Position numbers and translations under genes: made by a program
Shown: positions 1 through 64,000 of the stretch, in pieces
How the letters are laid out: every line of letters begins with the position of its first letter
How positions within the stretch are numbered: the stretch's first letter is position 1
The notes under the pieces: generated by a model
What the model saw: only the letters and a program-made list of their open reading frames with translations
What the model was told of the DNA's origin: nothing
Database searches by the model: none
Source: Halobacteria archaeon HArc-gm2
Lineage (GTDB): Archaea > Halobacteriota > Halobacteria > Halobacteriales > Haloarculaceae
NCBI GenBank assembly: GCA_025517465.1
Contig: JAOPKE010000007.1
Coordinates: 1-64,000 of the forward strand
Reading direction: 5' to 3'
Length of the DNA: 64,000 nucleotides

Positions 1-65
1 CGAGGAACGAGCGCGCGCAGGGGGTCCGCGCGACTCCAGCGCGCCGAGGGCTTTCGAGGTGTTGT
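1..65 (+). repeat. R repeat copy R1, cut by the window edge
   Basis: This is the 3' half of an R-family intergenic repeat. The internal GAGGAACGAGCGCGCGCAG box, the end box GCGCCGAGGGCTTTC and the trailing TGTTG are present. The 5' half lies outside the window. It sits upstream of the SDR gene. Confidence 0.75.
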
Positions 66-174
66 CGTCTCTCTTCCTTCCAGAGCCACTACTCACAGGT
101 CCATCTGATCGTTACACTCACACACCGACCCCGAAGCCCGTGGACATTTGAGGGTGCCATGCGAGCGCTCACAC

Positions 175-960
175 ATGGATCTGGAACTCGACGGCAACGT
201 CGCACTGTGTACCGCAGCGACTAGCGGCCTCGGCCTCGCGAGCGCGACCGCACTGGCCCAGGAAGGCGTCGACGTCGCCATCTGCGGCCGCACCGAGTCG
301 CACCTCCACGACGCCCGCGAACAGCTCGAAGACGCGGGCGAGGGCGACGTCCTGGCGGTCCAGGCCGACATCACCGACCGGGACCAGATAGAGGCGTTCG
401 TCGAGCAGACCGTCGAGGAACTCGGCGGGCTCGACCACGTCGTGACGAGCGCCGGCGGGCCGCCCAGCGGCTCGTTCCTCGACTCCACGGAGCGGGACTG
501 GTACCAGGCCTACGACCTGCTGGTGATGAGCGCCGTCTGGACGACCAGGCTGGCCTACCCCTACCTCAAGGAATCGGACGCCGGCACGATCGTCAACATC
601 ACCTCCGGGTCGGTCCGGGAGGTCATCGACGACCTGGTGCTCTCGAACTCCGTCCGGCGGGCCGTCATCGGCCTGATGAAGACCCAGTCCCGCGAGTTCG
701 GGCCCGAGGTCCGCGTCAACGCCGTCCTCCCCGGCGCCCACGAGACGCCGCGGATCCAGGAACTCGTCGAGGACGCCGTCGAGCGCGGCGACTACGACAG
801 CTACGAGGAAGGCATCGAGAACTGGTCCGACGCGCCGCTGGACCGCGTCGGCGACCCGCGGGAACTCGGCGACGTCGTCGCCTTCCTCTCCAGCGCCCGG
901 TCGTCCTACGTCACCGGCGCGGCGCTGGCCGTCGACGGCGGGTCGATGCGGAGCACGTGA
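175..960 (+). CDS. SDR-family oxidoreductase with atypical active site
   Basis: This is a short-chain dehydrogenase/reductase of about 261 residues. The start at ATG 175 (MDLELDGNVALCTAATSG) fits the family length better than an upstream ATG at 148. The Rossmann glycine motif reads TSGLGLA and is followed by an ADITD acidic stretch, a SAGG motif, VNAVLPG, and a C-terminal VTGAALAVDGG, all typical of SDRs. The usual catalytic YxxxK is not there: the matching stretch is SNSVRRAVIGL, so Tyr is replaced by Ser and Lys by Arg. A branch of annotated 3-oxoacyl-ACP-reductase-like SDRs has the same kind of change, so it may bind NAD(P)H without classical SDR chemistry. The substrate is unknown. It stands alone, convergent with the nucleotidyltransferase gene downstream. 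Confidence 0.9.
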   Translation: MDLELDGNVALCTAATSGLGLASATALAQEGVDVAICGRTESHLHDAREQLEDAGEGDVLAVQADITDRDQIEAFVEQTVEELGGLDHVVTSAGGPPSGSFLDSTERDWYQAYDLLVMSAVWTTRLAYPYLKESDAGTIVNITSGSVREVIDDLVLSNSVRRAVIGLMKTQSREFGPEVRVNAVLPGAHETPRIQELVEDAVERGDYDSYEEGIENWSDAPLDRVGDPRELGDVVAFLSSARSSYVTGAALAVDGGSMRST

Positions 961-987
961 CCGATCACTGTCTGTGACGGAGCGAGT

Positions 988-1998
988 CTAGAACAGCCCT
1001 CGGTCCCGGAGTTCGGCGACGACGTCGCGCACTCGCTGGGCGTCGTCTTTCGGAACGACCAGCGTCCGGTCGTCGAAACTGGCGACGATGAGGTCTTCGA
1101 CACCCACGAGGCTGACGTGGCCGTCGGTGGCGATTACGTTGTCCGCGGCGTCGATGGCGATGGCGTCGCCGAGGACCGCGTTGCCGTTCTCGTCTTCGCC
1201 TCTCCTGCCATCGACCAGCCGTTCCAGCGCGTCCCACGCCCCCAGGTCGTCCCACTCGAAATCGGCGGGGACGACGAACACCGACTCCGAGCGTTCGAGC
1301 ACTGCGTAGTCCACGCTGACGGGGTCGACGGCGTCGAAACCCCGACTCGGATCGCCGTCGTCGAGCGCGTCGACCAGCGGTTCGAGTGGAGAACGCCGTG
1401 CTTCTCGCAAGAACGACTCCGGCGTCCACGTGAACATCCCCGCGTTCCAGTAGAAGCCGCGGTCGACGTACCCCGTAGCGGTCTCGCGGTCGGGCTTCTC
1501 GCGGAACTGCTCCACCTCGAAGTAGCCGTCCTGCGCCTCGCCGGGCTCGATGTACCCGTACCCGGGATCCGGCCGCGTGGGTTCGACGCCGAGCGTCACG
1601 ACCCCTTCCGTTTCCACTGCAACTCGCGCTGCTCGCTCCGCGACGGCCCGGAAATCGCCGGCGACGTGGTGGTCGCTCGGCAGGACGAGCATGACGCAGT
1701 CGCCCACCTGCTCCCGAACGCGGTGTGCGGCGTAGACGAGCGCCGGCCCGGTGTCCTTCGGCTCGGGTTCGGTCAGCACCGCCGCGTCGGGGGCGTGGTC
1801 GTGTATCTCGTCCGCGTACGCCTCGCGCGTGAGGACGTACGTCTCGTCGGCGAACCCCGCCCGGTCGACGGTCTGTCTGAGGAGGGAGTCGTCCCCGCCG
1901 AAGGAGAGAAACTGCTTCGGGCGGTCCGACCGGCTGGCGGGGTAGAGGCGGGTTCCCGTGCCGCCTGCGAGAACGAGAGCGACGAGTGGCCTGTCCAT
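988..1998 (-). CDS. manC: Mannose-1-phosphate guanylyltransferase-type nucleotidyltransferase
   Basis: This 336-residue protein carries the sugar-nucleotidyltransferase signature near its N-terminus (LAGGTGTRLYPASR, then PKQF). It also has the family motif GFYWNAGMFTW near residue 195. The family makes GDP-mannose from mannose-1-phosphate and GTP, feeding glycan and N-glycan synthesis in the cytoplasm. The length matches the stand-alone transferase; the C-terminal cupin isomerase domain of bifunctional enzymes is absent. The ATG at 1998 begins MDRPLVALVLAGG. It is convergent with the SDR gene, and a decayed R repeat lies upstream. Specificity for mannose over another hexose is inferred from family resemblance. 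Confidence 0.88.
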   Translation of the reverse strand: MDRPLVALVLAGGTGTRLYPASRSDRPKQFLSFGGDDSLLRQTVDRAGFADETYVLTREAYADEIHDHAPDAAVLTEPEPKDTGPALVYAAHRVREQVGDCVMLVLPSDHHVAGDFRAVAERAARVAVETEGVVTLGVEPTRPDPGYGYIEPGEAQDGYFEVEQFREKPDRETATGYVDRGFYWNAGMFTWTPESFLREARRSPLEPLVDALDDGDPSRGFDAVDPVSVDYAVLERSESVFVVPADFEWDDLGAWDALERLVDGRRGEDENGNAVLGDAIAIDAADNVIATDGHVSLVGVEDLIVASFDDRTLVVPKDDAQRVRDVVAELRDRGLF

Positions 1999-2079
1999 CA
2001 GATGCTCGTAGTCGTGTGCTCGCTGTGAAGGTTTGGCTAGGAGAACGTTGTGATGAGCACGACGGAACCAACAGGAGAG

Positions 2080-2185
2080 GAAAGCCCCGGCGTGCTCGAC
2101 GGCTGCAACTCGCTGCGCGCCTCCCTCCGGTCGGTGCTTGCTTCGTTTCGCTCGTCGAGCACGCCGCCCCTTTCATTCCCACCCG
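2080..2185 (-). repeat. R repeat copy R2 (minus orientation)
   Basis: On the minus strand it runs from a GGGAATGAAAGGGG box to a GGGGCTTTC box. The conserved AAGCACCG and GAGG-GCGCAGC boxes lie inside, and the arm CGGCGTGCTCGACG pairs with CGTCGAGCACGCCG. The 195 bp beyond it hold GC-rich palindromes and, at about 2249-2268, a near match to the CCTGCCCTTCCCCTGGTCGC box found in the composite elements at 36.8 and 40.7 kb. This may therefore be the remnant of such a composite. The 1999-2380 gap contains no convincing gene. Confidence 0.8.
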
Positions 2186-2317
2186 CCTGGTCAATATCCT
2201 CAGCTGTAGTGGCCGGGGGCCAGTGCCGGCGCGACAGCGCCGGACTCGCGACCAGGGGAAAGGCAGGCCGGCACGATCTACTGTACCGCGAGCGAACGGA
2301 GTGAGCGAGCGGCCTTT

Positions 2318-2372
2318 TTTCTCCGACGTTTTTTGGCGGGGGTCGAGCGAAGCGAGGCCCCCGTGAAAAAAG
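2318..2372. terminator. T-rich hairpin region
   Basis: The runs TTTTTT at about 2315 and 2330 and AAAAAA at about 2364 flank a perfect hairpin (GGGGGTCGAG / CGAGGCCCCC with a short loop). It lies directly after the stop codon of the minus-strand gene at 2381-2668 and could end transcripts from either side. Confidence 0.5.
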
Positions 2373-2380
2373 GTCGTCGG

Positions 2381-2668
2381 TCACCAGGTCTCCACGGTGC
2401 CGTCCTGCACGTCCTCGGCACAGCCCTGGCAGTCGGGGTGGTCGGGGTCGAAACAGGCGGGCCGACCCTCGTCGTCGAGGGCGACGGCCCGGCGTTCGGC
2501 GTAGCGCCGACAGACCACGCGGGCCTTGCCGTCGTCGGTCTGCGGGAGGTCAGCGCGCGCGCTCCGCTTGGCGTCGGCGTAGGCCGTCTTGGCCTCCTGG
2601 AGCTGGCGGCCCGCCGAACGGAGCGTGGACTGGATGAAACGCTGGATGCTCCCGCTGTCGTCGGCCAT
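2381..2668 (-). CDS. Small conserved haloarchaeal protein with Cys cluster
   Basis: This protein of 95 residues is of a type common in haloarchaea (I believe the DUF7091 family, from memory only). The N-terminal 45 residues look helical and charged. The C-terminal part has Cys in VVCRRYAERRA and then a CFDPDHPDCQGC stretch, a plausible metal-binding knuckle. It ends in the conserved-looking ETW. There is no signal peptide or membrane segment, so it is probably cytoplasmic. The gene is monocistronic and a T-rich hairpin follows the stop codon. Function unknown. Confidence 0.75.
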   Translation of the reverse strand: MADDSGSIQRFIQSTLRSAGRQLQEAKTAYADAKRSARADLPQTDDGKARVVCRRYAERRAVALDDEGRPACFDPDHPDCQGCAEDVQDGTVETW

Positions 2669-2795
2669 ATCCGGGATTGTGCCCGGGGCTAAATCAATCT
2701 TCTCGACGGGCCCAAACTGCCGTCGAATACTGGCCGGAACCCCGGGACAGCGGCCTGTTCTCGCTCACTTTCACTTCCACTGTACACTCTCCGTG

Positions 2796-2804
2796 ACTTT
2801 ATAG
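2796..2804 (+). promoter_or_regulatory. Probable TATA box of rpa3-rpap3
   Basis: The AT-rich CTTTATAG stands out in GC-rich surroundings about 60 bp before the rpa3 ATG, which implies a leader of roughly 30 nt. No other promoter-like box lies closer. Confidence 0.5.
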
Positions 2805-2860
2805 GGGAGCACGGCCAATCTCCGATTGTCTCCCATTGAAATCACGCGGAGACAGCAACC

Positions 2861-3796
2861 ATGACAGATTTGCGTACACACGCGGAAGAGATACAGGAGC
2901 AGTTTTCCGACCAGCTCGATATCGACGTCGACGACGTCGTCGAGCGCCTCGAAACCCTCGTCGAGGACTACCAGGTACCGCTGAACGAGGCGCGCCGGAG
3001 CGTCGTCAGCAACTACCTCGACGAGGCCGGGATGGAGCGCGACCAGCTCGGCGGCGGTGGCGGCGGGAACGAGCACGTCCAGGTCGCCGAGGTCGACGAG
3101 CCCGAGCAGTGGATCGACGTCACCGCGAAGGTCACCGAACTGTGGGAGCCCCGCTCCGACTCCGTCGGGCAGGTCGGCCTGCTCGGCGACGAGAGCGGGA
3201 CGATCAAGTTCACCAAGTGGGCCAAGTCCGACCTCGCGGAACTGGAGGAGGGCAAGGTCTACGATCTGGGCAACGTCGTCACCGACGAGTACGAGGGTCG
3301 CTACTCGGTGAAGCTCAACTCCACGACGACCATCGAGGAACGCGACGAGGACCTCGAGGTCGGCAACGACGACGTCACCGTCGAGGGGGCGCTCGTGGAC
3401 ATCCAGTCCGGGAGCGGCCTCATCAAGCGCTGCCCCGAGGAGGACTGCACGCGCGTCCTCCAGAACGGTCGCTGCAGCGAGCACGGCGAAGGCGAGGGGG
3501 AGTTCGACCTCCGCATCAAGGGCGTGCTCGACGACGGCGACGAGGTGACCGAGGTCATCTTCGACCAGGACGCCACCGAGGAGCTGACCGGGATCACCCT
3601 CGACGAGGCCAAGGAGATGGCGATGGACGCCCTCGACACCGAGGTCGTCGCCGACGAGATGAGCGAGGGGATACTGGGGTACTACTACCGCGTCACCGGG
3701 CCGACGTTCGGCCGCTACGTCCTGGTCAACGACCAGGAGCGCCTGACCGACGCGGTCGACGGTGAAGCGGCGCTGATCAGAGCGAGGTCGATCTAG
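2861..3796 (+). CDS. rpa3: Replication protein A, single-strand DNA binding (RPA3 type)
   Basis: This 311-residue haloarchaeal RPA binds single-stranded DNA in replication and repair. The N-terminal helical region (residues 1-60) is followed by a Gly-rich hinge and an OB fold (about 70-165) beginning WIDVTAKVTELWE. A zinc-finger-like cluster follows near residues 190-208: CPEEDC then CSEH. A further beta-rich domain makes up the C-terminus. The length and single zinc motif match the RPA3 class of Haloferax rather than the longer RPA1/RPA2. Its stop codon TAG is directly followed by the ATG of the next gene, giving the classic rpa3-rpap3 operon of haloarchaea. The symbol is inferred from this architecture. 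Confidence 0.92.
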   Translation: MTDLRTHAEEIQEQFSDQLDIDVDDVVERLETLVEDYQVPLNEARRSVVSNYLDEAGMERDQLGGGGGGNEHVQVAEVDEPEQWIDVTAKVTELWEPRSDSVGQVGLLGDESGTIKFTKWAKSDLAELEEGKVYDLGNVVTDEYEGRYSVKLNSTTTIEERDEDLEVGNDDVTVEGALVDIQSGSGLIKRCPEEDCTRVLQNGRCSEHGEGEGEFDLRIKGVLDDGDEVTEVIFDQDATEELTGITLDEAKEMAMDALDTEVVADEMSEGILGYYYRVTGPTFGRYVLVNDQERLTDAVDGEAALIRARSI

Positions 3797-4399
3797 ATGT
3801 CCGGAGCACCTACCCGCGAAGTCGCCCGCCGCGTCTTCGCAGACGAGTTCAACGACGCGAGTTACACGTTCAAAGAGTCCGACGACGAGCGCGCACCCGT
3901 CTACGTCCTCCTCCCGACCGGCGAGCGAGCCAACCGCATCTTCGTGGTCGGCACGCTCACCGAGACGGAGGACGTCGGCGAGGACAGCGAGTACTGGCAG
4001 GGACGCGTCGTCGACCCGAACGGCGACACGTTCTTCATGTACGCCGGGCAGTACCAGCCCGACGCCGCGTCGATGCTCCGCGAACTCGAACCGCCCGCCT
4101 ACGTCTCCGTCGTCGGCAAGCCTCGCACCTACGAGACCGACGAAGGCGAGGTCAACGTCTCGCTGCGCCCCGAGTCCATCTCGAAGGTCGACGAGGCCAC
4201 CCGCGACCGCTGGGTCGTCGAGACGGCCGAGCGCACGACCGAGCGCATCCAGCGCTACGAGGACGACGAGACCAACGAGTACGCCGAGATGGCCCGCGAG
4301 GAGTACGACCTCCCCGTGGAGAACTACCGGCGAACCGTGGTTGGGGCTCTCGAAAGTCTCGAAGAGGAGCAGCGCGACGAGAGCGAAGCGACGGTCTAG
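3797..4399 (+). CDS. rpap3: RPA-associated protein Rpap3
   Basis: This 200-residue partner of the preceding RPA is the second gene of the operon, with no gap between stop and start. An OB-like fold is suggested by NRIFVVGTLTETEDVG and a PPAYVSVVGKPRTYE strand pattern at residues 40-115. The C-terminal third is acidic and helical (residues 125-200). In Haloferax the RPA-associated proteins bind only their cognate RPA and are needed for normal DNA repair; here the pairing is inferred from synteny. A T-rich stretch follows the stop codon. Confidence 0.9.
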   Translation: MSGAPTREVARRVFADEFNDASYTFKESDDERAPVYVLLPTGERANRIFVVGTLTETEDVGEDSEYWQGRVVDPNGDTFFMYAGQYQPDAASMLRELEPPAYVSVVGKPRTYETDEGEVNVSLRPESISKVDEATRDRWVVETAERTTERIQRYEDDETNEYAEMAREEYDLPVENYRRTVVGALESLEEEQRDESEATV

Positions 4400-4413
4400 C
4401 AGGGTTCTCCGTC

Positions 4414-4431
4414 GCGGGTTTTCTTTTTATG
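4414..4431 (+). terminator. T-rich terminator after rpap3
   Basis: A GGGTTTTCTTTTTATG stretch lies 15-30 bp after the rpap3 stop codon. Haloarchaeal transcripts commonly end at such U-rich tracts. There is no strong hairpin. Confidence 0.5.
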
Positions 4432-4517
4432 CCGGTGATGGGACGATCGTGAGCGGCTGGACTAGTGAGTCGATCAGTTTGGGTGTAGACGGCAACTGGA
4501 TCTAGAAACAACGCCCC

Positions 4518-4632
4518 GAAAGCCCCCGGGCTCTGGGGTCGGGGGGCTTGCTGCGCGCTTCGGTCGCTCCGCTCCCTCAGTGCTTGCTTCGCTCGTCTTC
4601 CCCCAGAGCCCGGCCCCTTTCATTCCCGTCCA
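4518..4632 (-). repeat. R repeat copy R3, head-to-head with R4
   Basis: On the minus strand it begins GGGAATGAAAGGGG, contains GAAG, AGCACTG and GCGCGCAGCAAGCC boxes, and ends GGGGGCTTTCGGGGCGTTG. The arm GGGCTCTGGGG pairs with CCCAGAGCCC. Together with R4 it fills most of the gap between the rpap3 and gcdH 3' ends (4400-4830), where I see no gene. Confidence 0.85.
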
Positions 4633-4657
4633 ATTTTCCTGACGAATCAGCCGAAGT

Positions 4658-4775
4658 GGGTGGACTGAAAGGGGCCGACCGCTCGGGGAAGGCGGGCGCA
4701 GTAAGCACCGCAGGCGAAGCCGAGGAGCGCAGCAAGCCCCCCGACCCGAGCGGGAGGGGGCTTTCGGGCTGTTGT
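4658..4775 (+). repeat. R repeat copy R4, head-to-head with R3
   Basis: It begins GGTGGACTGAAAGGGG, contains GCAGTAAGCACCG and GAGGAGCGCAGCAAGCC, and ends GGGGGCTTTCGGGCTGTTG. The arm CCGCTCGGG pairs with CCCGAGCGG. The 5' ends of R3 and R4 face each other across about 30 bp, so the pair is itself one large inverted repeat between two convergent genes. Confidence 0.85.
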
Positions 4776-4830
4776 TGAGAGTTCCAGTTGCCGTCTCAGC
4801 CCGTACCGATCAACCTAGTAGTTCTCCCCG

Positions 4831-5991
4831 TCACTCGAACGCAGACAGTCCAGTCAGGTCCTCGCCGAGGATGAGGGTGTGGATGTCGTGGGTCCCCTCG
4901 TAGGTGTAGACGGTCTCCATGTTGGCGGCGTGGCGCATCGGCGAGTAGTCCGTCGTGATGCCGTTGGCACCGAGCATCTCCCGGGCGGTCCGGGCGACGT
5001 CGCGGGCCGTGCGGACGTTGTTGCGCTTGGCCATCGACACTTGCTGGGGGCGTAACTCGCCGCGTTCTTTCAGTTCGGCCAGCCGGTCGGCCAGCAGTTG
5101 CGCGGTCGTGATCTGGGTCGCCATCTCGGCGAGTTTCTCCTGCTGGAGCTGAAAACGCCCGATCGGTCCGCCGAACTGCTCGCGGTCGGTGGCGTACTCG
5201 TGGGCCACTTCGAAGCAGTCACGGGCCGCGCCGACGGCGCCCCAGGCGATGCCGTAGCGGGCCTGCGTGAGGCAGGAGAGCGGCCCCTTCATCCCCTCGA
5301 CGCCGGGGAGGACTGCGTCCTCGGGGACCCGGACGTCGTCCAGCACGACCTGGCCGGTAGAGGAGGCCCGCATCGAGAGTTTGCCGTCGATTTCCGGCGT
5401 CTCCACGCCCCCGGCGTCGGTATCGACGAGGAACCCCCGAATGGGACCGTCACCTCCGTCCACCTTCGCCCACACGAGCGCGACGTCCGCGATGGGGGCG
5501 TTCGTTATCCAGGTTTTCGTTCCGGAGAGGCGATAGCCGTCCCCGTCTCTCTCGGCGATCGTCTCCATGTTCGCCGGGTCCGAGCCGTGGTCGGGTTCGG
5601 TGAGGCCGAAACAGCCGACGAGGTCGCCCGACGCCAGGCCGGGGAGCCACCGCTCGCGCTGGGCCTCGCTGCCGTACTCGACGATGGGCCACATCACGAG
5701 CGCGCCCTGGACGCTGGCCATCGACCGGACCGCCGAGTCGCCCGCTTCCAGTTCCCGCATCAGGAGGCCGTAGGCCGTCTCCGAGAGGTTGGGCAGGTCG
5801 CCCCACGAGAGGGTCGGGGCGTAGAAGTCGAGGTCGCCCATCGCGCCGACGAGGCGCTCGGGGAACCGCCCGTCCTCGAACCAGTCGCCGACGCCGGGGG
5901 TGACTTCGCGGTCGACGAACTCGCGGGCCGCGTCGCGGACCTGGCGCTCCGCGGCGGTGTAGTCGTCGTCGAGCGCGAGGTAGTCGAGCAT
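4831..5991 (-). CDS. gcdH: Glutaryl-CoA dehydrogenase-type acyl-CoA dehydrogenase
   Basis: This FAD-dependent acyl-CoA dehydrogenase has about 386 residues. ATG 5991 (MLDYLALDDDYT) was chosen because the upstream extension is short, atypical and overlaps the promoter. Motifs run in family order: GCFGLTEPDHGSDP (FAD and substrate binding), GTKTWITNAP, IRGFLVDTD, LSMRAS, NARYGIAWG-like QARYGIAWG, ATDREQFGGPIG, and the catalytic Glu in YTYEGTHDIHTLILG near the C-terminus. Arg in the RAS motif and YEGTHDIH resemble glutaryl-CoA dehydrogenase more than other family members. That enzyme turns glutaryl-CoA into crotonyl-CoA in lysine and tryptophan breakdown. No electron-transfer flavoprotein genes are nearby. 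Confidence 0.92.
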   Translation of the reverse strand: MLDYLALDDDYTAAERQVRDAAREFVDREVTPGVGDWFEDGRFPERLVGAMGDLDFYAPTLSWGDLPNLSETAYGLLMRELEAGDSAVRSMASVQGALVMWPIVEYGSEAQRERWLPGLASGDLVGCFGLTEPDHGSDPANMETIAERDGDGYRLSGTKTWITNAPIADVALVWAKVDGGDGPIRGFLVDTDAGGVETPEIDGKLSMRASSTGQVVLDDVRVPEDAVLPGVEGMKGPLSCLTQARYGIAWGAVGAARDCFEVAHEYATDREQFGGPIGRFQLQQEKLAEMATQITTAQLLADRLAELKERGELRPQQVSMAKRNNVRTARDVARTAREMLGANGITTDYSPMRHAANMETVYTYEGTHDIHTLILGEDLTGLSAFE

Positions 5992-6049
5992 GCCGGAGAT
6001 GGGGCCGCTGGCGTGAAAAAGTGCCCGGCGGCTGAACGGACCACACAAC

Positions 6050-6058
6050 CTTTATTAC
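6050..6058 (+). promoter_or_regulatory. Probable TATA box of the 46-residue membrane protein
   Basis: CTTTATTAC lies about 28 bp before ATG 6084, the spacing expected for a leaderless haloarchaeal transcript. Confidence 0.5.
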
Positions 6059-6083
6059 GCCCTTACACGACACTCCGGCAATC

Positions 6084-6224
6084 ATGCTGTCGCTCGGCCA
6101 GAAGCTGGTCGCGGTGGCCATGCTCGCGTTCCTCGAACTCGTCGCCTTCCTCTTCTTTCCGATAGCCGGCGTCATCGGTCTGTTCTTCGCGATTCCAATG
6201 GCGATCCTGACCTGCAAACGGTGA
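6084..6224 (+). CDS. Small hydrophobic membrane protein (46 aa)
   Basis: An ATG ORF of 46 codons begins MLSLGQKLVAVAMLAFLEL and is almost entirely hydrophobic, with two possible short membrane segments split by a proline (FFPIAGV) and a C-terminal CKR. A TATA-like box is correctly placed for leaderless transcription. The codon third positions are GC-rich as in real genes here. No homologue is recognised; the function is unknown. Confidence 0.65.
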   Translation: MLSLGQKLVAVAMLAFLELVAFLFFPIAGVIGLFFAIPMAILTCKR

Positions 6225-6288
6225 GCGCCTCGGCGCCCGATCACTGCGTAACGTCACCGTTATCTCCGGGCACACGGACCGATGTGCT

Positions 6289-6780
6289 GTGCCGGATCGA
6301 CACACTCGGCGGGCGTGGCTCCGACAGGCCGGCCGCGCCGGCGCGTTGCTGGCCGGCCTCGGCGGGGTCGTGTGGGCCAGCGGGTTACCATTCGTCTTCC
6401 CCAGTCTCGGCCCGACGGCCTACCTGTTCGCCACCGACCCCGACGGCCCGGAGTCGGCACCGCGCCGCGTGGTCGGCGGCCACGTTCTCGGCGTCGTTGC
6501 CGGCCTGGTCGCCTACCACCTCGTCGCCGGCGACGTGACCCTGACGGCCGCGACCGGCTCGGGCACGCTCGCGTCGCTCCAGCTGGCAGTCAGCGGCGTC
6601 GTCGCCGTCGGGCTGACGACGGTGGGGATGCTGGCGACCGACACCGGGCACGCGCCCGCGTGCGCGACGACGCTCATCGTCTCGCTCGGCATCCTCTCCT
6701 CGCCGCTGGAGGGAGCGATCATCGTGCTCGCGGTGGTCGTCCTCCTCGTCGAACACGAACTGCTACTTCGGGCCGGATGA
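6289..6780 (+). CDS. HPP-family integral membrane protein
   Basis: This protein of 163 residues (GTG start) has four predicted membrane segments. It carries the HPP-family landmarks SLGPTAYLFA in the first helix region and GHAPACATTLIV in place of the usual HPPAGATAL. The short basic N-terminus (RHTRRAWLRQ) should face the cytoplasm. HPP proteins are found in chloroplasts and cyanobacteria, where one takes up nitrite, and are common in haloarchaea; here the substrate is not known. The 24 bp after its stop lead into palindromic element M1. Confidence 0.8.
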   Translation: MPDRHTRRAWLRQAGRAGALLAGLGGVVWASGLPFVFPSLGPTAYLFATDPDGPESAPRRVVGGHVLGVVAGLVAYHLVAGDVTLTAATGSGTLASLQLAVSGVVAVGLTTVGMLATDTGHAPACATTLIVSLGILSSPLEGAIIVLAVVVLLVEHELLLRAG

Positions 6781-6803
6781 GACCGGAGAACGGACGGGAC
6801 GTC

Positions 6804-6942
6804 ATAGTGGTGGTTGTAACTTTGTACCGACGTTCGCCGGCACCGGCCACGTCGAACGCCGGGAGACTCGCGCTGCTCGTCTCCCGAGCCCGGCCTCACG
6901 CAGTTCGACCGGACGCCGGTACGGGCTTACAACCACCACTAT
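6804..6942. mobile_element. M1: palindromic MITE-like element, 139 bp
   Basis: Perfect 16-bp terminal inverted repeats (ATAGTGGTGGTTGTAA and its complement) enclose an inner pair CGTTCG / CGAACGCCGG and a small hairpin. It is flanked by TC on the left and CA on the right, like the other three copies. It encodes nothing. Its right edge supplies the last base of the TGA stop codon of the amidotransferase gene. It lies between two convergent genes, so it could also serve as a two-way 3'-end structure. Confidence 0.75.
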
Positions 6943-7733
6943 CAGTCGTCGGCAGCGGCCGAGTCGCTGCCGTCGCCAGTCGCGGGCGGCGTCTCGGCGT
7001 CCGTCGCGACGTCGCCGGCTTCGGCGTCGACCGCGGCGTCAACGGAATCGGCCCCCGATCGCGTCTCGACGTAGTCGACGAAGTTGTCGAACAGTTGCTT
7101 GGCCTCGCAGGCGGCCTGGTAGTTCGACGGCGTGATGCCGTCGAGCACCTGCTCGATGCGCTCGGCGGAGAGCTGGTCGTCCTTGCCCTTCGTCACCATC
7201 TCGGCGGTCTCGGGGTCGTACTCGGGGTGGAACTGGACCGAGAAGACGTCGTCGGCCCGGAAGCCGTGGACGCCGTATTCGTTCTGGGCGAAGCGCTCGG
7301 CGCCGGGCGGGAGTTCGACGACCCGGTCGGAGTGGGTCGTGAAGACGGTGAACTCCTCGGCGACGCCGTCGAGCAGCGCCGACTCGCCGTCGTGGCTGAC
7401 GGTCCGATAGCCGATCTCGTAGTCGTCCATCGCCTCGACGGTCCCGCCGAGCGCGTCGGCGAGTAGCTGGTGACCGAAACAGACGCCCAGGAACGGCACG
7501 TCGCGGTCGACTGCCTCGCGGACCCACTCGCGCAGCTCCGCGATCCACGGTTCCTCCCAGTAGACGGAGGCGCGCGACCCGGTGACGACGCAGCCGTCGA
7601 ACGCGAAGTGCTCGGGGAGGTCACGGTCGACGACGTCGTACTCGACGAGGTCGGCGGACAGTTCCCGGCGGAAATTCCGCCGGTTGTCCGACCCGTCGTG
7701 GGCGGCGTTCAACAGCGCGATCCTGGGACTCAT
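6942..7733 (-). CDS. Class I glutamine amidotransferase domain protein
   Basis: This is a stand-alone type 1 glutamine amidotransferase of 263 residues. The nucleophile Cys is in PFLGVCFGHQLLADALGG (about residue 83), and the catalytic His and Glu are in FSVQFHPEYD (about 173). It resembles GMP-synthase-like GATase proteins that are not fused to a synthetase. Such proteins cleave glutamine to ammonia or act on gamma-glutamyl compounds; the partner or substrate here is unknown. The last 35 residues are an acidic, Ala/Asp-rich tail. The stop codon TGA overlaps the end of element M1. Confidence 0.9.
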   Translation of the reverse strand: MSPRIALLNAAHDGSDNRRNFRRELSADLVEYDVVDRDLPEHFAFDGCVVTGSRASVYWEEPWIAELREWVREAVDRDVPFLGVCFGHQLLADALGGTVEAMDDYEIGYRTVSHDGESALLDGVAEEFTVFTTHSDRVVELPPGAERFAQNEYGVHGFRADDVFSVQFHPEYDPETAEMVTKGKDDQLSAERIEQVLDGITPSNYQAACEAKQLFDNFVDYVETRSGADSVDAAVDAEAGDVATDAETPPATGDGSDSAAADD

Positions 7734-7820
7734 TCGGTAGTAGCTGACGGCCCCGAGGCTGAAAAGGATGCATACTCGTGGATATATCTGCCACGTTCTC
7801 TGACGCGCCGTGGCGAGGCC

Positions 7821-8600
7821 CTACCGGTCGTCCGTCTGCTCGTCCAGCCATCTCACCAGCGCGTCGCTGACGGCGGCGGACTCCTCGATGAAGCACCAGT
7901 GGCCGCCCTCGACGGCCTGGTACTCCCCGCGTGGCAGGTCCTCGGCCAGCGACTCGCCGGCGCTGGCGGGGACGACGACGTCGTCGACGCCGTGCATGAC
8001 GAGCGTCGGCAGCGTCACCTCGTACAGGGGCGGGGCGTCAAACTCGCGCATCGCGGCGGCCTGGGCGTCCCAGCCGTCGAGAGCGGCGTCGTCTTCCGCC
8101 CGCCACTCGGTGATCTGATCGACGACGTCGGGATAGTCCGCCAGGTCCGCCGCGAAGGCGGCGTCCAGCGACGCTCGCAACGCCTCGGAGTCGTCCGGAG
8201 AGGCCCGCAAGGTGGTGAGCCGGTCGGTGACGGCGTCGCCGCTGGCGGCCGTGCCGAACAGCGTCAGCGAGTTCGCGCGATTGTATCGGTGGGCATAGGC
8301 GAGCGCGACCATCCCGCCGAGGCCGGCGCCGACGAGGTGGACGTCGGCGACCGAGTGGTCCGACAGCACCGCCTCCAGATCGTTGACCAGCGTCGCGACG
8401 TCGTACGGGCCCGGCGGCGCGTCGGAGCGGCCGGTTCCCCGGAGGTCCCAGACGAGCGTCTCGTAGGGGCCGGCCAGCGCGGGCTGTTGCCAGCCCCAGA
8501 GCCAGGCGCCGGCGCCGACGTCGCCGATAAACGCGACCGTCGGGCCGGAGCCGTCGACGTCGTAGTGAAGCCGCGTGCCGTTGCGGTCGACGGAAGGCAT
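7821..8600 (-). CDS. Alpha/beta-hydrolase fold protein lacking the Ser nucleophile
   Basis: This is an alpha/beta-hydrolase of about 259 residues; ATG 8600 (MPSVDRNGTRLHYDVDGSG) gives the standard N-terminus. The fold motifs are clear: LVWDLRGTGRSD (about residues 49-60), a nucleophile elbow at about 89-96, MHGVDDVV with the acid, and VEGGHWCF with the catalytic His. The elbow reads GAGLGG instead of GxSxG, so residue 93 is Gly where the nucleophile Ser should be. The His and Asp are intact. It may be a pseudo-enzyme, a ligand-binding protein or use another nucleophile. It is divergent from the antiporter gene. Confidence 0.88.
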   Translation of the reverse strand: MPSVDRNGTRLHYDVDGSGPTVAFIGDVGAGAWLWGWQQPALAGPYETLVWDLRGTGRSDAPPGPYDVATLVNDLEAVLSDHSVADVHLVGAGLGGMVALAYAHRYNRANSLTLFGTAASGDAVTDRLTTLRASPDDSEALRASLDAAFAADLADYPDVVDQITEWRAEDDAALDGWDAQAAAMREFDAPPLYEVTLPTLVMHGVDDVVVPASAGESLAEDLPRGEYQAVEGGHWCFIEESAAVSDALVRWLDEQTDDR

Positions 8601-8697
8601 CGGCGGTGCTACGCCGTCGCCGTTGAAGGGGCTTTCCCGTCGCGGCCGTCGCAGGGCGCAGGAGCTATACAGACACGGGCTGATCGTACGGACGACT

Positions 8698-10563
8698 GTG
8701 TCTGGCGCAGGGACTCTCATCGGCGCCGTCGTGCTCATCATGGCCGTGGGCGTCGGTTCACAACTGCTCGCCGACTGGCTAGAGATCCCGAGCGTGGTCT
8801 TTCTGCTGTTCGCCGGCGTCGTCGTCGGTCCCGAGGCGCTCGGTCTCGTCAGTCCCGACCTGTTCGGCGACACGGCCCTCCAGGCCATCGTCGGCCTCAG
8901 CGTCGGGATCATCGTCTTCGAGGGGGCCTTCCACCTCTCGTTCGACCGGATTCGCGAGGCGCCACGGGAGGCGTTCCGCCTCGTGACCGTCGGCGCGCTC
9001 GTCTCGCTGCTGGGGACGGCCGCCGCGGTGTACCTCGTGTTCGACACCTCGCTCGACATCGCCTTCCTCGTTGGATCGCTACTGGTCGCGACCGGCCCGA
9101 CCGTCATCACGCCCATCATGGACGTCGTCCCGGTCCGCGAGCGGGTCGCGGCCGCACTGGAAACGGAGGGGATCTTCAACGACGTCACCGCCGCCATCCT
9201 CGCCGTCGCCACCTTCGAGTTCGTCGGCTCCGATGGCGAGACGCCGCTGGTCGTCCTGCAGGCCTTCGGCGTCCGCCTCGCGCTCGGAATCGCCGTCGGG
9301 GTGGCCGTCGGCTTCGCGCTCGCGGGCCTCCTCCGGTTGAGCTACCTCTCGGAGGACAACGCCCCGCGAAACGCCCGGCTGGTCGTCCTCGTCGGTGCGC
9401 TGGCGGCCTATGGCATCGCCGAGACGACGCTCTCGGAGGCGGGCATCGCCGCGGCCGCCGTCGCCGGCATCACGCTGGGGAACCTCGACGTCCCCTACGA
9501 GGACGTCGTCACCGAGTTCAAGGGCGACGTGACGCTGCTGGTGCTCTCGTTCGTCTTCGTCGTGCTCGCGGCGCTGCTCTCGCTCGACGAACTCGCCGCG
9601 CTGGGCTTTCGCGGCCTGGCCGTCGTCCTCGCCGTCGTCCTCCTGATCCGGCCGGTCGGCGTGTTCCTCTCGACCGTCGGCGGCCGACTCACGGCGCGCG
9701 AACGCGTCTTCGTCGGCGCCGTGGGGCCGCGCGGCATCGTGCCGGCCAGCGTCGCCACCCTCTTCGCCATCGAACTCCGGCCGGACGACCCGCAGGCGGC
9801 ATCGATTCTCGTCGGGACCGTCTTCCTCGTCATCTTCGCGACCGTGTTGTTTCAAGGGGGACTGGCCCGTCACATCGCCCAGCGACTGGACGTCATTCCA
9901 ATGCACACGCTCGTCGTCGGCGCCGGCCGGGTCGGCCGCGAACTCGCGGCTCGCTTCGAGTCCCGCGGCGAGGACGTCGTCCTCGTCGACAGCGACAGCG
10001 CCGCCGTCGAGCAGGTGCGAAACGACGGGTTCCGCGTGGTCCACGGCGACGCCACCGACGCGGACGTCCTCCGAAACGCCCGCGCCGAGGACGCTCGCGT
10101 CGTCGCCACTGCGACCGCCGACGACGACGTGAACCTGCTGGTCTCCCAGCTCGCCAAGAACCGGTTCGACGTCGAGACGGTCGTCGCGCGCGCGAACCGG
10201 CCCGAGAACGTCGCCGCCTTCGAGGACCTCGACGTGGAGACCATCTCCGCGGGCTTCGCCGTCGCCGACGCGATGGACGACGCCATCGAACGCCCCGCGC
10301 TGGCCCACTGGCTCGCCGACGAGACGCGCAGCGGCGACGTCCTCGAAGTCGAACTCACCGCCCCCGACGCCGACACCGGCGACCTCACCATCGAGTCGCT
10401 GGCGGGGGACCTCCCCGCCGGCTGTCTCGTCGTCATGGTCAGCCGCGACGGCGACGACCGGGTTCCCGACCCCGACACGTCGCTCCAGCGCGGCGATCAC
10501 CTCACGCTCGTCTGCCAGGAGAACGAGGCGATGCGCGAGGCCGTCGAGCGCATCCGCGGCTGA
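8698..10563 (+). CDS. CPA1-type Na+/H+ antiporter with TrkA regulatory tail
   Basis: This protein has about 621 residues from GTG 8698; the earlier ATG at 8575 would overlap the divergent hydrolase gene. Residues 1-400 form about 12 membrane segments of the NhaP/CPA1 family, with ATGPTVITPI and EGIFND as the ion-site motifs. Next comes a TrkA-N (RCK) nucleotide-binding domain starting VVGAGRVGRELA and continuing VVHGDATD. The C-terminal TrkA-C domain includes LPAGCLVVMVSRDGD and LQRGDHLTLVC. It should exchange Na+ or K+ for H+ across the membrane, gated by a bound nucleotide. Ion choice is not visible. Confidence 0.92.
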   Translation: MSGAGTLIGAVVLIMAVGVGSQLLADWLEIPSVVFLLFAGVVVGPEALGLVSPDLFGDTALQAIVGLSVGIIVFEGAFHLSFDRIREAPREAFRLVTVGALVSLLGTAAAVYLVFDTSLDIAFLVGSLLVATGPTVITPIMDVVPVRERVAAALETEGIFNDVTAAILAVATFEFVGSDGETPLVVLQAFGVRLALGIAVGVAVGFALAGLLRLSYLSEDNAPRNARLVVLVGALAAYGIAETTLSEAGIAAAAVAGITLGNLDVPYEDVVTEFKGDVTLLVLSFVFVVLAALLSLDELAALGFRGLAVVLAVVLLIRPVGVFLSTVGGRLTARERVFVGAVGPRGIVPASVATLFAIELRPDDPQAASILVGTVFLVIFATVLFQGGLARHIAQRLDVIPMHTLVVGAGRVGRELAARFESRGEDVVLVDSDSAAVEQVRNDGFRVVHGDATDADVLRNARAEDARVVATATADDDVNLLVSQLAKNRFDVETVVARANRPENVAAFEDLDVETISAGFAVADAMDDAIERPALAHWLADETRSGDVLEVELTAPDADTGDLTIESLAGDLPAGCLVVMVSRDGDDRVPDPDTSLQRGDHLTLVCQENEAMREAVERIRG

Positions 10564-10654
10564 CCGGAACTGGCGATCGAGAAACCGTCGGAGGTCGGAG
10601 ATTACCGCGACCGGGTCGTGCGCATCGAGAAGAGCGCGAACCCGCCTGCCAGGA

Positions 10655-10774
10655 TCAGGACGCGTCGACGACGTCGGATATCGGTAGGTAGGGGTCGCCG
10701 AACAGCCCGATCGCGCCGAGGGCAAGCGCGGCCGTGCCCGGGACGGGCCGGTCGCGGACTGCTCGGCAGATCAT
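10655..10774 (-). CDS. Possible translationally coupled small protein (39 aa)
   Basis: An ORF of 39 codons begins at an ATG that overlaps the TGA stop of the preceding gene (ATGA), the usual sign of translational coupling. The peptide has one moderately hydrophobic stretch (TAALALGAIGLFG) after a basic N-terminus. It would be the fourth gene of the htpX-pspAB operon. Support is only positional; it could be chance. Confidence 0.35.
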   Translation of the reverse strand: MICRAVRDRPVPGTAALALGAIGLFGDPYLPISDVVDAS

Positions 10775-11085
10775 TCGGACTTGCAGGCGAGCCCGTCGAG
10801 CTGCCCGACGACGGACGAGGCCAGCGACCGGTTCTCGTCCGGGTTCGCCGCCACTTCGAACTCGTCGAGGTCGGTTCGTGGGACCCGGTGGACCTCGCCG
10901 GTGTGGACCCGCCGGCCGTCGGCGTCGGCGACTCGGAGGAGCGTGACGGCGTTCTCTGGCGTTCCGACGACGCGATAGACGCCCGGTGGGAGAGAGCGGT
11001 CGGCGTCGACCGGGCCGTCACCGGACGGGCGAACGTGGTCGGAGACGGCGACGCCGTCCCCGACTGCGTCGGCGCTCGCCGCCAT
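10771..11085 (-). CDS. Conserved hypothetical protein downstream of pspAB (104 aa)
   Basis: It begins with an ATG 2 bp after the pspAB stop codon, so it is very probably cotranscribed and coupled. The N-terminal 30 residues are Ala/Asp-rich and look disordered. Residues 32-100 form an alternating beta pattern (PGVYRVVGTPENAVTLLRVADADGR, here named by its ends PGVYRVVG and LLRVADAD) and end with GQLDGL. There is no membrane segment. It looks like a small beta-barrel protein of the envelope-stress operon, but I do not recognise a family. Confidence 0.75.
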   Translation of the reverse strand: MAASADAVGDGVAVSDHVRPSGDGPVDADRSLPPGVYRVVGTPENAVTLLRVADADGRRVHTGEVHRVPRTDLDEFEVAANPDENRSLASSVVGQLDGLACKSE

Positions 11086-11087
11086 CC

Positions 11088-11705
11088 TCACTCCCAGGGG
11101 TGGAACCCGCGCCGGTCGGGCCACAGCGCGTACCAGTAGTCCTTCTCTTTCTCGACGGAGAGCTCGCCGTCGAGGTTGCTCTCCAGTTTGAACTCGGCGC
11201 CGGAGTCGCGCTCGTGGTCGTCGTGGGGCTCGGGGACGAACGGGTAGTAGGCGCCGCGGCGGAAGGAGTACACCCAGTAGCCCACCAGGCCGTCGTGGTC
11301 TCGCTCGAAGGCGAAGACGGCCGCGAGCAGCCGGGAGCCGTAGCGGGCCTCGATCAGCGTGTCGGCGGCGAAGTGGATAGAGGTGACCAGGTCCTCGAAC
11401 TCCTCGTCGTGGAGGACGATCCACTGGTAGCCGTGGTCGTCGGTAGTGAACTCCGCGGTGGTGCCCGTCTCGACCTCGCCGGCGTCGAGGATGGCCTCCA
11501 CCTCGTCCATGGCGTCACGGAAGTCGGTGTTGTCCACGTCGGCGAAACACAGCGCGGCGTCGCCGGTCGGCGCGTAGCCCAGTTCGGCCTCCATTGTCAG
11601 GTAGGCCGTCGACATCCCGAACAGGTCGTCGGGGTCGGCGTCGCGGGTGGCGTCGGCCTCGGCCTTGATGCCGAGGACGCTCTTGAGGCCGTCCAACAGT
11701 CCCAT
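11088..11705 (-). CDS. pspAB: PspA-associated protein PspAB
   Basis: This 205-residue protein begins MGLLDGLKSVLGIK. It matches, from memory, the haloarchaeal PspAB family that occurs next to HtpX. The middle has paired beta strands (GYQWIVLHDEEFEDLV, ARYGSRLLAAVF) and the C-terminus the aromatic cluster YWVYSFRRGAYYPFVP and DYWYALWP. It lacks membrane spans and is probably cytoplasmic, linked to the phage-shock-like envelope stress response. It is encoded 87 bp after htpX and 2 bp before the next gene. Confidence 0.85.
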   Translation of the reverse strand: MGLLDGLKSVLGIKAEADATRDADPDDLFGMSTAYLTMEAELGYAPTGDAALCFADVDNTDFRDAMDEVEAILDAGEVETGTTAEFTTDDHGYQWIVLHDEEFEDLVTSIHFAADTLIEARYGSRLLAAVFAFERDHDGLVGYWVYSFRRGAYYPFVPEPHDDHERDSGAEFKLESNLDGELSVEKEKDYWYALWPDRRGFHPWE

Positions 11706-11792
11706 GTCCCGACTGTGGGGTGCCTGCGATAAGGTGGTTTCCGTCCCGGACCGTCGGGGTCGAGTGACGGACGGCGGTGAGCGACTGCTGAC

Positions 11793-12662
11793 TTAGAACC
11801 CTTCGAGTTCCCGTTCCAGGTCGCGCAGGCGCTCGACGCGCTTCTCCGTCGAGGGGTGGGTGCTGAACAGCTTGCCGACGACGCCGGACTTGATGGGGAT
11901 GATGAAGAACGCGTTCATCTCGGCCTGGTCGCGCATGTCCTCCTTCGGGACCTTGTCCATCCGGCCGGATATCTTCATCAGCGCCGAGGCCAGCGCGGCG
12001 GGCTTGCCGGTGATGGTCGCGCCGCCGCGGTCGGCGGCGAACTCCCGGTACCGGGAGAGCGCCCGGATCAGCAGGAAGGAGATGATCCACACCACGAGCG
12101 AGGCGAGGATGGCGACGATGACGCCACCGCCGCCCTGTCGGCGATTGCCGCCGCCGAAGAAGGCGCCCCAGCGGACGACCATGAACGCGATGGTCGAGAG
12201 GAACGAGGCGATGGTCATCACCATCACGTCACGGTTCTTGATGTGGGCGAGTTCGTGGGCGAGCACCCCTTCGAGTTCGTCCTGGTCGAGCGTGTCCATG
12301 ATGCCCGTCGTCACGGCGACGGCGCTGCTCTTCTTCGAGCGGCCCGTCGCGAAGGCGTTGGGCACGCGCGAGTCGGCCACCGCTATCTTCGGCTTGGGCA
12401 GGTCCGCCTGCTGGGAGAGCCGTTCGACCGTCCGGTGGAGCTCCGGGTACTCGGACTCGTCGACGGTCTTCGCGCCCATGGAGTACAGCGCGAGCTTGTC
12501 GCTGAAGAAGAACTGGGCGAGGAGGAAGATCGCCATCATCGGGAGCATCCAGAAGATCGAGTACTCCCAGAGGACGGCGACGAAGACGATGTAGAGGGCG
12601 AACAGCAGGAACATCGTCACCACCATCCGGGCGCGGAGTCCCCAGTCAGTTTTCCACTGCAT
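11793..12662 (-). CDS. htpX: HtpX membrane zinc metalloprotease
   Basis: This M48-family protease has 289 residues. Two N-terminal membrane segments (residues 10-60) precede the NAFATGRSKKSSAVAVTTGI motif region. The zinc site HELAH follows (GVLAHELAHIKNRDVMV, about residue 143), then two more membrane segments and the third zinc ligand region AADRGGA. HtpX degrades damaged membrane proteins with its catalytic site facing the cytoplasm. It is the first gene of an htpX-pspAB-104aa operon. The start ATG 12662 gives MQWKTDWGLRARM, typical of haloarchaeal HtpX. Confidence 0.95.
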   Translation of the reverse strand: MQWKTDWGLRARMVVTMFLLFALYIVFVAVLWEYSIFWMLPMMAIFLLAQFFFSDKLALYSMGAKTVDESEYPELHRTVERLSQQADLPKPKIAVADSRVPNAFATGRSKKSSAVAVTTGIMDTLDQDELEGVLAHELAHIKNRDVMVMTIASFLSTIAFMVVRWGAFFGGGNRRQGGGGVIVAILASLVVWIISFLLIRALSRYREFAADRGGATITGKPAALASALMKISGRMDKVPKEDMRDQAEMNAFFIIPIKSGVVGKLFSTHPSTEKRVERLRDLERELEGF

Positions 12663-12700
12663 ATGGGGGCCATACGTACTGAAACGGGTAAAGGCGTTCG

Positions 12701-14659
12701 TTAGTCGTTGACGCTCTCGAGGCGGTCGCTCACGGCTAGCTGGCCCGTTCCAGTGAGTTCCGTGGCGGCGTCGGCCGACCGGACGAGTTCCTTGGCGGCC
12801 AGGGATTGCAGCGCCGCGGCGAGCTCCTGCCCGGTCAGGTCCAGCAGCGAGCCCAGATCCGGCGTGCCGTCGGTGGAGTACAGCGCGACCATCACCATCT
12901 TCTCGGCGTCGGAGAGCCGGATCCCGCGGACCGTCGCCAGCGTCTGGTGGTACTCCCGGCGGACGTAGCGCCAGACCAGGCGGCGCAGGCGGTCGTCTGC
13001 GGCGGTGACGACCGTCGTCACCGGTCGATTGTCCGTGACCCTGCGAAGCTGGATGGCCGGCCGGCTCTCGCCGTCGAAACTCCGTTCGATGCGTTCGACG
13101 TCGACCACGTCCGCGAGGTCGAAGGCGAGGCGCGCCGCGTCCCCGGCCTCGTCGGTGAACGCGACGCCGTGGGGTCGGACGTACAGCACCATCTCCGCCG
13201 GGTCGGCGTCGGTGACCCGCCCGCCCTCCCGGGCCGGGTCGACGACCGTCATCGGGGTGACGTTGAGGAGGATGCGGTACAGCGCCGACGCCATGTCCCG
13301 GCGCTGGACGGGCGGGAGCTGGATGCTGACGGCGAGTTCGTCGCGGCCCGACGGCCGGTGGCCGACGGTGACTGCGTGAGGGAACGAGGCACTCAGGCGA
13401 CCGGGGACGTCGTCGATGCGGACGTCCCAGACGTCGTCGAGGGGGACCAGCAGGTGGGGCGCGTCGGCGTCCTCTGCCCCCTTCTCCTCGCTCCAGAGGA
13501 CGAACAGCTCTTCCTGGCCGAGGATGACCCGGCCGGGAATCTCGCGGCCGCCACAGAGTCCGTCGGCGGCGACGCGGGTCGAGAAGTCCGCGACGACCGG
13601 CTGGGTGACGACGTCGCGGGCGCAGGTCACGTCGGGCGCCGTCGCCTGGCCACCGCTCGTTGCGGACGGATCGTCGGGTAGGCCAGCGCGACCGCGGTCA
13701 GCACCTGCGACCGCCGACGCCCCGTCCGCTCGGATCGCGTTCTCGCTCGCGTCGGCAGCACTCGGACCCTCCGCCCACGATCCGGCGTCGGTCCGCCTGT
13801 TCGGACCACCCGCCGCGGCGTGGTCGGCCGGGTCGTAGTCCACGGACGCCGGCAGGTCGGTCGGCCGGGGGACACGCTCGGGTGCGTCGGTCGCGGTCGC
13901 TCGCTCGGCCAGCGCGTCGGCGTCGGCGGCTGCGACGTCGAACGGCTCGGACTCGTAGGCCTCGGTACCGCAGGCGGCCGGGAACGTCGATTCCGGGTCG
14001 GCGCTGCCGTCGACCCCAGCCAGGCGGGCCATCCGGGTCGTCACGTCGGACTCGCCGTCGGCGGCGTAGGGTTCGACCTGTGCCTCCTCGACGCCGAGGA
14101 CGGTCGCGGTGCCGTCGGCTTCCAGCCCCAGATCGGACAGAAAGTCGGCCGTCGTGGCGGCGAGTAGCCCCGGCGTGAGGTCGTCGGGCTCGATTCCGTC
14201 CGCGGCCTCGCCGGCGGCCCGGAGGAGTTCGCTGGCGTCGTCGGGCAGCAAATCCAGCAGGTACCGGTCGGCCGTCGCCAGCAGCGCCGCGCTGATCCGC
14301 CGTGACCAGCCGAACGGAACGGTCCGCGGTGCCCGGTCGGGCGACGGCGACCAGCACTCCTCGTAGAGCACCTCGCGGATCGGGTCCGTGTGCTCCCGGC
14401 GGCGGCGAGCCAGTTCCCAGCACCCCGCGCAGGCACAGGGGTCCTTCTCCGGGACCCGTATCTCGGCGCGCTCCCAGTCGATCCACCCCTCGTTGCAGTG
14501 CAGCGCCTCCTCGAGGGTAAGTCCCAGCCGGCCGGTCAGCAGGACCAGCGTCGCGGCACGGCTCCGCTCGACGTCCGACTCGAGCCCCAGCGCACCCCTG
14601 TACAGCCGCTCGAACGACCCCGGATCGAGCGTCTCCCCCGGGTCCACCCAGTCGTGCAT
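12701..14659 (-). CDS. Fusion: inactive tyrosine-recombinase-like domain plus CheF domain
   Basis: This protein of about 652 residues has an unusual make-up. Residues 15-200 follow the pattern of haloarchaeal phage-type integrases (LLTGRLGLTLEEALH, WIDWERAEIRVP, DPCACAGCW, LTPGLLAATTADF). However, the first catalytic Arg position is Thr in GLTLEEA and the HxxR motif is replaced by PGLLAAT, so strand cleavage is not expected. A disordered Ala/Asp/Ser-rich linker fills about 200-360. The remainder resembles CheF, the archaeal adaptor between chemotaxis proteins and the archaellum: VVADFSTRV, PAREGGRVTDADP, LSDAEKMVMVALYS and the closing LESVND. ATG 14659 is preferred over GTG 14662. No chemotaxis gene is nearby. 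Confidence 0.85.
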   Translation of the reverse strand: MHDWVDPGETLDPGSFERLYRGALGLESDVERSRAATLVLLTGRLGLTLEEALHCNEGWIDWERAEIRVPEKDPCACAGCWELARRRREHTDPIREVLYEECWSPSPDRAPRTVPFGWSRRISAALLATADRYLLDLLPDDASELLRAAGEAADGIEPDDLTPGLLAATTADFLSDLGLEADGTATVLGVEEAQVEPYAADGESDVTTRMARLAGVDGSADPESTFPAACGTEAYESEPFDVAAADADALAERATATDAPERVPRPTDLPASVDYDPADHAAAGGPNRRTDAGSWAEGPSAADASENAIRADGASAVAGADRGRAGLPDDPSATSGGQATAPDVTCARDVVTQPVVADFSTRVAADGLCGGREIPGRVILGQEELFVLWSEEKGAEDADAPHLLVPLDDVWDVRIDDVPGRLSASFPHAVTVGHRPSGRDELAVSIQLPPVQRRDMASALYRILLNVTPMTVVDPAREGGRVTDADPAEMVLYVRPHGVAFTDEAGDAARLAFDLADVVDVERIERSFDGESRPAIQLRRVTDNRPVTTVVTAADDRLRRLVWRYVRREYHQTLATVRGIRLSDAEKMVMVALYSTDGTPDLGSLLDLTGQELAAALQSLAAKELVRSADAATELTGTGQLAVSDRLESVND

Positions 14660-14754
14660 CACTTGCTATCGTCGATCATGCTATATGAAACGTGGCGACT
14701 GTTCGCACGAGTGATACTGGGATTTATCGGTGTTCTCCCCCTTGGAACGGATAG

Positions 14755-15633
14755 ATGTCTACCGTACTCGTCACCGGCGGTCTCGGTGGCTCGGGACGAT
14801 GGATCGTCGACCGACTCGCTACGGAGTGGGACGAGGTGGTCTGCGTCGACCGGGTCCGCGGCGAGAGCGGCCACCACAACGTGGACGTCCGCCAGGCCGA
14901 CCTGACCGACCGCGGCGAGGTGTTCGATCTGATAACGGCGTTCGACCCCGACGCGCTCGTCCACTGGGGCGCCATCCCCCACCCCGAGGGCCACGCCGGC
15001 GGCACCGTCTTCGAGAACAACGTCGTCTCGGCGTACAACGTACTCGACGCGGCCGGCCGCGTCGGCGCCGACGTCGTCTGGGCCTCCTCCGAGAGCGCCT
15101 ACGGCTTCCCCTTCGCCGACGAGACGCCCTTGCCTGACTACCTCCCCGTCGACGAGGCCCATCCGATGCGGCCCGAAGACCCCTACGGCACCTCCAAGGT
15201 CGTCGGCGAGGAGGTCGCCGAGATGGTCGTCCGCCAGTACGACGTCTCCGTCGTCTCCATTCGCCCCTCGTGGATCCAGTACCCCGGCGACTACGAGTGC
15301 AAGAACTTCGACCCAAGCGACGGCGGCGTCGGCAACTTCTGGAGCTACGTCGACGTCCGCGACATCGCGAGCGCCGTCAGCGCCGCGCTGGACGCCGATC
15401 TCGACGGGCACGAACCCCTCCTCGTGGCCGCGGACGAGAACTACGGCGGCGATCCGACCGTGGACCTGTTCGAGGACTGGTTCGGCGAGGTCCCCGACGA
15501 CGTGGACCTGGACGGCGAGGAGTCGGGCATGTCGAACGCGCGAGCGACGGAACTGCTGGACTGGGCCCCCGAACACACCTGGCGCGAAGCCCAGGACGAG
15601 GACGTCGAGGGGCCGGACGTGCGGGCGCTGTAG
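14755..15633 (+). CDS. NAD-dependent epimerase/dehydratase (extended SDR)
   Basis: This nucleotide-sugar epimerase-type protein has 292 residues. The NAD-binding motif is VLVTGGLGGSGRWIV at the N-terminus, followed by DVRQADLTD. The catalytic YGTSK (DPYGTSKVVGE) and an upstream Ser pair (WASSESAYG) complete the SDR triad. SIRPSWI is the post-catalytic family motif. The length and motif pattern fit the UDP-glucose 4-epimerase-like haloarchaeal group, but the substrate cannot be told from the sequence. A TATA-like GATTTATCG lies about 30 bp upstream, implying an almost leaderless mRNA. It is divergent from the CheF fusion gene. Confidence 0.9.
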   Translation: MSTVLVTGGLGGSGRWIVDRLATEWDEVVCVDRVRGESGHHNVDVRQADLTDRGEVFDLITAFDPDALVHWGAIPHPEGHAGGTVFENNVVSAYNVLDAAGRVGADVVWASSESAYGFPFADETPLPDYLPVDEAHPMRPEDPYGTSKVVGEEVAEMVVRQYDVSVVSIRPSWIQYPGDYECKNFDPSDGGVGNFWSYVDVRDIASAVSAALDADLDGHEPLLVAADENYGGDPTVDLFEDWFGEVPDDVDLDGEESGMSNARATELLDWAPEHTWREAQDEDVEGPDVRAL

Positions 15634-15727
15634 GGTCACTCCTCCGTCTTCTCGCATCCCCCGTCCTCTCGTGGTGCTGCGCCGTCGGCCACCCAACGCA
15701 CTTGCGTCCCGCGGTCCAAGGGACCGT

Positions 15728-16237
15728 ATGGCACACTCCAGTTCGACGCCCGGTAGCGGTGGATTCGACCGTCGAGACCTCCTGTGGGCGGCGGGCGCCA
15801 TCGTCCTCGTCAACGCGCTCGGCGGGGCCCCGGCCCTCCTGGCCGGTCCCGACTCGGCGTGGTTCGCCGCGCTCGACAAGCCCGCCATCTACCCGCCGGG
15901 CTGGCTCTTCGGCGTCGTCTGGACGACGCTGTTCACGCTGATGGGCATCGCAGTGTATCTGGTGGCTCGACGCGGCCTCGGCTCGCGGCCCGTGCGAGTC
16001 GCGCTCGGCGCCTTCGCGCTGCAGTTCGCGTTCAACCTCACCTGGACGCCCGTCTTCTTCGGCGCCCAGGATCTGCTCGCCGCCCTGGGGATCATCGTCG
16101 TCCTCGACGTGCTCGTTGCCGTGACCATCTGGGCGTTCGCCCGGGTGGACCGGCGGGCCGCCGCGCTGCTGGTGCCCTACCTGTTGTGGGCCCTGTTCGC
16201 GACGCTCTTGAACTACCGCTTCTGGGCGCTGAACTGA
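15728..16237 (+). CDS. tspO: TspO/MBR family membrane protein
   Basis: This protein of about 169 residues has five membrane helices. The family signatures are present: LDKPAIYPPGWLFGVVWT with the PxxW motif, LQFAFNLTWTPVFFG in helix 3, and the closing LNYRFWALN. TspO binds porphyrins, in other organisms also cholesterol or drugs, and is linked to tetrapyrrole and redox control. ATG 15728 was chosen because the longer frame adds a basic, non-conserved leader. The 13-residue Ser/Gly-rich start before the first helix is a little longer than usual. Confidence 0.9.
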   Translation: MAHSSSTPGSGGFDRRDLLWAAGAIVLVNALGGAPALLAGPDSAWFAALDKPAIYPPGWLFGVVWTTLFTLMGIAVYLVARRGLGSRPVRVALGAFALQFAFNLTWTPVFFGAQDLLAALGIIVVLDVLVAVTIWAFARVDRRAAALLVPYLLWALFATLLNYRFWALN

Positions 16238-16284
16238 GAACTCCCTCCAGAAACCGGAGAACCGCCCTCCGTCGAAAGAACCGC

Positions 16285-18174
16285 TTACTCCATCCGACGC
16301 TTCCGCCAGCGCAGCGTCAAGATCAGCAGTTCGAAGCCGACGATCAGGCCCGCGGTGACGGCCACGGCCTCGCTCTGGGGCAGCGCGAGCGCCTCGACGG
16401 TCTGGAGGCCCGGCGGGTTCGGGCTGGCGAAGTAGCCGACGACCAGCGCGAGGATCCAGTAGGGGACCCGGGCGCGGTTGACGACGTCCCAGACGCGGAC
16501 GTTCCGCGAGTAGTTGCGGACCCCGTAGGCCAGCAGTTCGAACAGCAGTATCAGGACGACGGCGGTGATGATCGGCGTCATCGGCCGCAGTTCGTTGAAC
16601 GCCAGCGTCGACTTGACGATGGCCGGGAACCGGTCGTAGTAGCTGCCGGGTAGCGGCGCCGCGCTGGCGAGGTAGCCCGCGGCGACGGCCAGCGCCCAGG
16701 CGTAGGGCCGCCGTTCGGCGAAGGCCGCCGGTGAGAACAGCGGCGAGTCGCTGTCGGTCCAGCGGAGCAAGAATAGCGTCCCCTCGAACAGGCCGATCAT
16801 CGTGACGGCGACCATCAGCGGCGCCATCCCGGTCGGGTCGGGGCTGAACACGAACGCCAGCGCACCGAACCCACCCCAGAAGTACAGCCGGCGGTCTTCG
16901 AGCCACCGCCGAGTGGTGACGCCCATCATGATGGCGAGCATCACGAGCAGCGGGATCTGGAAGACGATGGCGAAAAAGCCGATCATCAGGACGATGAGGT
17001 TGAACGTCTCCGTCAGGCCGAAGGCGATCTCGGCGGCCTGCTCACTGTAGTTCGTGAAGTACGAGAACATCGCCGGCAGGACGGCGAAGTAGGCGAACCC
17101 GACGCCGACGGTCGCGAGCACCAGGCTCGTCGGGACCGCCGCGAGGTAGTACCGGCGCTCGCGGGGGTAGAGTCCGGGGCGCATGAACCGGTAGGTCTGG
17201 TAGACGGCGACCGGGAGCGCGGCGATGATCCCGACCAGCGAGGCGACTTTCAGGCGTGCGAGCACGAGCGCGAGCGGGTGGTAGATCCGCGGGCTCACGG
17301 AGTCCGGGCACGCCTCGGTGACGGAGAGTCGCCCGCCCAGGAACGAACCCTCCAGGCAGGTCTGCTGGCCGGGGCCAAGGAAGGAGTACCAGAGGAAGTT
17401 GATCAGTTCGTCCGCGTAGAACAGTGTGATGGCGCCGACGCCGACCACGACGAGGCCGACGGCCATAAAGCGAAGGGCCATCTCCTCGACGTGTTCGGTG
17501 AGCGGCATCTCCTCGTCGTCGGGCGCCGTCGCGCCGCCGAGTGCGCCACCGCCACCACCGCCACCACCGCCGGCGCCGGCAGCGACTGGCTCGTGGCCAG
17601 CGGGGCCGCCGGGCGCCGCCTCGTTCCTGACTGCCGACGCCTCGCTGGGACCGATCTCGTACGCTTCGTCGTCCGCGTCGTCCTTGTCGTCGTCCGCGTC
17701 GTCCGCATCGTCGTCGTCGCCGTCGGCAGAACCGGACGGGTCGGCGGCGGTGATCTCGTCGCCGGTGACCTCGTCGGTATCGCTCTCGTCACCGCCGTCT
17801 CTCTCGTCGTCGGCACCTGCATCGGCCTCGGCGCTCTCGCCGTCACCCTCGGATTCGTCGTCACCGGACTCCTGTTTGACCTCCTCGACCCAGTCGGGCG
17901 GCTCTCTGCCCTCGGTGTAGTCGCTCGGGTCGCCCATCTTGCCGTCGAAGTCGATCGAGGACTGCTCCCGGTAGGAGTCCGAGGACTCCTCGGTGTCCTC
18001 TTCGACCTCGGTGTCGTTCGCGATCCCGGCGTCATTCTCGTTCCCGTCGTCGGCCTCCACTTCGGTATCGTCTCTGGCCCCGGCGTCGTCTCCGGGATCG
18101 TCGTCGGGATCGCCGCCGCTGGCACCCGCTGGCCCGTCGTCCTCGCCCGGCTCGGTGTCTCGGCGATCGCCCAT
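16285..18174 (-). CDS. tatCo: Twin-arginine translocase TatC, single-domain type with acidic extension
   Basis: This 629-residue protein carries one TatC domain. The first 215 residues are a very acidic, Asp/Glu/Ser-rich extension ending in a poly-Gly run. The TatC domain starts at MPLTEHVEEMALRF and contains the conserved cytoplasmic Glu of the first loop, PVAVYQTYRFMRPGLYPRERR and six membrane helices. Two or three extra C-terminal helices follow. TatC binds RR signal peptides and exports folded proteins, the main secretion route in haloarchaea. It is divergent from the doubled tatCt gene, matching the known haloarchaeal pair. The size of the acidic tail is larger than I recall for the family. 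Confidence 0.92.
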   Translation of the reverse strand: MGDRRDTEPGEDDGPAGASGGDPDDDPGDDAGARDDTEVEADDGNENDAGIANDTEVEEDTEESSDSYREQSSIDFDGKMGDPSDYTEGREPPDWVEEVKQESGDDESEGDGESAEADAGADDERDGGDESDTDEVTGDEITAADPSGSADGDDDDADDADDDKDDADDEAYEIGPSEASAVRNEAAPGGPAGHEPVAAGAGGGGGGGGGALGGATAPDDEEMPLTEHVEEMALRFMAVGLVVVGVGAITLFYADELINFLWYSFLGPGQQTCLEGSFLGGRLSVTEACPDSVSPRIYHPLALVLARLKVASLVGIIAALPVAVYQTYRFMRPGLYPRERRYYLAAVPTSLVLATVGVGFAYFAVLPAMFSYFTNYSEQAAEIAFGLTETFNLIVLMIGFFAIVFQIPLLVMLAIMMGVTTRRWLEDRRLYFWGGFGALAFVFSPDPTGMAPLMVAVTMIGLFEGTLFLLRWTDSDSPLFSPAAFAERRPYAWALAVAAGYLASAAPLPGSYYDRFPAIVKSTLAFNELRPMTPIITAVVLILLFELLAYGVRNYSRNVRVWDVVNRARVPYWILALVVGYFASPNPPGLQTVEALALPQSEAVAVTAGLIVGFELLILTLRWRKRRME

Positions 18175-18286
18175 CTGTCCCGGGTTTGGCTACTCGCTGT
18201 TGTAAACTTTCTTTTCCCGCGGCCCGGCGCGGACCGGAGTCCTGATGAACAAATTGATAACGGGCAGCGGGCTACCAACGGCAAAG
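18175..18286. promoter_or_regulatory. Divergent tatCo/tatCt promoter region
   Basis: Only about 110 bp separate the two likely starts. The minus-strand AAAGTTTAC at about 18205-18213 lies about 35 bp before the tatCo ATG, and the plus-strand ACAAATTGATAAC at about 18247-18259 lies about 30 bp before ATG 18287. The shared region suggests joint control. Confidence 0.5.
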
Positions 18287-20839
18287 ATGGCGAGTGGGCT
18301 CGACGAGGACACGATGCGGACGGTCCAGAGCGGTCGGGAGACCGCCGGGACCATGCTCCGGACCGCCCAGAAGCACCTGCAGAAGGTGTTCATCGTCTGG
18401 GTGGTCGTCCTGCTCGCGACCATCATGGTCCTGCAGAACTTCCTGTGGGAGCAACTCCGCCGCGACCTGCTGTACTCGAAGATGGACCTGACGACGTCGC
18501 AGGCCTCCGAGATCATCGCCGTGACGCCGTTCGACGTCATCCTGCTACAGGTGAAGATCGGCGCCGTCGCCGGGATACTCGTCGCGCTGCCGATCCTGAT
18601 CTATCTCAGCCGCGACGCGCTGCGCGAACGAGGGTACTGGCCCGGCGACGAGGTGGCGACGTGGAAGATCGGCGCCATCGGAGTCACCAGCCTCGCCCTG
18701 TTCGTCGGCGGCGTCGTGTACGCGTACGAACTGTTCTTCCCCCTGATGTTCGGCTTCCTTGCCGAGAACGCGCTGAACGCGGACTTCCAGCCCAACTACT
18801 CCATCGTGCTGTGGGTCCAGTTCATCGCGTTGCTGGGGATGTCGTTCGGGCTGGCGGCCCAGATGCCGCTGATGATGAGCGCGCTCAGCTACTCCGGCAT
18901 CGTCCCCTACGAGACGTTCCGGGACCGCTGGAAGTGGGCCGTCGTCGCCATCTTCGGCTTCGGCGCCCTGTTCTCGCCGCCGGACCCGTTCACGCAGATC
19001 ATGTGGGCCGCGCCGCTCGTGGGTCTGTACGCGATCAGTCTCGGCATCTCGAAGATGCTCGTCCAGGCCAAACGCGCCGGCGAGGAGGTCAGTGCCCGGT
19101 CGGTCGCCCGGACGCGCTGGAACAAACTCGCCGCCGCCGCGCTGGTCGTCGGCGCGCTCGTCACCTACGTCATCGCCTCGCCGGTCACGTTCGGGTACAT
19201 CCAGCGCTTTGCCGCCTGGTTCCCCTCGGACGAACTCACCGGCGACATCCAGCAACCGGCCTGGTTCGGCCTTCCCCCAGAGACGACCGCGCTGATCATC
19301 GGTGCGGCCTTCGGGCTGGTCGCGGCCGTCCTGGTGCTGTACTACTACATGATCCAGGAACTCGGCGTCGCCGCCGCCGAGGCCGGGAACTTCGGCGACC
19401 CGACCGCCATCGACGTCGGGGCGCTCTCGGCCGACGCGGTCCGGGCGGCCCCCCGCGAGGCCTTCGAGGAGATGGAGGAGTCCGAGGCGCTCAAGCTGGC
19501 CGACCAGGCCATGAGCGACGACGACACGGACAAGGCCCAGGCCATCCTCGACCGGTTCGACCAGATCCACGATGGTGACGCCGAGGCCGCCGAGGTCGGC
19601 GACGGCGTCGAGGGGCCAGCCGAACCCGAGGCCGAGGAGGAAGGCAGCGTCTTCACCGAGACCTCCGCGGGGATGCTCAACGCCTTCACGGAGGAGGAGA
19701 CCACCGAGGACGACATCGGCGGCTACTACCACGACCTGGCCTTTATCTTCGACTCGCTCACCTCGAAGGCCATCTGGTTCGTCGCGACGTTCATGATCGT
19801 CACGAGCGTCGTCTTCGTCTTCCTCTACTCGGGCATTCCCGGCGCCGGCGCCGCGGCGATGGCCGACGGCGGGACCGTCATCGCGGAGAACGGCACCGTC
19901 GTCGCCGAGGACGTCGACGTGCTCAACGAGGGCGTCACGGTCCTCTCTCGCAACGAGACGAGCGGACGGGCAGACGCCGTCGCGAGTAACGCCGTCCTGA
20001 CGACGCGGGAGGGGGCCGGGGACTCCGGGGCGAGACCGAGCACAGCCGTGCTGCAAAACGATTCCGTCCTGCTGTACAACGCGACGGTGACTGGCCAGAA
20101 CATCTCGGAGCCCGGAGGCCCCTACCGGATCGAGAACGCGACCGTGCTGGTCCAGCAAGAACCCGTCGTCGACACTACCTCTGGCATCGGCATCATCAAG
20201 AACGCCTTCGTCTCCCACCTCCCGCCGGAGATGCAAGAGGACGTCCGCTTCATCACGCTCCACCCCGTCGAGCACCTCATCTTCATCGTGAAGTTCTCGA
20301 CCATCATGGGCGCCATCTCCGTCGTGCCGCTCCTGCTGTACTTCGCCTGGCCCGCCATGGAGAAGCGGGGGCTCGTCGGCGGTGACCGGAACGTGCTCGG
20401 CGTGTGGGGCGGCACCGTCTTCCTCACCCTCATCGGCGGGAGCCTCATCGGGTTCCTCTACGTCGCGCCGACGGTCATCTCCTGGCTCGCCTACGACGTC
20501 CTCCAGGCGGACATGATCATCTCCTACCGCGTCGCCAAGTTCGGGTGGCTGGTGCTCATGTTCACCGTCGGCGTCGGCCTCCTCATCGAGGTGCCGGTGA
20601 CGATGCTGCTGTTCCACCGCGGCGGCATCGTCCCCTTCCAGACGCTCCAGGAGCGCTGGCGGACCATCACGCTGGGCGTGTTCGCTGCTTGTGCCCTGTT
20701 CTCACCGAAAGATATCTGGACGATGTTCCTTGTGGCCGTGCCGGTCACCATCTCCTTCCTGGTCGGCCTCGCTCTGCTGTGGATATACACCCTGGGCGGT
20801 CGGCGCGCGCCCAAGGCCAGCCGGAAGGCCGCGGACTGA
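18287..20839 (+). CDS. tatCt: Doubled TatC translocase subunit (two fused TatC domains)
   Basis: This protein of about 850 residues has two TatC domains, the form known only in haloarchaea. ATG 18287 is preferred to 18245 because an AT-rich promoter-like box lies between them. Domain 1 spans roughly residues 30-340 (with REREGYWPG-like RERGYWPGDEV and the RAKR loop). An acidic linker of about 130 residues follows. Domain 2 has AMEKRGLVGGDRN and continues to the end. A pair of extracellular stretches rich in NGT/NET may be glycosylated. It works with TatA and TatCo to export RR-signal proteins such as the NirK and GH5 enzymes encoded in this window. Confidence 0.93.
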   Translation: MASGLDEDTMRTVQSGRETAGTMLRTAQKHLQKVFIVWVVVLLATIMVLQNFLWEQLRRDLLYSKMDLTTSQASEIIAVTPFDVILLQVKIGAVAGILVALPILIYLSRDALRERGYWPGDEVATWKIGAIGVTSLALFVGGVVYAYELFFPLMFGFLAENALNADFQPNYSIVLWVQFIALLGMSFGLAAQMPLMMSALSYSGIVPYETFRDRWKWAVVAIFGFGALFSPPDPFTQIMWAAPLVGLYAISLGISKMLVQAKRAGEEVSARSVARTRWNKLAAAALVVGALVTYVIASPVTFGYIQRFAAWFPSDELTGDIQQPAWFGLPPETTALIIGAAFGLVAAVLVLYYYMIQELGVAAAEAGNFGDPTAIDVGALSADAVRAAPREAFEEMEESEALKLADQAMSDDDTDKAQAILDRFDQIHDGDAEAAEVGDGVEGPAEPEAEEEGSVFTETSAGMLNAFTEEETTEDDIGGYYHDLAFIFDSLTSKAIWFVATFMIVTSVVFVFLYSGIPGAGAAAMADGGTVIAENGTVVAEDVDVLNEGVTVLSRNETSGRADAVASNAVLTTREGAGDSGARPSTAVLQNDSVLLYNATVTGQNISEPGGPYRIENATVLVQQEPVVDTTSGIGIIKNAFVSHLPPEMQEDVRFITLHPVEHLIFIVKFSTIMGAISVVPLLLYFAWPAMEKRGLVGGDRNVLGVWGGTVFLTLIGGSLIGFLYVAPTVISWLAYDVLQADMIISYRVAKFGWLVLMFTVGVGLLIEVPVTMLLFHRGGIVPFQTLQERWRTITLGVFAACALFSPKDIWTMFLVAVPVTISFLVGLALLWIYTLGGRRAPKASRKAAD

Positions 20840-20920
20840 GGACTGAGAGTTTTTCACCACATCTCGACTGAGTCGAATACCTTCTCCGATAGCCGATGAA
20901 CCGGCCAATCCCCTGGCGGA

Positions 20921-21033
20921 CTGAAAGGGCGAGGCGGGCTGGAGGAAGCCCGACGACGCAAGCACTGGAACGCAGTGAAGCGCGCAGCGAGCCGCGCGAG
21001 TCCAGCCCGCCGAGGGCTTTCTTCTGTTGGCGG
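20921..21033 (+). repeat. R repeat copy R5
   Basis: The element begins GGCGGACTGAAAGGGCGAGG, contains the GCAAGCACTGG and GCGCGCAGCGAGCC boxes, and ends CGAGGGCTTTC followed by TGTTGGCGG. The arm GGGCTGGA pairs with TCCAGCCC. A five-T run lies before it, after the tatCt stop. It fills most of the gap up to the RHH gene. Confidence 0.85.
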
Positions 21034-21120
21034 TGATTCTGTCGACGTTCTACCTATTCTCTCCAGCACTTCCCTACACAGATCGCATCCCATATTACCG
21101 AGAGGCTACCTGGAGAAGAC

Positions 21121-21318
21121 ATGCCGAAGATTAGTGTGGAGATTCCCGGGGAACTCCTGAACGACCTGGACCGCCACGTCGGCGACGACGGGAAGTTCGT
21201 CAACCGGAGCGACGCCATCCGGGCCTCGATCCGCAAGAACCTGGACATCCTCGACGAGATAGACGACCGACACGGTCGGCTCGAAGACGACGAAACGGAG
21301 GTGGCCGAAGATGAGTGA
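21121..21318 (+). CDS. Ribbon-helix-helix (CopG-type) regulator
   Basis: This 65-residue protein has the ribbon strand PKISVEIPGELLNDLDR and the helix-turn-helix part NRSDAIRASIRKNLD, followed by an acidic tail. Such proteins bind DNA as dimers. It overlaps the next gene by 8 bp (start at 21311, stop at 21318), so it probably regulates or is coregulated with the queuosine-precursor transporter. There is no toxin gene beside it, so a toxin-antitoxin role is less likely. Confidence 0.88.
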   Translation: MPKISVEIPGELLNDLDRHVGDDGKFVNRSDAIRASIRKNLDILDEIDDRHGRLEDDETEVAEDE

Positions 21319-22033
21319 CGCCACCGCGTCCGCGACGACGGCACGCGCGCCCTCGATGTCGCCGCTGCAGGTGGGGCTCGTCGGGCTGTTCGTCACGGCG
21401 CTCGTGACCGCACAGGTGACCGCGGCGAAGGTGCTCATGTTCGCGCTACCGTTCTCGCTTCCCGTGGTCGGTAACGCGCTCATCCTCCCCGGGGCGGCGC
21501 TGGCGTACGCGCTGACGTTCTTCGCCTCGGACTGTATCGCCGAACTGTACGGCAAGCGAAACGCGCAGGTGGTGGTCAACGTCGGCTTCGCGATGAACTT
21601 CGTCCTGCTGGGGCTGGTCTGGACGACGATACTGGCCCCCGTCTTCCCCGACTCGCCGGTCGCCGCGGACACGTTCCGCTCCGTGATGGCGCCGAGCACG
21701 GGCGTCGTCGTCGGGAGCCTGCTGGCCTACGTCGTGAGCCAGAACCTCGACGTCCTGACCTTCCACGCCCTGCGGGAGCGGACCGACGGTCGCGCCCTCT
21801 GGTTGCGCAACATCGGGTCGACCACCACGAGCCAGCTCGTCGACACGGTGATATTCATCGGTGTCGCCTTCGTCCTCTTTCAGGGAATGGGACTCGCCAC
21901 CGCCGTCTCGCTCGGCGTCGGCCAGTACCTCCTCAAGTTCGCCGTCGCACTGCTGGACACCCCGTTCGTCTACGGCGTCGTCGAACTGGCGAAACGGACC
22001 GACGCGACCGTCGTCCCGGCGCGAGCGGACTGA
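21311..22033 (+). CDS. yhhQ: Queuosine/archaeosine precursor transporter, YhhQ family
   Basis: This 240-residue protein has six to seven membrane helices and matches the YhhQ/DUF165 family: TAQVTAAKV, FFASDCIAELYGKRNAQ, and LRNIGSTTTSQLVDTVIFI. In bacteria YhhQ imports preQ0/preQ1; in archaea the likely cargo is the precursor of archaeosine, the modified base at tRNA position 15. Overlap with the RHH gene implies coupled translation. No tgt or arcS gene lies in this window. Confidence 0.9.
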   Translation: MSDATASATTARAPSMSPLQVGLVGLFVTALVTAQVTAAKVLMFALPFSLPVVGNALILPGAALAYALTFFASDCIAELYGKRNAQVVVNVGFAMNFVLLGLVWTTILAPVFPDSPVAADTFRSVMAPSTGVVVGSLLAYVVSQNLDVLTFHALRERTDGRALWLRNIGSTTTSQLVDTVIFIGVAFVLFQGMGLATAVSLGVGQYLLKFAVALLDTPFVYGVVELAKRTDATVVPARAD

Positions 22034-22072
22034 CAGACGCTCTGAGGACTCTTCTCTCCATCTCTCAGCTGC

Positions 22073-22663
22073 TCACTCGCTCTCACCCTGGTCCCGCCCC
22101 AGGTCGTAGAACTCCTCGTTCGGCCGCACGTCCGCGAGGTGTGCCAGCCGGTTCGAGAGGGCGAAGAAGGCCGCGACGCTGCCGATATCCCAGATAGCCC
22201 GCCGGCTGAAGCCGTGGTCTTCCAGGCGCTCGAAGTCTCCTTCGCCGACCTCGGCCGGTCGTTCGGTCAGTTTCACCGCGAAGTCGAGCATCGCGCGGTG
22301 GGCGTCGCCGACGTTCGCCGTCCGGTGGTTCGTCGCGAGTTGCTCGGCGAGGTGGGGGTCCTCTGCGTAGATGCGACACAGCGCGCCGTGGGCGACGACG
22401 CAGTAGAGACAGTCGTTCGCGCCGCTGACGGCGACGACGATCATCTCCACCTCTTCGCGTTCGAGCTCGGTCCACTCGACCAGCGCGTCGTGATAGGCGA
22501 AGAAGGCCCGGAAGTGCGAGGGGCGGTATGCCAGCGCCCTGAAGACGTTCGGTGTGAAGCCCGCTCGCTCCGTCTCTTCCTCGATGCGCTCCCGGAGGTC
22601 GTCCGGAAGGTCGTCGACGTCGGGGACCTCGAATCGTCGCATCGCTGGCTCAGAGTTTGGCAT
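22073..22663 (-). CDS. AhpD-like carboxymuconolactone decarboxylase family protein
   Basis: This protein of 189-196 residues belongs to the peroxidase-related AhpD-like family. The redox motif CLYCVVAHGA has the CxxC and downstream His at about residues 85-94. GFTPNVFRALAYRPSHFRAFFAYHDAL-type wording is seen through the TPNVFRALAYRP and HDALVEW segments. The family reduces peroxides or acts as a disulfide reductase; the electron donor is unknown. ATG 22642 (MRRFEVPD) is an equally likely start. It is convergent with yhhQ. Confidence 0.88.
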   Translation of the reverse strand: MPNSEPAMRRFEVPDVDDLPDDLRERIEEETERAGFTPNVFRALAYRPSHFRAFFAYHDALVEWTELEREEVEMIVVAVSGANDCLYCVVAHGALCRIYAEDPHLAEQLATNHRTANVGDAHRAMLDFAVKLTERPAEVGEGDFERLEDHGFSRRAIWDIGSVAAFFALSNRLAHLADVRPNEEFYDLGRDQGESE

Positions 22664-22749
22664 ATGGTGGCAGACGACGCGATTCGAAAAGAGTGTTAGC
22701 CTGCTGTCGGTAGAAAATGCGAATTAGCAACCGCGACAACGAGACGCGA

Positions 22750-22872
22750 GAACAGTCCGAAAGCCCCGACCGGCTCCGCTCCCGCGGCCCCTCTGCGCTC
22801 CTCGCTCGTTTCACTCGCTGCGGTGCTTGTGGGACCGGGGTTCGCGTAGCCGGTCGCCCCTTTCAGTCCCGC
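22750..22872 (-). repeat. R repeat copy R6 (minus orientation)
   Basis: On the minus strand it begins GGCGGGACTGAAAGGGG, contains AAGCACCGCAGCGAGTG and GAGGAGCGCAGAGG boxes, and ends GGGGCTTTCGGACTGTT. The arm GACCGGCT pairs with AGCCGGTC. It lies between two tandem minus-strand genes. The remaining spacer (22664-22749) shows no gene. Confidence 0.8.
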
Positions 22873-22914
22873 CCACGGCGGTTAATACGTCGTCGAGTTT
22901 CTGGCTGGATCGGC

Positions 22915-23694
22915 TCAATACCCGTCCAGCGGCTGTGCGAAGCCGAAGTTCGGCTTGACGTCGTCGACGCGGACCGTCAGCGTCTCGCCCGCCTCGGTGC
23001 CGCCGACGAAGAGGGTGTAGCCCTCGACCTTGGCGATGCCGTCGCCCTCGCTGCCGACGTCCTCGATGGTCACTTCCAGTTCGTCGCCCTCGCGGACCGG
23101 CGCGGTGAGGAAGCCCTTGCCGACGAGGTAGAGCTCGGAGGAGGCGTCGCGGGAGGCGTCGGGACGGACCTCGCGGACGTACTCGAACTCCCCTTCGACG
23201 CGTTCTTTCAGGTCGTCGAGGTCGCGCCCGTCGAACACCTTCGCGGCGAAGTCGCCGCCGCTGCCGAGCACGTGCAGGGCGACGTCGAACGCCTGGCTCG
23301 CCAGGTGGACCGACCGGGCGTGGTCGAGGTCGTAGTCGCCAGACATGTTCGGTGCCATGTCGGAGATGACGGTATCGGCCTCGCCGACGATGTCGATAAC
23401 CTCGTCGACGGTGTCCGCGTCGGTCATGTCGCCGCGGACGTACTCGATGGCGGCGCCGTGGTCGTCGTCCAGTTCGTCGATGCGCTGGCGGTCGACGCCG
23501 ACGACGGTGCCCCCGTCGCCGACGCGCTCGGCCGCGACCTGGAGCCACCCGCCGGGGGCAGCGCCCAGGTCGACGACGGTGCCGCCCTCGCCGAGCAACC
23601 CGGCCGTCTCGTCGAGTTGCTCCAGCTTGTAGGCCGAGCGGGCGCGATACCCCTCCTGCTTGGCCCTGTTGTAGTAGTCGTCTTTCCCAGACAT
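22915..23694 (-). CDS. rlmE: 23S rRNA uridine-2'-O-methyltransferase RlmE with TRAM domain
   Basis: This is a 259-residue FtsJ/RlmE methyltransferase. The start MSGKDDYYNRAKQEGYRARS is typical, with the catalytic Lys of YRARSAYKL (K), the SAM motif VDLGAAPGGWLQVA, and the catalytic Asp in SDMAPNMSG. Residues 200-259 form a TRAM RNA-binding domain (VREGDELEVTIEDVGSEGDG), an addition common in archaeal RlmE. It methylates the ribose of a uridine in the A-loop of 23S rRNA. It is a single gene ending 45 bp after R6. Confidence 0.95.
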   Translation of the reverse strand: MSGKDDYYNRAKQEGYRARSAYKLEQLDETAGLLGEGGTVVDLGAAPGGWLQVAAERVGDGGTVVGVDRQRIDELDDDHGAAIEYVRGDMTDADTVDEVIDIVGEADTVISDMAPNMSGDYDLDHARSVHLASQAFDVALHVLGSGGDFAAKVFDGRDLDDLKERVEGEFEYVREVRPDASRDASSELYLVGKGFLTAPVREGDELEVTIEDVGSEGDGIAKVEGYTLFVGGTEAGETLTVRVDDVKPNFGFAQPLDGY

Positions 23695-23754
23695 ATCCGT
23701 TGCTCGCAGTAATTCACGGATGGCTTTACCGGTGTCGTTCGAGCGAAAGCCGCG

Positions 23755-24426
23755 TCATCCCTCGTCGAACCATCGCTCGACGTCCGCGTGAAACTCCTGT
23801 ACCGTGTTCTGGTGGAACTGTCCGAGAAAACAGAGTGGATGACGCCGTTCACGCGCGTTCGTGTGCCGGAGAAAACGGGTCGGCTCCCGGAGACCGCTGT
23901 CGTTGACGAATGCATCCCGGTCGAAGACGACGTGATACCCACCGAAGTTCCCGAGTTCTCCCGCTCGTTCGAAGGTGAGACAGGAGAACCCCCCGTGCTG
24001 GAAATCGGTCCGAAGTCCTCTGAGAAAGCTCAGCTTTCGCCCGTAGTACGACGCGATCTCTTCTGATCCGGTGGTAAAGTCGCTGCTCTGGAACGTGACA
24101 CCGTCTTCCGTGTGGCAGTTGACGAGAACGCGGATCGTCTCGTTGAACGAATAGACCGACGCGAGGTAATTGTGCACCAGCCGTAACGCTTCGAACCCCT
24201 CGTCTTCTCTCCTGTCCCGGTGGCAGATGAACACCGGATTCGTGGCGAGATCGCCGTCGATGTACTCGTCTATCTCGAGGTAATTCTGGTCGACCGTCCG
24301 CTTTGCCACACTCAGACGGATGGCGTCCTCGTCACCGAGCCCAGTCGAAGGTGTCACCGCCGTCCCGAGGATGGTCTGGAGTTCGAACTCGAACTCCGGA
24401 GAATCATCGACAGACACGCAACACAC
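23755..24426 (-). CDS. Unknown protein with HEPN-like RxxxxH motif
   Basis: This protein of 223 residues (GTG start) has lower GC and a different amino-acid balance from its neighbours (more Phe, Asn and His), suggesting transfer. I recognise no named family. A helix at about 78-105 (FEALRLVHNYLASVYSFNET) is followed by a second helical segment at 123-145 with FLRGLRTDFQHGGF. That stretch contains Arg139-x4-His144, the motif of HEPN RNases. A beta-rich C-terminal part ends DVERWFDEG. Its first codon directly follows the stop of a 38-codon ORF, and an orphan DNA methylase gene is upstream. A HEPN-type toxin or defence RNase is an inference only. Confidence 0.75.
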   Translation of the reverse strand: MCCVSVDDSPEFEFELQTILGTAVTPSTGLGDEDAIRLSVAKRTVDQNYLEIDEYIDGDLATNPVFICHRDRREDEGFEALRLVHNYLASVYSFNETIRVLVNCHTEDGVTFQSSDFTTGSEEIASYYGRKLSFLRGLRTDFQHGGFSCLTFERAGELGNFGGYHVVFDRDAFVNDSGLREPTRFLRHTNARERRHPLCFLGQFHQNTVQEFHADVERWFDEG

Positions 24427-24543
24427 CTACTCGCAATCGTCGTCGAATTCGACGGCCAGGAGTGCGCGCCTGGCTGTCTCCACGTCGCCACCCACAGCGG
24501 CCGCGACTTTTTCCGCGGTCGGTGCATCCCCTTTCTGAACCAT
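24427..24543 (-). CDS. Possible small protein upstream of the HEPN-like gene (38 aa)
   Basis: An ATG ORF of 38 codons (MVQKGDAPTAEKVAAAVGG, then DVETARRALLAVEF) ends in TAG immediately before the GTG of the next gene. The sequence looks like one small helical bundle similar to a helix-turn-helix half. Perfect abutment suggests an operon. If the larger protein is a toxin this could be its antitoxin, but there is no sequence proof. Confidence 0.45.
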   Translation of the reverse strand: MVQKGDAPTAEKVAAAVGGDVETARRALLAVEFDDDCE

Positions 24544-24656
24544 TCTGTGTGAAATTAGATCAGCCGCCGAAATAAGTGTTCGGCTCGTCACCGACTCGGG
24601 CGGCAGAACCAGCAGACCGGGCGTCCCGAGGGGTAGTAGCTGTTTTTGTCCGTCTC

Positions 24657-24738
24657 ATAGTGGTCGTTGTAAGCCCTTACCGGCGTTCGACGTGGCCGGT
24701 ACCGTCGGACGCCGGCAAAAAGATACAACGACCACTAT
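24657..24738. mobile_element. M2: palindromic MITE-like element, 82 bp
   Basis: The 15-bp terminal inverted repeats are ATAGTGGTCGTTGTA and its perfect complement. Relative to M1 one G-C pair is swapped on both arms, so pairing is kept. The inside is a second hairpin, CCGGCGTTCGACG with CGTCGGACGCCGG. The flanks are TC and CA. The right edge supplies the last base of the methylase TGA stop. Confidence 0.75.
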
Positions 24739-25610
24739 CAGTTGGAAAATTCACTCAGTTCCCGCCGCCGTCGTTCGTCGGCCGGCACGTTCGTGATGAT
24801 GACCTCGGCGACCTCCCCGCGGTTGTCGCCGTCGGAGTTGATCGCCCTGGTCGCCTGGACGATCTCCACGTCGAACGAGTCGTACGCTTCGTACAGTTCC
24901 GCCACGGGCGGGGAGTTCGAGAGGACGACGCGGACGCCCGCCTCGTTCAGGTCGACGGCCAGGTCGCGGAGGCGGCGCTGGTCGTCCCGGTCGAACCCCT
25001 CGGCGTGGTAATCGTTGAAGTCTGCCGTCGTCGAGACGGGCTGGTAGGGCGGGTCGAAGTAGACCAGGTCGCCGGCACCGGCCGCCTCGCGGACGTACTC
25101 GAAGTCCTCGTTGTGGATGGCGGTGTCCTGGAGCGCCTCGCTGACGGCGCGGACCCGCTCGGCCTGGACCCAGTCGGGGTTGGCGTAGTTGCCGACGGGG
25201 ACGTTGAACTCGCCGTCCTGGTTTTCGCGATAGAGGCCGTTGAAGCAGGTCCGGTTGAGGTAGATGAAGAGACTGGCCTCGCGGACGCGCTCGTCCTCCG
25301 TCTTGTCGTCGATAGCGTGTAGTCGGTTGAACTCGTCGCGGGCGTCGTAGTAGTAGTCGTCCGAGTGTTCGTGGGTCCGGTTCTCCTCGACGAGTCGCTC
25401 GGGCTGGCGCTGGACGACGCGATAGAGGTTCACGAGTCGGCGGTTGATGTCGTTGATCGAGCCTTCGTCGGGTGCGACGTCGAAGAAGACGGCGCCGCCG
25501 CCGAAGAAGGGCTCGTGATAGCGCTCGTGGGACTCGGGAAAGCGGGCAGTGATCTCTGTGAGTAACTGGCGCTTCCCGCCCGCCCACTTCAGCACCGGCT
25601 GGACCATCAC
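24738..25610 (-). CDS. dam: DNA adenine methyltransferase, Dam/DpnM class, no restriction partner
   Basis: This N6-adenine methyltransferase has 290 residues. The alpha-class motif order is seen: LKWAGGKRQLL (SAM binding), YHEPFFGGGAVFF, the helical target-recognition region, and the catalytic DPPY in LVYFDPPYQP. It should methylate adenine in a short palindrome such as GATC. No restriction endonuclease gene is next to it, so it looks orphan, perhaps a protective or epigenetic enzyme. The HEPN-like gene follows it. A TATA-like ATTTATGAT lies about 25 bp before ATG 25610. The stop overlaps element M2. Confidence 0.92.
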   Translation of the reverse strand: MMVQPVLKWAGGKRQLLTEITARFPESHERYHEPFFGGGAVFFDVAPDEGSINDINRRLVNLYRVVQRQPERLVEENRTHEHSDDYYYDARDEFNRLHAIDDKTEDERVREASLFIYLNRTCFNGLYRENQDGEFNVPVGNYANPDWVQAERVRAVSEALQDTAIHNEDFEYVREAAGAGDLVYFDPPYQPVSTTADFNDYHAEGFDRDDQRRLRDLAVDLNEAGVRVVLSNSPPVAELYEAYDSFDVEIVQATRAINSDGDNRGEVAEVIITNVPADERRRRELSEFSN

Positions 25611-25850
25611 TCACGAGTGGACCGCTCTGCATCATAAATCCCCGTAAGCGTGGCCGGTCCCATTGCACCCGCCCGCGTTCGAGTCTCGGGACGGTCAGGG
25701 GACTCGTTCTCGGATCGAACAGGGGGGTCGTCGCCGATCCGAACACGTTCGGGCCGGTTCCCGATCCCTGAGACCGCTTCTCGCCCGCTGAGACGCCGCT
25801 ACCTGGTATATGCGGGTGGTCGGACAAGCAGTAGGTAGAGGGAGTTAGCT

Positions 25851-26942
25851 ATGTCAAACGTCCCGCTCACGACGCGCCGGCGCGTGTTGCAGGCACTCGG
25901 GGTCGGCGGTGCGACCGCCGTCGCCGGGTGCGTCTCCACGCCGGGAACCATCGAAGAACCGCAAGTCGACCAGAGTACCCCACAGGAGCCATCCATGAAC
26001 CCAGCCAAAGCCACCGACGTCGACCGCGTCGCCGCGGACCCGACCGACATTCCGTCGCCCATCGACCGGGACGAACCGACGACTCACGACATCGAGATGA
26101 CGACGAAGGAGGTCGTCGCCGAAGTCGAGCCCGGGGTCACGTACACGTACATGACCTTCGACGAGCAGATCCCGGGCCCGATGATCCGCGTTCGCGTCGG
26201 CGACACGGTGAACCTCACCGTCACCAACGACGAGAGCAACTCGATGCCTCACAACATCGACCTGCACGCGGTGCGTGGACCTGGCGGCGGCGCCGAGGCA
26301 TCGATGGTCAATCCCGGCGAGAGCGCGACGTTCCGGTTCAAGACCACCTACGCGGGCGCGTTCGTCTACCACTGCGCCGTGCCGAACCTGGACTACCACA
26401 TCTCCTCGGGGATGTTCGGGATGATCCTCGTCGAGCCCGAAGCGGGCCTGCCGGCGGTGGACCACGAGCTCTACTTCGGCCAGCACGAGCTCTACACCAC
26501 GGGTGAGGCCGGCGAGGAGGGCCACCACGACTTCGACTTCGATTCCCAGCGGGCCGAGGACCCGACCCACGTCCTCATCAACGGCGAGAAGTACGCTATC
26601 ACGCCGGACGTCCACGGCGCGCCGACCGTCGGGACCGACGAGACGGTCCGGGTGTTCTTCGCCGTCGGCGGGCCGAACCTCACCTCCAGCTTCCACCCCA
26701 TCGGCTCGGTGTGGGACGAGGTGTACCCCCAGGGGTCGGTCGAGTCCCAGCCGCAGGTCAACGTCCAGACGACGCCGGTGATGCCAGGATCGGCCGTCGT
26801 CGCGACCCTGCACAACCCCGTGCCGGGACCGATCAAACTCGTCGACCACGCGCTGAGTCGGGTCGCCCGGAAGGGCGCGCTGGCCGTCGTCTCGGTCGAG
26901 GGCGAGGAAGACCCCGAGATATTCGACGCCGACCCGGCCTGA
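25851..26942 (+). CDS. nirK: Copper-containing nitrite reductase (NirK), Tat lipoprotein
   Basis: This 363-residue protein converts nitrite to nitric oxide in denitrification, outside the cell membrane. The Tat signal TTRRRVLQALG leads to a lipobox VAGC at Cys27, so it is probably a lipid-anchored Tat substrate. Both cupredoxin domains are present. Copper ligands are visible: His134, Cys175, His183 and Met188 for type 1; His139 and His174 for type 2, with a third His in LVDHALS (about 328). Asp137 and His282 (SSFHPIG) form the catalytic pair. No nor or nos genes are in the window. A TATA-like GGTATATG lies about 45 bp upstream. Confidence 0.95.
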   Translation: MSNVPLTTRRRVLQALGVGGATAVAGCVSTPGTIEEPQVDQSTPQEPSMNPAKATDVDRVAADPTDIPSPIDRDEPTTHDIEMTTKEVVAEVEPGVTYTYMTFDEQIPGPMIRVRVGDTVNLTVTNDESNSMPHNIDLHAVRGPGGGAEASMVNPGESATFRFKTTYAGAFVYHCAVPNLDYHISSGMFGMILVEPEAGLPAVDHELYFGQHELYTTGEAGEEGHHDFDFDSQRAEDPTHVLINGEKYAITPDVHGAPTVGTDETVRVFFAVGGPNLTSSFHPIGSVWDEVYPQGSVESQPQVNVQTTPVMPGSAVVATLHNPVPGPIKLVDHALSRVARKGALAVVSVEGEEDPEIFDADPA

Positions 26943-26962
26943 GCAGTCGGTGAGGGCGCCTC

Positions 26963-27045
26963 ACCGTGGTGGTGGTACCTTTTCACCGGCGTTCGCCGGT
27001 GACCGGCCACCTCGAACACCGGCACGGGCGTACAACCACCACTGT
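26963..27045. mobile_element. M3: palindromic MITE-like element, 83 bp
   Basis: The terminal repeats ACCGTGGTGGTGGTA and ACAGTGGTGGTTGTA (as complement) differ at two sites, so this is an older copy. The inner hairpin CACCGGCGTTCGCCGGTG is perfect. The flanks are again TC and CA. It lies 20 bp after the nirK stop and its right edge overlaps the TGA stop of the convergent gene. Confidence 0.7.
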
Positions 27046-27746
27046 CAGCTGTCCGATCCTCCGTTCCCGTCTCCGTTTTCTTCGCCGCCGCGGTTCAGGA
27101 GCCAGCCACCGCCGAGCAGGCCGCCCGCTGCGGCGAAGAGACCGAACCCGGGACCGGCGCCGCCGCTGGGCCCCTGTGCGGCCCCGCCTGCCTCAGTACC
27201 TGCACCGGTCTCCGTGATCCCCTCGCCGGGCTTGGTGCCGGCGTCGACGTTCCGGGCGCCTATCTGTTCGAGCTCGACGGCGACGTACCCGCTCTCGCAC
27301 GGTATCTCGTCGTTGACGATGAACAGGTCGCCACCGCCGATTTCGGCGCGCCGCGGGAGGTAGAGCTGCGTTCGCTGTTCGTACTGGTCGGCCCGGCGGT
27401 CGAACAGCGTGACGTCGTACGTGAGGGTGTCTTCGTCGCCCCAGTCGACGACGTCGCACTGGTCAGCGATGCTCGCCTGGATCGGTTCGACCGGGCGGCC
27501 GACGTGGATCCACATCCCGACCAGGTCTCCCTCGATGTTCTCCTGTTCCAGCGTGACGCCCGTGGTGGTGACCCGCGACGGCGTCTCGCTGGCCTCCGTC
27601 CCGTCGGCCCCCGTCTCGTTCTGGGCAGCGGCGACGCCGCTCGCCGCGAGGGTCCCGGCCGCCGCTCCGCCGACGCGGAGCACTGTCCGTCGCGAGTACG
27701 CGGTCCCGCTGTCGTCGAACTGGCCGCTCGCTGGCGGATCTGACAT
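27045..27746 (-). CDS. Tat-exported surface protein with C-terminal anchor
   Basis: This protein of about 233 residues (ATG 27746 assumed; 27755 is also possible) has a Tat signal YSRRTVLRVGGAAAG and an Ala-rich cleavage region (VAAAQ). The folded part (45-165) shows beta strands and two Cys in DQCDVVDW and IPCESGYVAVELEQ. A Gly/Ser-rich spacer precedes a C-terminal membrane segment (FGLFAAAGGLLGGGWLLNR) with a PGFG start, and a short acidic tail. It looks like a membrane-tethered surface protein. I recognise no named family. It is convergent with nirK. Confidence 0.75.
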   Translation of the reverse strand: MSDPPASGQFDDSGTAYSRRTVLRVGGAAAGTLAASGVAAAQNETGADGTEASETPSRVTTTGVTLEQENIEGDLVGMWIHVGRPVEPIQASIADQCDVVDWGDEDTLTYDVTLFDRRADQYEQRTQLYLPRRAEIGGGDLFIVNDEIPCESGYVAVELEQIGARNVDAGTKPGEGITETGAGTEAGGAAQGPSGGAGPGFGLFAAAGGLLGGGWLLNRGGEENGDGNGGSDS

Positions 27747-27855
27747 CACGTACACAGGTTGGCGGCTGACGGGGAAAGCAATTCCGCGGACGGCATCCGA
27801 ATGGTACGTTATCGAATTACCGGGCCGCCCGCTCGCGCGTGGGCGTAATGAAGTG

Positions 27856-27864
27856 ACTTTTTAA
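27856..27864 (+). promoter_or_regulatory. Probable TATA box of pcn
   Basis: ACTTTTTAAC lies 27 bp upstream of the pcn ATG, the spacing for a leaderless transcript. Confidence 0.55.
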
Positions 27865-27890
27865 CGGATGGGGGCGTAGCCCGCTTCAAG

Positions 27891-28634
27891 ATGTTCAACG
27901 CTATCGTGAGCGCGGACACGCTCCAGGCTGCTCTCGACTCTGTGAGCGTGCTGGTGGACGAGTGCAAGATCCACCTCGACGAGGACGGCATCGAGATCCG
28001 TGCCGTCGACCCGGCCAACGTCGGCATGGTCGATATGACGCTGGAAGCCAGCGCCTTCGAATCCTACGAGACCGACGGCGGCCTCATCGGCGTCAACCTC
28101 GCCCGCCTCGAGGACATCGCCGGGATGGGCGACGCCGGCCAGCTCGTCCACCTCGAACTCGACGAGGAGACCCGCAAGCTCCACATCGCCATCGACGGTC
28201 TGGAGTACACCCTCGCACTCATCGACCCCGACTCCATCCGCCAGGAGCCGGACCTGCCGGATCTCGACCTGCCGGCCCACGTCGTCATCGAGGGCCGCGA
28301 CATCGCCCGCTCGGTGAAGGCCGCAGACATGGTCTCGGACCACATCGCGCTCGGCGTCGATTCCGCCGACGAACTGTTCTACGTCGACGCGGAGGGCGAC
28401 ACCGACGACGTCCACCTCGAACTCGACGAGGGCGACCTCATCGACCTGACCGCCGGCGACGCCCACTCCCTGTTCTCGCTGGACTACCTGAAGAACATGA
28501 ACAAGGCCATCCCGAAGGACGCCGAGGTCCGGATGGAACTTGGCGAGGAGTTCCCCGTCAAGATGCACTTCGACTTCGCCGAGGGCCAGGGTAACGTGAC
28601 TTACATGCTGGCGCCCCGCATCCAGAGCGAGTAA
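27891..28634 (+). CDS. pcn: PCNA, DNA polymerase sliding clamp
   Basis: This is the replication clamp, 247 residues, a homotrimer ring around DNA that tethers polymerases and other enzymes. The start [20 protein letters not shown], the [13 protein letters not shown] motif, and the interdomain segment are typical of archaeal PCNA, and it is highly acidic as in halophiles. The C-terminus [10 protein letters not shown]-like [12 protein letters not shown] is the family ending. The gene is monocistronic. Confidence 0.98.
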
Positions 28635-28719
28635 CGCCTACTCCGTCTCTCGGTTTTCTCTCTCAGTTTCGGCAGCTAGCCACGTGGTTTGACTCCCTTC
28701 GCTAACTACGTGGGTGGGA

Positions 28720-28890
28720 ATGAAAGGGGCGGCCGGTTCGGGGAAGGCGCGGCGGTCTAGCGACCGCGAGAGCGAAGCTCTCGCGTAGTCCTCAGCTTCG
28801 CTGAGGGCACCGCAGGCGAGCGGCAGCGAGCCGAGGAGCGCAGCCGGCGCACCGAGCCGAACCGGCCGGGGCTTTCCTTTGTTGTCGGTC
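28720..28890 (+). repeat. R repeat copy R7, with enlarged inner part
   Basis: It begins GGTGGGAATGAAAGGGGC, ends GGGGCTTTC then TTTGTTG, and has the arm GGCCGGTTCGG pairing with CCGAACCGGCC. The inner part is about 50 bp longer than usual and holds two extra perfect hairpins (GCGAGAGCGAAGCTCTCGC and CCTCAGCTTCGCTGAGG). It fills most of the 343-bp gap between pcn and the next gene; nothing else is seen there. Confidence 0.85.
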
Positions 28891-28977
28891 CAGCTAGCTA
28901 CGTCCCCCGGTCCAACCCCTCCGAGTCTTGCGAGCGTCTGACGCATGATTTAGTAGAACGAATACGACGGATCGATC

Positions 28978-29589
28978 ATGGAGAGTCTCGGCGACGCCTA
29001 CACGGGCTCGCGATTCGAGGGCCGCGACCCGAGACGCGTCTACGCCGGCGCCGCGCTGGTCGCCGTCGGCGTTGTCGCCATCGTCGCGGCCATCGTCGTC
29101 GGGACCGGGTCGGTCAACGGAATCGTCGGGGCCGACGGGGTCATCGAGGCACAGGGCATCGCCGGCGTCGTCGCCGGTCTGGCCATTCCGGCGCTGATGA
29201 TCGGCGTCGTCGTCGTCCTGCCCGCCAGCCGTCGCGAGCGCCTTGGCGTCCTCGCCGGGACCGTGCTGTGTCTCGGCGGCGTCTGGCTGTTCACCCGCTC
29301 GTATCCCCACAGCTGGACCGACGGGGCGAACCAGATGGCGTTCCCGACGATGCTCACCTACTTCGCCGGGGGCAGCCTCGCCTTCTGGTTCGTCTTCACC
29401 GCCATCGCCGAGTTCCACGTCCGGAACAACCCGACCGACGAGGTCAGCCTGGAACTCAAGCGCCAGGGCGAGACCAAGACCGTCCAGCTGTCCCGCCAGG
29501 AGTACCAGCACTACCGGAAGGCCATCCGCGGCGACGGCGGCCAGACCGAGCAGGTCATCCGGGAGCTCGAATCCAGATTCGAGGACTGA
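28978..29589 (+). CDS. Conserved haloarchaeal membrane protein (about 203 aa)
   Basis: Residues 20-135 form four membrane helices, with a FTRSYPHSWTDG external loop. Residues 150-203 form a charged cytoplasmic tail (LKRQGETKTVQLSRQEYQHYRKAIRG). I recognise it as a common haloarchaeal family without known function (possibly DUF7139, from memory). It begins with ATG 28978. A sugar isomerase-like gene follows 86 bp later on the same strand. Confidence 0.8.
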   Translation: MESLGDAYTGSRFEGRDPRRVYAGAALVAVGVVAIVAAIVVGTGSVNGIVGADGVIEAQGIAGVVAGLAIPALMIGVVVVLPASRRERLGVLAGTVLCLGGVWLFTRSYPHSWTDGANQMAFPTMLTYFAGGSLAFWFVFTAIAEFHVRNNPTDEVSLELKRQGETKTVQLSRQEYQHYRKAIRGDGGQTEQVIRELESRFED

Positions 29590-29675
29590 ACTCGTCTTCT
29601 AGGTCGACGGGGCGCCGTCGTCGATTCCTCTTTACGCGCCGACACACTGACTTACCGCCCCCGAGACCAGTCGGT

Positions 29676-30467
29676 ATGCCCAGCCAGGGATTCATGGTCG
29701 GCCAGCGAGCGGACTACGAGGACGCGCTCGCGTTCGCCGACGACCGGGACTTCGACTTCGTCGAGTTGAACATGGAACACGGCTTCGAGCGCCGGACCGT
29801 CGACCCCGCTGCTATCGGGGCCACCGCCGCCGACCACGGCGTCGACCTGGTCGCGCACCTGCCGTATCGACTGGACCCCGGGTCGCCCCACGAGCACGTC
29901 CGCGAGGGGGCGGTCCAGGAACTGGAGGCAGCGCTCGACGCGGCGGCGGAGATGGGCGCGGACCGGGCGGTGTTCCACGGCGTCTCGAACGCCCACCCGG
30001 ACACCTGGGACCACGACGACGTCCGGGAGTGGATCTACGACACCGTGCGGCGGGTGGCCGCACACGCCGACGACCTGGGGGTCACGCCCTGCGTCGAGAA
30101 CCTGAAGTCGCCCTACTTCGACGCCGGGGACTTCCCGGACCTCTTCGAGCGGACCGACGCCGTGGGCTGTCTCGACACCGGGCACGCCTACGTGACCGAT
30201 CAGGGCGGGGCGGACCAGGCCGACCTGATCCGCGAGCACGGCGACCGCATCGACCACGTCCACATCAACGAGACCCGGCGAGACGAGGAGGACGAACACC
30301 TCCCCGTCGGCCTCGGTTTCGTCGACTTCGCGGCCATCGCGACGGCGATGGTCGAGACGGAGTGGGAAGGGACCTGTACGCACGAACTGTGGCCCTACCG
30401 GCCGCAGTACGCCGCCGAAAGCAGGCGACGGTTCGAGCGGTTGCTCGACGACGCGTCCGATAACTGA
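29676..30467 (+). CDS. Sugar phosphate isomerase/epimerase-type TIM-barrel protein
   Basis: This protein of about 263 residues has the AP-endonuclease-2/xylose-isomerase-like barrel: FDFVELNMEHGF, LVAHLPYRL, AVFHGV, PCVENL, CLDTGHAYV, DHVHINE and CTHELWPY carry the usual His, Glu and Asp metal ligands. Substrate unknown; related archaeal proteins are annotated as endonuclease IV-like or sugar isomerases. ATG 29676 (MPSQGFMVGQR) is favoured over the longer frame, which would run through the upstream gene's 3' end. A TATA-like CTTTACG precedes it by about 45 bp. Confidence 0.88.
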   Translation: MPSQGFMVGQRADYEDALAFADDRDFDFVELNMEHGFERRTVDPAAIGATAADHGVDLVAHLPYRLDPGSPHEHVREGAVQELEAALDAAAEMGADRAVFHGVSNAHPDTWDHDDVREWIYDTVRRVAAHADDLGVTPCVENLKSPYFDAGDFPDLFERTDAVGCLDTGHAYVTDQGGADQADLIREHGDRIDHVHINETRRDEEDEHLPVGLGFVDFAAIATAMVETEWEGTCTHELWPYRPQYAAESRRRFERLLDDASDN

Positions 30468-30560
30468 CTGCGACTGACCACGGGGGTTGGACGTTCGTTT
30501 TCCTGACCGTGGGAGTGTCGTTCGTGACGGACCGATGAGCCCCACCCGATCGGACCACCG

Positions 30561-30569
30561 AATTTATCC
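30561..30569 (+). promoter_or_regulatory. Probable TATA box of priL
   Basis: AATTTATCC is about 28 bp before the priL ATG at 30594, indicating leaderless transcription. Confidence 0.5.
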
Positions 30570-30593
30570 ACCCTCGCACGAAACGAGGGAGCG

Positions 30594-31670
30594 ATGCAAC
30601 CCCTCCACGCGCGCTACCCGTTCCTCCAGTCGGCCCGGGAGGCCGTCGACGCCGCCGACGTGGACCTCGTCCAGGTCGTGGCGACGGAGGACGACGTCGT
30701 CGAGCGCGCGCTGGAGCGCGTCGAGTGGGCGATCACCGACGGGAGCGTCGGCGAGCCACACCGCCGGACGCGGGTCGAGTTGCTCTCCTATCCCGTCGCG
30801 CGCGTGCTCGTCTCGCTCGTCGACGCCCACGTCTGTACCCGGAAGTACGCCCAGGCCGAGGCCGAGTCGGCCCGCGAGCGCTTCAGCGAGGAGTTCGCGG
30901 CCGACGACGAATTGAAGAGCACCCGAACGGAGCGACTGCAACTCGCCGACCTGCTCGCCGAGTTCGACCTGACGAGTTCGGTCCACGAGACTGCAGATGG
31001 GTACCGCGTCGACGTCGGCGCCTATCTCGACCTGGCGGCCGACCAGTGGGGCGACGAGTGGCGGCTGGTCAACCGGCCGCTCACCGACGGCCAGGTCCCG
31101 GTCACCGAACAGGAACTCCACGTCCTGCTCAAACAGGCGATCCGCCACCGGATCGACGACGGCCTGCCGTTTCCGGTACCGGACCCTATCGCCGACGAAC
31201 TCCCCGACGAGGTCGAGCGCGTCCAGGAGGTGCTCGCGGACCTGGACCTGACCCGGGACATCGACACCGTCGTCCCCGAACTCTTTCCACCGTGCATGCA
31301 GGCGCTGCTCGACAAGGTCCAGAAGGGCGAACACCTCGAACACCACTCGCGGTTCGCCATCGCCACCTTCCTCACCAGCATCGGGATGACGACGGACGAG
31401 ATCGTCGAACTGTTCCAGGTCAACCCCGGCTTCGGCGAGGAGGCCACGCGCTACCAGGTCGACCACATCCGCGGCGACACCAGCCCGACGGAGTACTCGA
31501 CGCCGTCGTGTGCGACGATGCAGTCCTACGGCGACTGCATCAACCCCGACGACCTCTGTGACACCATCTCGCACCCGATGGCCTACTACGAGAAGAAGAT
31601 CGACGACGCGGACGACGACGAACTCGAGGACTGGCGTGACGCCCAGGAAGCGGAGTCGGAATCAGACTGA
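30594..31670 (+). CDS. priL: DNA primase large subunit PriL
   Basis: This protein of 358 residues pairs with PriS to make RNA primers for replication. The N-terminal half is helical (MQPLHARYPFLQSAREAV). The C-terminal domain carries four Cys expected to bind a [4Fe-4S] cluster: PPCMQ, PSCATM, GDCINP and DLCDT. HHSRFAIATFLTSIGMT and TRYQVDHIRG are family motifs. The catalytic subunit gene is not in the window. The final 30 residues are acidic. Confidence 0.96.
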   Translation: MQPLHARYPFLQSAREAVDAADVDLVQVVATEDDVVERALERVEWAITDGSVGEPHRRTRVELLSYPVARVLVSLVDAHVCTRKYAQAEAESARERFSEEFAADDELKSTRTERLQLADLLAEFDLTSSVHETADGYRVDVGAYLDLAADQWGDEWRLVNRPLTDGQVPVTEQELHVLLKQAIRHRIDDGLPFPVPDPIADELPDEVERVQEVLADLDLTRDIDTVVPELFPPCMQALLDKVQKGEHLEHHSRFAIATFLTSIGMTTDEIVELFQVNPGFGEEATRYQVDHIRGDTSPTEYSTPSCATMQSYGDCINPDDLCDTISHPMAYYEKKIDDADDDELEDWRDAQEAESESD

Positions 31671-31717
31671 CCGCAGTAGCGGCGACGACCGGGCCGCCGA
31701 CCGCGTCACCGACTCGC

Positions 31718-31927
31718 TCAGAACTCCTTGCGTTCGAGAAAGAGGCCAGCGCCGAGCATCAACAGTACGAAGAGGCCGAGCACGCCGACGAGCATCGTCC
31801 CGCCCTCGGCGGTGAGGCTGCCGTTGGCCCCGTAGTTAGAACTGACGTAGACTGCCCCGGCGATAAACAGCGTCACGGCACCGCCCGCCAGGAGGAGCTG
31901 GTAGACCGTCTCCCGATCAACGTCCAT
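31718..31927 (-). CDS. Small membrane protein with two helices (69 aa)
   Basis: ATG 31927 (MDVDRETVYQLLLAGGAV) gives a protein with two hydrophobic helices (residues 8-28 and 43-62) separated by a Gly/Ser/Asn loop, and ending in FLERKEF. It is of a type widespread in haloarchaea, function unknown. It is convergent with priL. Confidence 0.75.
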   Translation of the reverse strand: MDVDRETVYQLLLAGGAVTLFIAGAVYVSSNYGANGSLTAEGGTMLVGVLGLFVLLMLGAGLFLERKEF

Positions 31928-32093
31928 GCCCTGCCGTTTTTCCGGCCCGGCCAAAAGCGCTTCGAAGGGTGGCTGTCCCCCGGACTGCCCCGAATCACGA
32001 CGCAGTCTTGCGGTTTCACCGAGCCATTTACGCTCGTCGAGCACCTATCTTTCGACTGGACGCCGACGCAAAGACAGCCGCGTCCGACCTGCT

Positions 32094-32732
32094 ATGACGC
32101 TCATCGAACCCCACACGGACGCCCGGAAGACCGCACTCGCACCGGACCTGCGCCGACTCGACGACCGGGCCGCGCGCGCCTGGACCGAGCGGATGGCGGT
32201 CCGGCCGCTGGGCGAGGGCCGCTACGCCGTCGACGCCGAGAGCGGCGAGACCTACGTCGTCGACCTGCCCGAGCGCTCGTGTACGTGCCCCGACAACCGG
32301 ATCCGACACCAGCACTGCAAGCACCTGCGCCGCGTCGCCATCGAGATAACGTCTCACCGCGTGCCCCCGCCGGGGAAGACCCTGGCGCGCTGTGACTCCT
32401 GCGGGACGGAGACGTTCGTCGGCGAGGACGCGCCTGGCCCACACCTCTGTCCCGCGTGCAGCCTGGAACCGGGCGACGTCGTGTTCGACCGCGAGACCGG
32501 CGACCGCCTCGTCGTCCGGGCCGTCACCGACCGGCGGGCCGACGAGGTCGCCATCGACGCCGCCGACACCACCGTGGCCGACTACCCGACGAACGAGGGG
32601 TACCCGACGGACGACTTCGTGGTCGAGGCGAGTTATCTGGGCGACGTTACGAGAGAACGGACCCGGGACAGGCGCTATTCGTTCCCCCTCTCACGGCTGG
32701 AACTCGCCGACGACGCCGAGCTCGTTCAGTAG
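32094..32732 (+). CDS. SWIM zinc-finger protein with second Cys-pair finger
   Basis: This 212-residue protein has a SWIM finger at about residues 45-80: CTCPDN then QHCKHLRR, the CxCx(n)CxH pattern used for DNA or protein binding. A second zinc site follows at about 99-122: CDSCG and CPAC. The C-terminal part is beta-rich with PLSRLEL. ATG 32094 (MTLIEPHTDARKTAL) suits the family. The stop overlaps that of the convergent DUF4013 gene by 7 bp. The function is not known; SWIM proteins are often in chromatin or recombination complexes. Confidence 0.88.
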   Translation: MTLIEPHTDARKTALAPDLRRLDDRAARAWTERMAVRPLGEGRYAVDAESGETYVVDLPERSCTCPDNRIRHQHCKHLRRVAIEITSHRVPPPGKTLARCDSCGTETFVGEDAPGPHLCPACSLEPGDVVFDRETGDRLVVRAVTDRRADEVAIDAADTTVADYPTNEGYPTDDFVVEASYLGDVTRERTRDRRYSFPLSRLELADDAELVQ

Positions 32733-33598
32733 CCCGTCTCGGTCCCGGGCTGACTGTCGTCTCGGACCGGTGGTCCGTCCCCGGCAGCGTCACCCGCCTC
32801 CGCCAACCCCGCCTCGTTCTGGTAGGCCTTCGCGAACATGTAGAACGCCGCCACCGTGACGAAGAAGGTCGCGAACGGCAGAAACGGGTAGAGGAGGTAG
32901 CCGAGCAGTATCACGGTCAGCATGCCGACGAACGTCTGGATCCCGAACAGGACCCCGGCCTGGACGAGCCACGCAATCGCGTAGTCGCTCGACTTCGCGA
33001 CCGGGAGGAGGCGCTCCGTCGAGAACGACGACCGGACGTCGCCCGTGTCGGCGTAGACGCACACCGAGATCGGATAGAGGTAGCTCACCGCCAGCGAGTA
33101 CGCCATCACCACCAGCGAGAGGAGCGAGAACACCAGCAGCGAGAGCAAGCCGAGCGCGGCGACGGCCGACTCCGCGTCCGACCCGCCCATCGCCGCGCCG
33201 CCGCCGACCAGTGCGACGAAGCCGACGGTGACGACGATTCCCAGGAGGACCAGCGGGAGCGCGTACCCCAGCCCGATGAGGACGGAGTAGCCGCCGTCGA
33301 CGAGCAGTTCCTGCCAGTCGCCGAACGCCGGCGGGTCCTCGTTTCCGTCGTACGTCGCCCTGACGACGCGGACGTAGTACCCGGCCAGGAGGAGGGCGAC
33401 CGCCAGCCAGACGGGTGCCAGCAACAGGATCAGAATGGCGACCGGTGCGAGAAAGATGGAAAGCACGATGAGTGCGAAGACCGCAACCGTCAGCAGCGAC
33501 GGCACGCCCCCGCCGACGAGAAATCGCTTCAGTGCCCCATCTCCCCGGAGCGGATAGCCGAACGCGTCCTCGTAGTCGATGGCCATTTGTGACGACAT
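32726..33598 (-). CDS. DUF4013 family membrane protein
   Basis: This protein of 290 residues has six or so membrane helices. The N-terminal IDYEDAFGYPLRGDGALKRF and GYYVRVVRATYDGNEDPPAF are signature parts of the DUF4013 family, common in haloarchaea and methanogens. The C-terminal 40 residues are hydrophilic. The function of the family is unknown. Its 3' end overlaps the SWIM gene by 7 bp. Confidence 0.88.
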   Translation of the reverse strand: MSSQMAIDYEDAFGYPLRGDGALKRFLVGGGVPSLLTVAVFALIVLSIFLAPVAILILLLAPVWLAVALLLAGYYVRVVRATYDGNEDPPAFGDWQELLVDGGYSVLIGLGYALPLVLLGIVVTVGFVALVGGGAAMGGSDAESAVAALGLLSLLVFSLLSLVVMAYSLAVSYLYPISVCVYADTGDVRSSFSTERLLPVAKSSDYAIAWLVQAGVLFGIQTFVGMLTVILLGYLLYPFLPFATFFVTVAAFYMFAKAYQNEAGLAEAGDAAGDGPPVRDDSQPGTETGY

Positions 33599-33676
33599 TC
33601 TGCCGCCCGTATAAACCAGTTTCCCGTCAGTTGCCTCCAGCGAGCGTTCGCGTGGCTGCCGAGTATCGGGGGGCCG

Positions 33677-34210
33677 TCACTGCAACATCGCGGCGGCGTC
33701 CTCGACGGAAAGGTCCCCCCGTTCCAGCGCGGCGAGGACGTCCAGCGTCGCCTGGTCCGGTTCGTCGTCGGCCGCCCGCCGCTCCTCGATCTCGTCCAGC
33801 GTCACCTTGCGCGTGTCACCGACGAACTCCGGGAAGTCAGTCCCCTCGGCGACGGCCGTCTCCTTCTTCACGCGGTAGTTCCCCCCGTCGGTGATGTAGA
33901 GGTCGCCCGGGTGGAAGAAGTACCAGTCCTCGCGGTCGAAGCGGACGCCGACGCGCGGTTTGGCGCCGAAGTTCCGGGAGAAGAAGAGCAGCGCGTCGAT
34001 CTCCTCGCCGTCGAGGTAGATGGGGTCGCCGGCGCTGGATTTCGCCTCGATGGCGTAGAAGGTGTCGCCGTCGCCCGCCAGCACGTCGGGGAGCTCGCGC
34101 TCGGTGGCCGACCCGCTGGCCGGCGCCCGCATCACGGCGAAGCCGGCCTCGTCGAGGGCGTTGACCAGTTCGCGTTCCCGCCTGTCGCCTTTCGCGTTCG
34201 AGTTCGACAT
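33677..34210 (-). CDS. hjc: Holliday junction resolvase Hjc
   Basis: This 177-residue nuclease resolves four-way junctions in recombination. The catalytic residues of the nuclease fold are visible: [13 protein letters not shown] (Glu), [20 protein letters not shown] (the D and ExK pair). A C-terminal extension beyond the usual 125-140 residues has a helical LDEIEERRA segment and a tail resembling a small UBA-like three-helix end ([18 protein letters not shown]). The start is ATG 34210. A 278-bp gap to pyrE on the other side shows no further gene. Confidence 0.95.
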
Positions 34211-34488
34211 CGTCGGTCGTTAGCGGCCGCTCCCGGTTCGCGTCTTGCTCGAAAGTCGATGGAAGCGAGCGGTTCGGCGGTCCTCGGTCGCGTTCGAATC
34301 CGGCATCTGTCGAGTGCTTGCACCCGGAGCGTTTAGCCCTGTTGGGACCGGAGCGAAAGTGAAGGCGGGCTCGGGGTTCGCGTTCTTCCGTTGCTCGCTC
34401 GACCGGAGACCCTTCGGTCGACGCCGTCCACCGCTCGGGCTCTCCCGCTTTCCGACCCTTTTACCTCACACCACTCCCAGGCTATCCT
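34211..34488. other. Intergenic region between hjc and pyrE
   Basis: Divergent gap of 278 bp. It includes a short T-rich CCCTTTTACC about 30 bp before the pyrE ATG, a plausible promoter. No repeat or RNA gene is seen. Confidence 0.4.
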
Positions 34489-35034
34489 ATGACCAACGAC
34501 GAACTCATCGCGGCGCTACGCGACGCGGACGCCGTCAGGTACGGCGAGTTCGAACTCTCTCACGGCGGCACGAGCAGCTACTACGTCGACAAGTACGTCT
34601 TCGAGACGGACCCGCACTGCCTGGAACTCGTCGCAGCGGCCTTCGCCGAGCGGCTCGGGAAAACTAAGCTCGCCGGCGTCGCGCTGGGGGCGGTTCCCCT
34701 CGTCGCCGTCACGAGCGTCGAGACGGGGCTGCCCTACGTCATCGCCCGCAAGCAACAGAAGGAGTACGGAACGGCGAACCTCGTCGAGGGGAACCTCGAC
34801 GAGGGCGAGGAAGTCGTCATCCTCGAAGACATCGCCACGACGGGCCAGAGCGCCGTCGACGCCGCCGAGGCGCTGCGGGAGGTCGGCGCCGTCGTCGAGC
34901 GCGTCATCGTCGTCGTCGATCGGGAGGAGGGCGCCCGGGAGAACCTCGCCGACAGCGGCCTCGAACTGGAGTCGCTGGTCACGGCCTCCGAGTTGCTGGC
35001 CGACGCGCCGGACGACGCTGACGTCGGTGCCTGA
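34489..35034 (+). CDS. pyrE: Orotate phosphoribosyltransferase
   Basis: This protein of 181 residues joins orotate to PRPP to form OMP in pyrimidine synthesis. The PRPP loop is [15 protein letters not shown], and the orotate/Lys region is ARKQQKEYG. Start [22 protein letters not shown] is typical of haloarchaeal PyrE, the gene used in many haloarchaea as a genetic marker. The next gene is a nucleobase permease. Confidence 0.97.
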
Positions 35035-35135
35035 TCGGCGAACTGGCAGTTAGCCCGCCAGGGGCTGTCGAATTTCTGATATTCGTTGCGCGAGTCAGTA
35101 CCCCTAAGAGGTGTCCTTCTAATTATCGCGTAACC

Positions 35136-36566
35136 ATGGCCGTGGGAGACACGCTAAACGACGTGTTCGACCTCGACGAACACGACACGACCGTCCGGAC
35201 GGAACTGCTCGCCGGGTTGACGACGTTCCTGACGATGAGTTACATCGTCGTCGTCAACCCGACCATCCTCTCGACTGCTATCCAGCCGGCAGGGATCGGT
35301 CCCGACCGGACCTTCCAGATGATCGCCGTCGTCACGATCATCGCCGCCGCGGTGGCGACGATGGTGATGGCGTTCTACGCCAACAGACCGTTCGGCCAGG
35401 CGCCCGGCCTCGGATTGAACGCCTTCTTCGCGTTCACCGTCGTCGGTGCGCTCGGCGTCGATTGGCAGACGGCGCTGGCCGCCGTCGTCGTCGAGGGGGT
35501 CGTCTTCATCCTGCTGACCGCCGTCGGCGCGCGCGAATACATCATCCGGCTCTTTCCCGAACCCGTCAAGCTGTCCGTCGGCGCCGGTATCGGGCTTTTC
35601 CTCGCCATCATCGGCCTGGAGGAGATGCGAGTCGTCGCCGGCGACCCGGCCACCTTCCTCACCTTCAGCCCGGTCTTCGCCTCGGACCCGGTCGCCGTTA
35701 TCTCCGTCATCGGCCTGTTCGTCACGCTCGCGCTGTACGCCCGTGGCGTCCGCGGGTCTATCGTTCTCGGCATAATCCTGACCTCGATCATGGGCTACGC
35801 CGCCTCGGCGCTGGGCTTCTCGGCGTTCCCCGCCGACGAGGTTGCCGGGGGGGTCATCCTCAAGAGCGGTATTCCGCTCGCCCCGGACGTCCCCATCGTC
35901 TACGACGCCGCCAGCTACAACATCGCGCCGCTGGCCGGTGCGTTCGTCGACGGCCTCGGGAACGTCGAGGCGTTCTCCTTCGCCCTCATCGTCTTCACCT
36001 TCTTCTTCGTGGACTTCTTCGACACCGCCGGCACGCTCACCGGCGTCTCCCAGATCGCGGGCTTCCTCGACGAGGACGGCAACCTCCCCGACATGGACAG
36101 ACCCCTCATGGCCGACGCGGTCGGTACCACCGTCGGCGGCATGCTCGGCACCTCCACCGTGACGACCTACATCGAGTCGGCCACCGGCGTCGAGGAGGGC
36201 GGCCGCACCGGTCTGACCGCCCTCGTCGTCTCGCTGCTCTTCCTGGCGTCGCTCGCCGTCGTTCCGCTGGCAGCGGCCGTCCCGACCTACGCCTCCCATC
36301 TCGTGCTGGTCGTCATCGGCATCGTCATGCTGCAGAACGTCGTCGAGATTGCCTGGCAGGACTACACCTACGCCATCCCCGCCGGCCTCACCATCATCGT
36401 GATGCCCTTCACCTTCTCCATCGCCTACGGCATCGCCGCCGGCATCATCTCCTACCCCATCGTCAAAGCCGCCCAGGACGACTGGCGCGACGTCCGCGCC
36501 GGCCAGTGGGTCCTCGCCGCGCTGTTTGTCGTCTACTTCTTCGTCCGCACCGGCGGCGTTCTCTGA
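35136..36566 (+). CDS. NCS2/AzgA-type purine permease
   Basis: This transporter of 476 residues has about 12-14 membrane helices. Motifs of the AzgA branch of the NCS2 family are present: TFLTMSYIVVVNPTIL, GLGLNAFFAFTV, FDTAGTLTGVS, and the substrate region GTSTVTTYIESATG. The usual cargo is adenine, guanine or hypoxanthine with H+. It follows pyrE by 101 bp and is probably in a separate transcript with its own promoter. It resembles PbuG/AzgA rather than uracil permeases. Confidence 0.92.
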   Translation: MAVGDTLNDVFDLDEHDTTVRTELLAGLTTFLTMSYIVVVNPTILSTAIQPAGIGPDRTFQMIAVVTIIAAAVATMVMAFYANRPFGQAPGLGLNAFFAFTVVGALGVDWQTALAAVVVEGVVFILLTAVGAREYIIRLFPEPVKLSVGAGIGLFLAIIGLEEMRVVAGDPATFLTFSPVFASDPVAVISVIGLFVTLALYARGVRGSIVLGIILTSIMGYAASALGFSAFPADEVAGGVILKSGIPLAPDVPIVYDAASYNIAPLAGAFVDGLGNVEAFSFALIVFTFFFVDFFDTAGTLTGVSQIAGFLDEDGNLPDMDRPLMADAVGTTVGGMLGTSTVTTYIESATGVEEGGRTGLTALVVSLLFLASLAVVPLAAAVPTYASHLVLVVIGIVMLQNVVEIAWQDYTYAIPAGLTIIVMPFTFSIAYGIAAGIISYPIVKAAQDDWRDVRAGQWVLAALFVVYFFVRTGGVL

Positions 36567-36699
36567 TAACGGGGTTCGGGGGTTCTCGTCGTTTCTCTCT
36601 TCTGCGTCGACGCCGCTGGAGTGTTCGGTCAGTACGGATGTGAACTGTGTGGGTGGTTCGTTGGAATCTCAGTGAAAGAAATGCTACCGCCAACAGCCA

Positions 36700-36806
36700 G
36701 AAAGCCCTCGGCGCGCTCGGGTCCCGGGGCTCGCTTCGGTCCTCGCCTTCGGCTGCGGTCCTTGCGTCGCCCGGCTTCCCCGAGCCCGCCTCGCCCTTTC
36801 AGTCCG
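36700..36806 (-). repeat. R repeat copy R8 (left arm of composite A)
   Basis: On the minus strand it begins GGCGGACTGAAAGGGCGAGG and ends CGAGGGCTTTCTGGCTGTTGGCGG. The central boxes are shorter than elsewhere, and the arm GGCTCGGG pairs with CCCGAGC. The 130 bp before it (36567-36699) show no gene. Confidence 0.85.
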
Positions 36807-36970
36807 CCAGGACCGCACCGTAGCCCTGCCCTTCCCCTGGTCGCGCGATGAAACGCGCTCCCGGCCGGGCGGTTGGGGAGCGGTCAGGACGCGTGTCGCG
36901 CCGCCAGGCGCGACCGGGGAGGTTTGGCGGAGCTAATCGCGAGCGCGTTTCATCGCGCGAGCGATGCAGT
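36807..36970. repeat. Conserved centre of composite element A
   Basis: The sequence between R8 and R9 matches that between R10 and R11 in several blocks in the same order. Shared blocks include GCACCGTAGCCCTGCC, CTTCCCCTGGTCGC, GCTCCCGGCCG, GCGGTTG-GGAGCGG, CAGGACGCGTG, GGGGAGG and TCGCGAGCGCG. A perfect 17-bp inverted repeat (GCGCGATGAAACGCGCT) lies inside. I see no reading frame conserved between the two centres. Confidence 0.75.
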
Positions 36971-36972
36971 CC

Positions 36973-37090
36973 CTGGAGGACTGAAAGGGCGAGGCGGGGT
37001 CGACGAAGTCCGACGAAGTAAGCACCGCAGCGAAGCGAGGAGCGCAACGAGTCGCACGAGTCGAGCGCGCCGAGGGCTTGCTGGGTGTTG
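36973..37090 (+). repeat. R repeat copy R9 (right arm of composite A)
   Basis: It begins CTGGAGGACTGAAAGGGCGAGG (first 20 bases shown are CTGGAGGACTGAAAGGGCGA), contains GTAAGCACCGCAGCGAAGC and GAGGAGCGCAACGAG, and ends GCGCCGAGGGCTTGC then GTGTTGGCGG. The arm GTCGACGAAG pairs loosely with CGAGTCGAG. It faces R8 across the conserved centre. Confidence 0.85.
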
Positions 37091-37190
37091 GCGGCCCCGA
37101 TTCCGACTCCAGAGAGCGCGCCGAGGGCTTTCTGGGTGTTGGCGGCCCCGATTCCGACTCCAGAGAGCGCGCCGAGGGCTTTCGAGGCGT
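37091..37190 (+). repeat. Two tandem 51-bp copies of the R 3' end
   Basis: Two near-identical units in direct repeat (GCGGCCCCGATTCCGACTCC start, CCGAGGGCTTTC box, TGTTG end) lie after R9. Each repeats the R 3' box, so they look like slipped or unequal-crossover copies of the R9 tail. The last 65 bp to the next gene show nothing else. Confidence 0.8.
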
Positions 37191-37255
37191 TAGATTTCGT
37201 ACTCTCTGCTGCAACGCCGTAACCCGCTGATCGATAACTCCATAATCTGTACTGA

Positions 37256-37819
37256 TCAGTCGGCCGTACCTACAGATTCACCCGACTCCGCTCGACCGTC
37301 AGTCCAGTACCACGCCAGCGCGTTGACGGAGATGCCCAGGACCAACAGCCCCCACGTCGCCCACCAGGACTGGTACCAGAGGACGTCCATCATGACGATG
37401 GGGCCCTTCACGAGGGGCCAGAGGGGTTCGATCCGCGTCGAGACGTCGGGCGCCGAGAGCATGTCGGCGAAGAGGTGCGCGACGCCCGGAATCCAGACGG
37501 TGAGAAAGCCGATCTGGAGGGCCTTCTCGCGCGCTCGCGCGGAGAACCAGCCCGTTCGGTCGCCGATGCGTCTGAAGACCACTCCGACGAGCGGGCCGAT
37601 GACCGTTGCGAGTATCGTGACGACCAGCACGGTGTGCAGGACGCCGTGGTGGTGGATGCCCGCGACCCACGCCGAGAGCGGGAGGTCGACGTCCGGCAGC
37701 ATGCCGAACCAGAACCCGGCGGCGACGACCAGCGCCGCCGTCTGCCGGTGGTCGACGAAGTACCAGACGGGTGCGAGCCAGAGCAACGCCATCCCGAGGT
37801 GGCCGACGACGTCTACCAT
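37256..37819 (-). CDS. Membrane-bound metal-dependent hydrolase-like protein
   Basis: This 187-residue protein has about five membrane helices and resembles the YdjM/DUF457 family: VDVVGHLGMALLWLAP at the start, GMLPDVDLPLS with the Asp pair, IHHHGVLHTVL with a His cluster, and GVAHLFADML. These conserved His/Asp form a putative metal site. The function is not proven for haloarchaea. It ends next to composite element A. Confidence 0.82.
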   Translation of the reverse strand: MVDVVGHLGMALLWLAPVWYFVDHRQTAALVVAAGFWFGMLPDVDLPLSAWVAGIHHHGVLHTVLVVTILATVIGPLVGVVFRRIGDRTGWFSARAREKALQIGFLTVWIPGVAHLFADMLSAPDVSTRIEPLWPLVKGPIVMMDVLWYQSWWATWGLLVLGISVNALAWYWTDGRAESGESVGTAD

Positions 37820-37891
37820 CGGTTACGACGAGGGGCTTCACGCGGAAGACCTGTTCGCTCAGCCAACTGGTCTGCGCTCTTTCGAGCGCGG

Positions 37892-38797
37892 TCACGACCC
37901 GGCGAGTCGGTCACCCAGGGCCGGTGCGCCGACGGCGCCGCCGCCGGCGAGGACCGACCCGACGAACGCGACGACGAGTCCGGGAGTGAGCGCGTAGACG
38001 GCGCCGAAGAGCGCGGCAGCGACCACGAGCACGGCGAACCCGGCGGCAACCTCCTGCCTGCTCGACGGATGGGCCGGCGTCGCCTCGGCGACGGCACGCC
38101 ACGCGACCCAGGCGCCGAGCGCGCCGCCGAGTGCCGTCACGCTGTCGAAGGAGAAACCAGTGAACAGCCCGAGTATCCCGGCCACGACGGCGAACAGCAG
38201 CACCCGGCCGGGGTCGGTCCCGCCGTCGGTGAGCCAGTAGAGCCCGCCGAGGGCGAGCAGGCCCAGCACGACGCCGACGACGACGTCGACGGCGTAGTGG
38301 ACGCCGAGGACGAGTCGCGAGAGCGAGACGAGCGCGACGACCGCACCCGCGACCGTCAGCCTGGTCCGGCGCGCTCCCCGGTCGAGTACCAGTGCGACGC
38401 CGCCCCAGACCATCGTCGTGCCCAGCGCGTGCCCGCTCGGGAAGCCGGGGCCGTGCCCCGTCGCGATGTCGGCGAACACCGGTTCGAGCGCGACCGGGAT
38501 CCACCCCAGTGCGGGCGCCTCCCCGGCACCGGGCGGCCGCGGGAGTCCGAATGCGTTCTTGAGCACGCCGATGAGGGCGACGTAGGCCAGCACGAGCCCG
38601 AACACGAACAGCCCGCGTCGGCGGTCGATACCCCAGCGGGGGAACTGCTCGCCGGCGACGTAGAGCGCGCTGCCGAGGGCGAAGAGGAACCAGACGTCGC
38701 CGAGTTGCGTAATCAGTGCGAAGAGGACGAGGACCGGCCACTCGGCGTAGCCGTGAAGCAACTCAGTGATGCCGACGCCGCGTCCGTTCAGCGCCAC
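37892..38797 (-). CDS. PAP2-superfamily membrane phosphatase
   Basis: This protein (301 residues, GTG start) has a PAP2 phosphatase domain embedded among seven or so membrane helices. The signature runs KNAFGLPRPP, PSGHALGTTM and SRLVLGVHYAVDVVVG, giving the Lys, Arg, two His and Asp of the active site. It likely removes a phosphate from lipid phosphates or isoprenyl pyrophosphates at the membrane. The C-terminal half adds four more helices with no known function. Confidence 0.9.
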   Translation of the reverse strand: MALNGRGVGITELLHGYAEWPVLVLFALITQLGDVWFLFALGSALYVAGEQFPRWGIDRRRGLFVFGLVLAYVALIGVLKNAFGLPRPPGAGEAPALGWIPVALEPVFADIATGHGPGFPSGHALGTTMVWGGVALVLDRGARRTRLTVAGAVVALVSLSRLVLGVHYAVDVVVGVVLGLLALGGLYWLTDGGTDPGRVLLFAVVAGILGLFTGFSFDSVTALGGALGAWVAWRAVAEATPAHPSSRQEVAAGFAVLVVAAALFGAVYALTPGLVVAFVGSVLAGGGAVGAPALGDRLAGS

Positions 38798-38912
38798 GTT
38801 GGAAGGTGGATGCCCCTCTCCGTGTTAAATCCCCGCGCTGTCTCGGTCGGTCCTGTGCGGCCCGCGCACCACACCGTGGGCCTGATAGGACTCGCTCCCC
38901 AACGTACCGCCG

Positions 38913-39161
38913 ATGGCGAACCTCGAACTCTACGAACTCGACGGCTGCCCGTACTGTGCGAAAGTCGTGAACAAGCTGGAGGAACTCGACCTGAAGTACG
39001 ACTCCCACAAGGTCCCCCGCTCGCACTCCGAGCGGACCGAGGTCGAGGCGGTGTCGGGCCAGACCGGCGTCCCCGTGCTTGTCGACCCCGAAAACGACGT
39101 CGAGGGAATGCCCGAATCCGACGACATCGTGGCGTATCTGGAAGAAGAGTACGGGAGCTAG
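38913..39161 (+). CDS. Glutaredoxin-like thiol protein
   Basis: This 82-residue thioredoxin-fold protein has the CPYC active site at residues 12-15 (LYELDGCPYCAKV), the cis-Pro in TGVPVLVDP and the C-terminal ESDDIVAYLEEEYG. It is typical of haloarchaeal glutaredoxin family proteins, which act in disulfide reduction with gamma-glutamylcysteine or thioredoxin reductase; the partner is unknown. Confidence 0.92.
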   Translation: MANLELYELDGCPYCAKVVNKLEELDLKYDSHKVPRSHSERTEVEAVSGQTGVPVLVDPENDVEGMPESDDIVAYLEEEYGS

Positions 39162-39333
39162 GCTGGTTCCGACCGGAGGGAGGGACCAGCTTACAGACGA
39201 GCGGGGAGGAACGACCCGCGAGGTCGGCGAGCGCTTCGCTCTTGCGAGATGCCGAACATCGGAGATTTTCGAGTAGCTCGGCAGACGAACGGAGTGGGTC
39301 TTCCGGCAACGCCGTGTGAGCGAAGCGACCCCC

Positions 39334-40305
39334 TCAGGCAGATTCCTCGGCAGGATCGCCCGAGCGGTCGCGGATGAGGTCGCGGAGTTCGTCGGCCTCC
39401 TCGATGCCCTCGATCTCCTCTTCTTCGATGAGGGCCGTCCCGTCGACGGATTCCCGGCTGGCGCGTTCGACGACGTACACCGACCGCGTCCGGGTGACGT
39501 GGCCCACCGAGGACATGATCCGGGCGCGCTTCTCGGCGGTCTTGGTGAGTTCGGAGTGGCCGGTGAGCATCTGCTCGCGGCGGCGCTCGTTCTCGCTGAC
39601 GGTCTTGAACGGCGCACGGTCCGTCGGGTGGACGTCGAAGCCGATGCGGGTGAACACAGTGACGATGCCCTCGTCCTCGGGGGCGACGTCGGGGTCCGCC
39701 GGCGTCTCCTCCTCGTCGCGGATCTCCTCGGCGCCGTCGAGGACGCTCACCGGCGAGGTGAGCGGCGCCTCGAACAGGTCCTCGAGTTCGGCCGCCACCT
39801 CGACGGAGGCGTCCATCCCGTCCTCGTACTTCGAGACCGTCCGGCGCGAGACGCCCAGTTCCTTGGCCAGGCGGCCCAGCGACCACTCGCGGTCCTCGCG
39901 GGCGTCCGCGAGCACCTCGCTGTCGATGTTGACGTACAGGCCGCCCGGCGCGGCGTAGATGAGCGGCGGCACCTCCTCGACGAACAGCTCCATCGCCGTG
40001 TCCGGCGAGAGGACCGGCACGCCGTGGCGGAAGTAGGTCACGCCCGGCTTCAGGTCCTCGTCGCGTGTCCGCAGACCGATGACGATGGGTGTCGCGTTGA
40101 GGTAGGTACCCAGTCGACGCATCTCGGCGCCCGTGCTGGCGTCGAAGGCGTCGATGTTGGCCAGAATCTTCACGAGCAGGACGTCCTCGCCGCGGCGGGC
40201 GGCGACGTCGAAGCTCTTGGGGCGGATCGCACACCGGTCGCTCACGAGGAATCCGGCGTCCGTGAGCATCGCGGTGATGTTCTCCACCAGTGCTGACCGT
40301 GACAT
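39334..40305 (-). CDS. COG1395-type archaeal HTH transcription regulator
   Basis: This protein of 323 residues has an N-terminal nuclease-like fold (residues 1-115, with [17 protein letters not shown]) and a helix-turn-helix domain at about 130-165 ([19 protein letters not shown]). The C-terminal half contains [17 protein letters not shown]. It matches the archaeal COG1395 family of putative HTH regulators, whose targets are largely unknown. A TATA-like box at 40327-40335 fits a short leader. It is divergent from tiaS with the composite R element between them. Confidence 0.85.
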
Positions 40306-40325
40306 GCTGTGCCTCTAGAGAGTAT

Positions 40326-40335
40326 AAGTAACTCG
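40326..40335 (-). promoter_or_regulatory. Probable TATA box of the COG1395 regulator
   Basis: On the minus strand TTACTTATACT lies about 25 bp before the ATG at 40305. The remaining sequence to 40558 (including AT-rich CGTTATTATACG at about 40391-40402) holds no gene I can support. Confidence 0.45.
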
Positions 40336-40558
40336 CCCCATATATGCGTTGCGCCGGTGATATAGGCGCTGTACTGCGGTTTTTCTGGCGGCCTACGATA
40401 CGTTATTATACGTTGACGTGTCTTCCGAGGACTAGCTGAGGTAAGTGTTCGTGGGGGTCTGGACTCTGGATACGTCCGCTAGGAAGGGGCTGTAAGGATG
40501 CTAACAGTGGAAAGTGACGGCGGCCTTTCTGGAGTGAGAACTGGCGCCGCCAAGAAAT

Positions 40559-40677
40559 GAAAGCCCTCGGCTCGGTCCGGTCCCGCGACCCCACTGCGCT
40601 CCTCGCTCACTGCGTTCGCTCCGGTGCTTGTGGGGTCGGGGTTCCCGGACCGACCCTCGCCCTTTCAATCCACCAGG
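40559..40677 (-). repeat. R repeat copy R10 (left arm of composite B)
   Basis: On the minus strand it begins GGTGGATTGAAAGGGCGAGG, contains CAAGCACCGGAGCGAACGC and GAGGAGCGCAGTGGG boxes, and ends CGAGGGCTTTCATTTCTTGGCGG. The arm GTCGGTCCGGG pairs with CCCGGACCGAC-type sequence. Confidence 0.85.
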
Positions 40678-40866
40678 CACGGCACCGCAGCCCTGCCCTT
40701 CCCCTGGTCGCACGGCCCTCACGTTCGTTCGGGCACGTGCTCCCGGCCGTGCGGTTGCGGAGCGGGCAGGATGCGTGATTCGCGCCGAACGGCGCGAATT
40801 CGGGGAGGAGTGGTGGAGTCACTCGCGAGCGCGGGCCGAGTCGAACGAGGCCGCGCGAGCTACGCA
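40678..40866. repeat. Conserved centre of composite element B
   Basis: Matches the centre of composite A in order: GGCACCGCAGCCCTGCCC, TTCCCCTGGTCGC, GCTCCCGGCCG, GCGGTTGCGGAGCGG, CAGGATGCGTG, GGGGAGGAG and TCGCGAGCGCG. The small hairpin between the last blocks differs in sequence (TTCGCGCCGAACGGCGCGAA here) but is still palindromic. No coding frame is conserved. Confidence 0.75.
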
Positions 40867-40868
40867 GT

Positions 40869-40990
40869 TTCCTGGTGGAATGAAAGGGCGAGGTGCGGTC
40901 CGGGAACCCGGGCGCAGTAAGCACCGAACGAAGTGAGGCGCGCAGCAAGCCCCGGGACCGGAGCGCGCCGAGGGCTTTCCGCTGTTTGTG
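40869..40990 (+). repeat. R repeat copy R11 (right arm of composite B)
   Basis: It begins CTGGTGGAATGAAAGGGCGA, contains GCAGTAAGCACCGAACG and GCGCGCAGCAAGCC, and ends GCGCCGAGGGCTTTC then TGTTTG. The arm GGTCCGGG pairs with CCCGGGACC. The short stretch from 40991 to tiaS has no further feature. Confidence 0.85.
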
Positions 40991-41103
40991 GTTTCCTCCT
41001 CGACTACTAGCAGCCTGTTCAGAGAGATTACTGTACTATCAATCACTACAGCAAGCACTCCTAGACGAAACCCGGAAGGCACGCCACCGACAACCACTCG
41101 CCA

Positions 41104-42369
41104 GTGACGGTCATCGGGCTGGACGACACGGACTCCCGCGAGTCGGGGATGTGTACGACCTACGCCGCGGCCACGCTGGCCGACCGGGTAGCGGCCGCTG
41201 GCGGCACGGTCGAGCGAACGCTCCTCGTCCGCCTCAACCCCGCCGTCGAACACAAGACGCGGGGGAACGCCGCGCTCGCGGTCCACTGCGACCTCGACGC
41301 CGCGACGGCACTGGGACTCGCCGAGGACGTCCTGGCGATGGCCGAGATCGACGACCCGAAGACCAATCCGGGGGCGGTCGTCGCCGACTGCGCTCCCGAC
41401 GGGGTTCCCGAGGCGATCGCCACGCACGCCCGCCGAGCCGTCCGAGAGCTCCTGACTATCGACGACGCCCACGAACTGATCGACGAAGCGGGCTTCGACG
41501 CGGTCGCCGAAGGGAACGGTCGGGGGCTCGTCGGGGCGCTGGCCGCGGTCGGCGCCTGGCGGGCGTTCGACGACTGGACCTCTGAGTGCATCTCCTACCG
41601 GGAGCGCGAGCGGTGGGGAACCGAACGGGACGTCGACGACGAGTCGCTGTTCGCGGCGGCCGACGAGCACTACCCGCAGGCCTGGGACACGGTCGACCGC
41701 GGCGAGGGGTACGCCGTGGCCGTCCCGCGGACGCCCTGTCCGATCCTCCACGGCATCCGCGGCGACGACCCGGCGGCGGTCCGGGCGGTCGCCGACGCGG
41801 TCGAGAGCGAACCGGTCGCGGGTCGCCACCTGTTCGTGACCAACCAGGGGACCGACGCCCACCTCCGGGACGAAACGCTTGCCAACGCGATGGAAGGCGG
41901 TGCTTACCGGGTCGAGGGAACGGTCTGCGAGCCGCCGGAGACCCGCGCTGGCGGCCACGTCTTCACGGCGATCCGGGACGGTAACGACACCCTTGCCTGC
42001 GCGGCCTTCGAACCGACCAAGCGCTTCCGCGACCGCGTCCGGGCGCTCCGCGTCGGCGACCGGATCACCGCCTGCGGCGAGGTGAGCGACGGGACCCTCA
42101 AACTGGAGAAGTTCGCCGTGCGCGACCTGGTGACAGTCGAGCGCGTCACGCCCACCTGCCCCGACTGCGGCCGGTCGATGAAGAGCGCGGGGCGCGACCA
42201 GGGGTATCGCTGCCGGGACTGCGGCACCTCGCGAGCCGAGAAGGCCGAACGAGCGCTGGACAGGGACCTCGAGGTCGGCTGGTACGAGGTGCCGCCGTGT
42301 GCGCGTCGGCACATTGCGAAACCACTGGTGCGTGGCGGGTTCGACGCGCCGACGCATCCCGAGCGGTGA
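41104..42369 (+). CDS. tiaS: tRNA(Ile2) 2-agmatinylcytidine synthetase TiaS
   Basis: This protein of 421 residues (GTG start) adds agmatine to cytidine 34 of tRNA-Ile2, letting it read AUA. The start VIGLDDTDSRESGMCTTY is the family kinase-like motif. The TGRGLVGAL-like GNGRGLVGALAA, TPCPILHGIRG and TNQGTDAHL motifs follow. A C-terminal zinc ribbon (CPDCGRSM and CRDCGTSR, about residues 352-378) recognises the tRNA. It is essential in archaea. Confidence 0.95.
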   Translation: MTVIGLDDTDSRESGMCTTYAAATLADRVAAAGGTVERTLLVRLNPAVEHKTRGNAALAVHCDLDAATALGLAEDVLAMAEIDDPKTNPGAVVADCAPDGVPEAIATHARRAVRELLTIDDAHELIDEAGFDAVAEGNGRGLVGALAAVGAWRAFDDWTSECISYRERERWGTERDVDDESLFAAADEHYPQAWDTVDRGEGYAVAVPRTPCPILHGIRGDDPAAVRAVADAVESEPVAGRHLFVTNQGTDAHLRDETLANAMEGGAYRVEGTVCEPPETRAGGHVFTAIRDGNDTLACAAFEPTKRFRDRVRALRVGDRITACGEVSDGTLKLEKFAVRDLVTVERVTPTCPDCGRSMKSAGRDQGYRCRDCGTSRAEKAERALDRDLEVGWYEVPPCARRHIAKPLVRGGFDAPTHPER

Positions 42370-42433
42370 GTAATTCGACTCCCTGCTTCTATTCCGACGG
42401 TGATCGACTGCCTAACATCGCGAACGGTTCCGT

Positions 42434-42853
42434 TTAGGGAGTTATTATCTCGATTAGGTTGTCCTCGGGGTCGCGAATGAACAGTATCCGGGCGCCCGTC
42501 GGCGTCGTCTGTGGCTCGCTGATCGTCTCCACGTCGCCCGGAAGGTCGGCGTAGAAAGCGTCGACGTCGTCGACTTCGAAGCCGAGGTGTTTGGCGCCGC
42601 GCTGGTTGACGCTCTCGGCGGTGCAGGGCTCGCCCGCGGGGTCGTACTCGATCAACTCGACGCGAACTCCCTGGGCGTCCAGATGGGCGAATTTTCCGGT
42701 CGCGTTCGGGACGCCGACGCCGGTTGCGAACGATTCTCCGGAGCTCTCGAACTCGGAGAGAACGTCGAAGCCAAGGACGTCGCGGTAGAATTCGACGGCC
42801 TGATCCAGGTCTGAGACGGTCGTTCCGACGTGGTGTGCGGTGAGGTCGGTCAC
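42434..42853 (-). CDS. VOC-family (glyoxalase-like) protein
   Basis: This protein of about 139 residues has two beta-alpha-beta-beta-beta units of the vicinal-oxygen-chelate fold: THHVGTTVSDLDQAVEFYRDVLGF-type start (seen as HHVGTTVSDLDQAV), LDAQGVRVELIEYD, HLGFEVDDVDAFYADL, and a final ILFIRDPEDNLIEI. His, Glu and further His/Glu positions can form a metal site. GTG 42853 is chosen as the start; a longer frame adds a non-conserved leader. Related proteins are methylmalonyl-CoA epimerases, lactoylglutathione lyases or dioxygenases; specificity cannot be given. Confidence 0.85.
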   Translation of the reverse strand: MTDLTAHHVGTTVSDLDQAVEFYRDVLGFDVLSEFESSGESFATGVGVPNATGKFAHLDAQGVRVELIEYDPAGEPCTAESVNQRGAKHLGFEVDDVDAFYADLPGDVETISEPQTTPTGARILFIRDPEDNLIEIITP

Positions 42854-43014
42854 GCGTGGGAGGGCGGGGGCGAGGCGAAAAGCCGTGTCGGTCGTCGCCG
42901 GGAACCTTATCACTTCGATATGTCTGCGCGAATGGTCGCCTCAGTAACGATAACGCCGCGTGAACGGTGGTAGACGCCAGATAACAATGCCTCTGTAGTT
43001 GCAAGCTGCTGTCG

Positions 43015-43251
43015 ATGAGCCACGAGCCGCCATCCGAATCACGCGACCCGCTCATGGAGAGCGGACCGACCTCACCGCTGCCCCAGGACGAGTTCCCCGA
43101 GTACCCGCTGTCGACCGTCGTCGAGCCGCGCGCCGACGGGTCACGTCGCTGCATCTTCTACCCGGAAGAGGAAGCGGACGAGGCCGCCGCCGAGACCTGC
43201 TGGCTCGCCGCCAACCACGACCTGGTCGTCTCTATCGCACAGTGGCGGTGA
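43015..43251 (+). CDS. Small conserved haloarchaeal protein (78 aa)
   Basis: The first 30 residues are Pro/Ser-rich and look disordered. The rest (YPLSTVVEPRADGSRRCIFYP, then CWLAANHDLVVSIAQWR) shows a compact beta-alpha pattern. It resembles a short haloarchaeal family (possibly DUF7511, from memory). Role unknown. Confidence 0.7.
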   Translation: MSHEPPSESRDPLMESGPTSPLPQDEFPEYPLSTVVEPRADGSRRCIFYPEEEADEAAAETCWLAANHDLVVSIAQWR

Positions 43252-43283
43252 GGTCGCCTCGCCCGGTCTCTCTTCTCACTCGG

Positions 43284-43859
43284 TCACTCTCCCGCTGGTG
43301 AGCCACGGCTCAGCGAGACAGTCCGCGTCGCCCACTCCCGGAGCGTCGCGACCGTCGCCCGCTCGACGCGAGAGACCGGATGGTCGGCTCCCAGTTCGTC
43401 GCTCTCGAACGCGTTGAGCACCGAAACCGCTGCTCGGTCGCAGTAGTCGCGGACGCGATGGGACGCCCCGTCGTCGTGCTGGCGGGGGATCGTGGTGTCG
43501 TTGACGAAGACGGCCCGTGGCTCGGCCGGCGCCGCGTCGACGATCTGACCCGCTCGTTCCGCGTTCTCCTCGGCGAGCACGACGGCGTCCGACTGACTGT
43601 CGGCCGACGCGCGCGGCGCGTGCGCGTTCAGGCGGCCGACCCAGGCGTCGTCGGGAATCGTCGTGAAGCGGTCGAGCCGCCCGCCGAGGAGACGGCCGTC
43701 GCGTTCGAGTTCGGGCGCGAAGCCCAGGACGACCAGGCCATCGGTTCCCTCGCGTTCGATCCACGTCTCCAGGGCCCGTGCCGTGAGCCGCGTCTTCCCG
43801 GTGTTCGAGGGGCCGACGATCAGCGTCGACCCGGCCAGCGGGAAGGGGAGGTCACTCAC
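43284..43859 (-). CDS. P-loop NTPase coupled to the Nramp-like transporter
   Basis: This protein of about 191 residues begins at GTG 43859. A Walker A motif GPSNTGKT lies at residues 16-23 (LIVGPSNTGKTRLTARAL), followed by LVVLGFAPELERDG. The 4-nt GTGA overlap with the upstream membrane-protein gene means translation is coupled. A later VFVNDTTIPRQHDDG segment might hold a Walker-B-like acidic site. I do not recognise a named family. The reader should note that the longer open frame covering 43860-45032 is a shadow. Confidence 0.75.
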   Translation of the reverse strand: MSDLPFPLAGSTLIVGPSNTGKTRLTARALETWIEREGTDGLVVLGFAPELERDGRLLGGRLDRFTTIPDDAWVGRLNAHAPRASADSQSDAVVLAEENAERAGQIVDAAPAEPRAVFVNDTTIPRQHDDGASHRVRDYCDRAAVSVLNAFESDELGADHPVSRVERATVATLREWATRTVSLSRGSPAGE

Positions 43860-45196
43860 GCCGTCGGCGACCCCGTTGGGAGTTCCTGTGTGACGTACTT
43901 CGCCAGGAGGCCGACGGTGGCCAGACCGAGCGCGAGCGCGAAGGCGAGCACGAACCCGGACAGGGGCGTGACGCCGCCCGCGACCTGCTCGCGGACGAAG
44001 TTGGCCGCCAGGGCACCGGCGACGGTCACCAGCGCCAGCCCGCCGACGTTGGCCAGCGTCGAGTTCGGGTCGTCGACGGCGTCGGAGTTCAGCAGGTAGA
44101 GGACGACGGCGATGGCGAACGGCGTCCCCACCGTCCCGAGCGCGAGCACGAGGACGAGCTGGCCGAGCACCTCGCCGCCGATGAACGCGCCCGGCGCGGA
44201 CAGTAGTGCGACGACGACCAGCAGCGCGCGGTATCTGTTGTCGTCGACGGTGGTCCCCCAGCCGAACTTGTCGGCCAGCAGGAAGGGTGGGACGATGGTG
44301 TTGGCACCCAGCGTCGAGACGGCGGCGCCCCAGAGGCCGACGAGGAACAGGAGCTGTGCGTTGTCGCCGGCGACGGGGCCCAGTGCCTGTGCGGCGCCGA
44401 CGGCGGTGAGGTCGCCGGAGGTGAGGACGCTCGCCGCCACGAGGAAGATGGCGAGGCTGTAGACGCCGAAGGCGACGAGCATCGACGCGCCGACGTCGAA
44501 CGTCGCCAGGTCGTAGTCCTCCCGGGTCCAGCCGCGCGAGCGCATCGTGTAGGAGTGCATCGTGATCAGCGTGATGTGGACGGCGCCGCCGAGGATGCCG
44601 GCGGCGACGAGCGCGCCGCCCGGTGGCACGCTGGGAACCAGCCCGGCCGCCGCCGCGCCGGCGTCGATGGGGACGACGAACAGGCTGGCGACGAAGGCGA
44701 CGACGACGCCCAGTACCAGTATCTTCGCCGCGACTTCGAGGAAGCGGTACCCCCGGCCGGCGAGGCCAGCGGCGAGCACGACGGCCCAGGCGATGCCCCA
44801 GATCCTTGCGTCGACGCCGGTCACCGTCGCCGACACCGTCGCGACGGTCTTCATGATAACTAGCTGTGCAACGCCCGAGGCCACCACGGCGTCGGCGACC
44901 AGCAGCCACGCCCACGTCTCGCCGAGGGTGTCCTCGACGACGCCGACGATGCCCCGCTCCGTCAGGAGGCCCAGCCGCATCGCGAGGTACTGTGCGAGCG
45001 CGCCCGCCCCGGCGGAGAGCACGACCACCCACAGCATGCCGTAGCCGTACGCGCCGCCCGCCGTGATCAGACTCCCGATAGTCGCCGGGCCGGCGGCGAC
45101 GGCCCCTGCCACCCAGGAGGGCCCCATCTCGCCGAGATACTCGGCGACCGTCTCGCTGACGCCGGCCGACTCCTCCGTCGAAGTCACGTTACTCAT
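43856..45196 (-). CDS. Nramp-related membrane transporter, divergent
   Basis: This protein of about 446 residues (ATG 45196) has 11 to 12 membrane helices and an overall Nramp/Mg2+-transporter-like layout. The helix-1 metal motif, usually DPGN, reads AAGPATIGSLIT, and the helix-6 region reads ITLITMHSYTMRSRGW instead of MPHN. Metal selectivity is therefore doubtful. LGANTIVPPFLLADKFGW and TPFAIAVVLYLL are later family-like segments. A TATA-like GCTTTTAACG at 45219-45228 implies a leaderless mRNA. It is the first gene of a two-gene unit with the P-loop protein. Confidence 0.8.
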   Translation of the reverse strand: MSNVTSTEESAGVSETVAEYLGEMGPSWVAGAVAAGPATIGSLITAGGAYGYGMLWVVVLSAGAGALAQYLAMRLGLLTERGIVGVVEDTLGETWAWLLVADAVVASGVAQLVIMKTVATVSATVTGVDARIWGIAWAVVLAAGLAGRGYRFLEVAAKILVLGVVVAFVASLFVVPIDAGAAAAGLVPSVPPGGALVAAGILGGAVHITLITMHSYTMRSRGWTREDYDLATFDVGASMLVAFGVYSLAIFLVAASVLTSGDLTAVGAAQALGPVAGDNAQLLFLVGLWGAAVSTLGANTIVPPFLLADKFGWGTTVDDNRYRALLVVVALLSAPGAFIGGEVLGQLVLVLALGTVGTPFAIAVVLYLLNSDAVDDPNSTLANVGGLALVTVAGALAANFVREQVAGGVTPLSGFVLAFALALGLATVGLLAKYVTQELPTGSPTA

Positions 45197-45422
45197 CGGT
45201 GGTACCACTGGGGGGTATCGTTAAAAGCTGGCGATAGACGCCGCGCAGCGGCGGAACTTCGGTTTCGGCGACAGGTGTGCCTGCCGGCGGTCGGGTGGCC
45301 CATTCGATTCAGCGCCCGCTACTCGTCGCTATGTGAGGAAGGTAGCGAGAGACAGAGTTAGAGCGCTGGCAGTGCAGTCGCTCTCCGTATTCGCGACGGT
45401 CGCGGAACCGTTCGATCGGTCC

Positions 45423-46082
45423 TCAGGCGCTACAGATCTGGTGCAGGTCGTCCAGGCAGTCGATGTCCCAGGTTGGCCAGACGTTGAGTTCCCAGTCCGT
45501 GCGGTGGGGCCGGCGGATGAACGCCGAGTCGATGCCGGCGTTCTCGGCGGCCCGGATGTCGGACTCGTTGTCGCCGACGAACAGCGCGGAGTCGGCGTCG
45601 AGGTCGGCCAGCGCCCGGTCGATGTAGTGGGAGTTGGGCTTCCGGCGGTCGAGGCTCTCGATGGTCGCCTCGCGGCCGTAGGCGGCGCCGAAGTGGTGCC
45701 CGACGTCGAAGTGGTCGAGCAGGAAGTCGACGGTGGCCTGCTGGTTCGAACTGACGATGCCCATCGCGGCGTCCAGGTCCGCGAGCGTGTCGACGTCGTC
45801 GTAGAACGTCTTGCGGCCGGCGCGGGCCTCTTCCTGCTGGGCCCGGGACATGGTGTCGTCGCGTGCGCGCCAGAACGTGTCGGGGTGCAGATCGTACGTG
45901 GTACAGATGTCGTTGACCTGTCGGGGGGTCGCACCGATGGTCATGTCTTCGACGTGGTCGGGGTCCGGGTCGGTCACACCGAACTGTTCGAACGTGTCCT
46001 GGGTCGCCTCCCGCAGGACGTCGAAACTGGTTCGACCGACGAGGACACCGTCGTTGTCGAAGACGACGGTATCGTAAGTCAC
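45423..46082 (-). CDS. HAD-superfamily phosphatase-like hydrolase
   Basis: This protein of 219 residues (GTG start) has the HAD motifs: VVFDNDGVLVG with the nucleophile Asp in DNDG (motif 1), IVSSNQQ (motif 2), Lys in RRKPNSHYI (motif 3) and FVGDNESDIRAAENAG (motif 4). It is a probable phosphoglycolate-phosphatase-like enzyme. The DNDG variant of motif 1 is common in haloarchaeal HAD proteins. The true substrate is unknown. Confidence 0.92.
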   Translation of the reverse strand: MTYDTVVFDNDGVLVGRTSFDVLREATQDTFEQFGVTDPDPDHVEDMTIGATPRQVNDICTTYDLHPDTFWRARDDTMSRAQQEEARAGRKTFYDDVDTLADLDAAMGIVSSNQQATVDFLLDHFDVGHHFGAAYGREATIESLDRRKPNSHYIDRALADLDADSALFVGDNESDIRAAENAGIDSAFIRRPHRTDWELNVWPTWDIDCLDDLHQICSA

Positions 46083-46211
46083 ACTCGTACTGCGCAGTTC
46101 AGCGTAATAAGAGTTTCATTCAGTACAGTTCTACACGCCAACAGATCACACGGGTGGGTGCGCACGGTCGACCACTCACGATTTATACCGGCCCTCGCCC
46201 AACGTGGCCGC

Positions 46212-47135
46212 ATGTCCCTGCGCCTGCCGAGCGAGATCGTCGTCGAGCAGGTGTTGCCCACCCTGCGCGTGCTGCTGGCCCGGGCACTCGCCGATCGGGA
46301 CCTCACCCAGCAGGAGATCGCGGCCCACCTCGGCGTCACGCAGGCCGCCGTCTCGAAGTACGTCGGCGACGCGCCGCCGGTGGAGGACCGCATCGCCGAC
46401 CACCCACGGACGACCGAGACCGTCGAGCGCGTCGCGGAGGGCCTCGCCAGCGGCGAGATGGACCCCTACGACGCGCTGGCCGAAGTGCTGGACCTCGTGC
46501 GGGCGTTTGAGGACCGCGGGCCGATCTGCGAACTCCACGAGGAGGCGATGCCGGCGCTCCAGGGACTGGGTTGCGATCTCTGCGTGCGGGGCCAGGACCA
46601 GGCACTCAGCGCCGAGCGGGACGTGCTCGCGAGTGTTCGCAAGGGCGCCCGCGTCCTCGCGACGAGCCCGGGGATGGCCGCGTTCGTCCCCAACGTCGGG
46701 TCGAACGTCGGCGGTGCGCTCCCGGACGCCGCAGATCCCACCGACGTCGCCGCGATCCCGGGCCGGATCTACGCCATCGGCGGCCGCGTCGAGGTGCCCG
46801 CGAATCCCGAGTTCGGCGCCTCGAAACACGTCTCGACGCTGTTGCTGGCGGCGACCGCCGTCGATCCGGCGACCCGCGGCGCGGTCAACCTCGCGACCGA
46901 CGACGCCCTGCTCGACGCGGCCCGCGACCGCGGGATCGATCCCCTGGCGTTCGACGCCGAGTACGAGAACCGCGGGGAACGACTCCGCGAACAGTTCGCG
47001 GCGCGCGGCGGGGAGGTACCACGCGTGCTCTATCACGAGGGCGCGTTCGGCATCGAACCGATCACCTTCGTCCTCGGCGAGACGGCAGAGGCGGCCGCGC
47101 GGCTGGCCGCGGAACTGGTCGAGCGCGCACGATAG
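46212..47135 (+). CDS. thiR: HTH-ThiN regulator, probable thiamine-responsive repressor
   Basis: This 307-residue protein begins with a winged or XRE-like helix-turn-helix domain (LTQQEIAAHLGVTQAAVSKYVG, about residues 35-58) and ends with a ThiN domain (about 120-300, seen in GALPDAADPTDVAAIPGRI and GIEPITFVLG). In haloarchaea HTH-ThiN proteins (ThiR) repress thiamine genes when thiamine phosphate is bound, while stand-alone or ThiD-fused ThiN is a thiamine-phosphate synthase. The regulatory role is inferred from the HTH. No thiamine genes are adjacent in the window. Confidence 0.85.
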   Translation: MSLRLPSEIVVEQVLPTLRVLLARALADRDLTQQEIAAHLGVTQAAVSKYVGDAPPVEDRIADHPRTTETVERVAEGLASGEMDPYDALAEVLDLVRAFEDRGPICELHEEAMPALQGLGCDLCVRGQDQALSAERDVLASVRKGARVLATSPGMAAFVPNVGSNVGGALPDAADPTDVAAIPGRIYAIGGRVEVPANPEFGASKHVSTLLLAATAVDPATRGAVNLATDDALLDAARDRGIDPLAFDAEYENRGERLREQFAARGGEVPRVLYHEGAFGIEPITFVLGETAEAAARLAAELVERAR

Positions 47136-47144
47136 CGTCGCTTT

Positions 47145-48254
47145 CTACCCCTTCAGGCCGCTCCCGGTGAGCGCGACGACGACGTCGTCTGCGTCGTCGA
47201 GAACGCCTTCCTCGCGGAACCGCGAGAGCGCTGCCGTCGCCGTGGCCGACGTCGCTTCGACGTGGAAGCCGGCTTCGGCTAGCCTGTCTCGTTCCGTTGC
47301 TGTCGCCGCGGCGCCGACGGCCACGACCGCGCCGTCGGTCGCGTCGATGGCCCGTCTGATCTGGCCGGCTCTGGCAGGTTCCCGTATCTGGATGCCGGCC
47401 GCTTCGTCGTTGGTCGGTTCCGCAGAGGCACCCATCACATCTGCCGTCTCGAACGGGGCGTAGCCAGTCGCCTGTGCGCCCAGCAGCCGCGGCACGTCGT
47501 CGGTCCAGCCGGCGCGTTCGAGCGCCCGGAAGCCGCGGTACGCGCCCAGGAATAGCGTCCCGTGGCCCAGCGGCGTGACGACGGCGTCGGGAACCGCCCA
47601 CTCGCGCTGGGCGGCCAGCTCCAGCGCCCACGTCGCGGTGCCCGCGAAGAACGCCGGGTTCCAGGCGTGGCTGGCGTACCAGGCACCACCCTCGCTCGCC
47701 GGCAGACTGGATTCGACCGCCGCGACGCAGGCGTCGGTGACGTCTGCCCGGGATCCTTCGACCCGGACGACGTCGGCGTCGGTGCGTTCGAGCGCCCGGA
47801 GCTTTCCCGCTTTGGCGTCCGCCGGGACGTAGATCTCCGCGTCGATGCCGGCCCTGGCGGCGTATGTCGCGATGGCGAGGCCGGCGTTCCCGGAGGAGTC
47901 CTCGACGACGCGGTCGACGCCCAGCGCGAGCGCCTGGGAGACGGTCGTCGCCGCGCCCCTGTCTTTGAAACTCCCCGTGGGGAACAGATATTCCAGTTTG
48001 AACTGGACGTCCCAGGAGGGGGCGTCGACCACGGGCGTCCATCCCTCGCCCAGCGTGACGCGCCGCTCGACGGGGAGGAACGCGTCGAACGCCCAGAGGC
48101 CGCGGCCCCGGTCGAGTGCGAGCGGGTCCGGTGGTTCGGCGTCTGGAACCGGTGGCCCGGCGTAGTCGAGCGCGTGGCCACAGTCGCAACGCCAGGACTC
48201 GTCGGCCGGGTACTCGCTGCCGCAGGCTGCACAGCGGTAGGTAGCTTCGCTCAC
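47145..48254 (-). CDS. Threonine synthase-like PLP enzyme
   Basis: This protein of 369 residues (GTG start) has an N-terminal zinc-ribbon-like stretch (CAACG, CDCG) and a fold-type II PLP domain. The PLP Lys is in TGSFKDRGA, with SSGNAG binding the phosphate and a C-terminal VALTGSGLKG. Threonine synthases of archaea have this layout. The enzyme would turn O-phosphohomoserine into threonine. An amino-acid deaminase of the same fold is the alternative. It is convergent with the ThiR-type gene. Confidence 0.88.
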   Translation of the reverse strand: MSEATYRCAACGSEYPADESWRCDCGHALDYAGPPVPDAEPPDPLALDRGRGLWAFDAFLPVERRVTLGEGWTPVVDAPSWDVQFKLEYLFPTGSFKDRGAATTVSQALALGVDRVVEDSSGNAGLAIATYAARAGIDAEIYVPADAKAGKLRALERTDADVVRVEGSRADVTDACVAAVESSLPASEGGAWYASHAWNPAFFAGTATWALELAAQREWAVPDAVVTPLGHGTLFLGAYRGFRALERAGWTDDVPRLLGAQATGYAPFETADVMGASAEPTNDEAAGIQIREPARAGQIRRAIDATDGAVVAVGAAATATERDRLAEAGFHVEATSATATAALSRFREEGVLDDADDVVVALTGSGLKG

Positions 48255-48339
48255 GGAGAAGACTCACCAGTCGGTTTCGACGCCGGGTCGGTCGTCCGGC
48301 GGGGTATCCAGTAGGGGGTTCCGCCGCCGACGACCACGG

Positions 48340-48426
48340 TCAGAACAGCGAGACGGCACCGGCGACGATGGAAGAACCGATCATCAGGAGGACGAAGATG
48401 ATGGCGATGACCTGTTGCTTGTCCAT
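48340..48426 (-). CDS. Tiny single-helix membrane protein (28 aa)
   Basis: MDKQQVIAIIFVLLMIGSS and a short tail form one membrane helix with a charged N-terminus. I recall this as a small protein found in many haloarchaea, so it is likely real. Function unknown. It ends about 85 bp after the start of the threonine-synthase-like gene on the same strand. Confidence 0.65.
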   Translation of the reverse strand: MDKQQVIAIIFVLLMIGSSIVAGAVSLF

Positions 48427-48609
48427 GGCGGCGATTTGACGGCAACGACCGTATGTGTTACGACCGTCCCCTTCGTCACGTGCGCGACTGTCGGTCGACG
48501 GCGTTCGTACTCTCGCTCCCCTATCACTCCGATACGACCGCCGCCTGTCCTCCGGCCAGACTGTTCCTGCAAGCATACTACTAGGATAAAACAAGTCAAA
48601 ACAGTGCTA

Positions 48610-48620
48610 GATATTTATTA
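48610..48620 (+). promoter_or_regulatory. Probable TATA box of the GH5 gene
   Basis: GATATTTATTA lies about 40 bp before ATG 48658 and about 18 bp before ATG 48634. This spacing favours the second ATG as the translation start. Confidence 0.5.
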
Positions 48621-48657
48621 CCAGGTGTTGTGAATGAATCGTTTCGGGTACGAACCC

Positions 48658-50016
48658 ATGTACACACGACGCGAGCTACTTCGGTCCTCCGCAGCGGGGA
48701 CCGTCATCGGCGCAGGCGTACTGGCGAGCAGTTCGAACGCGACGGCCGACGGGGCCTCGTTCGGCGACGGCGTCAACCTCCAGCCGTCGTACTTCTGCGA
48801 CGGGGACCAGGATCTGGGCTGGGACCTGATGAACGACTACCCGGACATCGAGACGGTCCGGATCGAGATCGAGCCGTTCTCCTTCGGCGAGGTGGCTACG
48901 ACGGTGGAGGACGCAAAGCGGTGGATCGACGAGGCCGGCGCGAACGGGAAGGAGATCATCGCGACCTACCACCACTATCCCGACAACGGGTCGGCCGAGG
49001 CCTCGGCGCTCCAGAACGCCGCGGAGTTCTGGGTCGACCACTACGAGACCCTCTCGGCCGACACGTCGTTCACGGTCAACATGATGAACGAGTGGGGGAA
49101 CCACGACGTCACGGCCGACGAGTACGCGTCGGCGTACGACGACGCCCTCAGCACGGTCCGGGACGGGACGAGCTACTCGGGGCCGATCGTCTGCGACGCA
49201 CCAGGCTGGGGCCAGGGGACCTACCGGCTGGCCGACGCCGTCGAAGGGATCGACGACGATAACCTGATCCTCTCGGCGCACGTCTATCCCTCGGCCTGGA
49301 ACGCGACGACGGGCCAGAACCTCGTTCCCGCGGACCTGGACGTCCTGGACGAGACGGGCTACCCCTGCATGATCGGCGAGTTCGGTAACTACGCCGACAG
49401 TACGGGCGCCGACTGGTCGGCGATCATCGACTACGCGAAGCAACTCGGCTGGCCGGTGATCGGCTGGGCCTGGAACGGCGACGGCTCCGACGACCCGATG
49501 AACATGTCGGCCCCCTACTGGGGCGACGACTGTTCGGCGGACACCTACACGGCGAGCGACTACTTCGGCGTCGTCTACGACAAACTCGGCGACGGCGGCG
49601 GCACCGGAACACCGGACACCGAAACGCCGGAGACGGAGACGCCAGACACGGACACGCCGGAGACGGAGACGCCAGACACGGAGACGCCCGACACCGAGAC
49701 GCCCGACACCGAGACACCAGAGACGGAGACGCCGCCCCAGACGGAGGTGCCACCGTCGGGTGACCTCGTCGCCGCTATCGACCCCGGTTCGACGTCCGGG
49801 TCGACCGGCGACCTGATGCAGTTCTGGATCACCGACGAGACGGGCAACAGCACGTGGATCACCGACCTCCAGTGGGAACTGGGCGACGGCTCGACCGACG
49901 CCGGCTGGTACGCCGATAACCGGTATCAGTCGGCAGGGACCTACACCGTGACGCTGACAGCGACGGACAACGAGGGGACGACCAGCACGACCTCCGTCGA
50001 CGTGACCATCTCGTAG
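48658..50016 (+). CDS. Secreted GH5-type glycosidase with PKD domain (Tat substrate)
   Basis: This protein of about 452 residues begins MYTRRELLRSSAAG, a Tat signal. The catalytic domain (about 32-320) resembles GH5 cellulases and mannanases: acid/base Glu in NMMNEWGNH (residue 145) and nucleophile Glu in MIGEFGNY (241), with WAWNGDG further on. A Thr-Pro-Glu-Thr-rich linker (about 322-364) leads to a C-terminal PKD-like domain ending TVTLTATDNEGTTSTTSVDV. It should cut beta-1,4 polysaccharides outside the cell. ATG 48658 is preferred to 48634 because of TATA spacing. It stands apart from other polysaccharide genes. Confidence 0.9.
   Translation: MYTRRELLRSSAAGTVIGAGVLASSSNATADGASFGDGVNLQPSYFCDGDQDLGWDLMNDYPDIETVRIEIEPFSFGEVATTVEDAKRWIDEAGANGKEIIATYHHYPDNGSAEASALQNAAEFWVDHYETLSADTSFTVNMMNEWGNHDVTADEYASAYDDALSTVRDGTSYSGPIVCDAPGWGQGTYRLADAVEGIDDDNLILSAHVYPSAWNATTGQNLVPADLDVLDETGYPCMIGEFGNYADSTGADWSAIIDYAKQLGWPVIGWAWNGDGSDDPMNMSAPYWGDDCSADTYTASDYFGVVYDKLGDGGGTGTPDTETPETETPDTDTPETETPDTETPDTETPDTETPETETPPQTEVPPSGDLVAAIDPGSTSGSTGDLMQFWITDETGNSTWITDLQWELGDGSTDAGWYADNRYQSAGTYTVTLTATDNEGTTSTTSVDVTIS
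49607..49748 (+). repeat. Low-complexity TPET/TPDT linker coding repeats
   Basis: Within the GH5 gene, tandem 12-nt-type units (ACGCCGGAGACGGAGACGCC in varied form) code for alternating TPET and TPDT. It is a flexible linker between the catalytic and PKD domains; slippage can change its length. Confidence 0.8.
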
Positions 50017-50067
50017 GGCGGCCGCACCACCCCTCTCCGACCTCGCCCACCGGCCACGTTTTCGCCG

Positions 50068-51168
50068 TCAGTCCACGCGGGCGTCCACGACGACGTGGGC
50101 GACGCCCTCGCTGTAGCTCTTGACCTCCCGCGTATCGAGAATCTCCACCTCGCGGTCGGCAGCCGCCGCGGCGTCCCGCAGTCGCTCGATGGGCCGCTCG
50201 AACACCAGGTCGTTCGGCGTCGCCTCGTGGACGTGGATGGTGCCGCCGGGCGCGAGCGCAGTCAGCGCCGGGTCGAGGTACTCGTAGGAGCCGTTCTCTG
50301 CGGGCTCCGTGGCGTCGTAGTAGCCCATGACGACGCGATCCGCGGGCGCCTCGGTCGCGAACTCCTCGCTCGCGCCGTCCGCCGCTCGCGCGTTCCGAGG
50401 CGTGAACGTCTCGCGGACTACGTCACGACAGTCCGCTCGATAGGGGTGGACCCGGTCGCCTACGCCGTTCAACCGGGCGTTCTCGATCAGGTAGCGAAAG
50501 GAGTCGGGATTCCGCTCGACGGCGGTCACCTCGGCGCCGGCGCGGGCCATCGGGAGCGTGAAGTAGCCGATGCCGGCGAACATGTCCAGAACGCGCTCGC
50601 CCTCGGTTACCACCTCTCCCATCCGCGCTCGTTCGGCCTGGTTACCCGGCGAGAACATCACTGTCGCGAGATCGAGGGCGTACGCGGTGCCGTGTTCGTG
50701 GTGGACCGTCTCCGTGTCGCCGGTGCCGGCGATGACCGCTACGTTCGGTTCGCGGTGTTCCCCCGTGATCGCTCCCCGAGACAGGACGGTGTCGGCCTCG
50801 CCGTGGAGCGAGAGCAGCGCCTCGCCGACCTCTTCCGGGCGGGGCGCGTCGCCGAGTTCGACCAGGACGACCGACCCGACCACGGCCCAGGAGCCCGGTG
50901 CCCGGTCGAGTTCCTCGTCGGTCCACCCCATCTCCCGCAGGTGGTCTTCCAGGGTGCGCAGTCGCGGTTCGCCGACCTGGCGGACGATCTCCAGGTAGTC
51001 GACGCTCTCCGGGGGCTCGGTAACGGGGAGGGCGACGGTCTCGTCGGTCCACTCGCGGACGCGCCGGTCGTCGTCGTACACGCCCTCCCGTTCGAGTGCG
51101 TCGATGACGCGCTGGGTGCGGGACTTGGGGACGACCGCTGCGAGGCGCTGGTCGGCGGAATCTGCCAT
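50068..51168 (-). CDS. taw2: Wyosine-pathway tRNA aminocarboxypropyltransferase Taw2
   Basis: This protein of 366 residues is a SAM-binding Trm5/Taw2-family enzyme. The MFSPGNQAERARM and VLDMFAGIGYFTLPMARAGA motifs bind SAM. Where Trm5 methylases have NPP, this protein has MGYYDATEP, the pattern of Taw2, which moves the 3-amino-3-carboxypropyl group of SAM to the wyosine precursor at position 37 of tRNA-Phe. The final YSEGVAHVVVDARV is family-typical. It is the last gene before the GH5 gene, convergent. Confidence 0.9.
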   Translation of the reverse strand: MADSADQRLAAVVPKSRTQRVIDALEREGVYDDDRRVREWTDETVALPVTEPPESVDYLEIVRQVGEPRLRTLEDHLREMGWTDEELDRAPGSWAVVGSVVLVELGDAPRPEEVGEALLSLHGEADTVLSRGAITGEHREPNVAVIAGTGDTETVHHEHGTAYALDLATVMFSPGNQAERARMGEVVTEGERVLDMFAGIGYFTLPMARAGAEVTAVERNPDSFRYLIENARLNGVGDRVHPYRADCRDVVRETFTPRNARAADGASEEFATEAPADRVVMGYYDATEPAENGSYEYLDPALTALAPGGTIHVHEATPNDLVFERPIERLRDAAAAADREVEILDTREVKSYSEGVAHVVVDARVD

Positions 51169-51255
51169 CTGCCTGTTCGCAGGTCGTCGGGCGGTGAAAC
51201 AGTTTCGAGTGGCGCCTCGTCCCGTGACCAGTACCCGGCTCGGCGACCCGACCCA

Positions 51256-53412
51256 TCAGTCGACGATCGGTGTTTCGACCGCCCGCTGGGCGCGGTCGAT
51301 CCCGTCGGTCGCGAAATAGCGGACCGCCCCCGCGGCGCTTTCGGTGTATCCGTGGTCGGCGCCGGGCGCGACCCGCTCCAGGATGCGACGGAGTCGGCCG
51401 GTGGCGCCCTGCAGTCGCTCGTTCGCGGTCGACGCGTCGCCGTCGGCCGCCGTCTCGGCGGCCCCCGCGGCGTCCTCGGCGGCGCCGTCGAAACCGGCAG
51501 CGACCTCCCGCCCGCCCTCGAACTCGCTGGTCACGGCGGCGGCGTCCGCGAGGACGGCCGAGAGGGTCCGCGCGAGCGACGTTTTCCCCGGCTCGACGTC
51601 GGGTATAGGTTCGCCCCGCAGCCGCGTGGGGTCGACCTGGACGGCACCGGTGACGCCGTCGTCGTCCGTTATCTCGACGGTGTAACGGCCGTCGCGGTGG
51701 ACCGGCACCGCGAAGCGGCCGTCCTCGACCGGCCGTCCGTCGAACACCGCACCGGCGAACCGCTCCGTAATCCGGACCTCGCTGATACCGGTCGAGTCCC
51801 GCCTGTCCGCCCGGAGGACGACCGCGTCCTCGTTCGCGACGAGCGTTACCCGGCCATCGACGCCTGGACGGACGGTCCCGCCGTCGTGGTCGAACCGCTC
51901 GGCGTAGGGGGCGATGCCCGGGCCGTTGACCACGAGTTCGTGGGACCCCGGTTCGACGTGGAGAAACCTGAACACGCCGTCAGCTGTCGGGAGCGCCGCG
52001 GGGTCGCTCCGGAGCAGACAGGCGACCTCGACCGCGGGCCGGAACCGCGAGACGTCGACGAACGGTGCGAGTGCGTCGCCGTCCGTTCCCGGGGCGGCGT
52101 CGACCTCGCCGCCGGGACCGCTTCCCATGATCGAGACCCGGCCGACGACCCGGTCAGTCAGGCTCGGCGGCTCGGCCCCGTCGATAGCGCGGCGGTGGTT
52201 CGGGTCCGTGACGTCGGCCGTCGGGTCGGCGAAGCGCTCGTTCTCCCAGGGGATGCCGACCGACGTGATGTGGTCGGCGAACCGGTCCTCGACGAACCCC
52301 GGTATCGCGAACTCGAAACTCAGTTGCGGGCCGGCGAAGTCGTCGAACGCCTCGCGGACGGCGTCGATGGGGAGCAGTTCGTAGGTCACGTCGCCGTCTG
52401 TCGGACTGCCCGGCCCCGTGAACACCGTCCCGGGTTCGCGGACGGGGAGCTTCCCCGGCGGTCGCGCCAGGTCGCGCCAGGACCGGACCGTGACGTCCTC
52501 GTCGACGAAGTCCTCGGCGTCGACGTCCGGCAGCGCCGGGTGGTCGGCGAGCGGGGCGCCGTCGAGTTCGGGGACGGCGAAGGGCACTCGAGCGCCCTCG
52601 TCGCGCGGCAGCCCGTAGGAGAAGGGCTGGCTGGACAGGCGATCGAGCGGTTTGACCGGGCCGTTCGAGACGTCGGGCGCGAAGTCGCTGAACGAGTACC
52701 GCTCGAAGCTCGCGACCCGCCCGTTGACGTCCGTCGCGCTGGAGTGCGAGCCGACCTCCGCGAGAACGGCGGGGCGCTCGTCCGGGCCGATGTCGGGGTC
52801 GAGGAACTCGTTGTTCGGGCACTTCCGCGCGTGGGCGCTCGCCACGAGTAACAGCGGGTCGCCACTCTCGGTGTCCACGAACACCTGCAGCAGCTCCCAG
52901 TCGTGCCAGTGGAAGTTGACCGTGAACTGGTCGAACACCGAGTACATCCAGTACTGGACCGCGACGATCCGGTCGTCGACCGGCGCCACGTTGTAGAAGA
53001 CGGCCGGGTTCGGGGGTTCGCCGGCCTCGTCGAACGCCCGGGTGTAGCCCGCGAGCGCGTCGAAGCCGTCGAGGACGCCGTCGGCGCTGTTCGGTCCGGC
53101 GTACGCCCTCGGATCAGTCGGAAACCACCGTTCCCGCCGGCCGAAGTAGACGTCGGGGGCGAACTGCGCGACGAGCGGCGGCACGGTCGCCGCCTCCGTC
53201 TCGGTCGCCGCCGCGGTTTCAGTCGGCCGCTCGGTGGGCTGCTCGCTTGGCGTTTCCGTCGACGCCGAGTCGTCGTCTCGACCGTCGGGCCGCGTCAGCC
53301 ACCCGAGACCGAAGCCCCCGACACCGGCGAACGCCGCGACGAGGCCGTATCTGAGTGCCCGGCGACGACTCCCGTCATCCGGCGTTTCGGCCGCTGAATC
53401 GCTCGTTTTCAT
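51256..53412 (-). CDS. Large Tat-exported protein with HDWE motif (Vps62/NPP1-like core)
   Basis: This protein of 718 residues has a Tat signal (SRRRALRYGLVAAFAGVGG) and then a Thr/Glu-rich spacer. The core at about 80-330 includes APDVYFGRRERWFPTDPRAY, VQYWMYSVF, VNFHWHDWELLQVFVD and VASAHARKC. The HWHDWE heptad resembles the GHRHDWE motif of NPP1-like proteins and the H-x-DWE of Vps62-type proteins. The C-terminal half has beta-sandwich modules and a final helical region of about 150 residues that may be a coiled coil. I do not know its function. The Tat signal implies the cell surface. Confidence 0.8.
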   Translation of the reverse strand: MKTSDSAAETPDDGSRRRALRYGLVAAFAGVGGFGLGWLTRPDGRDDDSASTETPSEQPTERPTETAAATETEAATVPPLVAQFAPDVYFGRRERWFPTDPRAYAGPNSADGVLDGFDALAGYTRAFDEAGEPPNPAVFYNVAPVDDRIVAVQYWMYSVFDQFTVNFHWHDWELLQVFVDTESGDPLLLVASAHARKCPNNEFLDPDIGPDERPAVLAEVGSHSSATDVNGRVASFERYSFSDFAPDVSNGPVKPLDRLSSQPFSYGLPRDEGARVPFAVPELDGAPLADHPALPDVDAEDFVDEDVTVRSWRDLARPPGKLPVREPGTVFTGPGSPTDGDVTYELLPIDAVREAFDDFAGPQLSFEFAIPGFVEDRFADHITSVGIPWENERFADPTADVTDPNHRRAIDGAEPPSLTDRVVGRVSIMGSGPGGEVDAAPGTDGDALAPFVDVSRFRPAVEVACLLRSDPAALPTADGVFRFLHVEPGSHELVVNGPGIAPYAERFDHDGGTVRPGVDGRVTLVANEDAVVLRADRRDSTGISEVRITERFAGAVFDGRPVEDGRFAVPVHRDGRYTVEITDDDGVTGAVQVDPTRLRGEPIPDVEPGKTSLARTLSAVLADAAAVTSEFEGGREVAAGFDGAAEDAAGAAETAADGDASTANERLQGATGRLRRILERVAPGADHGYTESAAGAVRYFATDGIDRAQRAVETPIVD

Positions 53413-53503
53413 GACGTCGCTGAACGTCCGTCGCGGCGGGTCGCTATAACAGTTTCCGCCGGTCGAGCGTCTGGTTCCGCTCCTGGGCGCTCGGCTCCCG
53501 CGC

Positions 53504-54631
53504 TCACTCCGCGTCTTCGCCGGTCGACTCGGGCAGCACGTGCAACCCGGCCCGGCTCTTCAGCACCGGCACCTCGTCGGCGTCGGGGTTCACGTAGTCG
53601 GGCCGCGGGACGGTCTTGGACTCGTAGGTCTCGGGGTCGAGCACCTGCATCGCCCGCTCGTCCTCGACGGCGACGAGGACGGTCGATTCGGCGTCCTCGC
53701 GGGTGCCGAGCCGGCGGGCCTCGGGCTCGTCGCCGACCTCGAAGCTGGCCTCGTAGTGCTCGCCGGTCGAGATGCGGGTCCCCTTCAGGTTGCCCTGGTT
53801 CGAACTCACGAGCACCGGCCCGTCGCCGTCGTCGGGGTCGATGATCTCGCCGGGCCGGTACTTCGGCAGGCGGACGGCGTAGCTCACGCGATACACCTCG
53901 TTGCCGTCCTCGTCCTCGGTGATCAGCCGCTCCGAGTCGGAGAAGCTCCCGCCGAGTTCGTCGACGATGCGACGGGAGACCTTCATCCCGATCTTGTTGG
54001 TCGAGACCTTGATGTTCGGGCCTTCCGAGCCCTCGTTGATCTCCGTGACGAAGGCGTCCCGGTCCCCCGTCGCCTCCATCTCGTCCACGACTTCGTGGGC
54101 GATCTCCTTGGCCCGGTCGACCTCCTCGCTGTCGGGCGTCCGGTCGACCGCGCGGACCTGGACGATAGAGGCGAAGGAGCCACCGGCGATCTTCCCGCAG
54201 CGCGTGCAGGTCTGGCGGGCGATCTTGACGGGGACCTGGACCTGCTCGGTGACGGGCGTGTCGCGGATGACGCCCGAGAACTCCGCGTGCATCCGGATGT
54301 TGTTCTGGTCCAGCTGTTCGGGCGCGACCTGCCAGGCCACGCTCTCGGCGTCGACGTGGATGCCCAGCGCCTCGCTCACCTCCTCGATGGCCACGTCCGT
54401 GTAGTCCTCCGCCCCGACGTCGACCCACCGGTTCCCCCGGTGGACCGCGCCGCACTGCGCGCACACCCTGACCTCGATGGACTCCGGCGCGTCGACCAGG
54501 TCGAACTCGTCGAAGTAACAGGCGTCACAGAGCGGACTGGTCGAATGCTGTGGCTCCCCGGGTCTCGATTCCAGCGCCTCGTCCGGAATCTCGTCGCCAC
54601 ACCGCGGACAGAACGCGCCCGACCGACTCAT
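53504..54631 (-). CDS. nmd3: NMD3-related ribosome export/assembly factor
   Basis: This protein of about 375 residues matches archaeal NMD3. Four CxxC zinc motifs are seen in the N-terminal half: FCPRCG, LCDACY, VCAQCG and TCTRCG. The C-terminal half is beta-rich with NIKVSTNKIGMKVSRRIV and SYAVRLPKYRPGEII. In eukaryotes NMD3 carries 60S subunits out of the nucleus; in archaea it likely acts in large-subunit maturation. ATG 54631 (MSRSGAFCPRCG) is chosen over 54688, which adds a non-conserved leader. Confidence 0.95.
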   Translation of the reverse strand: MSRSGAFCPRCGDEIPDEALESRPGEPQHSTSPLCDACYFDEFDLVDAPESIEVRVCAQCGAVHRGNRWVDVGAEDYTDVAIEEVSEALGIHVDAESVAWQVAPEQLDQNNIRMHAEFSGVIRDTPVTEQVQVPVKIARQTCTRCGKIAGGSFASIVQVRAVDRTPDSEEVDRAKEIAHEVVDEMEATGDRDAFVTEINEGSEGPNIKVSTNKIGMKVSRRIVDELGGSFSDSERLITEDEDGNEVYRVSYAVRLPKYRPGEIIDPDDGDGPVLVSSNQGNLKGTRISTGEHYEASFEVGDEPEARRLGTREDAESTVLVAVEDERAMQVLDPETYESKTVPRPDYVNPDADEVPVLKSRAGLHVLPESTGEDAE

Positions 54632-54748
54632 TGGACGTGCATAGCTGCCAGGACCGTTTAAGCCGTGCGTTCCGCGCCGCCCCGCCACGTGCTGTCGCGG
54701 GGCCGCGTGTCTTCACGGGGCCTGGAACGCCCGGCAGTGACGCCGCGG

Positions 54749-55762
54749 TCAGTCCGAGGGCTCCGGAACGGCGTCGAGGTACTCCTCGTTCACGACCCAC
54801 TCCCCGTCTTCCTCGACCATGTACTCGCCGTAGTAGGGGACGCGGTTCGCGACGGTCTCGCGGAACGTCTCGCGGATCTCCGCTTTCGACATCTCGCCCA
54901 TCGAGCGCAGGTCGTCGGTGCGGTTGAGACAGCCCTTGAGCTTCCCGTCGTGGGTGACCCGGACGCGGTGGCAGTTCGCGCAAAAGTCCTCGTTGCCGAC
55001 GGGGTCGACGACTTCGACCATCCCTGCCGACTCGTCGTCCGGTTCCCCCACGGTATCGTCAGCACCACCGATCCAGTAGCGCCGCCGGCCGTGCATCTCG
55101 CGGGTCTCCACGCGGTCGGCCCGCTCGGCGAGCCACTCGTGGACGTCGGCGACGTCGACGGCCCACTCGGGATTGCCGGTCAGTTCGGGCATGTACTGGA
55201 GCAACTGGAGGCGCAGGCCGGGTCGGTCGGCGACGAAGTCGACCATCTCGGGGACCTGGGCGGCGGTCTCCCGCAGTAATACCATGTTGAGCTTGACGGG
55301 GTCGAGGCCGGCGTCGAGGGCGGCCTCGACGCCCTCCAGCACGCGGTCGAACGCGCCGGACTGGGTCACCGCGGCGAACTGCTCGGGGTCCAGCGCGTCC
55401 AGTGAGACGTTGACGCGTTCGAGGCCCGCTTCGACGAGTTCGGGCGCGCTGCCGGGCAGGAACGTGCCGTTGGTCGTCATCGACGCTTCCATCCCGTCGG
55501 GGACCCGGCTGAGTATCTCCACCAGATCGTCGCGCAGCATCGGCTCGCCGCCGGTGAACTTCACGGCGTCGACGTCGAACTCGCGAGCGACTTCGAGGAA
55601 CCGCACGACGTCGTCGGCCGTCATCTCGTGGTCCCGGGGCGCCATCGGGCCGCGGGTGTCGCCCAGCCCCTCGTTGTGACAGTAGACGCAGTCGAAGTTA
55701 CACCGGTCGGTCAGCGACACCCGGACGCCCGACACCTCGCGGTCGAATTCGTCAACGAGCAC
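54749..55762 (-). CDS. moaA: GTP 3',8-cyclase MoaA (molybdopterin)
   Basis: This radical-SAM enzyme of 337 residues (GTG start) makes the first ring of molybdopterin. The first cluster motif is CNFDCVYC ([16 protein letters not shown]) and [12 protein letters not shown] binds SAM. The second cluster uses [19 protein letters not shown] near the C-terminus. Molybdopterin is needed for molybdenum or tungsten enzymes. It is divergent from hemL. Confidence 0.95.
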
Positions 55763-56028
55763 GGCGGATCACTCCGGCCGAACCGGAATCGCACGGGCCG
55801 ATAGTCGCGGACTCGGCCCGCCGTTTGCGGGGAAACTGGGTGTTCATTGGATTCGAGCGCCGAGAGCGTTGGATGGGAACGACTACCACCGCTGCGGGGA
55901 AAACAGTTGGGTCTGGTGCGAAAATAGCTGGACGAAGCGGTGCTCGTCTCTCGCCGCCAGTCCGTCTTCGAGGAACCGGACGGCGCGGTTCCAACAGCTT
56001 CTTTCTGCGGTGGGTCGAAGCTCTGCGC
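55763..56028. other. Intergenic region between moaA and hemL
   Basis: 266 bp between divergent genes. Two near-identical pieces (GCGGGGAAA-ACTGGG type) occur at about 55826 and 55894. The open frame through the region continues into hemL, but the conserved protein starts at 56029. No repeat element or RNA is seen. Confidence 0.4.
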
Positions 56029-57369
56029 ATGAACCACGAGCAGTCGCGCGACCTGTACGACCGCGCCCTGTCGGTCATGCCGGGCGGCGTCAACTCGGCG
56101 GTCCGGGCCGCCATCGAGCCGTACCCATTCTTCGTCGAGCGCGGGGACGGCGGCCACGTCATCGACGCCGACGGGAACCGGTACGTCGACTGGGTGATGG
56201 GGCTCGGGCCGCTGCTGTACGGTCACGACCTCCCGCAGCCGGTCGAGGCCGCCATCCAGTCCCACGCGAGCGAGGGGCCGATGTACGGGACGCCGACCGA
56301 GGTCGAGGTCGAACACGCCGAGTTCGTCACGCGACACGTCCCGAGCGTCGAGATGATCCGCTTCGTCAACTCCGGAACCGAGGCGACCGTCTCCGCCTGT
56401 CGGCTCGCCCGTGCCGCGACTGGCCGGGACAAGATCGTCGTCATGCAGGGCGGCTACCACGGCGCTCAGGAGTCGACGCTGGTCGAGGGGGACGGCGACG
56501 CCGTCCACCCGTCGAGCCCGGGCATCCCGCAGGCGTTCGCCGAGCAAACGCTCACGCTGCCGTTCAACGACAAGGAGGCGGCTCAGAAACTGTTCGAGGA
56601 ACACGGCGACGACATCGCGGCCGTCCTGACGGAGCCGATTCTCGCGAACTACGGTATCGTCCACCCCGTCGAGGGGTATCACGAGACGCTCCGCGACCTG
56701 TGCGACGACTACGGTTCCCTGCTCGTCTTCGACGAAGTCATCACGGGCTTCCGCGTCGGCGGCCTCCAGTGTGCACAGGGGAAGTTCGGGATCGAACCCG
56801 ACCTGACCACGTTCGGCAAACTCATCGGCGGCGGCTTCCCGGTCGGTGCTATCGGTGGGCGGGCCGAACTCGTCGAACAGTTCACGCCCGCCGGCGACGT
56901 CTTCCAGGCCGGGACCTTCTCCGGTCACCCGGTGACCATGGCCGCCGGCCTCGAATCGCTCCGCTACGCCGCCGAGAACGACGTGCACGACCACATCAAC
57001 GACCTCGGCGACCGGATCCGCGAGGGGCTCACCGACATCGTCGCCGACCAGGCACCCGAGTACACTGTCGCAGGCACCGACGGAATCTTCAAGGTCCTCT
57101 TCTCCAGGACGGCGCCGGAGACGTTCGACGGCCACTGCGAAGCCGGCTGTCGCCAGCGGACTGACTGCCCGCGATTCGACCACTGTCCGAAGAACGCCGC
57201 GGACGTCAAGGCGGGCGAGACCGACCGCTGGCGTCGCGTCTTCTGGCCGAAGATGAAGGACCAGGGCGTCTTCCTCGCGCAGAACCAGTTCGAGGCCCAG
57301 TTCGTCACCTACGCTCACACCCGGGAAGACGTCGAGGAGACTCTGGAAGCGTACAAGGAAGCGCTATAG
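56029..57369 (+). CDS. hemL: Glutamate-1-semialdehyde 2,1-aminomutase with Cys insertion
   Basis: This protein of about 446 residues makes 5-aminolevulinate for heme and cobalamin. It has the aminotransferase-class-III layout: [11 protein letters not shown] at the start, [26 protein letters not shown] and the PLP Lys in [18 protein letters not shown] 56029 ([14 protein letters not shown]) is the conserved start. Near residue 365 an insertion carries four Cys (C-x3-C-x5-C-x5-C), not found in bacterial or plant enzymes as I recall. It could bind metal or iron-sulfur. It is divergent from moaA and convergent with the DUF4349 gene. Confidence 0.95.
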
Positions 57370-57373
57370 GCCG

Positions 57374-58399
57374 TTAGTCCTGGCCGCCATCGCCACCCTC
57401 ACCGTCGCTACTCTCGTCAGCACCACGCCCGTCGTCCGCCGCCGCTCGTTCTCCGACGGCCCCGTGCCCACCACTCCCGTCGGGCGTTCGGCCGCCACTG
57501 CTCGCGAACAGCCGCCGGACGAACCCGATGGACCGTCGCCAGCCGGCCACGATGCCCACGCCGAAGGCGCCCAGCGGGATCAGCGCCAGCCCGACGGGGA
57601 TGACGTAGCCGAAGAAGACGATGACGTACTTCAGGGCCGTCAGGCCGCCGTAGAACGCCTCCAGGAACGCGTCGGTGAAGCCGAACGCGGACTCGTAGTT
57701 CCTCGGCGGCTTCTCGCTTTCGGGTTCGTGCATGTCGACGCGGATAGTCGACATCGACTCGCGCTGCTGGAGGGACTGTTGCCGGCTGCGCAGGTTCCGG
57801 ACGTCGCTGCGGACCTGGCGGAGATCCTCGCGGACCCGTTCGGCCTCGTCGACGTCGTCGGTCTCGTTCAGGAGCCGTTCGAGTTCGCGTTCTTCCGCTT
57901 CGAGCTGCCGGATGCGTTCCTGGCGGTCGTCGTACTCGCTCGTGAAGTCCTTCACGCGGACGTCCTCGCGCTCGACGTGGCCCAGCGAGGCGATGGCGTC
58001 GCGCGCGCTGGCGAAGCGCTCGGGCGGGACGCGGACCGTCACCGTCCCGCGGTCCCACTCGCCCTGGCTGTCCTGCGAGCGGTCGCCGACGTAGCCGTCG
58101 TTGTCCGCGGCGATGGCCCGCAGTCGGTGGAAGGCGCGGCTGAAGTTGTCGACGCGAAGGGACATGTCCGACTCCCTGACGACGACGCGGTCGCCGTCGT
58201 CGGTGTAGTAGCTCCCGACTCCACCACCGCCGCTGCCGTCGTAGCTCGCGTCCAGTTCCGCGCTGCCACCGTCACCGCCCGCCTGCGGTGCGCTGGCCGC
58301 GTCTCCGCCGCCGCCCATCCCCGCACAGCCGGCGAGGACGACGAGCGCCGCAACGAGCACGAGGCCGATCCGCTGCCGATTTCCTCTGGCGTGAAGCAT
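57374..58399 (-). CDS. DUF4349-family lipoprotein with coiled coil and membrane helices
   Basis: This protein of 341 residues has a lipobox VLAGC at about residue 25 and a Gly-rich spacer. The DUF4349 domain (about 70-240) includes ADNDGYVGDRSQD and a coiled-coil segment (RQERIRQLEAEERELERLL). Two membrane helices (about 250-290) and a hydrophilic tail follow. DUF4349 proteins are common surface proteins with unknown role. It ends 5 bp from the hemL stop. Confidence 0.88.
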   Translation of the reverse strand: MLHARGNRQRIGLVLVAALVVLAGCAGMGGGGDAASAPQAGGDGGSAELDASYDGSGGGGVGSYYTDDGDRVVVRESDMSLRVDNFSRAFHRLRAIAADNDGYVGDRSQDSQGEWDRGTVTVRVPPERFASARDAIASLGHVEREDVRVKDFTSEYDDRQERIRQLEAEERELERLLNETDDVDEAERVREDLRQVRSDVRNLRSRQQSLQQRESMSTIRVDMHEPESEKPPRNYESAFGFTDAFLEAFYGGLTALKYVIVFFGYVIPVGLALIPLGAFGVGIVAGWRRSIGFVRRLFASSGGRTPDGSGGHGAVGERAAADDGRGADESSDGEGGDGGQD

Positions 58400-58568
58400 C
58401 GGTCTGGTCTACCTGGTAAAGGTACGGTACCATGCATCAAACGCCCGGTGGGTGAAACCGCCGTTTGACCGACGGACGGCGCCTCACTCGTCGGTTTCGA
58501 CGTCTCGCTTTCGCCCGCCGCTCACCGCGGCGCCAAACCTATTTTATGCCGGCGTCGGTAGCGCCGAT

Positions 58569-58943
58569 ATGGTCCCCTGGAAGCTCCTCAAGTACGCCGC
58601 GCTCGCGGTCGGGGCGTTCGTCCTGGTCAGCGCGGCCGTCTCCATCGTCGGCACCGTCGTCGGCATCGCCGCGAGCATCCTCGTCGCCATCGTCGCGATG
58701 CTCGCCGTCGCGGGCCTCACCTACGCCCTCGTGAAAGGGCTCCTCTGGTGGCGAGGGACGAGCAGCGAGTCGTCCCGTTCGACCGTCACCGGGAGCGACG
58801 ACGCCGACCGGGTCGACCGACTGACCGAGCAGTACGTCGACGGCCAGCTCAGCGAATCACAGCTCGAACAGCGACTGGAGTCCGAACTCGACGGCTCGGG
58901 GTCGGACGACGTCGAGCGTGAACTGGAGCGCCTTCGGTCGTAG
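58569..58943 (+). CDS. Small membrane protein with SHOCT-like tail (124 aa)
   Basis: ATG 58569 (MVPWKLLKYAALAVGAF) gives two adjacent hydrophobic helices (about 8-30 and 33-58), then a Ser-rich spacer. The tail (RVDRLTEQYVDGQLSESQLE, followed by QRLESEL) resembles the SHOCT motif, a short helical pair often ending membrane proteins that control oligomer formation. Role unknown. Confidence 0.75.
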   Translation: MVPWKLLKYAALAVGAFVLVSAAVSIVGTVVGIAASILVAIVAMLAVAGLTYALVKGLLWWRGTSSESSRSTVTGSDDADRVDRLTEQYVDGQLSESQLEQRLESELDGSGSDDVERELERLRS

Positions 58944-58973
58944 CGCTCGTGGGCTCCCGCGAGCGAACACGTC

Positions 58974-59000
58974 ATAGTGGTGGTTGTAAGCCCGTACTAT
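58974..59000. mobile_element. M4: minimal M element, 27 bp
   Basis: The left repeat ATAGTGGTGGTTGTAA is complete, but the right repeat is reduced to the last few bases (ACTAT) so only 27 bp remain. The TC and CA flanks are preserved. It is probably an internal deletion of a full element. It lies between two same-direction genes, 30 bp after the first stop codon. Confidence 0.6.
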
Positions 59001-59041
59001 CAGGCGGTACGCTTTCGAGTGGGGCGAGTCAACGCTCGAGT

Positions 59042-59872
59042 ATGCCGGACGACGACATCTCCCTCGACGAGAAGCGAGTGTACGAGGCGCGAAGGGAGGC
59101 GACGCGGGGGTACGTCGCCAGCGGCGTCGGGCTCGCCCACTTCGACGCCTCGGACGACCAGGTCGGCCGGTTCGGCCTCGACCACCAGTGCGTCGCCCGC
59201 GACGTCGCGGGCGCCGACGGCCGGTTGCTCGTCGCCACGGACGATGACGTGCTCGTGGGCAGCGAAGACGGGTTCGAGTCGACGGGGTTCGGCCCGGCGG
59301 TCGCGGTCGGCGTCGGTGACGACTTGCTGGCGGCTGGTCCCGACGGCCGCGTCGCCCGACTGGCCGACGGCGCGTGGGAGACGGTCGGCCGGGCCGACGA
59401 CGTGCGTGCGATGGACGGCGACCTGCTCGCCACGGCAGAGGGGGTCTATCAGGTCGAGCGTGCGGACGGCTGGGACCTCTCACACGTCGGCCTGGACGGT
59501 GTTCGCGACGTCGCTGCTGCCGGGGCGCTCGCCGCGACCGATTCTGGGCTCTACGCCGTCGGCGACGCCGCTGACGACGCCAACGGTGACTGGAATTGCG
59601 TGCTGGAGGGGCAGGCTTCGGTCGTCGCCAGCGACGGCGAGCACGCTCACGCCGTCGTCGACGGAACGCTCTTCGAACGCCTCGACGGCGCATGGCGCGA
59701 CGCCGACGCCCCCGCCGGCACCGTGGTCGGCGTGGCCTACGACCGCGGTACCTTCGCCGTCACCGACGACGGCCGGGTCCTGCTCGACCCCGTGACGGCC
59801 AAGGACGGCTCGCCCGGGTGGCGCACCCGCTCCCTCGGTCTCACTGACGTGGTCGGCGTCGCGATTCCGTGA
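59042..59872 (+). CDS. Beta-propeller-like protein (HVO_0234 family)
   Basis: This protein of 276 residues has repeated four-stranded modules with DG..W and LLVATDDDVLVGSEDG-type turns, giving a six- or seven-bladed propeller. It is known in Haloferax as HVO_0234 family. The start MPDDDISLDEKRVYEARREA is family-typical. There are no catalytic residues; it is likely a scaffold or regulatory protein. ATG 59042 follows element M4 by about 40 bp. Confidence 0.88.
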   Translation: MPDDDISLDEKRVYEARREATRGYVASGVGLAHFDASDDQVGRFGLDHQCVARDVAGADGRLLVATDDDVLVGSEDGFESTGFGPAVAVGVGDDLLAAGPDGRVARLADGAWETVGRADDVRAMDGDLLATAEGVYQVERADGWDLSHVGLDGVRDVAAAGALAATDSGLYAVGDAADDANGDWNCVLEGQASVVASDGEHAHAVVDGTLFERLDGAWRDADAPAGTVVGVAYDRGTFAVTDDGRVLLDPVTAKDGSPGWRTRSLGLTDVVGVAIP

Positions 59873-59909
59873 GTCGTCTGTTAGTGTGATTCGGAGTCTG
59901 CGAAAGCAG

Positions 59910-60632
59910 TCATGCCTCGCCGTGCCATTCTGCTCGGAAGCGTTGGTAGAACTCTTCGAGAAACGCGTGGCGATCCTCGGCCAACGTGTAAGCCGGCTCG
60001 GTATGAAGTTCTTCGCGTAAGCGGAGCAGTTTGTCCTCGAAGTGATAGAGTTGGGAGTACACGTCGCCCTCGGGGTCCCATAGTGGCGTCTCGTGTACTC
60101 CCCCGAACGCGAACGTCCGAGCGATGCCGACCGCGCCCATTGCGTCGAGATTATCGGCATCTCGCAGGATCTTCGCTTCCAGCGTCTCTGGCTGGGGGTT
60201 CTCCTGCCGAAAGGCGAGGTCGTCGTGGACGGCAACGCAATGTTGCACAGCGGAGATTGTGTCACGGCCGACGTTTGCACCTTCGAGAATCTGTGCGACC
60301 TCCGACAGCGTCTCCTCTGGGTCACAGCCAGTACCGTCTCCGAGCACGCGATGGAGGTCGTGAGTGAGTGCCGCGCACCCGGTCACCATACGGTCTGCGC
60401 TGAGCTCCCCAGCGAACCGCTGGGTGAGACGAAACACTCGCCAGACGTGATACATGTCGTGTCCAGAGGAGTCAGCATCCAGGTACTCCCGTACGTCAGC
60501 GGCGACGGCAGGAAACGGCGTCTCGCTGTGTCGAGGTCCGCCCGGGTGTTCGCCCGTCCGGGGGGTGGGATCTGAAAGTTCCGTACTCGTTTCGCCATCG
60601 ACTGCAGATTCATCGGTCGTCATGAATGTCAT
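59910..60632 (-). CDS. HD-domain phosphohydrolase
   Basis: This protein of about 240 residues has an HD domain: His in GHDMYHVWRVFRL, the HD pair in LTHDLHR (about residues 88-94), a His in VAVHDDLAF, and Asp in LRDADNLDAMGAVG. The N-terminal 40 residues are a Thr/Ser/Glu-rich leader; M5 (near 60620) is another possible start. Substrates of such proteins include nucleotides. The AT content is higher than in neighbours, which may mean a recent gain. Confidence 0.85.
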   Translation of the reverse strand: MTFMTTDESAVDGETSTELSDPTPRTGEHPGGPRHSETPFPAVAADVREYLDADSSGHDMYHVWRVFRLTQRFAGELSADRMVTGCAALTHDLHRVLGDGTGCDPEETLSEVAQILEGANVGRDTISAVQHCVAVHDDLAFRQENPQPETLEAKILRDADNLDAMGAVGIARTFAFGGVHETPLWDPEGDVYSQLYHFEDKLLRLREELHTEPAYTLAEDRHAFLEEFYQRFRAEWHGEA

Positions 60633-60852
60633 CGGGAACGCCCCTGCTCTGAAGACGTTCGGAATGTCTGTTTAGTCCACATTTGGGCATCCAAATAAGC
60701 AGTTTGGGTGCGGTATGGGGGGAACCCGGGCTCCATCGGTCACGCTCACTAGCAATCCTGTCGAAACTCACAATCCCATCCCGTTCGCGCCTCCCGCCTC
60801 GAAAGCTGCTAGAATCGAAAAGCGGTTTAGGGCAGCGGGCAAGCCACGACAC
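60633..60852. other. Divergent region between the HD gene and prs
   Basis: 220 bp. A short inverted repeat TTTGGGCATCCAAA at about 60683-60696 lies near the HD gene promoter (minus-strand CTTATTTGG) and could be an operator. GGTTTAGG about 27 bp before the prs ATG is a plausible TATA box. Confidence 0.4.
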
Positions 60853-61704
60853 ATGATTATTCCCGGGTCAGCGACGCAGGCGTTCGCGGCGGCGCTGGCC
60901 GACGCCACCGGCGAGCCCCTCGGTCGCGCCGAGTACGAGCGGTTCCCCGACGGCGAGGTGATGGCGAGCGTGCCGGGCGAGGTGTCGGGGCGCGCGGTGG
61001 TCGTCGCCTCGACCGTCTCCACCGATGCCCACGTCGAACTCCTCCAGCTACAGGATGCGGCGCGCGAGGCGGGCGCCGACGAGGTGGTCACCGTCCTCCC
61101 GTACATGGGCTACGCCCGCCAGGACGAGGCGTTCAAGGCCGGCCAGCCGGTCTCCTCCCGGGCGGTGGCGCGGGCCATCTCCACCGGAACCGACCAGGTG
61201 CTCACGGTGAACCCTCACGAGGAAGCAGTGTGCGAGTTCTTCGACGTCCCCGCGGAACCGGTCGACGCCGCCGGACGGCTGGCCGAGCCGCTCCCCGGCG
61301 ACCTGGCGGACCCGCTCTTCCTCTCGCCCGACGAGGGCGCCGTCGACATCGCCCAGACGGTGCGGGACTCGTACGGCGACGGCGAGACGGACTACTTCGA
61401 GAAGGACCGTGACTACGACACCGGCGACGTCGAGATCACGCCGAGCGACGCCGACGTGGCCGAGCGGGACGTCGTGCTCACCGACGACATCATCGCGACG
61501 GGGTCGACGATGAGCGAGGCCGTCGCGGTGCTGAACGACCGCGGTGCGGGCCGGGTGTTCGTCTCCTGTGTCCACCCGATGCTGGCGACCAACGCGCTGA
61601 CGAAACTCCAGGGCGCCGGCGTCGAACGCGTCTACGGCACCGACACCATCGAGCGCGCGGTGAGCGCCGTGAGCGCCGCGCCCGCGGTGGCCGACGAACT
61701 GTAG
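60853..61704 (+). CDS. prs: Ribose-phosphate diphosphokinase (PRPP synthase)
   Basis: This protein of 283 residues makes PRPP from ribose-5-phosphate and ATP for nucleotide, histidine and cofactor synthesis. It is the archaeal type of about 285 residues. The PRPP loop is VVLTDDIIATGSTMSEAV, with YMGYARQDEAF (catalytic loop) and the C-terminal VYGTDTIERAVSAVS. ATG 60853 (MIIPGSATQAFAAAL) is chosen over 60715. PRPP from this enzyme is used by PyrE, also encoded in this window. Confidence 0.95.
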   Translation: MIIPGSATQAFAAALADATGEPLGRAEYERFPDGEVMASVPGEVSGRAVVVASTVSTDAHVELLQLQDAAREAGADEVVTVLPYMGYARQDEAFKAGQPVSSRAVARAISTGTDQVLTVNPHEEAVCEFFDVPAEPVDAAGRLAEPLPGDLADPLFLSPDEGAVDIAQTVRDSYGDGETDYFEKDRDYDTGDVEITPSDADVAERDVVLTDDIIATGSTMSEAVAVLNDRGAGRVFVSCVHPMLATNALTKLQGAGVERVYGTDTIERAVSAVSAAPAVADEL

Positions 61705-61783
61705 CCCTCTCCTGCGTGGTGACTCCGGGGAACGCTGTAACCGGGCGACAGCCATATTGCCCGTCTCTCGCTAGATGGTACCG

Positions 61784-62083
61784 ATGGACGAACAGGAGAT
61801 CGTCGACCGGGCGGAGGTGCTCGAGGACCCCGGCGACCTGTTCCCGGACGGCGCCGTCGACGAGCCACGCTGGGTGGCCGAGGACCCCGAGACGGGCTCT
61901 CGCGGGATCGGCCAGTTCGAACTGGAGGCGCGCGTGAACCTCGTCCACGCCGTCGCCGCCCACCGCGAGGACCCGGAGACCGACGTCGGGTACGTGAGCG
62001 TCGGCCGTGACCGCACCTACGAGATGCGCTGGCGGAACGACGAGCGACTCGCCGACCGGGTTCGCGACGCGCTGGGGCTGTAG
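61784..62083 (+). CDS. Conserved haloarchaeal protein, about 99 aa
   Basis: ATG 61784 (MDEQEIVDRAEVLEDPGDLF) is taken as the start; an ATG 9 bp earlier is also possible. The protein is acidic, alternating helix and strand, with RWVAEDPETGSRGIGQFELEA-type text seen as RWVAEDPETG and FELEARVNLVHAVAAH. It belongs, from memory, to a short family of haloarchaeal proteins with no known role. It lies 80 bp after prs on the same strand. Confidence 0.75.
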   Translation: MDEQEIVDRAEVLEDPGDLFPDGAVDEPRWVAEDPETGSRGIGQFELEARVNLVHAVAAHREDPETDVGYVSVGRDRTYEMRWRNDERLADRVRDALGL

Positions 62084-62117
62084 CGGGAGTGGCTCGCCGT
62101 CAAGCGACTGCAGCCGG

Positions 62118-62210
62118 TCACCACTTCGCCAGTCCGGCCCGGCCGTGGTGGTAAGTGAGGATGCCGAGGAAGGCGGCGACGTGAGTGAACGCCGTGGCGG
62201 CGGCCGGCAC
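62118..62210 (-). pseudogene. C-terminal fragment of an MFS transporter gene
   Basis: About 28 codons on the minus strand end in TGA and match the last residues of the complete MFS gene at 62675: here FTHVAAFLGILTYHHGRAG, there FTGVFAFLGILSYDHGRAG, and both end in KW. Upstream of the matched stretch a stop codon appears in frame and similarity ends. The rest of this second transporter copy is missing, so it is a remnant of a former tandem duplicate. Confidence 0.8.
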
Positions 62211-62248
62211 CCCGCCGGGTTTATTTCACCGGGAAGTGGAGTAGCCGT

Positions 62249-62659
62249 ATGTACAACCGGGACTGGTTCTGGGCGTCGGTGGACGACGTCCTCGCCGCTA
62301 TCGGCTTCCTGTTCGTCCTGGTGCCGGTGCTGGGCGTGACGACGCGGTTCGCCGAACCTCCGGGCTCCGTCGAGTGGGTGGTCCTCGTCCTCCTGTCGGC
62401 GGTCGCCGGCGCGGTGTATCGCCAGCGCGGTCACGACATCGGCGACCTCGGGAGCTTCGTTCTCGCGGCGACTATTGCCCTGTTTCCGGCCGTCGTGCTG
62501 GTGACTGCGCTTCTCGCTCCCGTCGGACTGGCGGGGTCGGACGAGGGCGGCGTACTCATATTCGGCGTCGCGTACGCCATCGCGTACTGGTACGCCTACC
62601 GCGGCGGTCGCGAGCGCGTCCGGGGAGGGGCGAGCGAGACGTCCGCCGAATCGGCGTGA
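62249..62659 (+). CDS. Membrane protein, four helices (136 aa)
   Basis: This protein begins MYNRDWFWASVDDVLAAIGF and has about four membrane helices. A TATA-like TTTATTTC about 30 bp before the ATG marks it as its own transcript. It lies between an MFS fragment and the complete MFS gene on the opposite strand, which suggests that it entered or survived there during decay of the duplicate. Function unknown. Confidence 0.75.
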   Translation: MYNRDWFWASVDDVLAAIGFLFVLVPVLGVTTRFAEPPGSVEWVVLVLLSAVAGAVYRQRGHDIGDLGSFVLAATIALFPAVVLVTALLAPVGLAGSDEGGVLIFGVAYAIAYWYAYRGGRERVRGGASETSAESA

Positions 62660-62674
62660 CCGGTGGCCAGACTG

Positions 62675-63943
62675 CTACCACTTCGTTAGCCCGGCGCGGC
62701 CGTGGTCGTAGGAGAGGATTCCGAGGAACGCGAACACGCCGGTGAAGGCCGCGGCCGCGCCGAGGTAGAACACCCATTCCATGCCGGCGTTGGTCATGAG
62801 CCAGCCGCCGGCAAGCGGTGCGAGAATCGAACCGGGCCGCCAGACGAGGTCACGGACGCCGAAACTGGCTGCGACGCCCGAACCGGTGCCCTCGTCGGCG
62901 AACAGGGCCATGCTCGCCGGTTCGCGGATGGAGTCGGCCACGCCGAGGAGCCCCGTGACGACCAGTAGCGGAATGAATGCCGGCGAGAGGTCACCGAAGA
63001 AGGGGAAGACGGCCGGCAGCCCGAGCGCAGTGCCGATCGCGGGCGTGAACGGGACGACGATAGCGACGGCCCCGTAGAATAGCCCGCCGAGGAAGACGAA
63101 CCGTGCGCGGCCGAACCTGTCCGAGAGGCCGCCCATGTAGGGCTGACTGAGCATGTTAGTGAACTTCTCTGCGGAGACGATCACCGCCACGGCCGTCGCA
63201 CCGGCCGCCGCGGCGTTCCCCTCGGCGGTGAACCCGAGGCCGCCGCGTGCGACCGACACGCCGGCGAAAATGGGGACCCAGGTCCGGACGAGGGTCACGG
63301 CGACGGCGTACTGGGCGCGAAAACTCGTGATCGTGAGGATGCGGCGATTGAGCGCCATGTCGGAGAAGGCAAAGCCCTCGACGGTGGTCTCGTCGGGCTC
63401 GACCCAGCGCCACACCGCCGCGAACGCGCCGGCGGTGATGACCATCAGCACGCCGAACACCGCGCCGAAGCCGAAGGCGTCGTACAGCACGCCGGCGGAC
63501 ATCGCTCCGCCGATAGAGGCCGCGAAGCGCCAGGCGTTAGACACGCCGATGGTGTTCCCACGGCCGTCGTCTCGCGCGAGTTCGCCGACCAGCGCGAGTG
63601 CGAGTAACCCCGCCGTCGTCGCGGCGACGCCCTGGAGCCCTCTGACCAGAATGAATCCCAGGGACGTCCCGATGAACGGGAACGCGGCGTAGGCAGCGGT
63701 CGCCAGCCCCAGTCCGACGAGCAGGATGAACCGCTTGTCGAAGCGGTCCCCGAGGTACGCGACCGGGATGACCGCGACGGCCTGAGCCAGCGTCAGCCCG
63801 GTCACGAACATCCCGGCGACCAGCCCCGTCGCCCCCAGTAATTCGATGTAAGTGGATAGCAGTGTCAGCAGCGTCACCAGCCCGTAGGCGTTGGCGAAGC
63901 GGGTGAAAAACAACGCCCGTAGTTGTCGCTTCGTATCGGTCAC
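62675..63943 (-). CDS. Major facilitator superfamily transporter
   Basis: This protein of 422 residues (GTG start) has 12 membrane helices of the MFS. Signature-like loop VAYLGDRFDKRF between helices 2 and 3 and MGGLSDRFGRARF between helices 8 and 9 are clear. It is of the drug or metabolite efflux-like type, substrate unknown. The C-terminal half ends ILSYDHGRAGLTKW, matching the fragment at 62118. The first codon is about 55 bp from the window edge. Confidence 0.9.
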   Translation of the reverse strand: MTDTKRQLRALFFTRFANAYGLVTLLTLLSTYIELLGATGLVAGMFVTGLTLAQAVAVIPVAYLGDRFDKRFILLVGLGLATAAYAAFPFIGTSLGFILVRGLQGVAATTAGLLALALVGELARDDGRGNTIGVSNAWRFAASIGGAMSAGVLYDAFGFGAVFGVLMVITAGAFAAVWRWVEPDETTVEGFAFSDMALNRRILTITSFRAQYAVAVTLVRTWVPIFAGVSVARGGLGFTAEGNAAAAGATAVAVIVSAEKFTNMLSQPYMGGLSDRFGRARFVFLGGLFYGAVAIVVPFTPAIGTALGLPAVFPFFGDLSPAFIPLLVVTGLLGVADSIREPASMALFADEGTGSGVAASFGVRDLVWRPGSILAPLAGGWLMTNAGMEWVFYLGAAAAFTGVFAFLGILSYDHGRAGLTKW

Positions 63944-64000
63944 TGACTGTCTGGTCAGTACAGGACTAAAAACGCCTTTCGAATCGGTCGCCGTCTGCGA

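Follow-up and report, generated by a model that had tools for sequence, protein, structure and literature searches.

A haloarchaeal CheF paralogue fused to a tyrosine-recombinase domain that lacks most of its catalytic residues

The fusion gene and its surroundings

We analyzed the first 64,000 nucleotides of contig JAOPKE010000007.1 from Halobacteria archaeon HArc-gm2, hereafter the window. A gene at 12701–14659 on the reverse strand encodes a protein of 652 amino acids composed of a dead tyrosine-recombinase domain, a linker and a CheF domain; all features of the fusion gene given below lie on this strand. An earlier note, made from the sequence alone, had proposed an inactive integrase-like domain fused to the chemotaxis adaptor CheF. 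PF04283 matches, profile comparisons with hhalign and predicted structures bear this out, and every motif that the note quoted occurs in the translation. The start codon is ATG, and a GTG three bases before it, at 14662, is an alternative. A TATA-like ATATAG, read by eye at 14681–14686 (reverse strand), lies about 22–27 nt 5' of the ATG, a spacing that would fit a leaderless transcript in haloarchaea.

An M48 (HtpX-type) peptidase gene (11793–12662, reverse strand) starts 38 bp downstream of the fusion gene, and the two are possibly co-transcribed, in the window's genus only. A PspAB gene adjoins this peptidase gene 3' of the fusion gene (11088–12662 for the two) and may share its transcript. 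Two divergent TatC genes (16285–18174 and 18245–20839), one with two TatC matches, are located beside a TspO gene. Among the loci compared, the M48 peptidase, PspAB, epimerase, TspO and TatC neighbours are common only to a relative from the same genus. Fusion-locus neighbours differ between genera and are syntenic within them, and no conserved neighbour or operator for the fusion gene was evident in these loci. We considered a mobile-element setting, which this pattern of unrelated neighbours between genera and synteny within them does not support. The phage and plasmid records searched contained only stand-alone integrases and no fusion. In genome G254, the site of an integrase matches its site on a plasmid of Haloprofundus halobius, and family group f4 is therefore probably Haloferacaceae.

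We profiled CheF, ArlD/E and response regulators and found no che or arl neighbours from these families at the fusion locus. Apart from the fusion gene itself, all matches lie outside the window, in agreement with the earlier note. The host genome encodes four other CheFs, ArlD/E and a likely CheY, all on contigs C1 and C11. Location in a che region is usual but not strictly defining for CheF, and the fusion gene is not located in one.

The N-terminal domain has a tyrosine-recombinase fold

Residues 1–208 (14036–14659) are predicted by hhalign and by AlphaFold and fold matches to form a tyrosine-recombinase catalytic domain. Alone, the N domain (residues 1–213) gave no significant match in single-sequence searches of Pfam, NCBIfam, PADLOC and PDB sequences; matches to Lentivirus_VIF (E 0.12) and HigA (E 0.06) were discarded as noise. 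Genome searches revealed homologous stand-alone haloarchaeal recombinases of about 230 amino acids (E ~1e-13 to 1e-25), and PF00589 (Phage_integrase) is matched by 18/18 of these relatives. Comparison of the N-domain alignment with the alignment of the 18 stand-alone proteins gave an hhalign probability of 100 (E 2e-39). The AlphaFold model of the domain (pLDDT 87.7, pTM 0.85) matches XerA, XerH, Tn1549 Int and an S. aureus integrase (Foldseek probability 1.00; VIA Z up to 14.9), and the phage repressor SroF is also among the fold matches (Z 11.7). The recombinase match expected for residues 1–200 was thus obtained by both hhalign and AlphaFold/Foldseek, and these profile and predicted-structure matches place the domain in the PF00589 family by fold and homology.

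The catalytic fold begins at about residue 5, with no core-binding domain upstream, and the stand-alone relatives found here likewise lack this domain. The net charge of the N domain is -22 in the window protein and mostly negative in other fusions, versus about 0 in active relatives. Of ten positions that are Lys or Arg in at least 80% of active relatives, seven are lost in the window protein. DNA binding by residues 1–208 is made less likely by the absence of a core-binding domain, the acidic charge and the loss of these basic positions. C75-x-C77-x2-C80 (14420–14437) and His54 (14498–14500) form a putative His-Cys3 metal site. All four residues are invariant across the window protein and all 35 aligned relatives of this haloarchaeal recombinase group, whether active, membrane-tailed or dead, and the set looks structural.

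The linker (residues 209–345; 13625–14035) is mostly of low complexity and variable in length among fusions. It carries a conserved motif, YESEPFD...VPRP...DYDPADH (13820–13957), that is common to a set of membrane-tailed recombinase-like proteins.

Loss of the catalytic residues

We scored the catalytic set R, E, K, H, R, W and Y, which is invariant in 18/18 stand-alone relatives. The window protein has T, E, S, G, A, a gap and Y at these positions, and only Glu51 and Tyr198 remain. The former Arg I box, GLTLEEA (14504–14524), has T48 in place of Arg; the former beta-hairpin Lys position lies in WSPS (residues 103–106; 14342–14353) and is now S106; and the former HxxR box, TPGLLAAT (14153–14176), has G164 for His and A167 for Arg. 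The His/Trp position is deleted in the window copy. The loss of the catalytic Arg and HxxR residues that had been claimed earlier is therefore confirmed, and Lys and His/Trp are lost too. Tyr198 (14066–14068) aligns with the catalytic Tyr and is retained only in the window protein and two other fusions.

Across the 16 fusions scored, Lys and His/Trp are each absent in 16, His in 15, Tyr in 13, the first Arg in 6 and the second Arg in 3. Seven further fusions, found later by profile, served as an out-of-sample check, and all seven lack Lys and Trp. In each of the first nine fusions, Lys and the second Arg of a conserved RR pair are lost. Judged by the residues that define a tyrosine-recombinase enzyme (R, D/E, K, H, R, H/W, Y), the window protein does not belong to this class.

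The C-terminal half is a complete CheF

CheF is known to connect phosphorylated CheY (CheY-P) to the archaeal motor, and multiple copies are common in haloarchaea. Residues 343–652 correspond to a full CheF. PF04283 (CheF-arch) matches residues 356–571 with an E value of 2.2e-21 and 77 bits, against a curated cut-off of 25, and the match spans positions 2–217 of 218. A profile of the CheF half retrieves the CheF crystal structure 7ovp at 3e-18. The first PDB match of its AlphaFold model (pLDDT 87.6) is also 7ovp (E 3.5e-12), followed by double-PH proteins. The CheF identity that had been claimed for the C-terminal part thus stands on both PF04283 and 7ovp. As in 7ovp, the model predicts two PH-like domains, which are also covered by PF04283 (residues ~356–460 at 13280–13594 and ~461–554 at 12998–13279), and a helical C-terminal domain that ends in LESVND (residues ~555–652; 12704–12997).

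We compared the fusion CheFs with canonical CheFs and found that the C-terminal domain is closest, at 0.69 of the canonical–canonical identity, whereas the two PH domains reach 0.52 and 0.57. The C-terminal domain also has a weak winged-helix-like similarity to MarR-type regulators. The VN-type (VND) tail is kept in most fusions and lost in those of genomes G050, G024, G012 and G510, so some fusions may not bind CheY-P. Studied CheF dimerises and binds CheY-P by way of this C-terminal domain, and its PH-like domains are presumed to face ArlCDE (PMC9126983). A CheF with GFP on its N-terminus remains functional (PMC9126983), and an extra N-terminal domain should therefore be tolerable. From sequence, we infer that the CheF part of the fusion may likewise bind CheY-P and dimerise.

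Distribution, phylogeny and selection

At least 16 species, from eight genera and two family groups within one order, have the domain arrangement of dead recombinase, EPFD/PRP/DYDP linker and CheF. This count takes in G212, with a frameshift in the linker, and leaves out G013, from a ninth genus, with an internal deletion. The fusions score clear of all other profile matches, with E values of at most 4e-67 versus at least 4e-41. The earlier note had suggested a search for the same domain order in other haloarchaea; its recurrence in 16 species excludes chance, and the fusion is not a local accident.

Phylogenetic analyses revealed that the N domains of the fusions form one clade (support 99/95). 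The closest proteins outside it are recombinase-like, with the linker motif of the fusions and a C-terminal hydrophobic helix. The fusion CheF domains also cluster in one clade (100/99), apart from one CheF-only paralogue of G024, whose placement (p-AU 0.054) means that this clade is not strictly pure. The G024 gene (locus L065, 8224–9141; PF04283 E 5e-19) adjoins the fusion and sits on a long branch within this clade. It is perhaps a duplicate that has lost the front domain. A single origin of the fusion is the simplest reading.

Between the window protein and its 94% relative, a single pair, dN/dS was 0.23 for the N domain, 0.17 for the linker and 0.15 for CheF. Judged from this pair, the fusion protein is maintained by purifying selection. 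ArlD/E genes and other CheFs were present in 9/9 fusion genomes checked; arl genes occur in 74% of genomes in the order, so this co-occurrence (p ~0.07) is too weak for proof, and it is consistent with a motility role. In G013, a draft genome that is 81% complete and whose fusion gene has the internal deletion, no arl gene was found.

Origin and possible function

We are close to certain that the fusion is an accessory CheF paralogue with a domesticated, cleavage-dead tyrosine-recombinase front end. The ancestral recombinase, which probably had the conserved EPFD/PRP/DYDP tail already, would then have been fused with a CheF duplicate; early loss of the catalytic Lys and His/Trp was probably followed by further decay in separate lineages. 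That the product still acts in motility is suggested by the conservation of its CheF half and by the arl genes of fusion genomes.

Our preferred reading, to which we give a little less than an even chance, is an accessory CheY-P-binding CheF adaptor with the dead recombinase domain as a docking module. As in known CheF, the C-terminal domain of the CheF part would mediate both dimerisation and the binding of phospho-CheY. The recombinase domain would be a docking module on a flexible linker, its shape maintained by the conserved core and the putative metal site, and would bring either CheY-P or the archaellum switch together with a second partner or site. Ordinary CheFs, which switch the motor, could thereby meet competition from the fusion or be retuned by it. 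The position of the gene away from che and arl clusters, with neighbours that change from genus to genus, and the loss of the VND tail in some fusions count against this reading. If it holds, CheY-P signalling would gain a concrete second target or a cue for localisation.

We weighed this adaptor against a chemotaxis-responsive DNA-binding regulator, in which the dead recombinase binds specific DNA and CheY-P on the CheF part alters its binding or location. The repressor MrpR is a precedent for a dead tyrosine-recombinase fold in this role (PMC10516654). The SroF fold match, the weakly winged-helix-like CheF C-terminal domain and the retention of the second Arg in 13/16 fusions and the first in 10/16 also speak for it. 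However, unlike MrpR the fusion has no core-binding domain, the N domain is strongly acidic where active relatives are near neutral, the first nine fusions have all lost Lys and the second Arg of the RR pair, and a conserved neighbour or operator is not evident. We regard such a regulator as the main rival but as unlikely, at perhaps half the weight of the adaptor. Slightly less probable still is that the recombinase domain serves as a CheY-P-gated DNA- or nucleoid-binding module; if it did, chemotaxis signals would reach not only the motor but also, directly, the genome, with effects on its expression or positioning.

The CheF part might instead act as a sink that titrates phospho-CheY, with the N domain altering only stability or solubility. 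This would fit the better conservation of the CheY-P-binding C-terminal domain relative to the more diverged PH-like, motor-docking domains. It requires less than is observed, since the N-domain core and linker motif are conserved in 16 species and the N domain is under purifying selection, and we consider it improbable. That the fusion is functionless and decaying, kept by chance, seems very improbable: the patchy distribution, the frameshifted G212 gene and the internally deleted G013 gene point that way, but reading frames are open in nearly all of 16 species over two families and dN/dS is well below 1 in every part. A still active or conditionally active recombinase, targeted to the cell pole by its CheF tail, has a barely appreciable probability. 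Tyr198 persists in the window protein, and the sister group with intact catalytic residues has C-terminal membrane helices, but the catalytic-residue table of the 16 fusions, with Lys and His/Trp gone throughout, led us to reject it.

Comparison with known systems

No CheF–recombinase fusion is described in the literature searched, as the earlier note had supposed; other literature or domain databases may differ, and the fusion appears to be new to description. Like the fusion, CheF proteins (DUF439, PF04283) have two PH-like domains and a helical C-terminal domain, matched over the full length. Canonical haloarchaeal CheFs have about 290–310 amino acids, lack the N-terminal part and are mostly found in che regions (PMC2666748), whereas the fusion has some 340 extra residues, is located elsewhere and is divergent (~30% identity). 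A 2009 survey recorded only two CheF paralogues outside che regions, both in H. marismortui (PMC2666748).

The N domain is related to haloarchaeal PF00589 recombinases without a core-binding domain, such as those of Halorussus and Natrinema plasmids and halovirus HCTV-5. Over about 200 residues they have the fold, the core motifs and the His-Cys3 set in common with it. All seven catalytic residues are kept in these proteins, whereas most are missing from the fusion, in which a linker and CheF follow the domain. Its nearest relatives are the membrane-tailed recombinase-like proteins of G075, G300, G365, G250 and G378, which share the EPFD/PRP/DYDP linker but have intact catalytic residues in most cases and carry, where the fusion has CheF, a hydrophobic helix at the C-terminus. 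Tyrosine-recombinase proteins of about 480–550 amino acids with mostly intact catalytic residues, the EPFD/DYDP linker and one or two C-terminal hydrophobic helices are encoded at loci L069 (4342–5814 in G075), L083, L084, L085 and L086 and are possibly membrane-anchored. The L069 gene is near a serine-recombinase-like gene.

MrpR (YopR), the master repressor of SP-beta, has a tyrosine-recombinase fold with lost Arg and His residues and binds DNA (PMC10516654). Like the fusion, it lacks recombinase activity, and in MrpR the fold is reused for regulation (PMC10516654). Unlike the fusion, it has a core-binding domain, binds DNA, keeps Lys and Tyr and has no CheF part. We interpret the conserved CheF–recombinase lineage as a mobile-element protein recruited into a motility signalling family, which adds an archaeal case, perhaps one of protein docking, to the dead recombinases reused as regulators.
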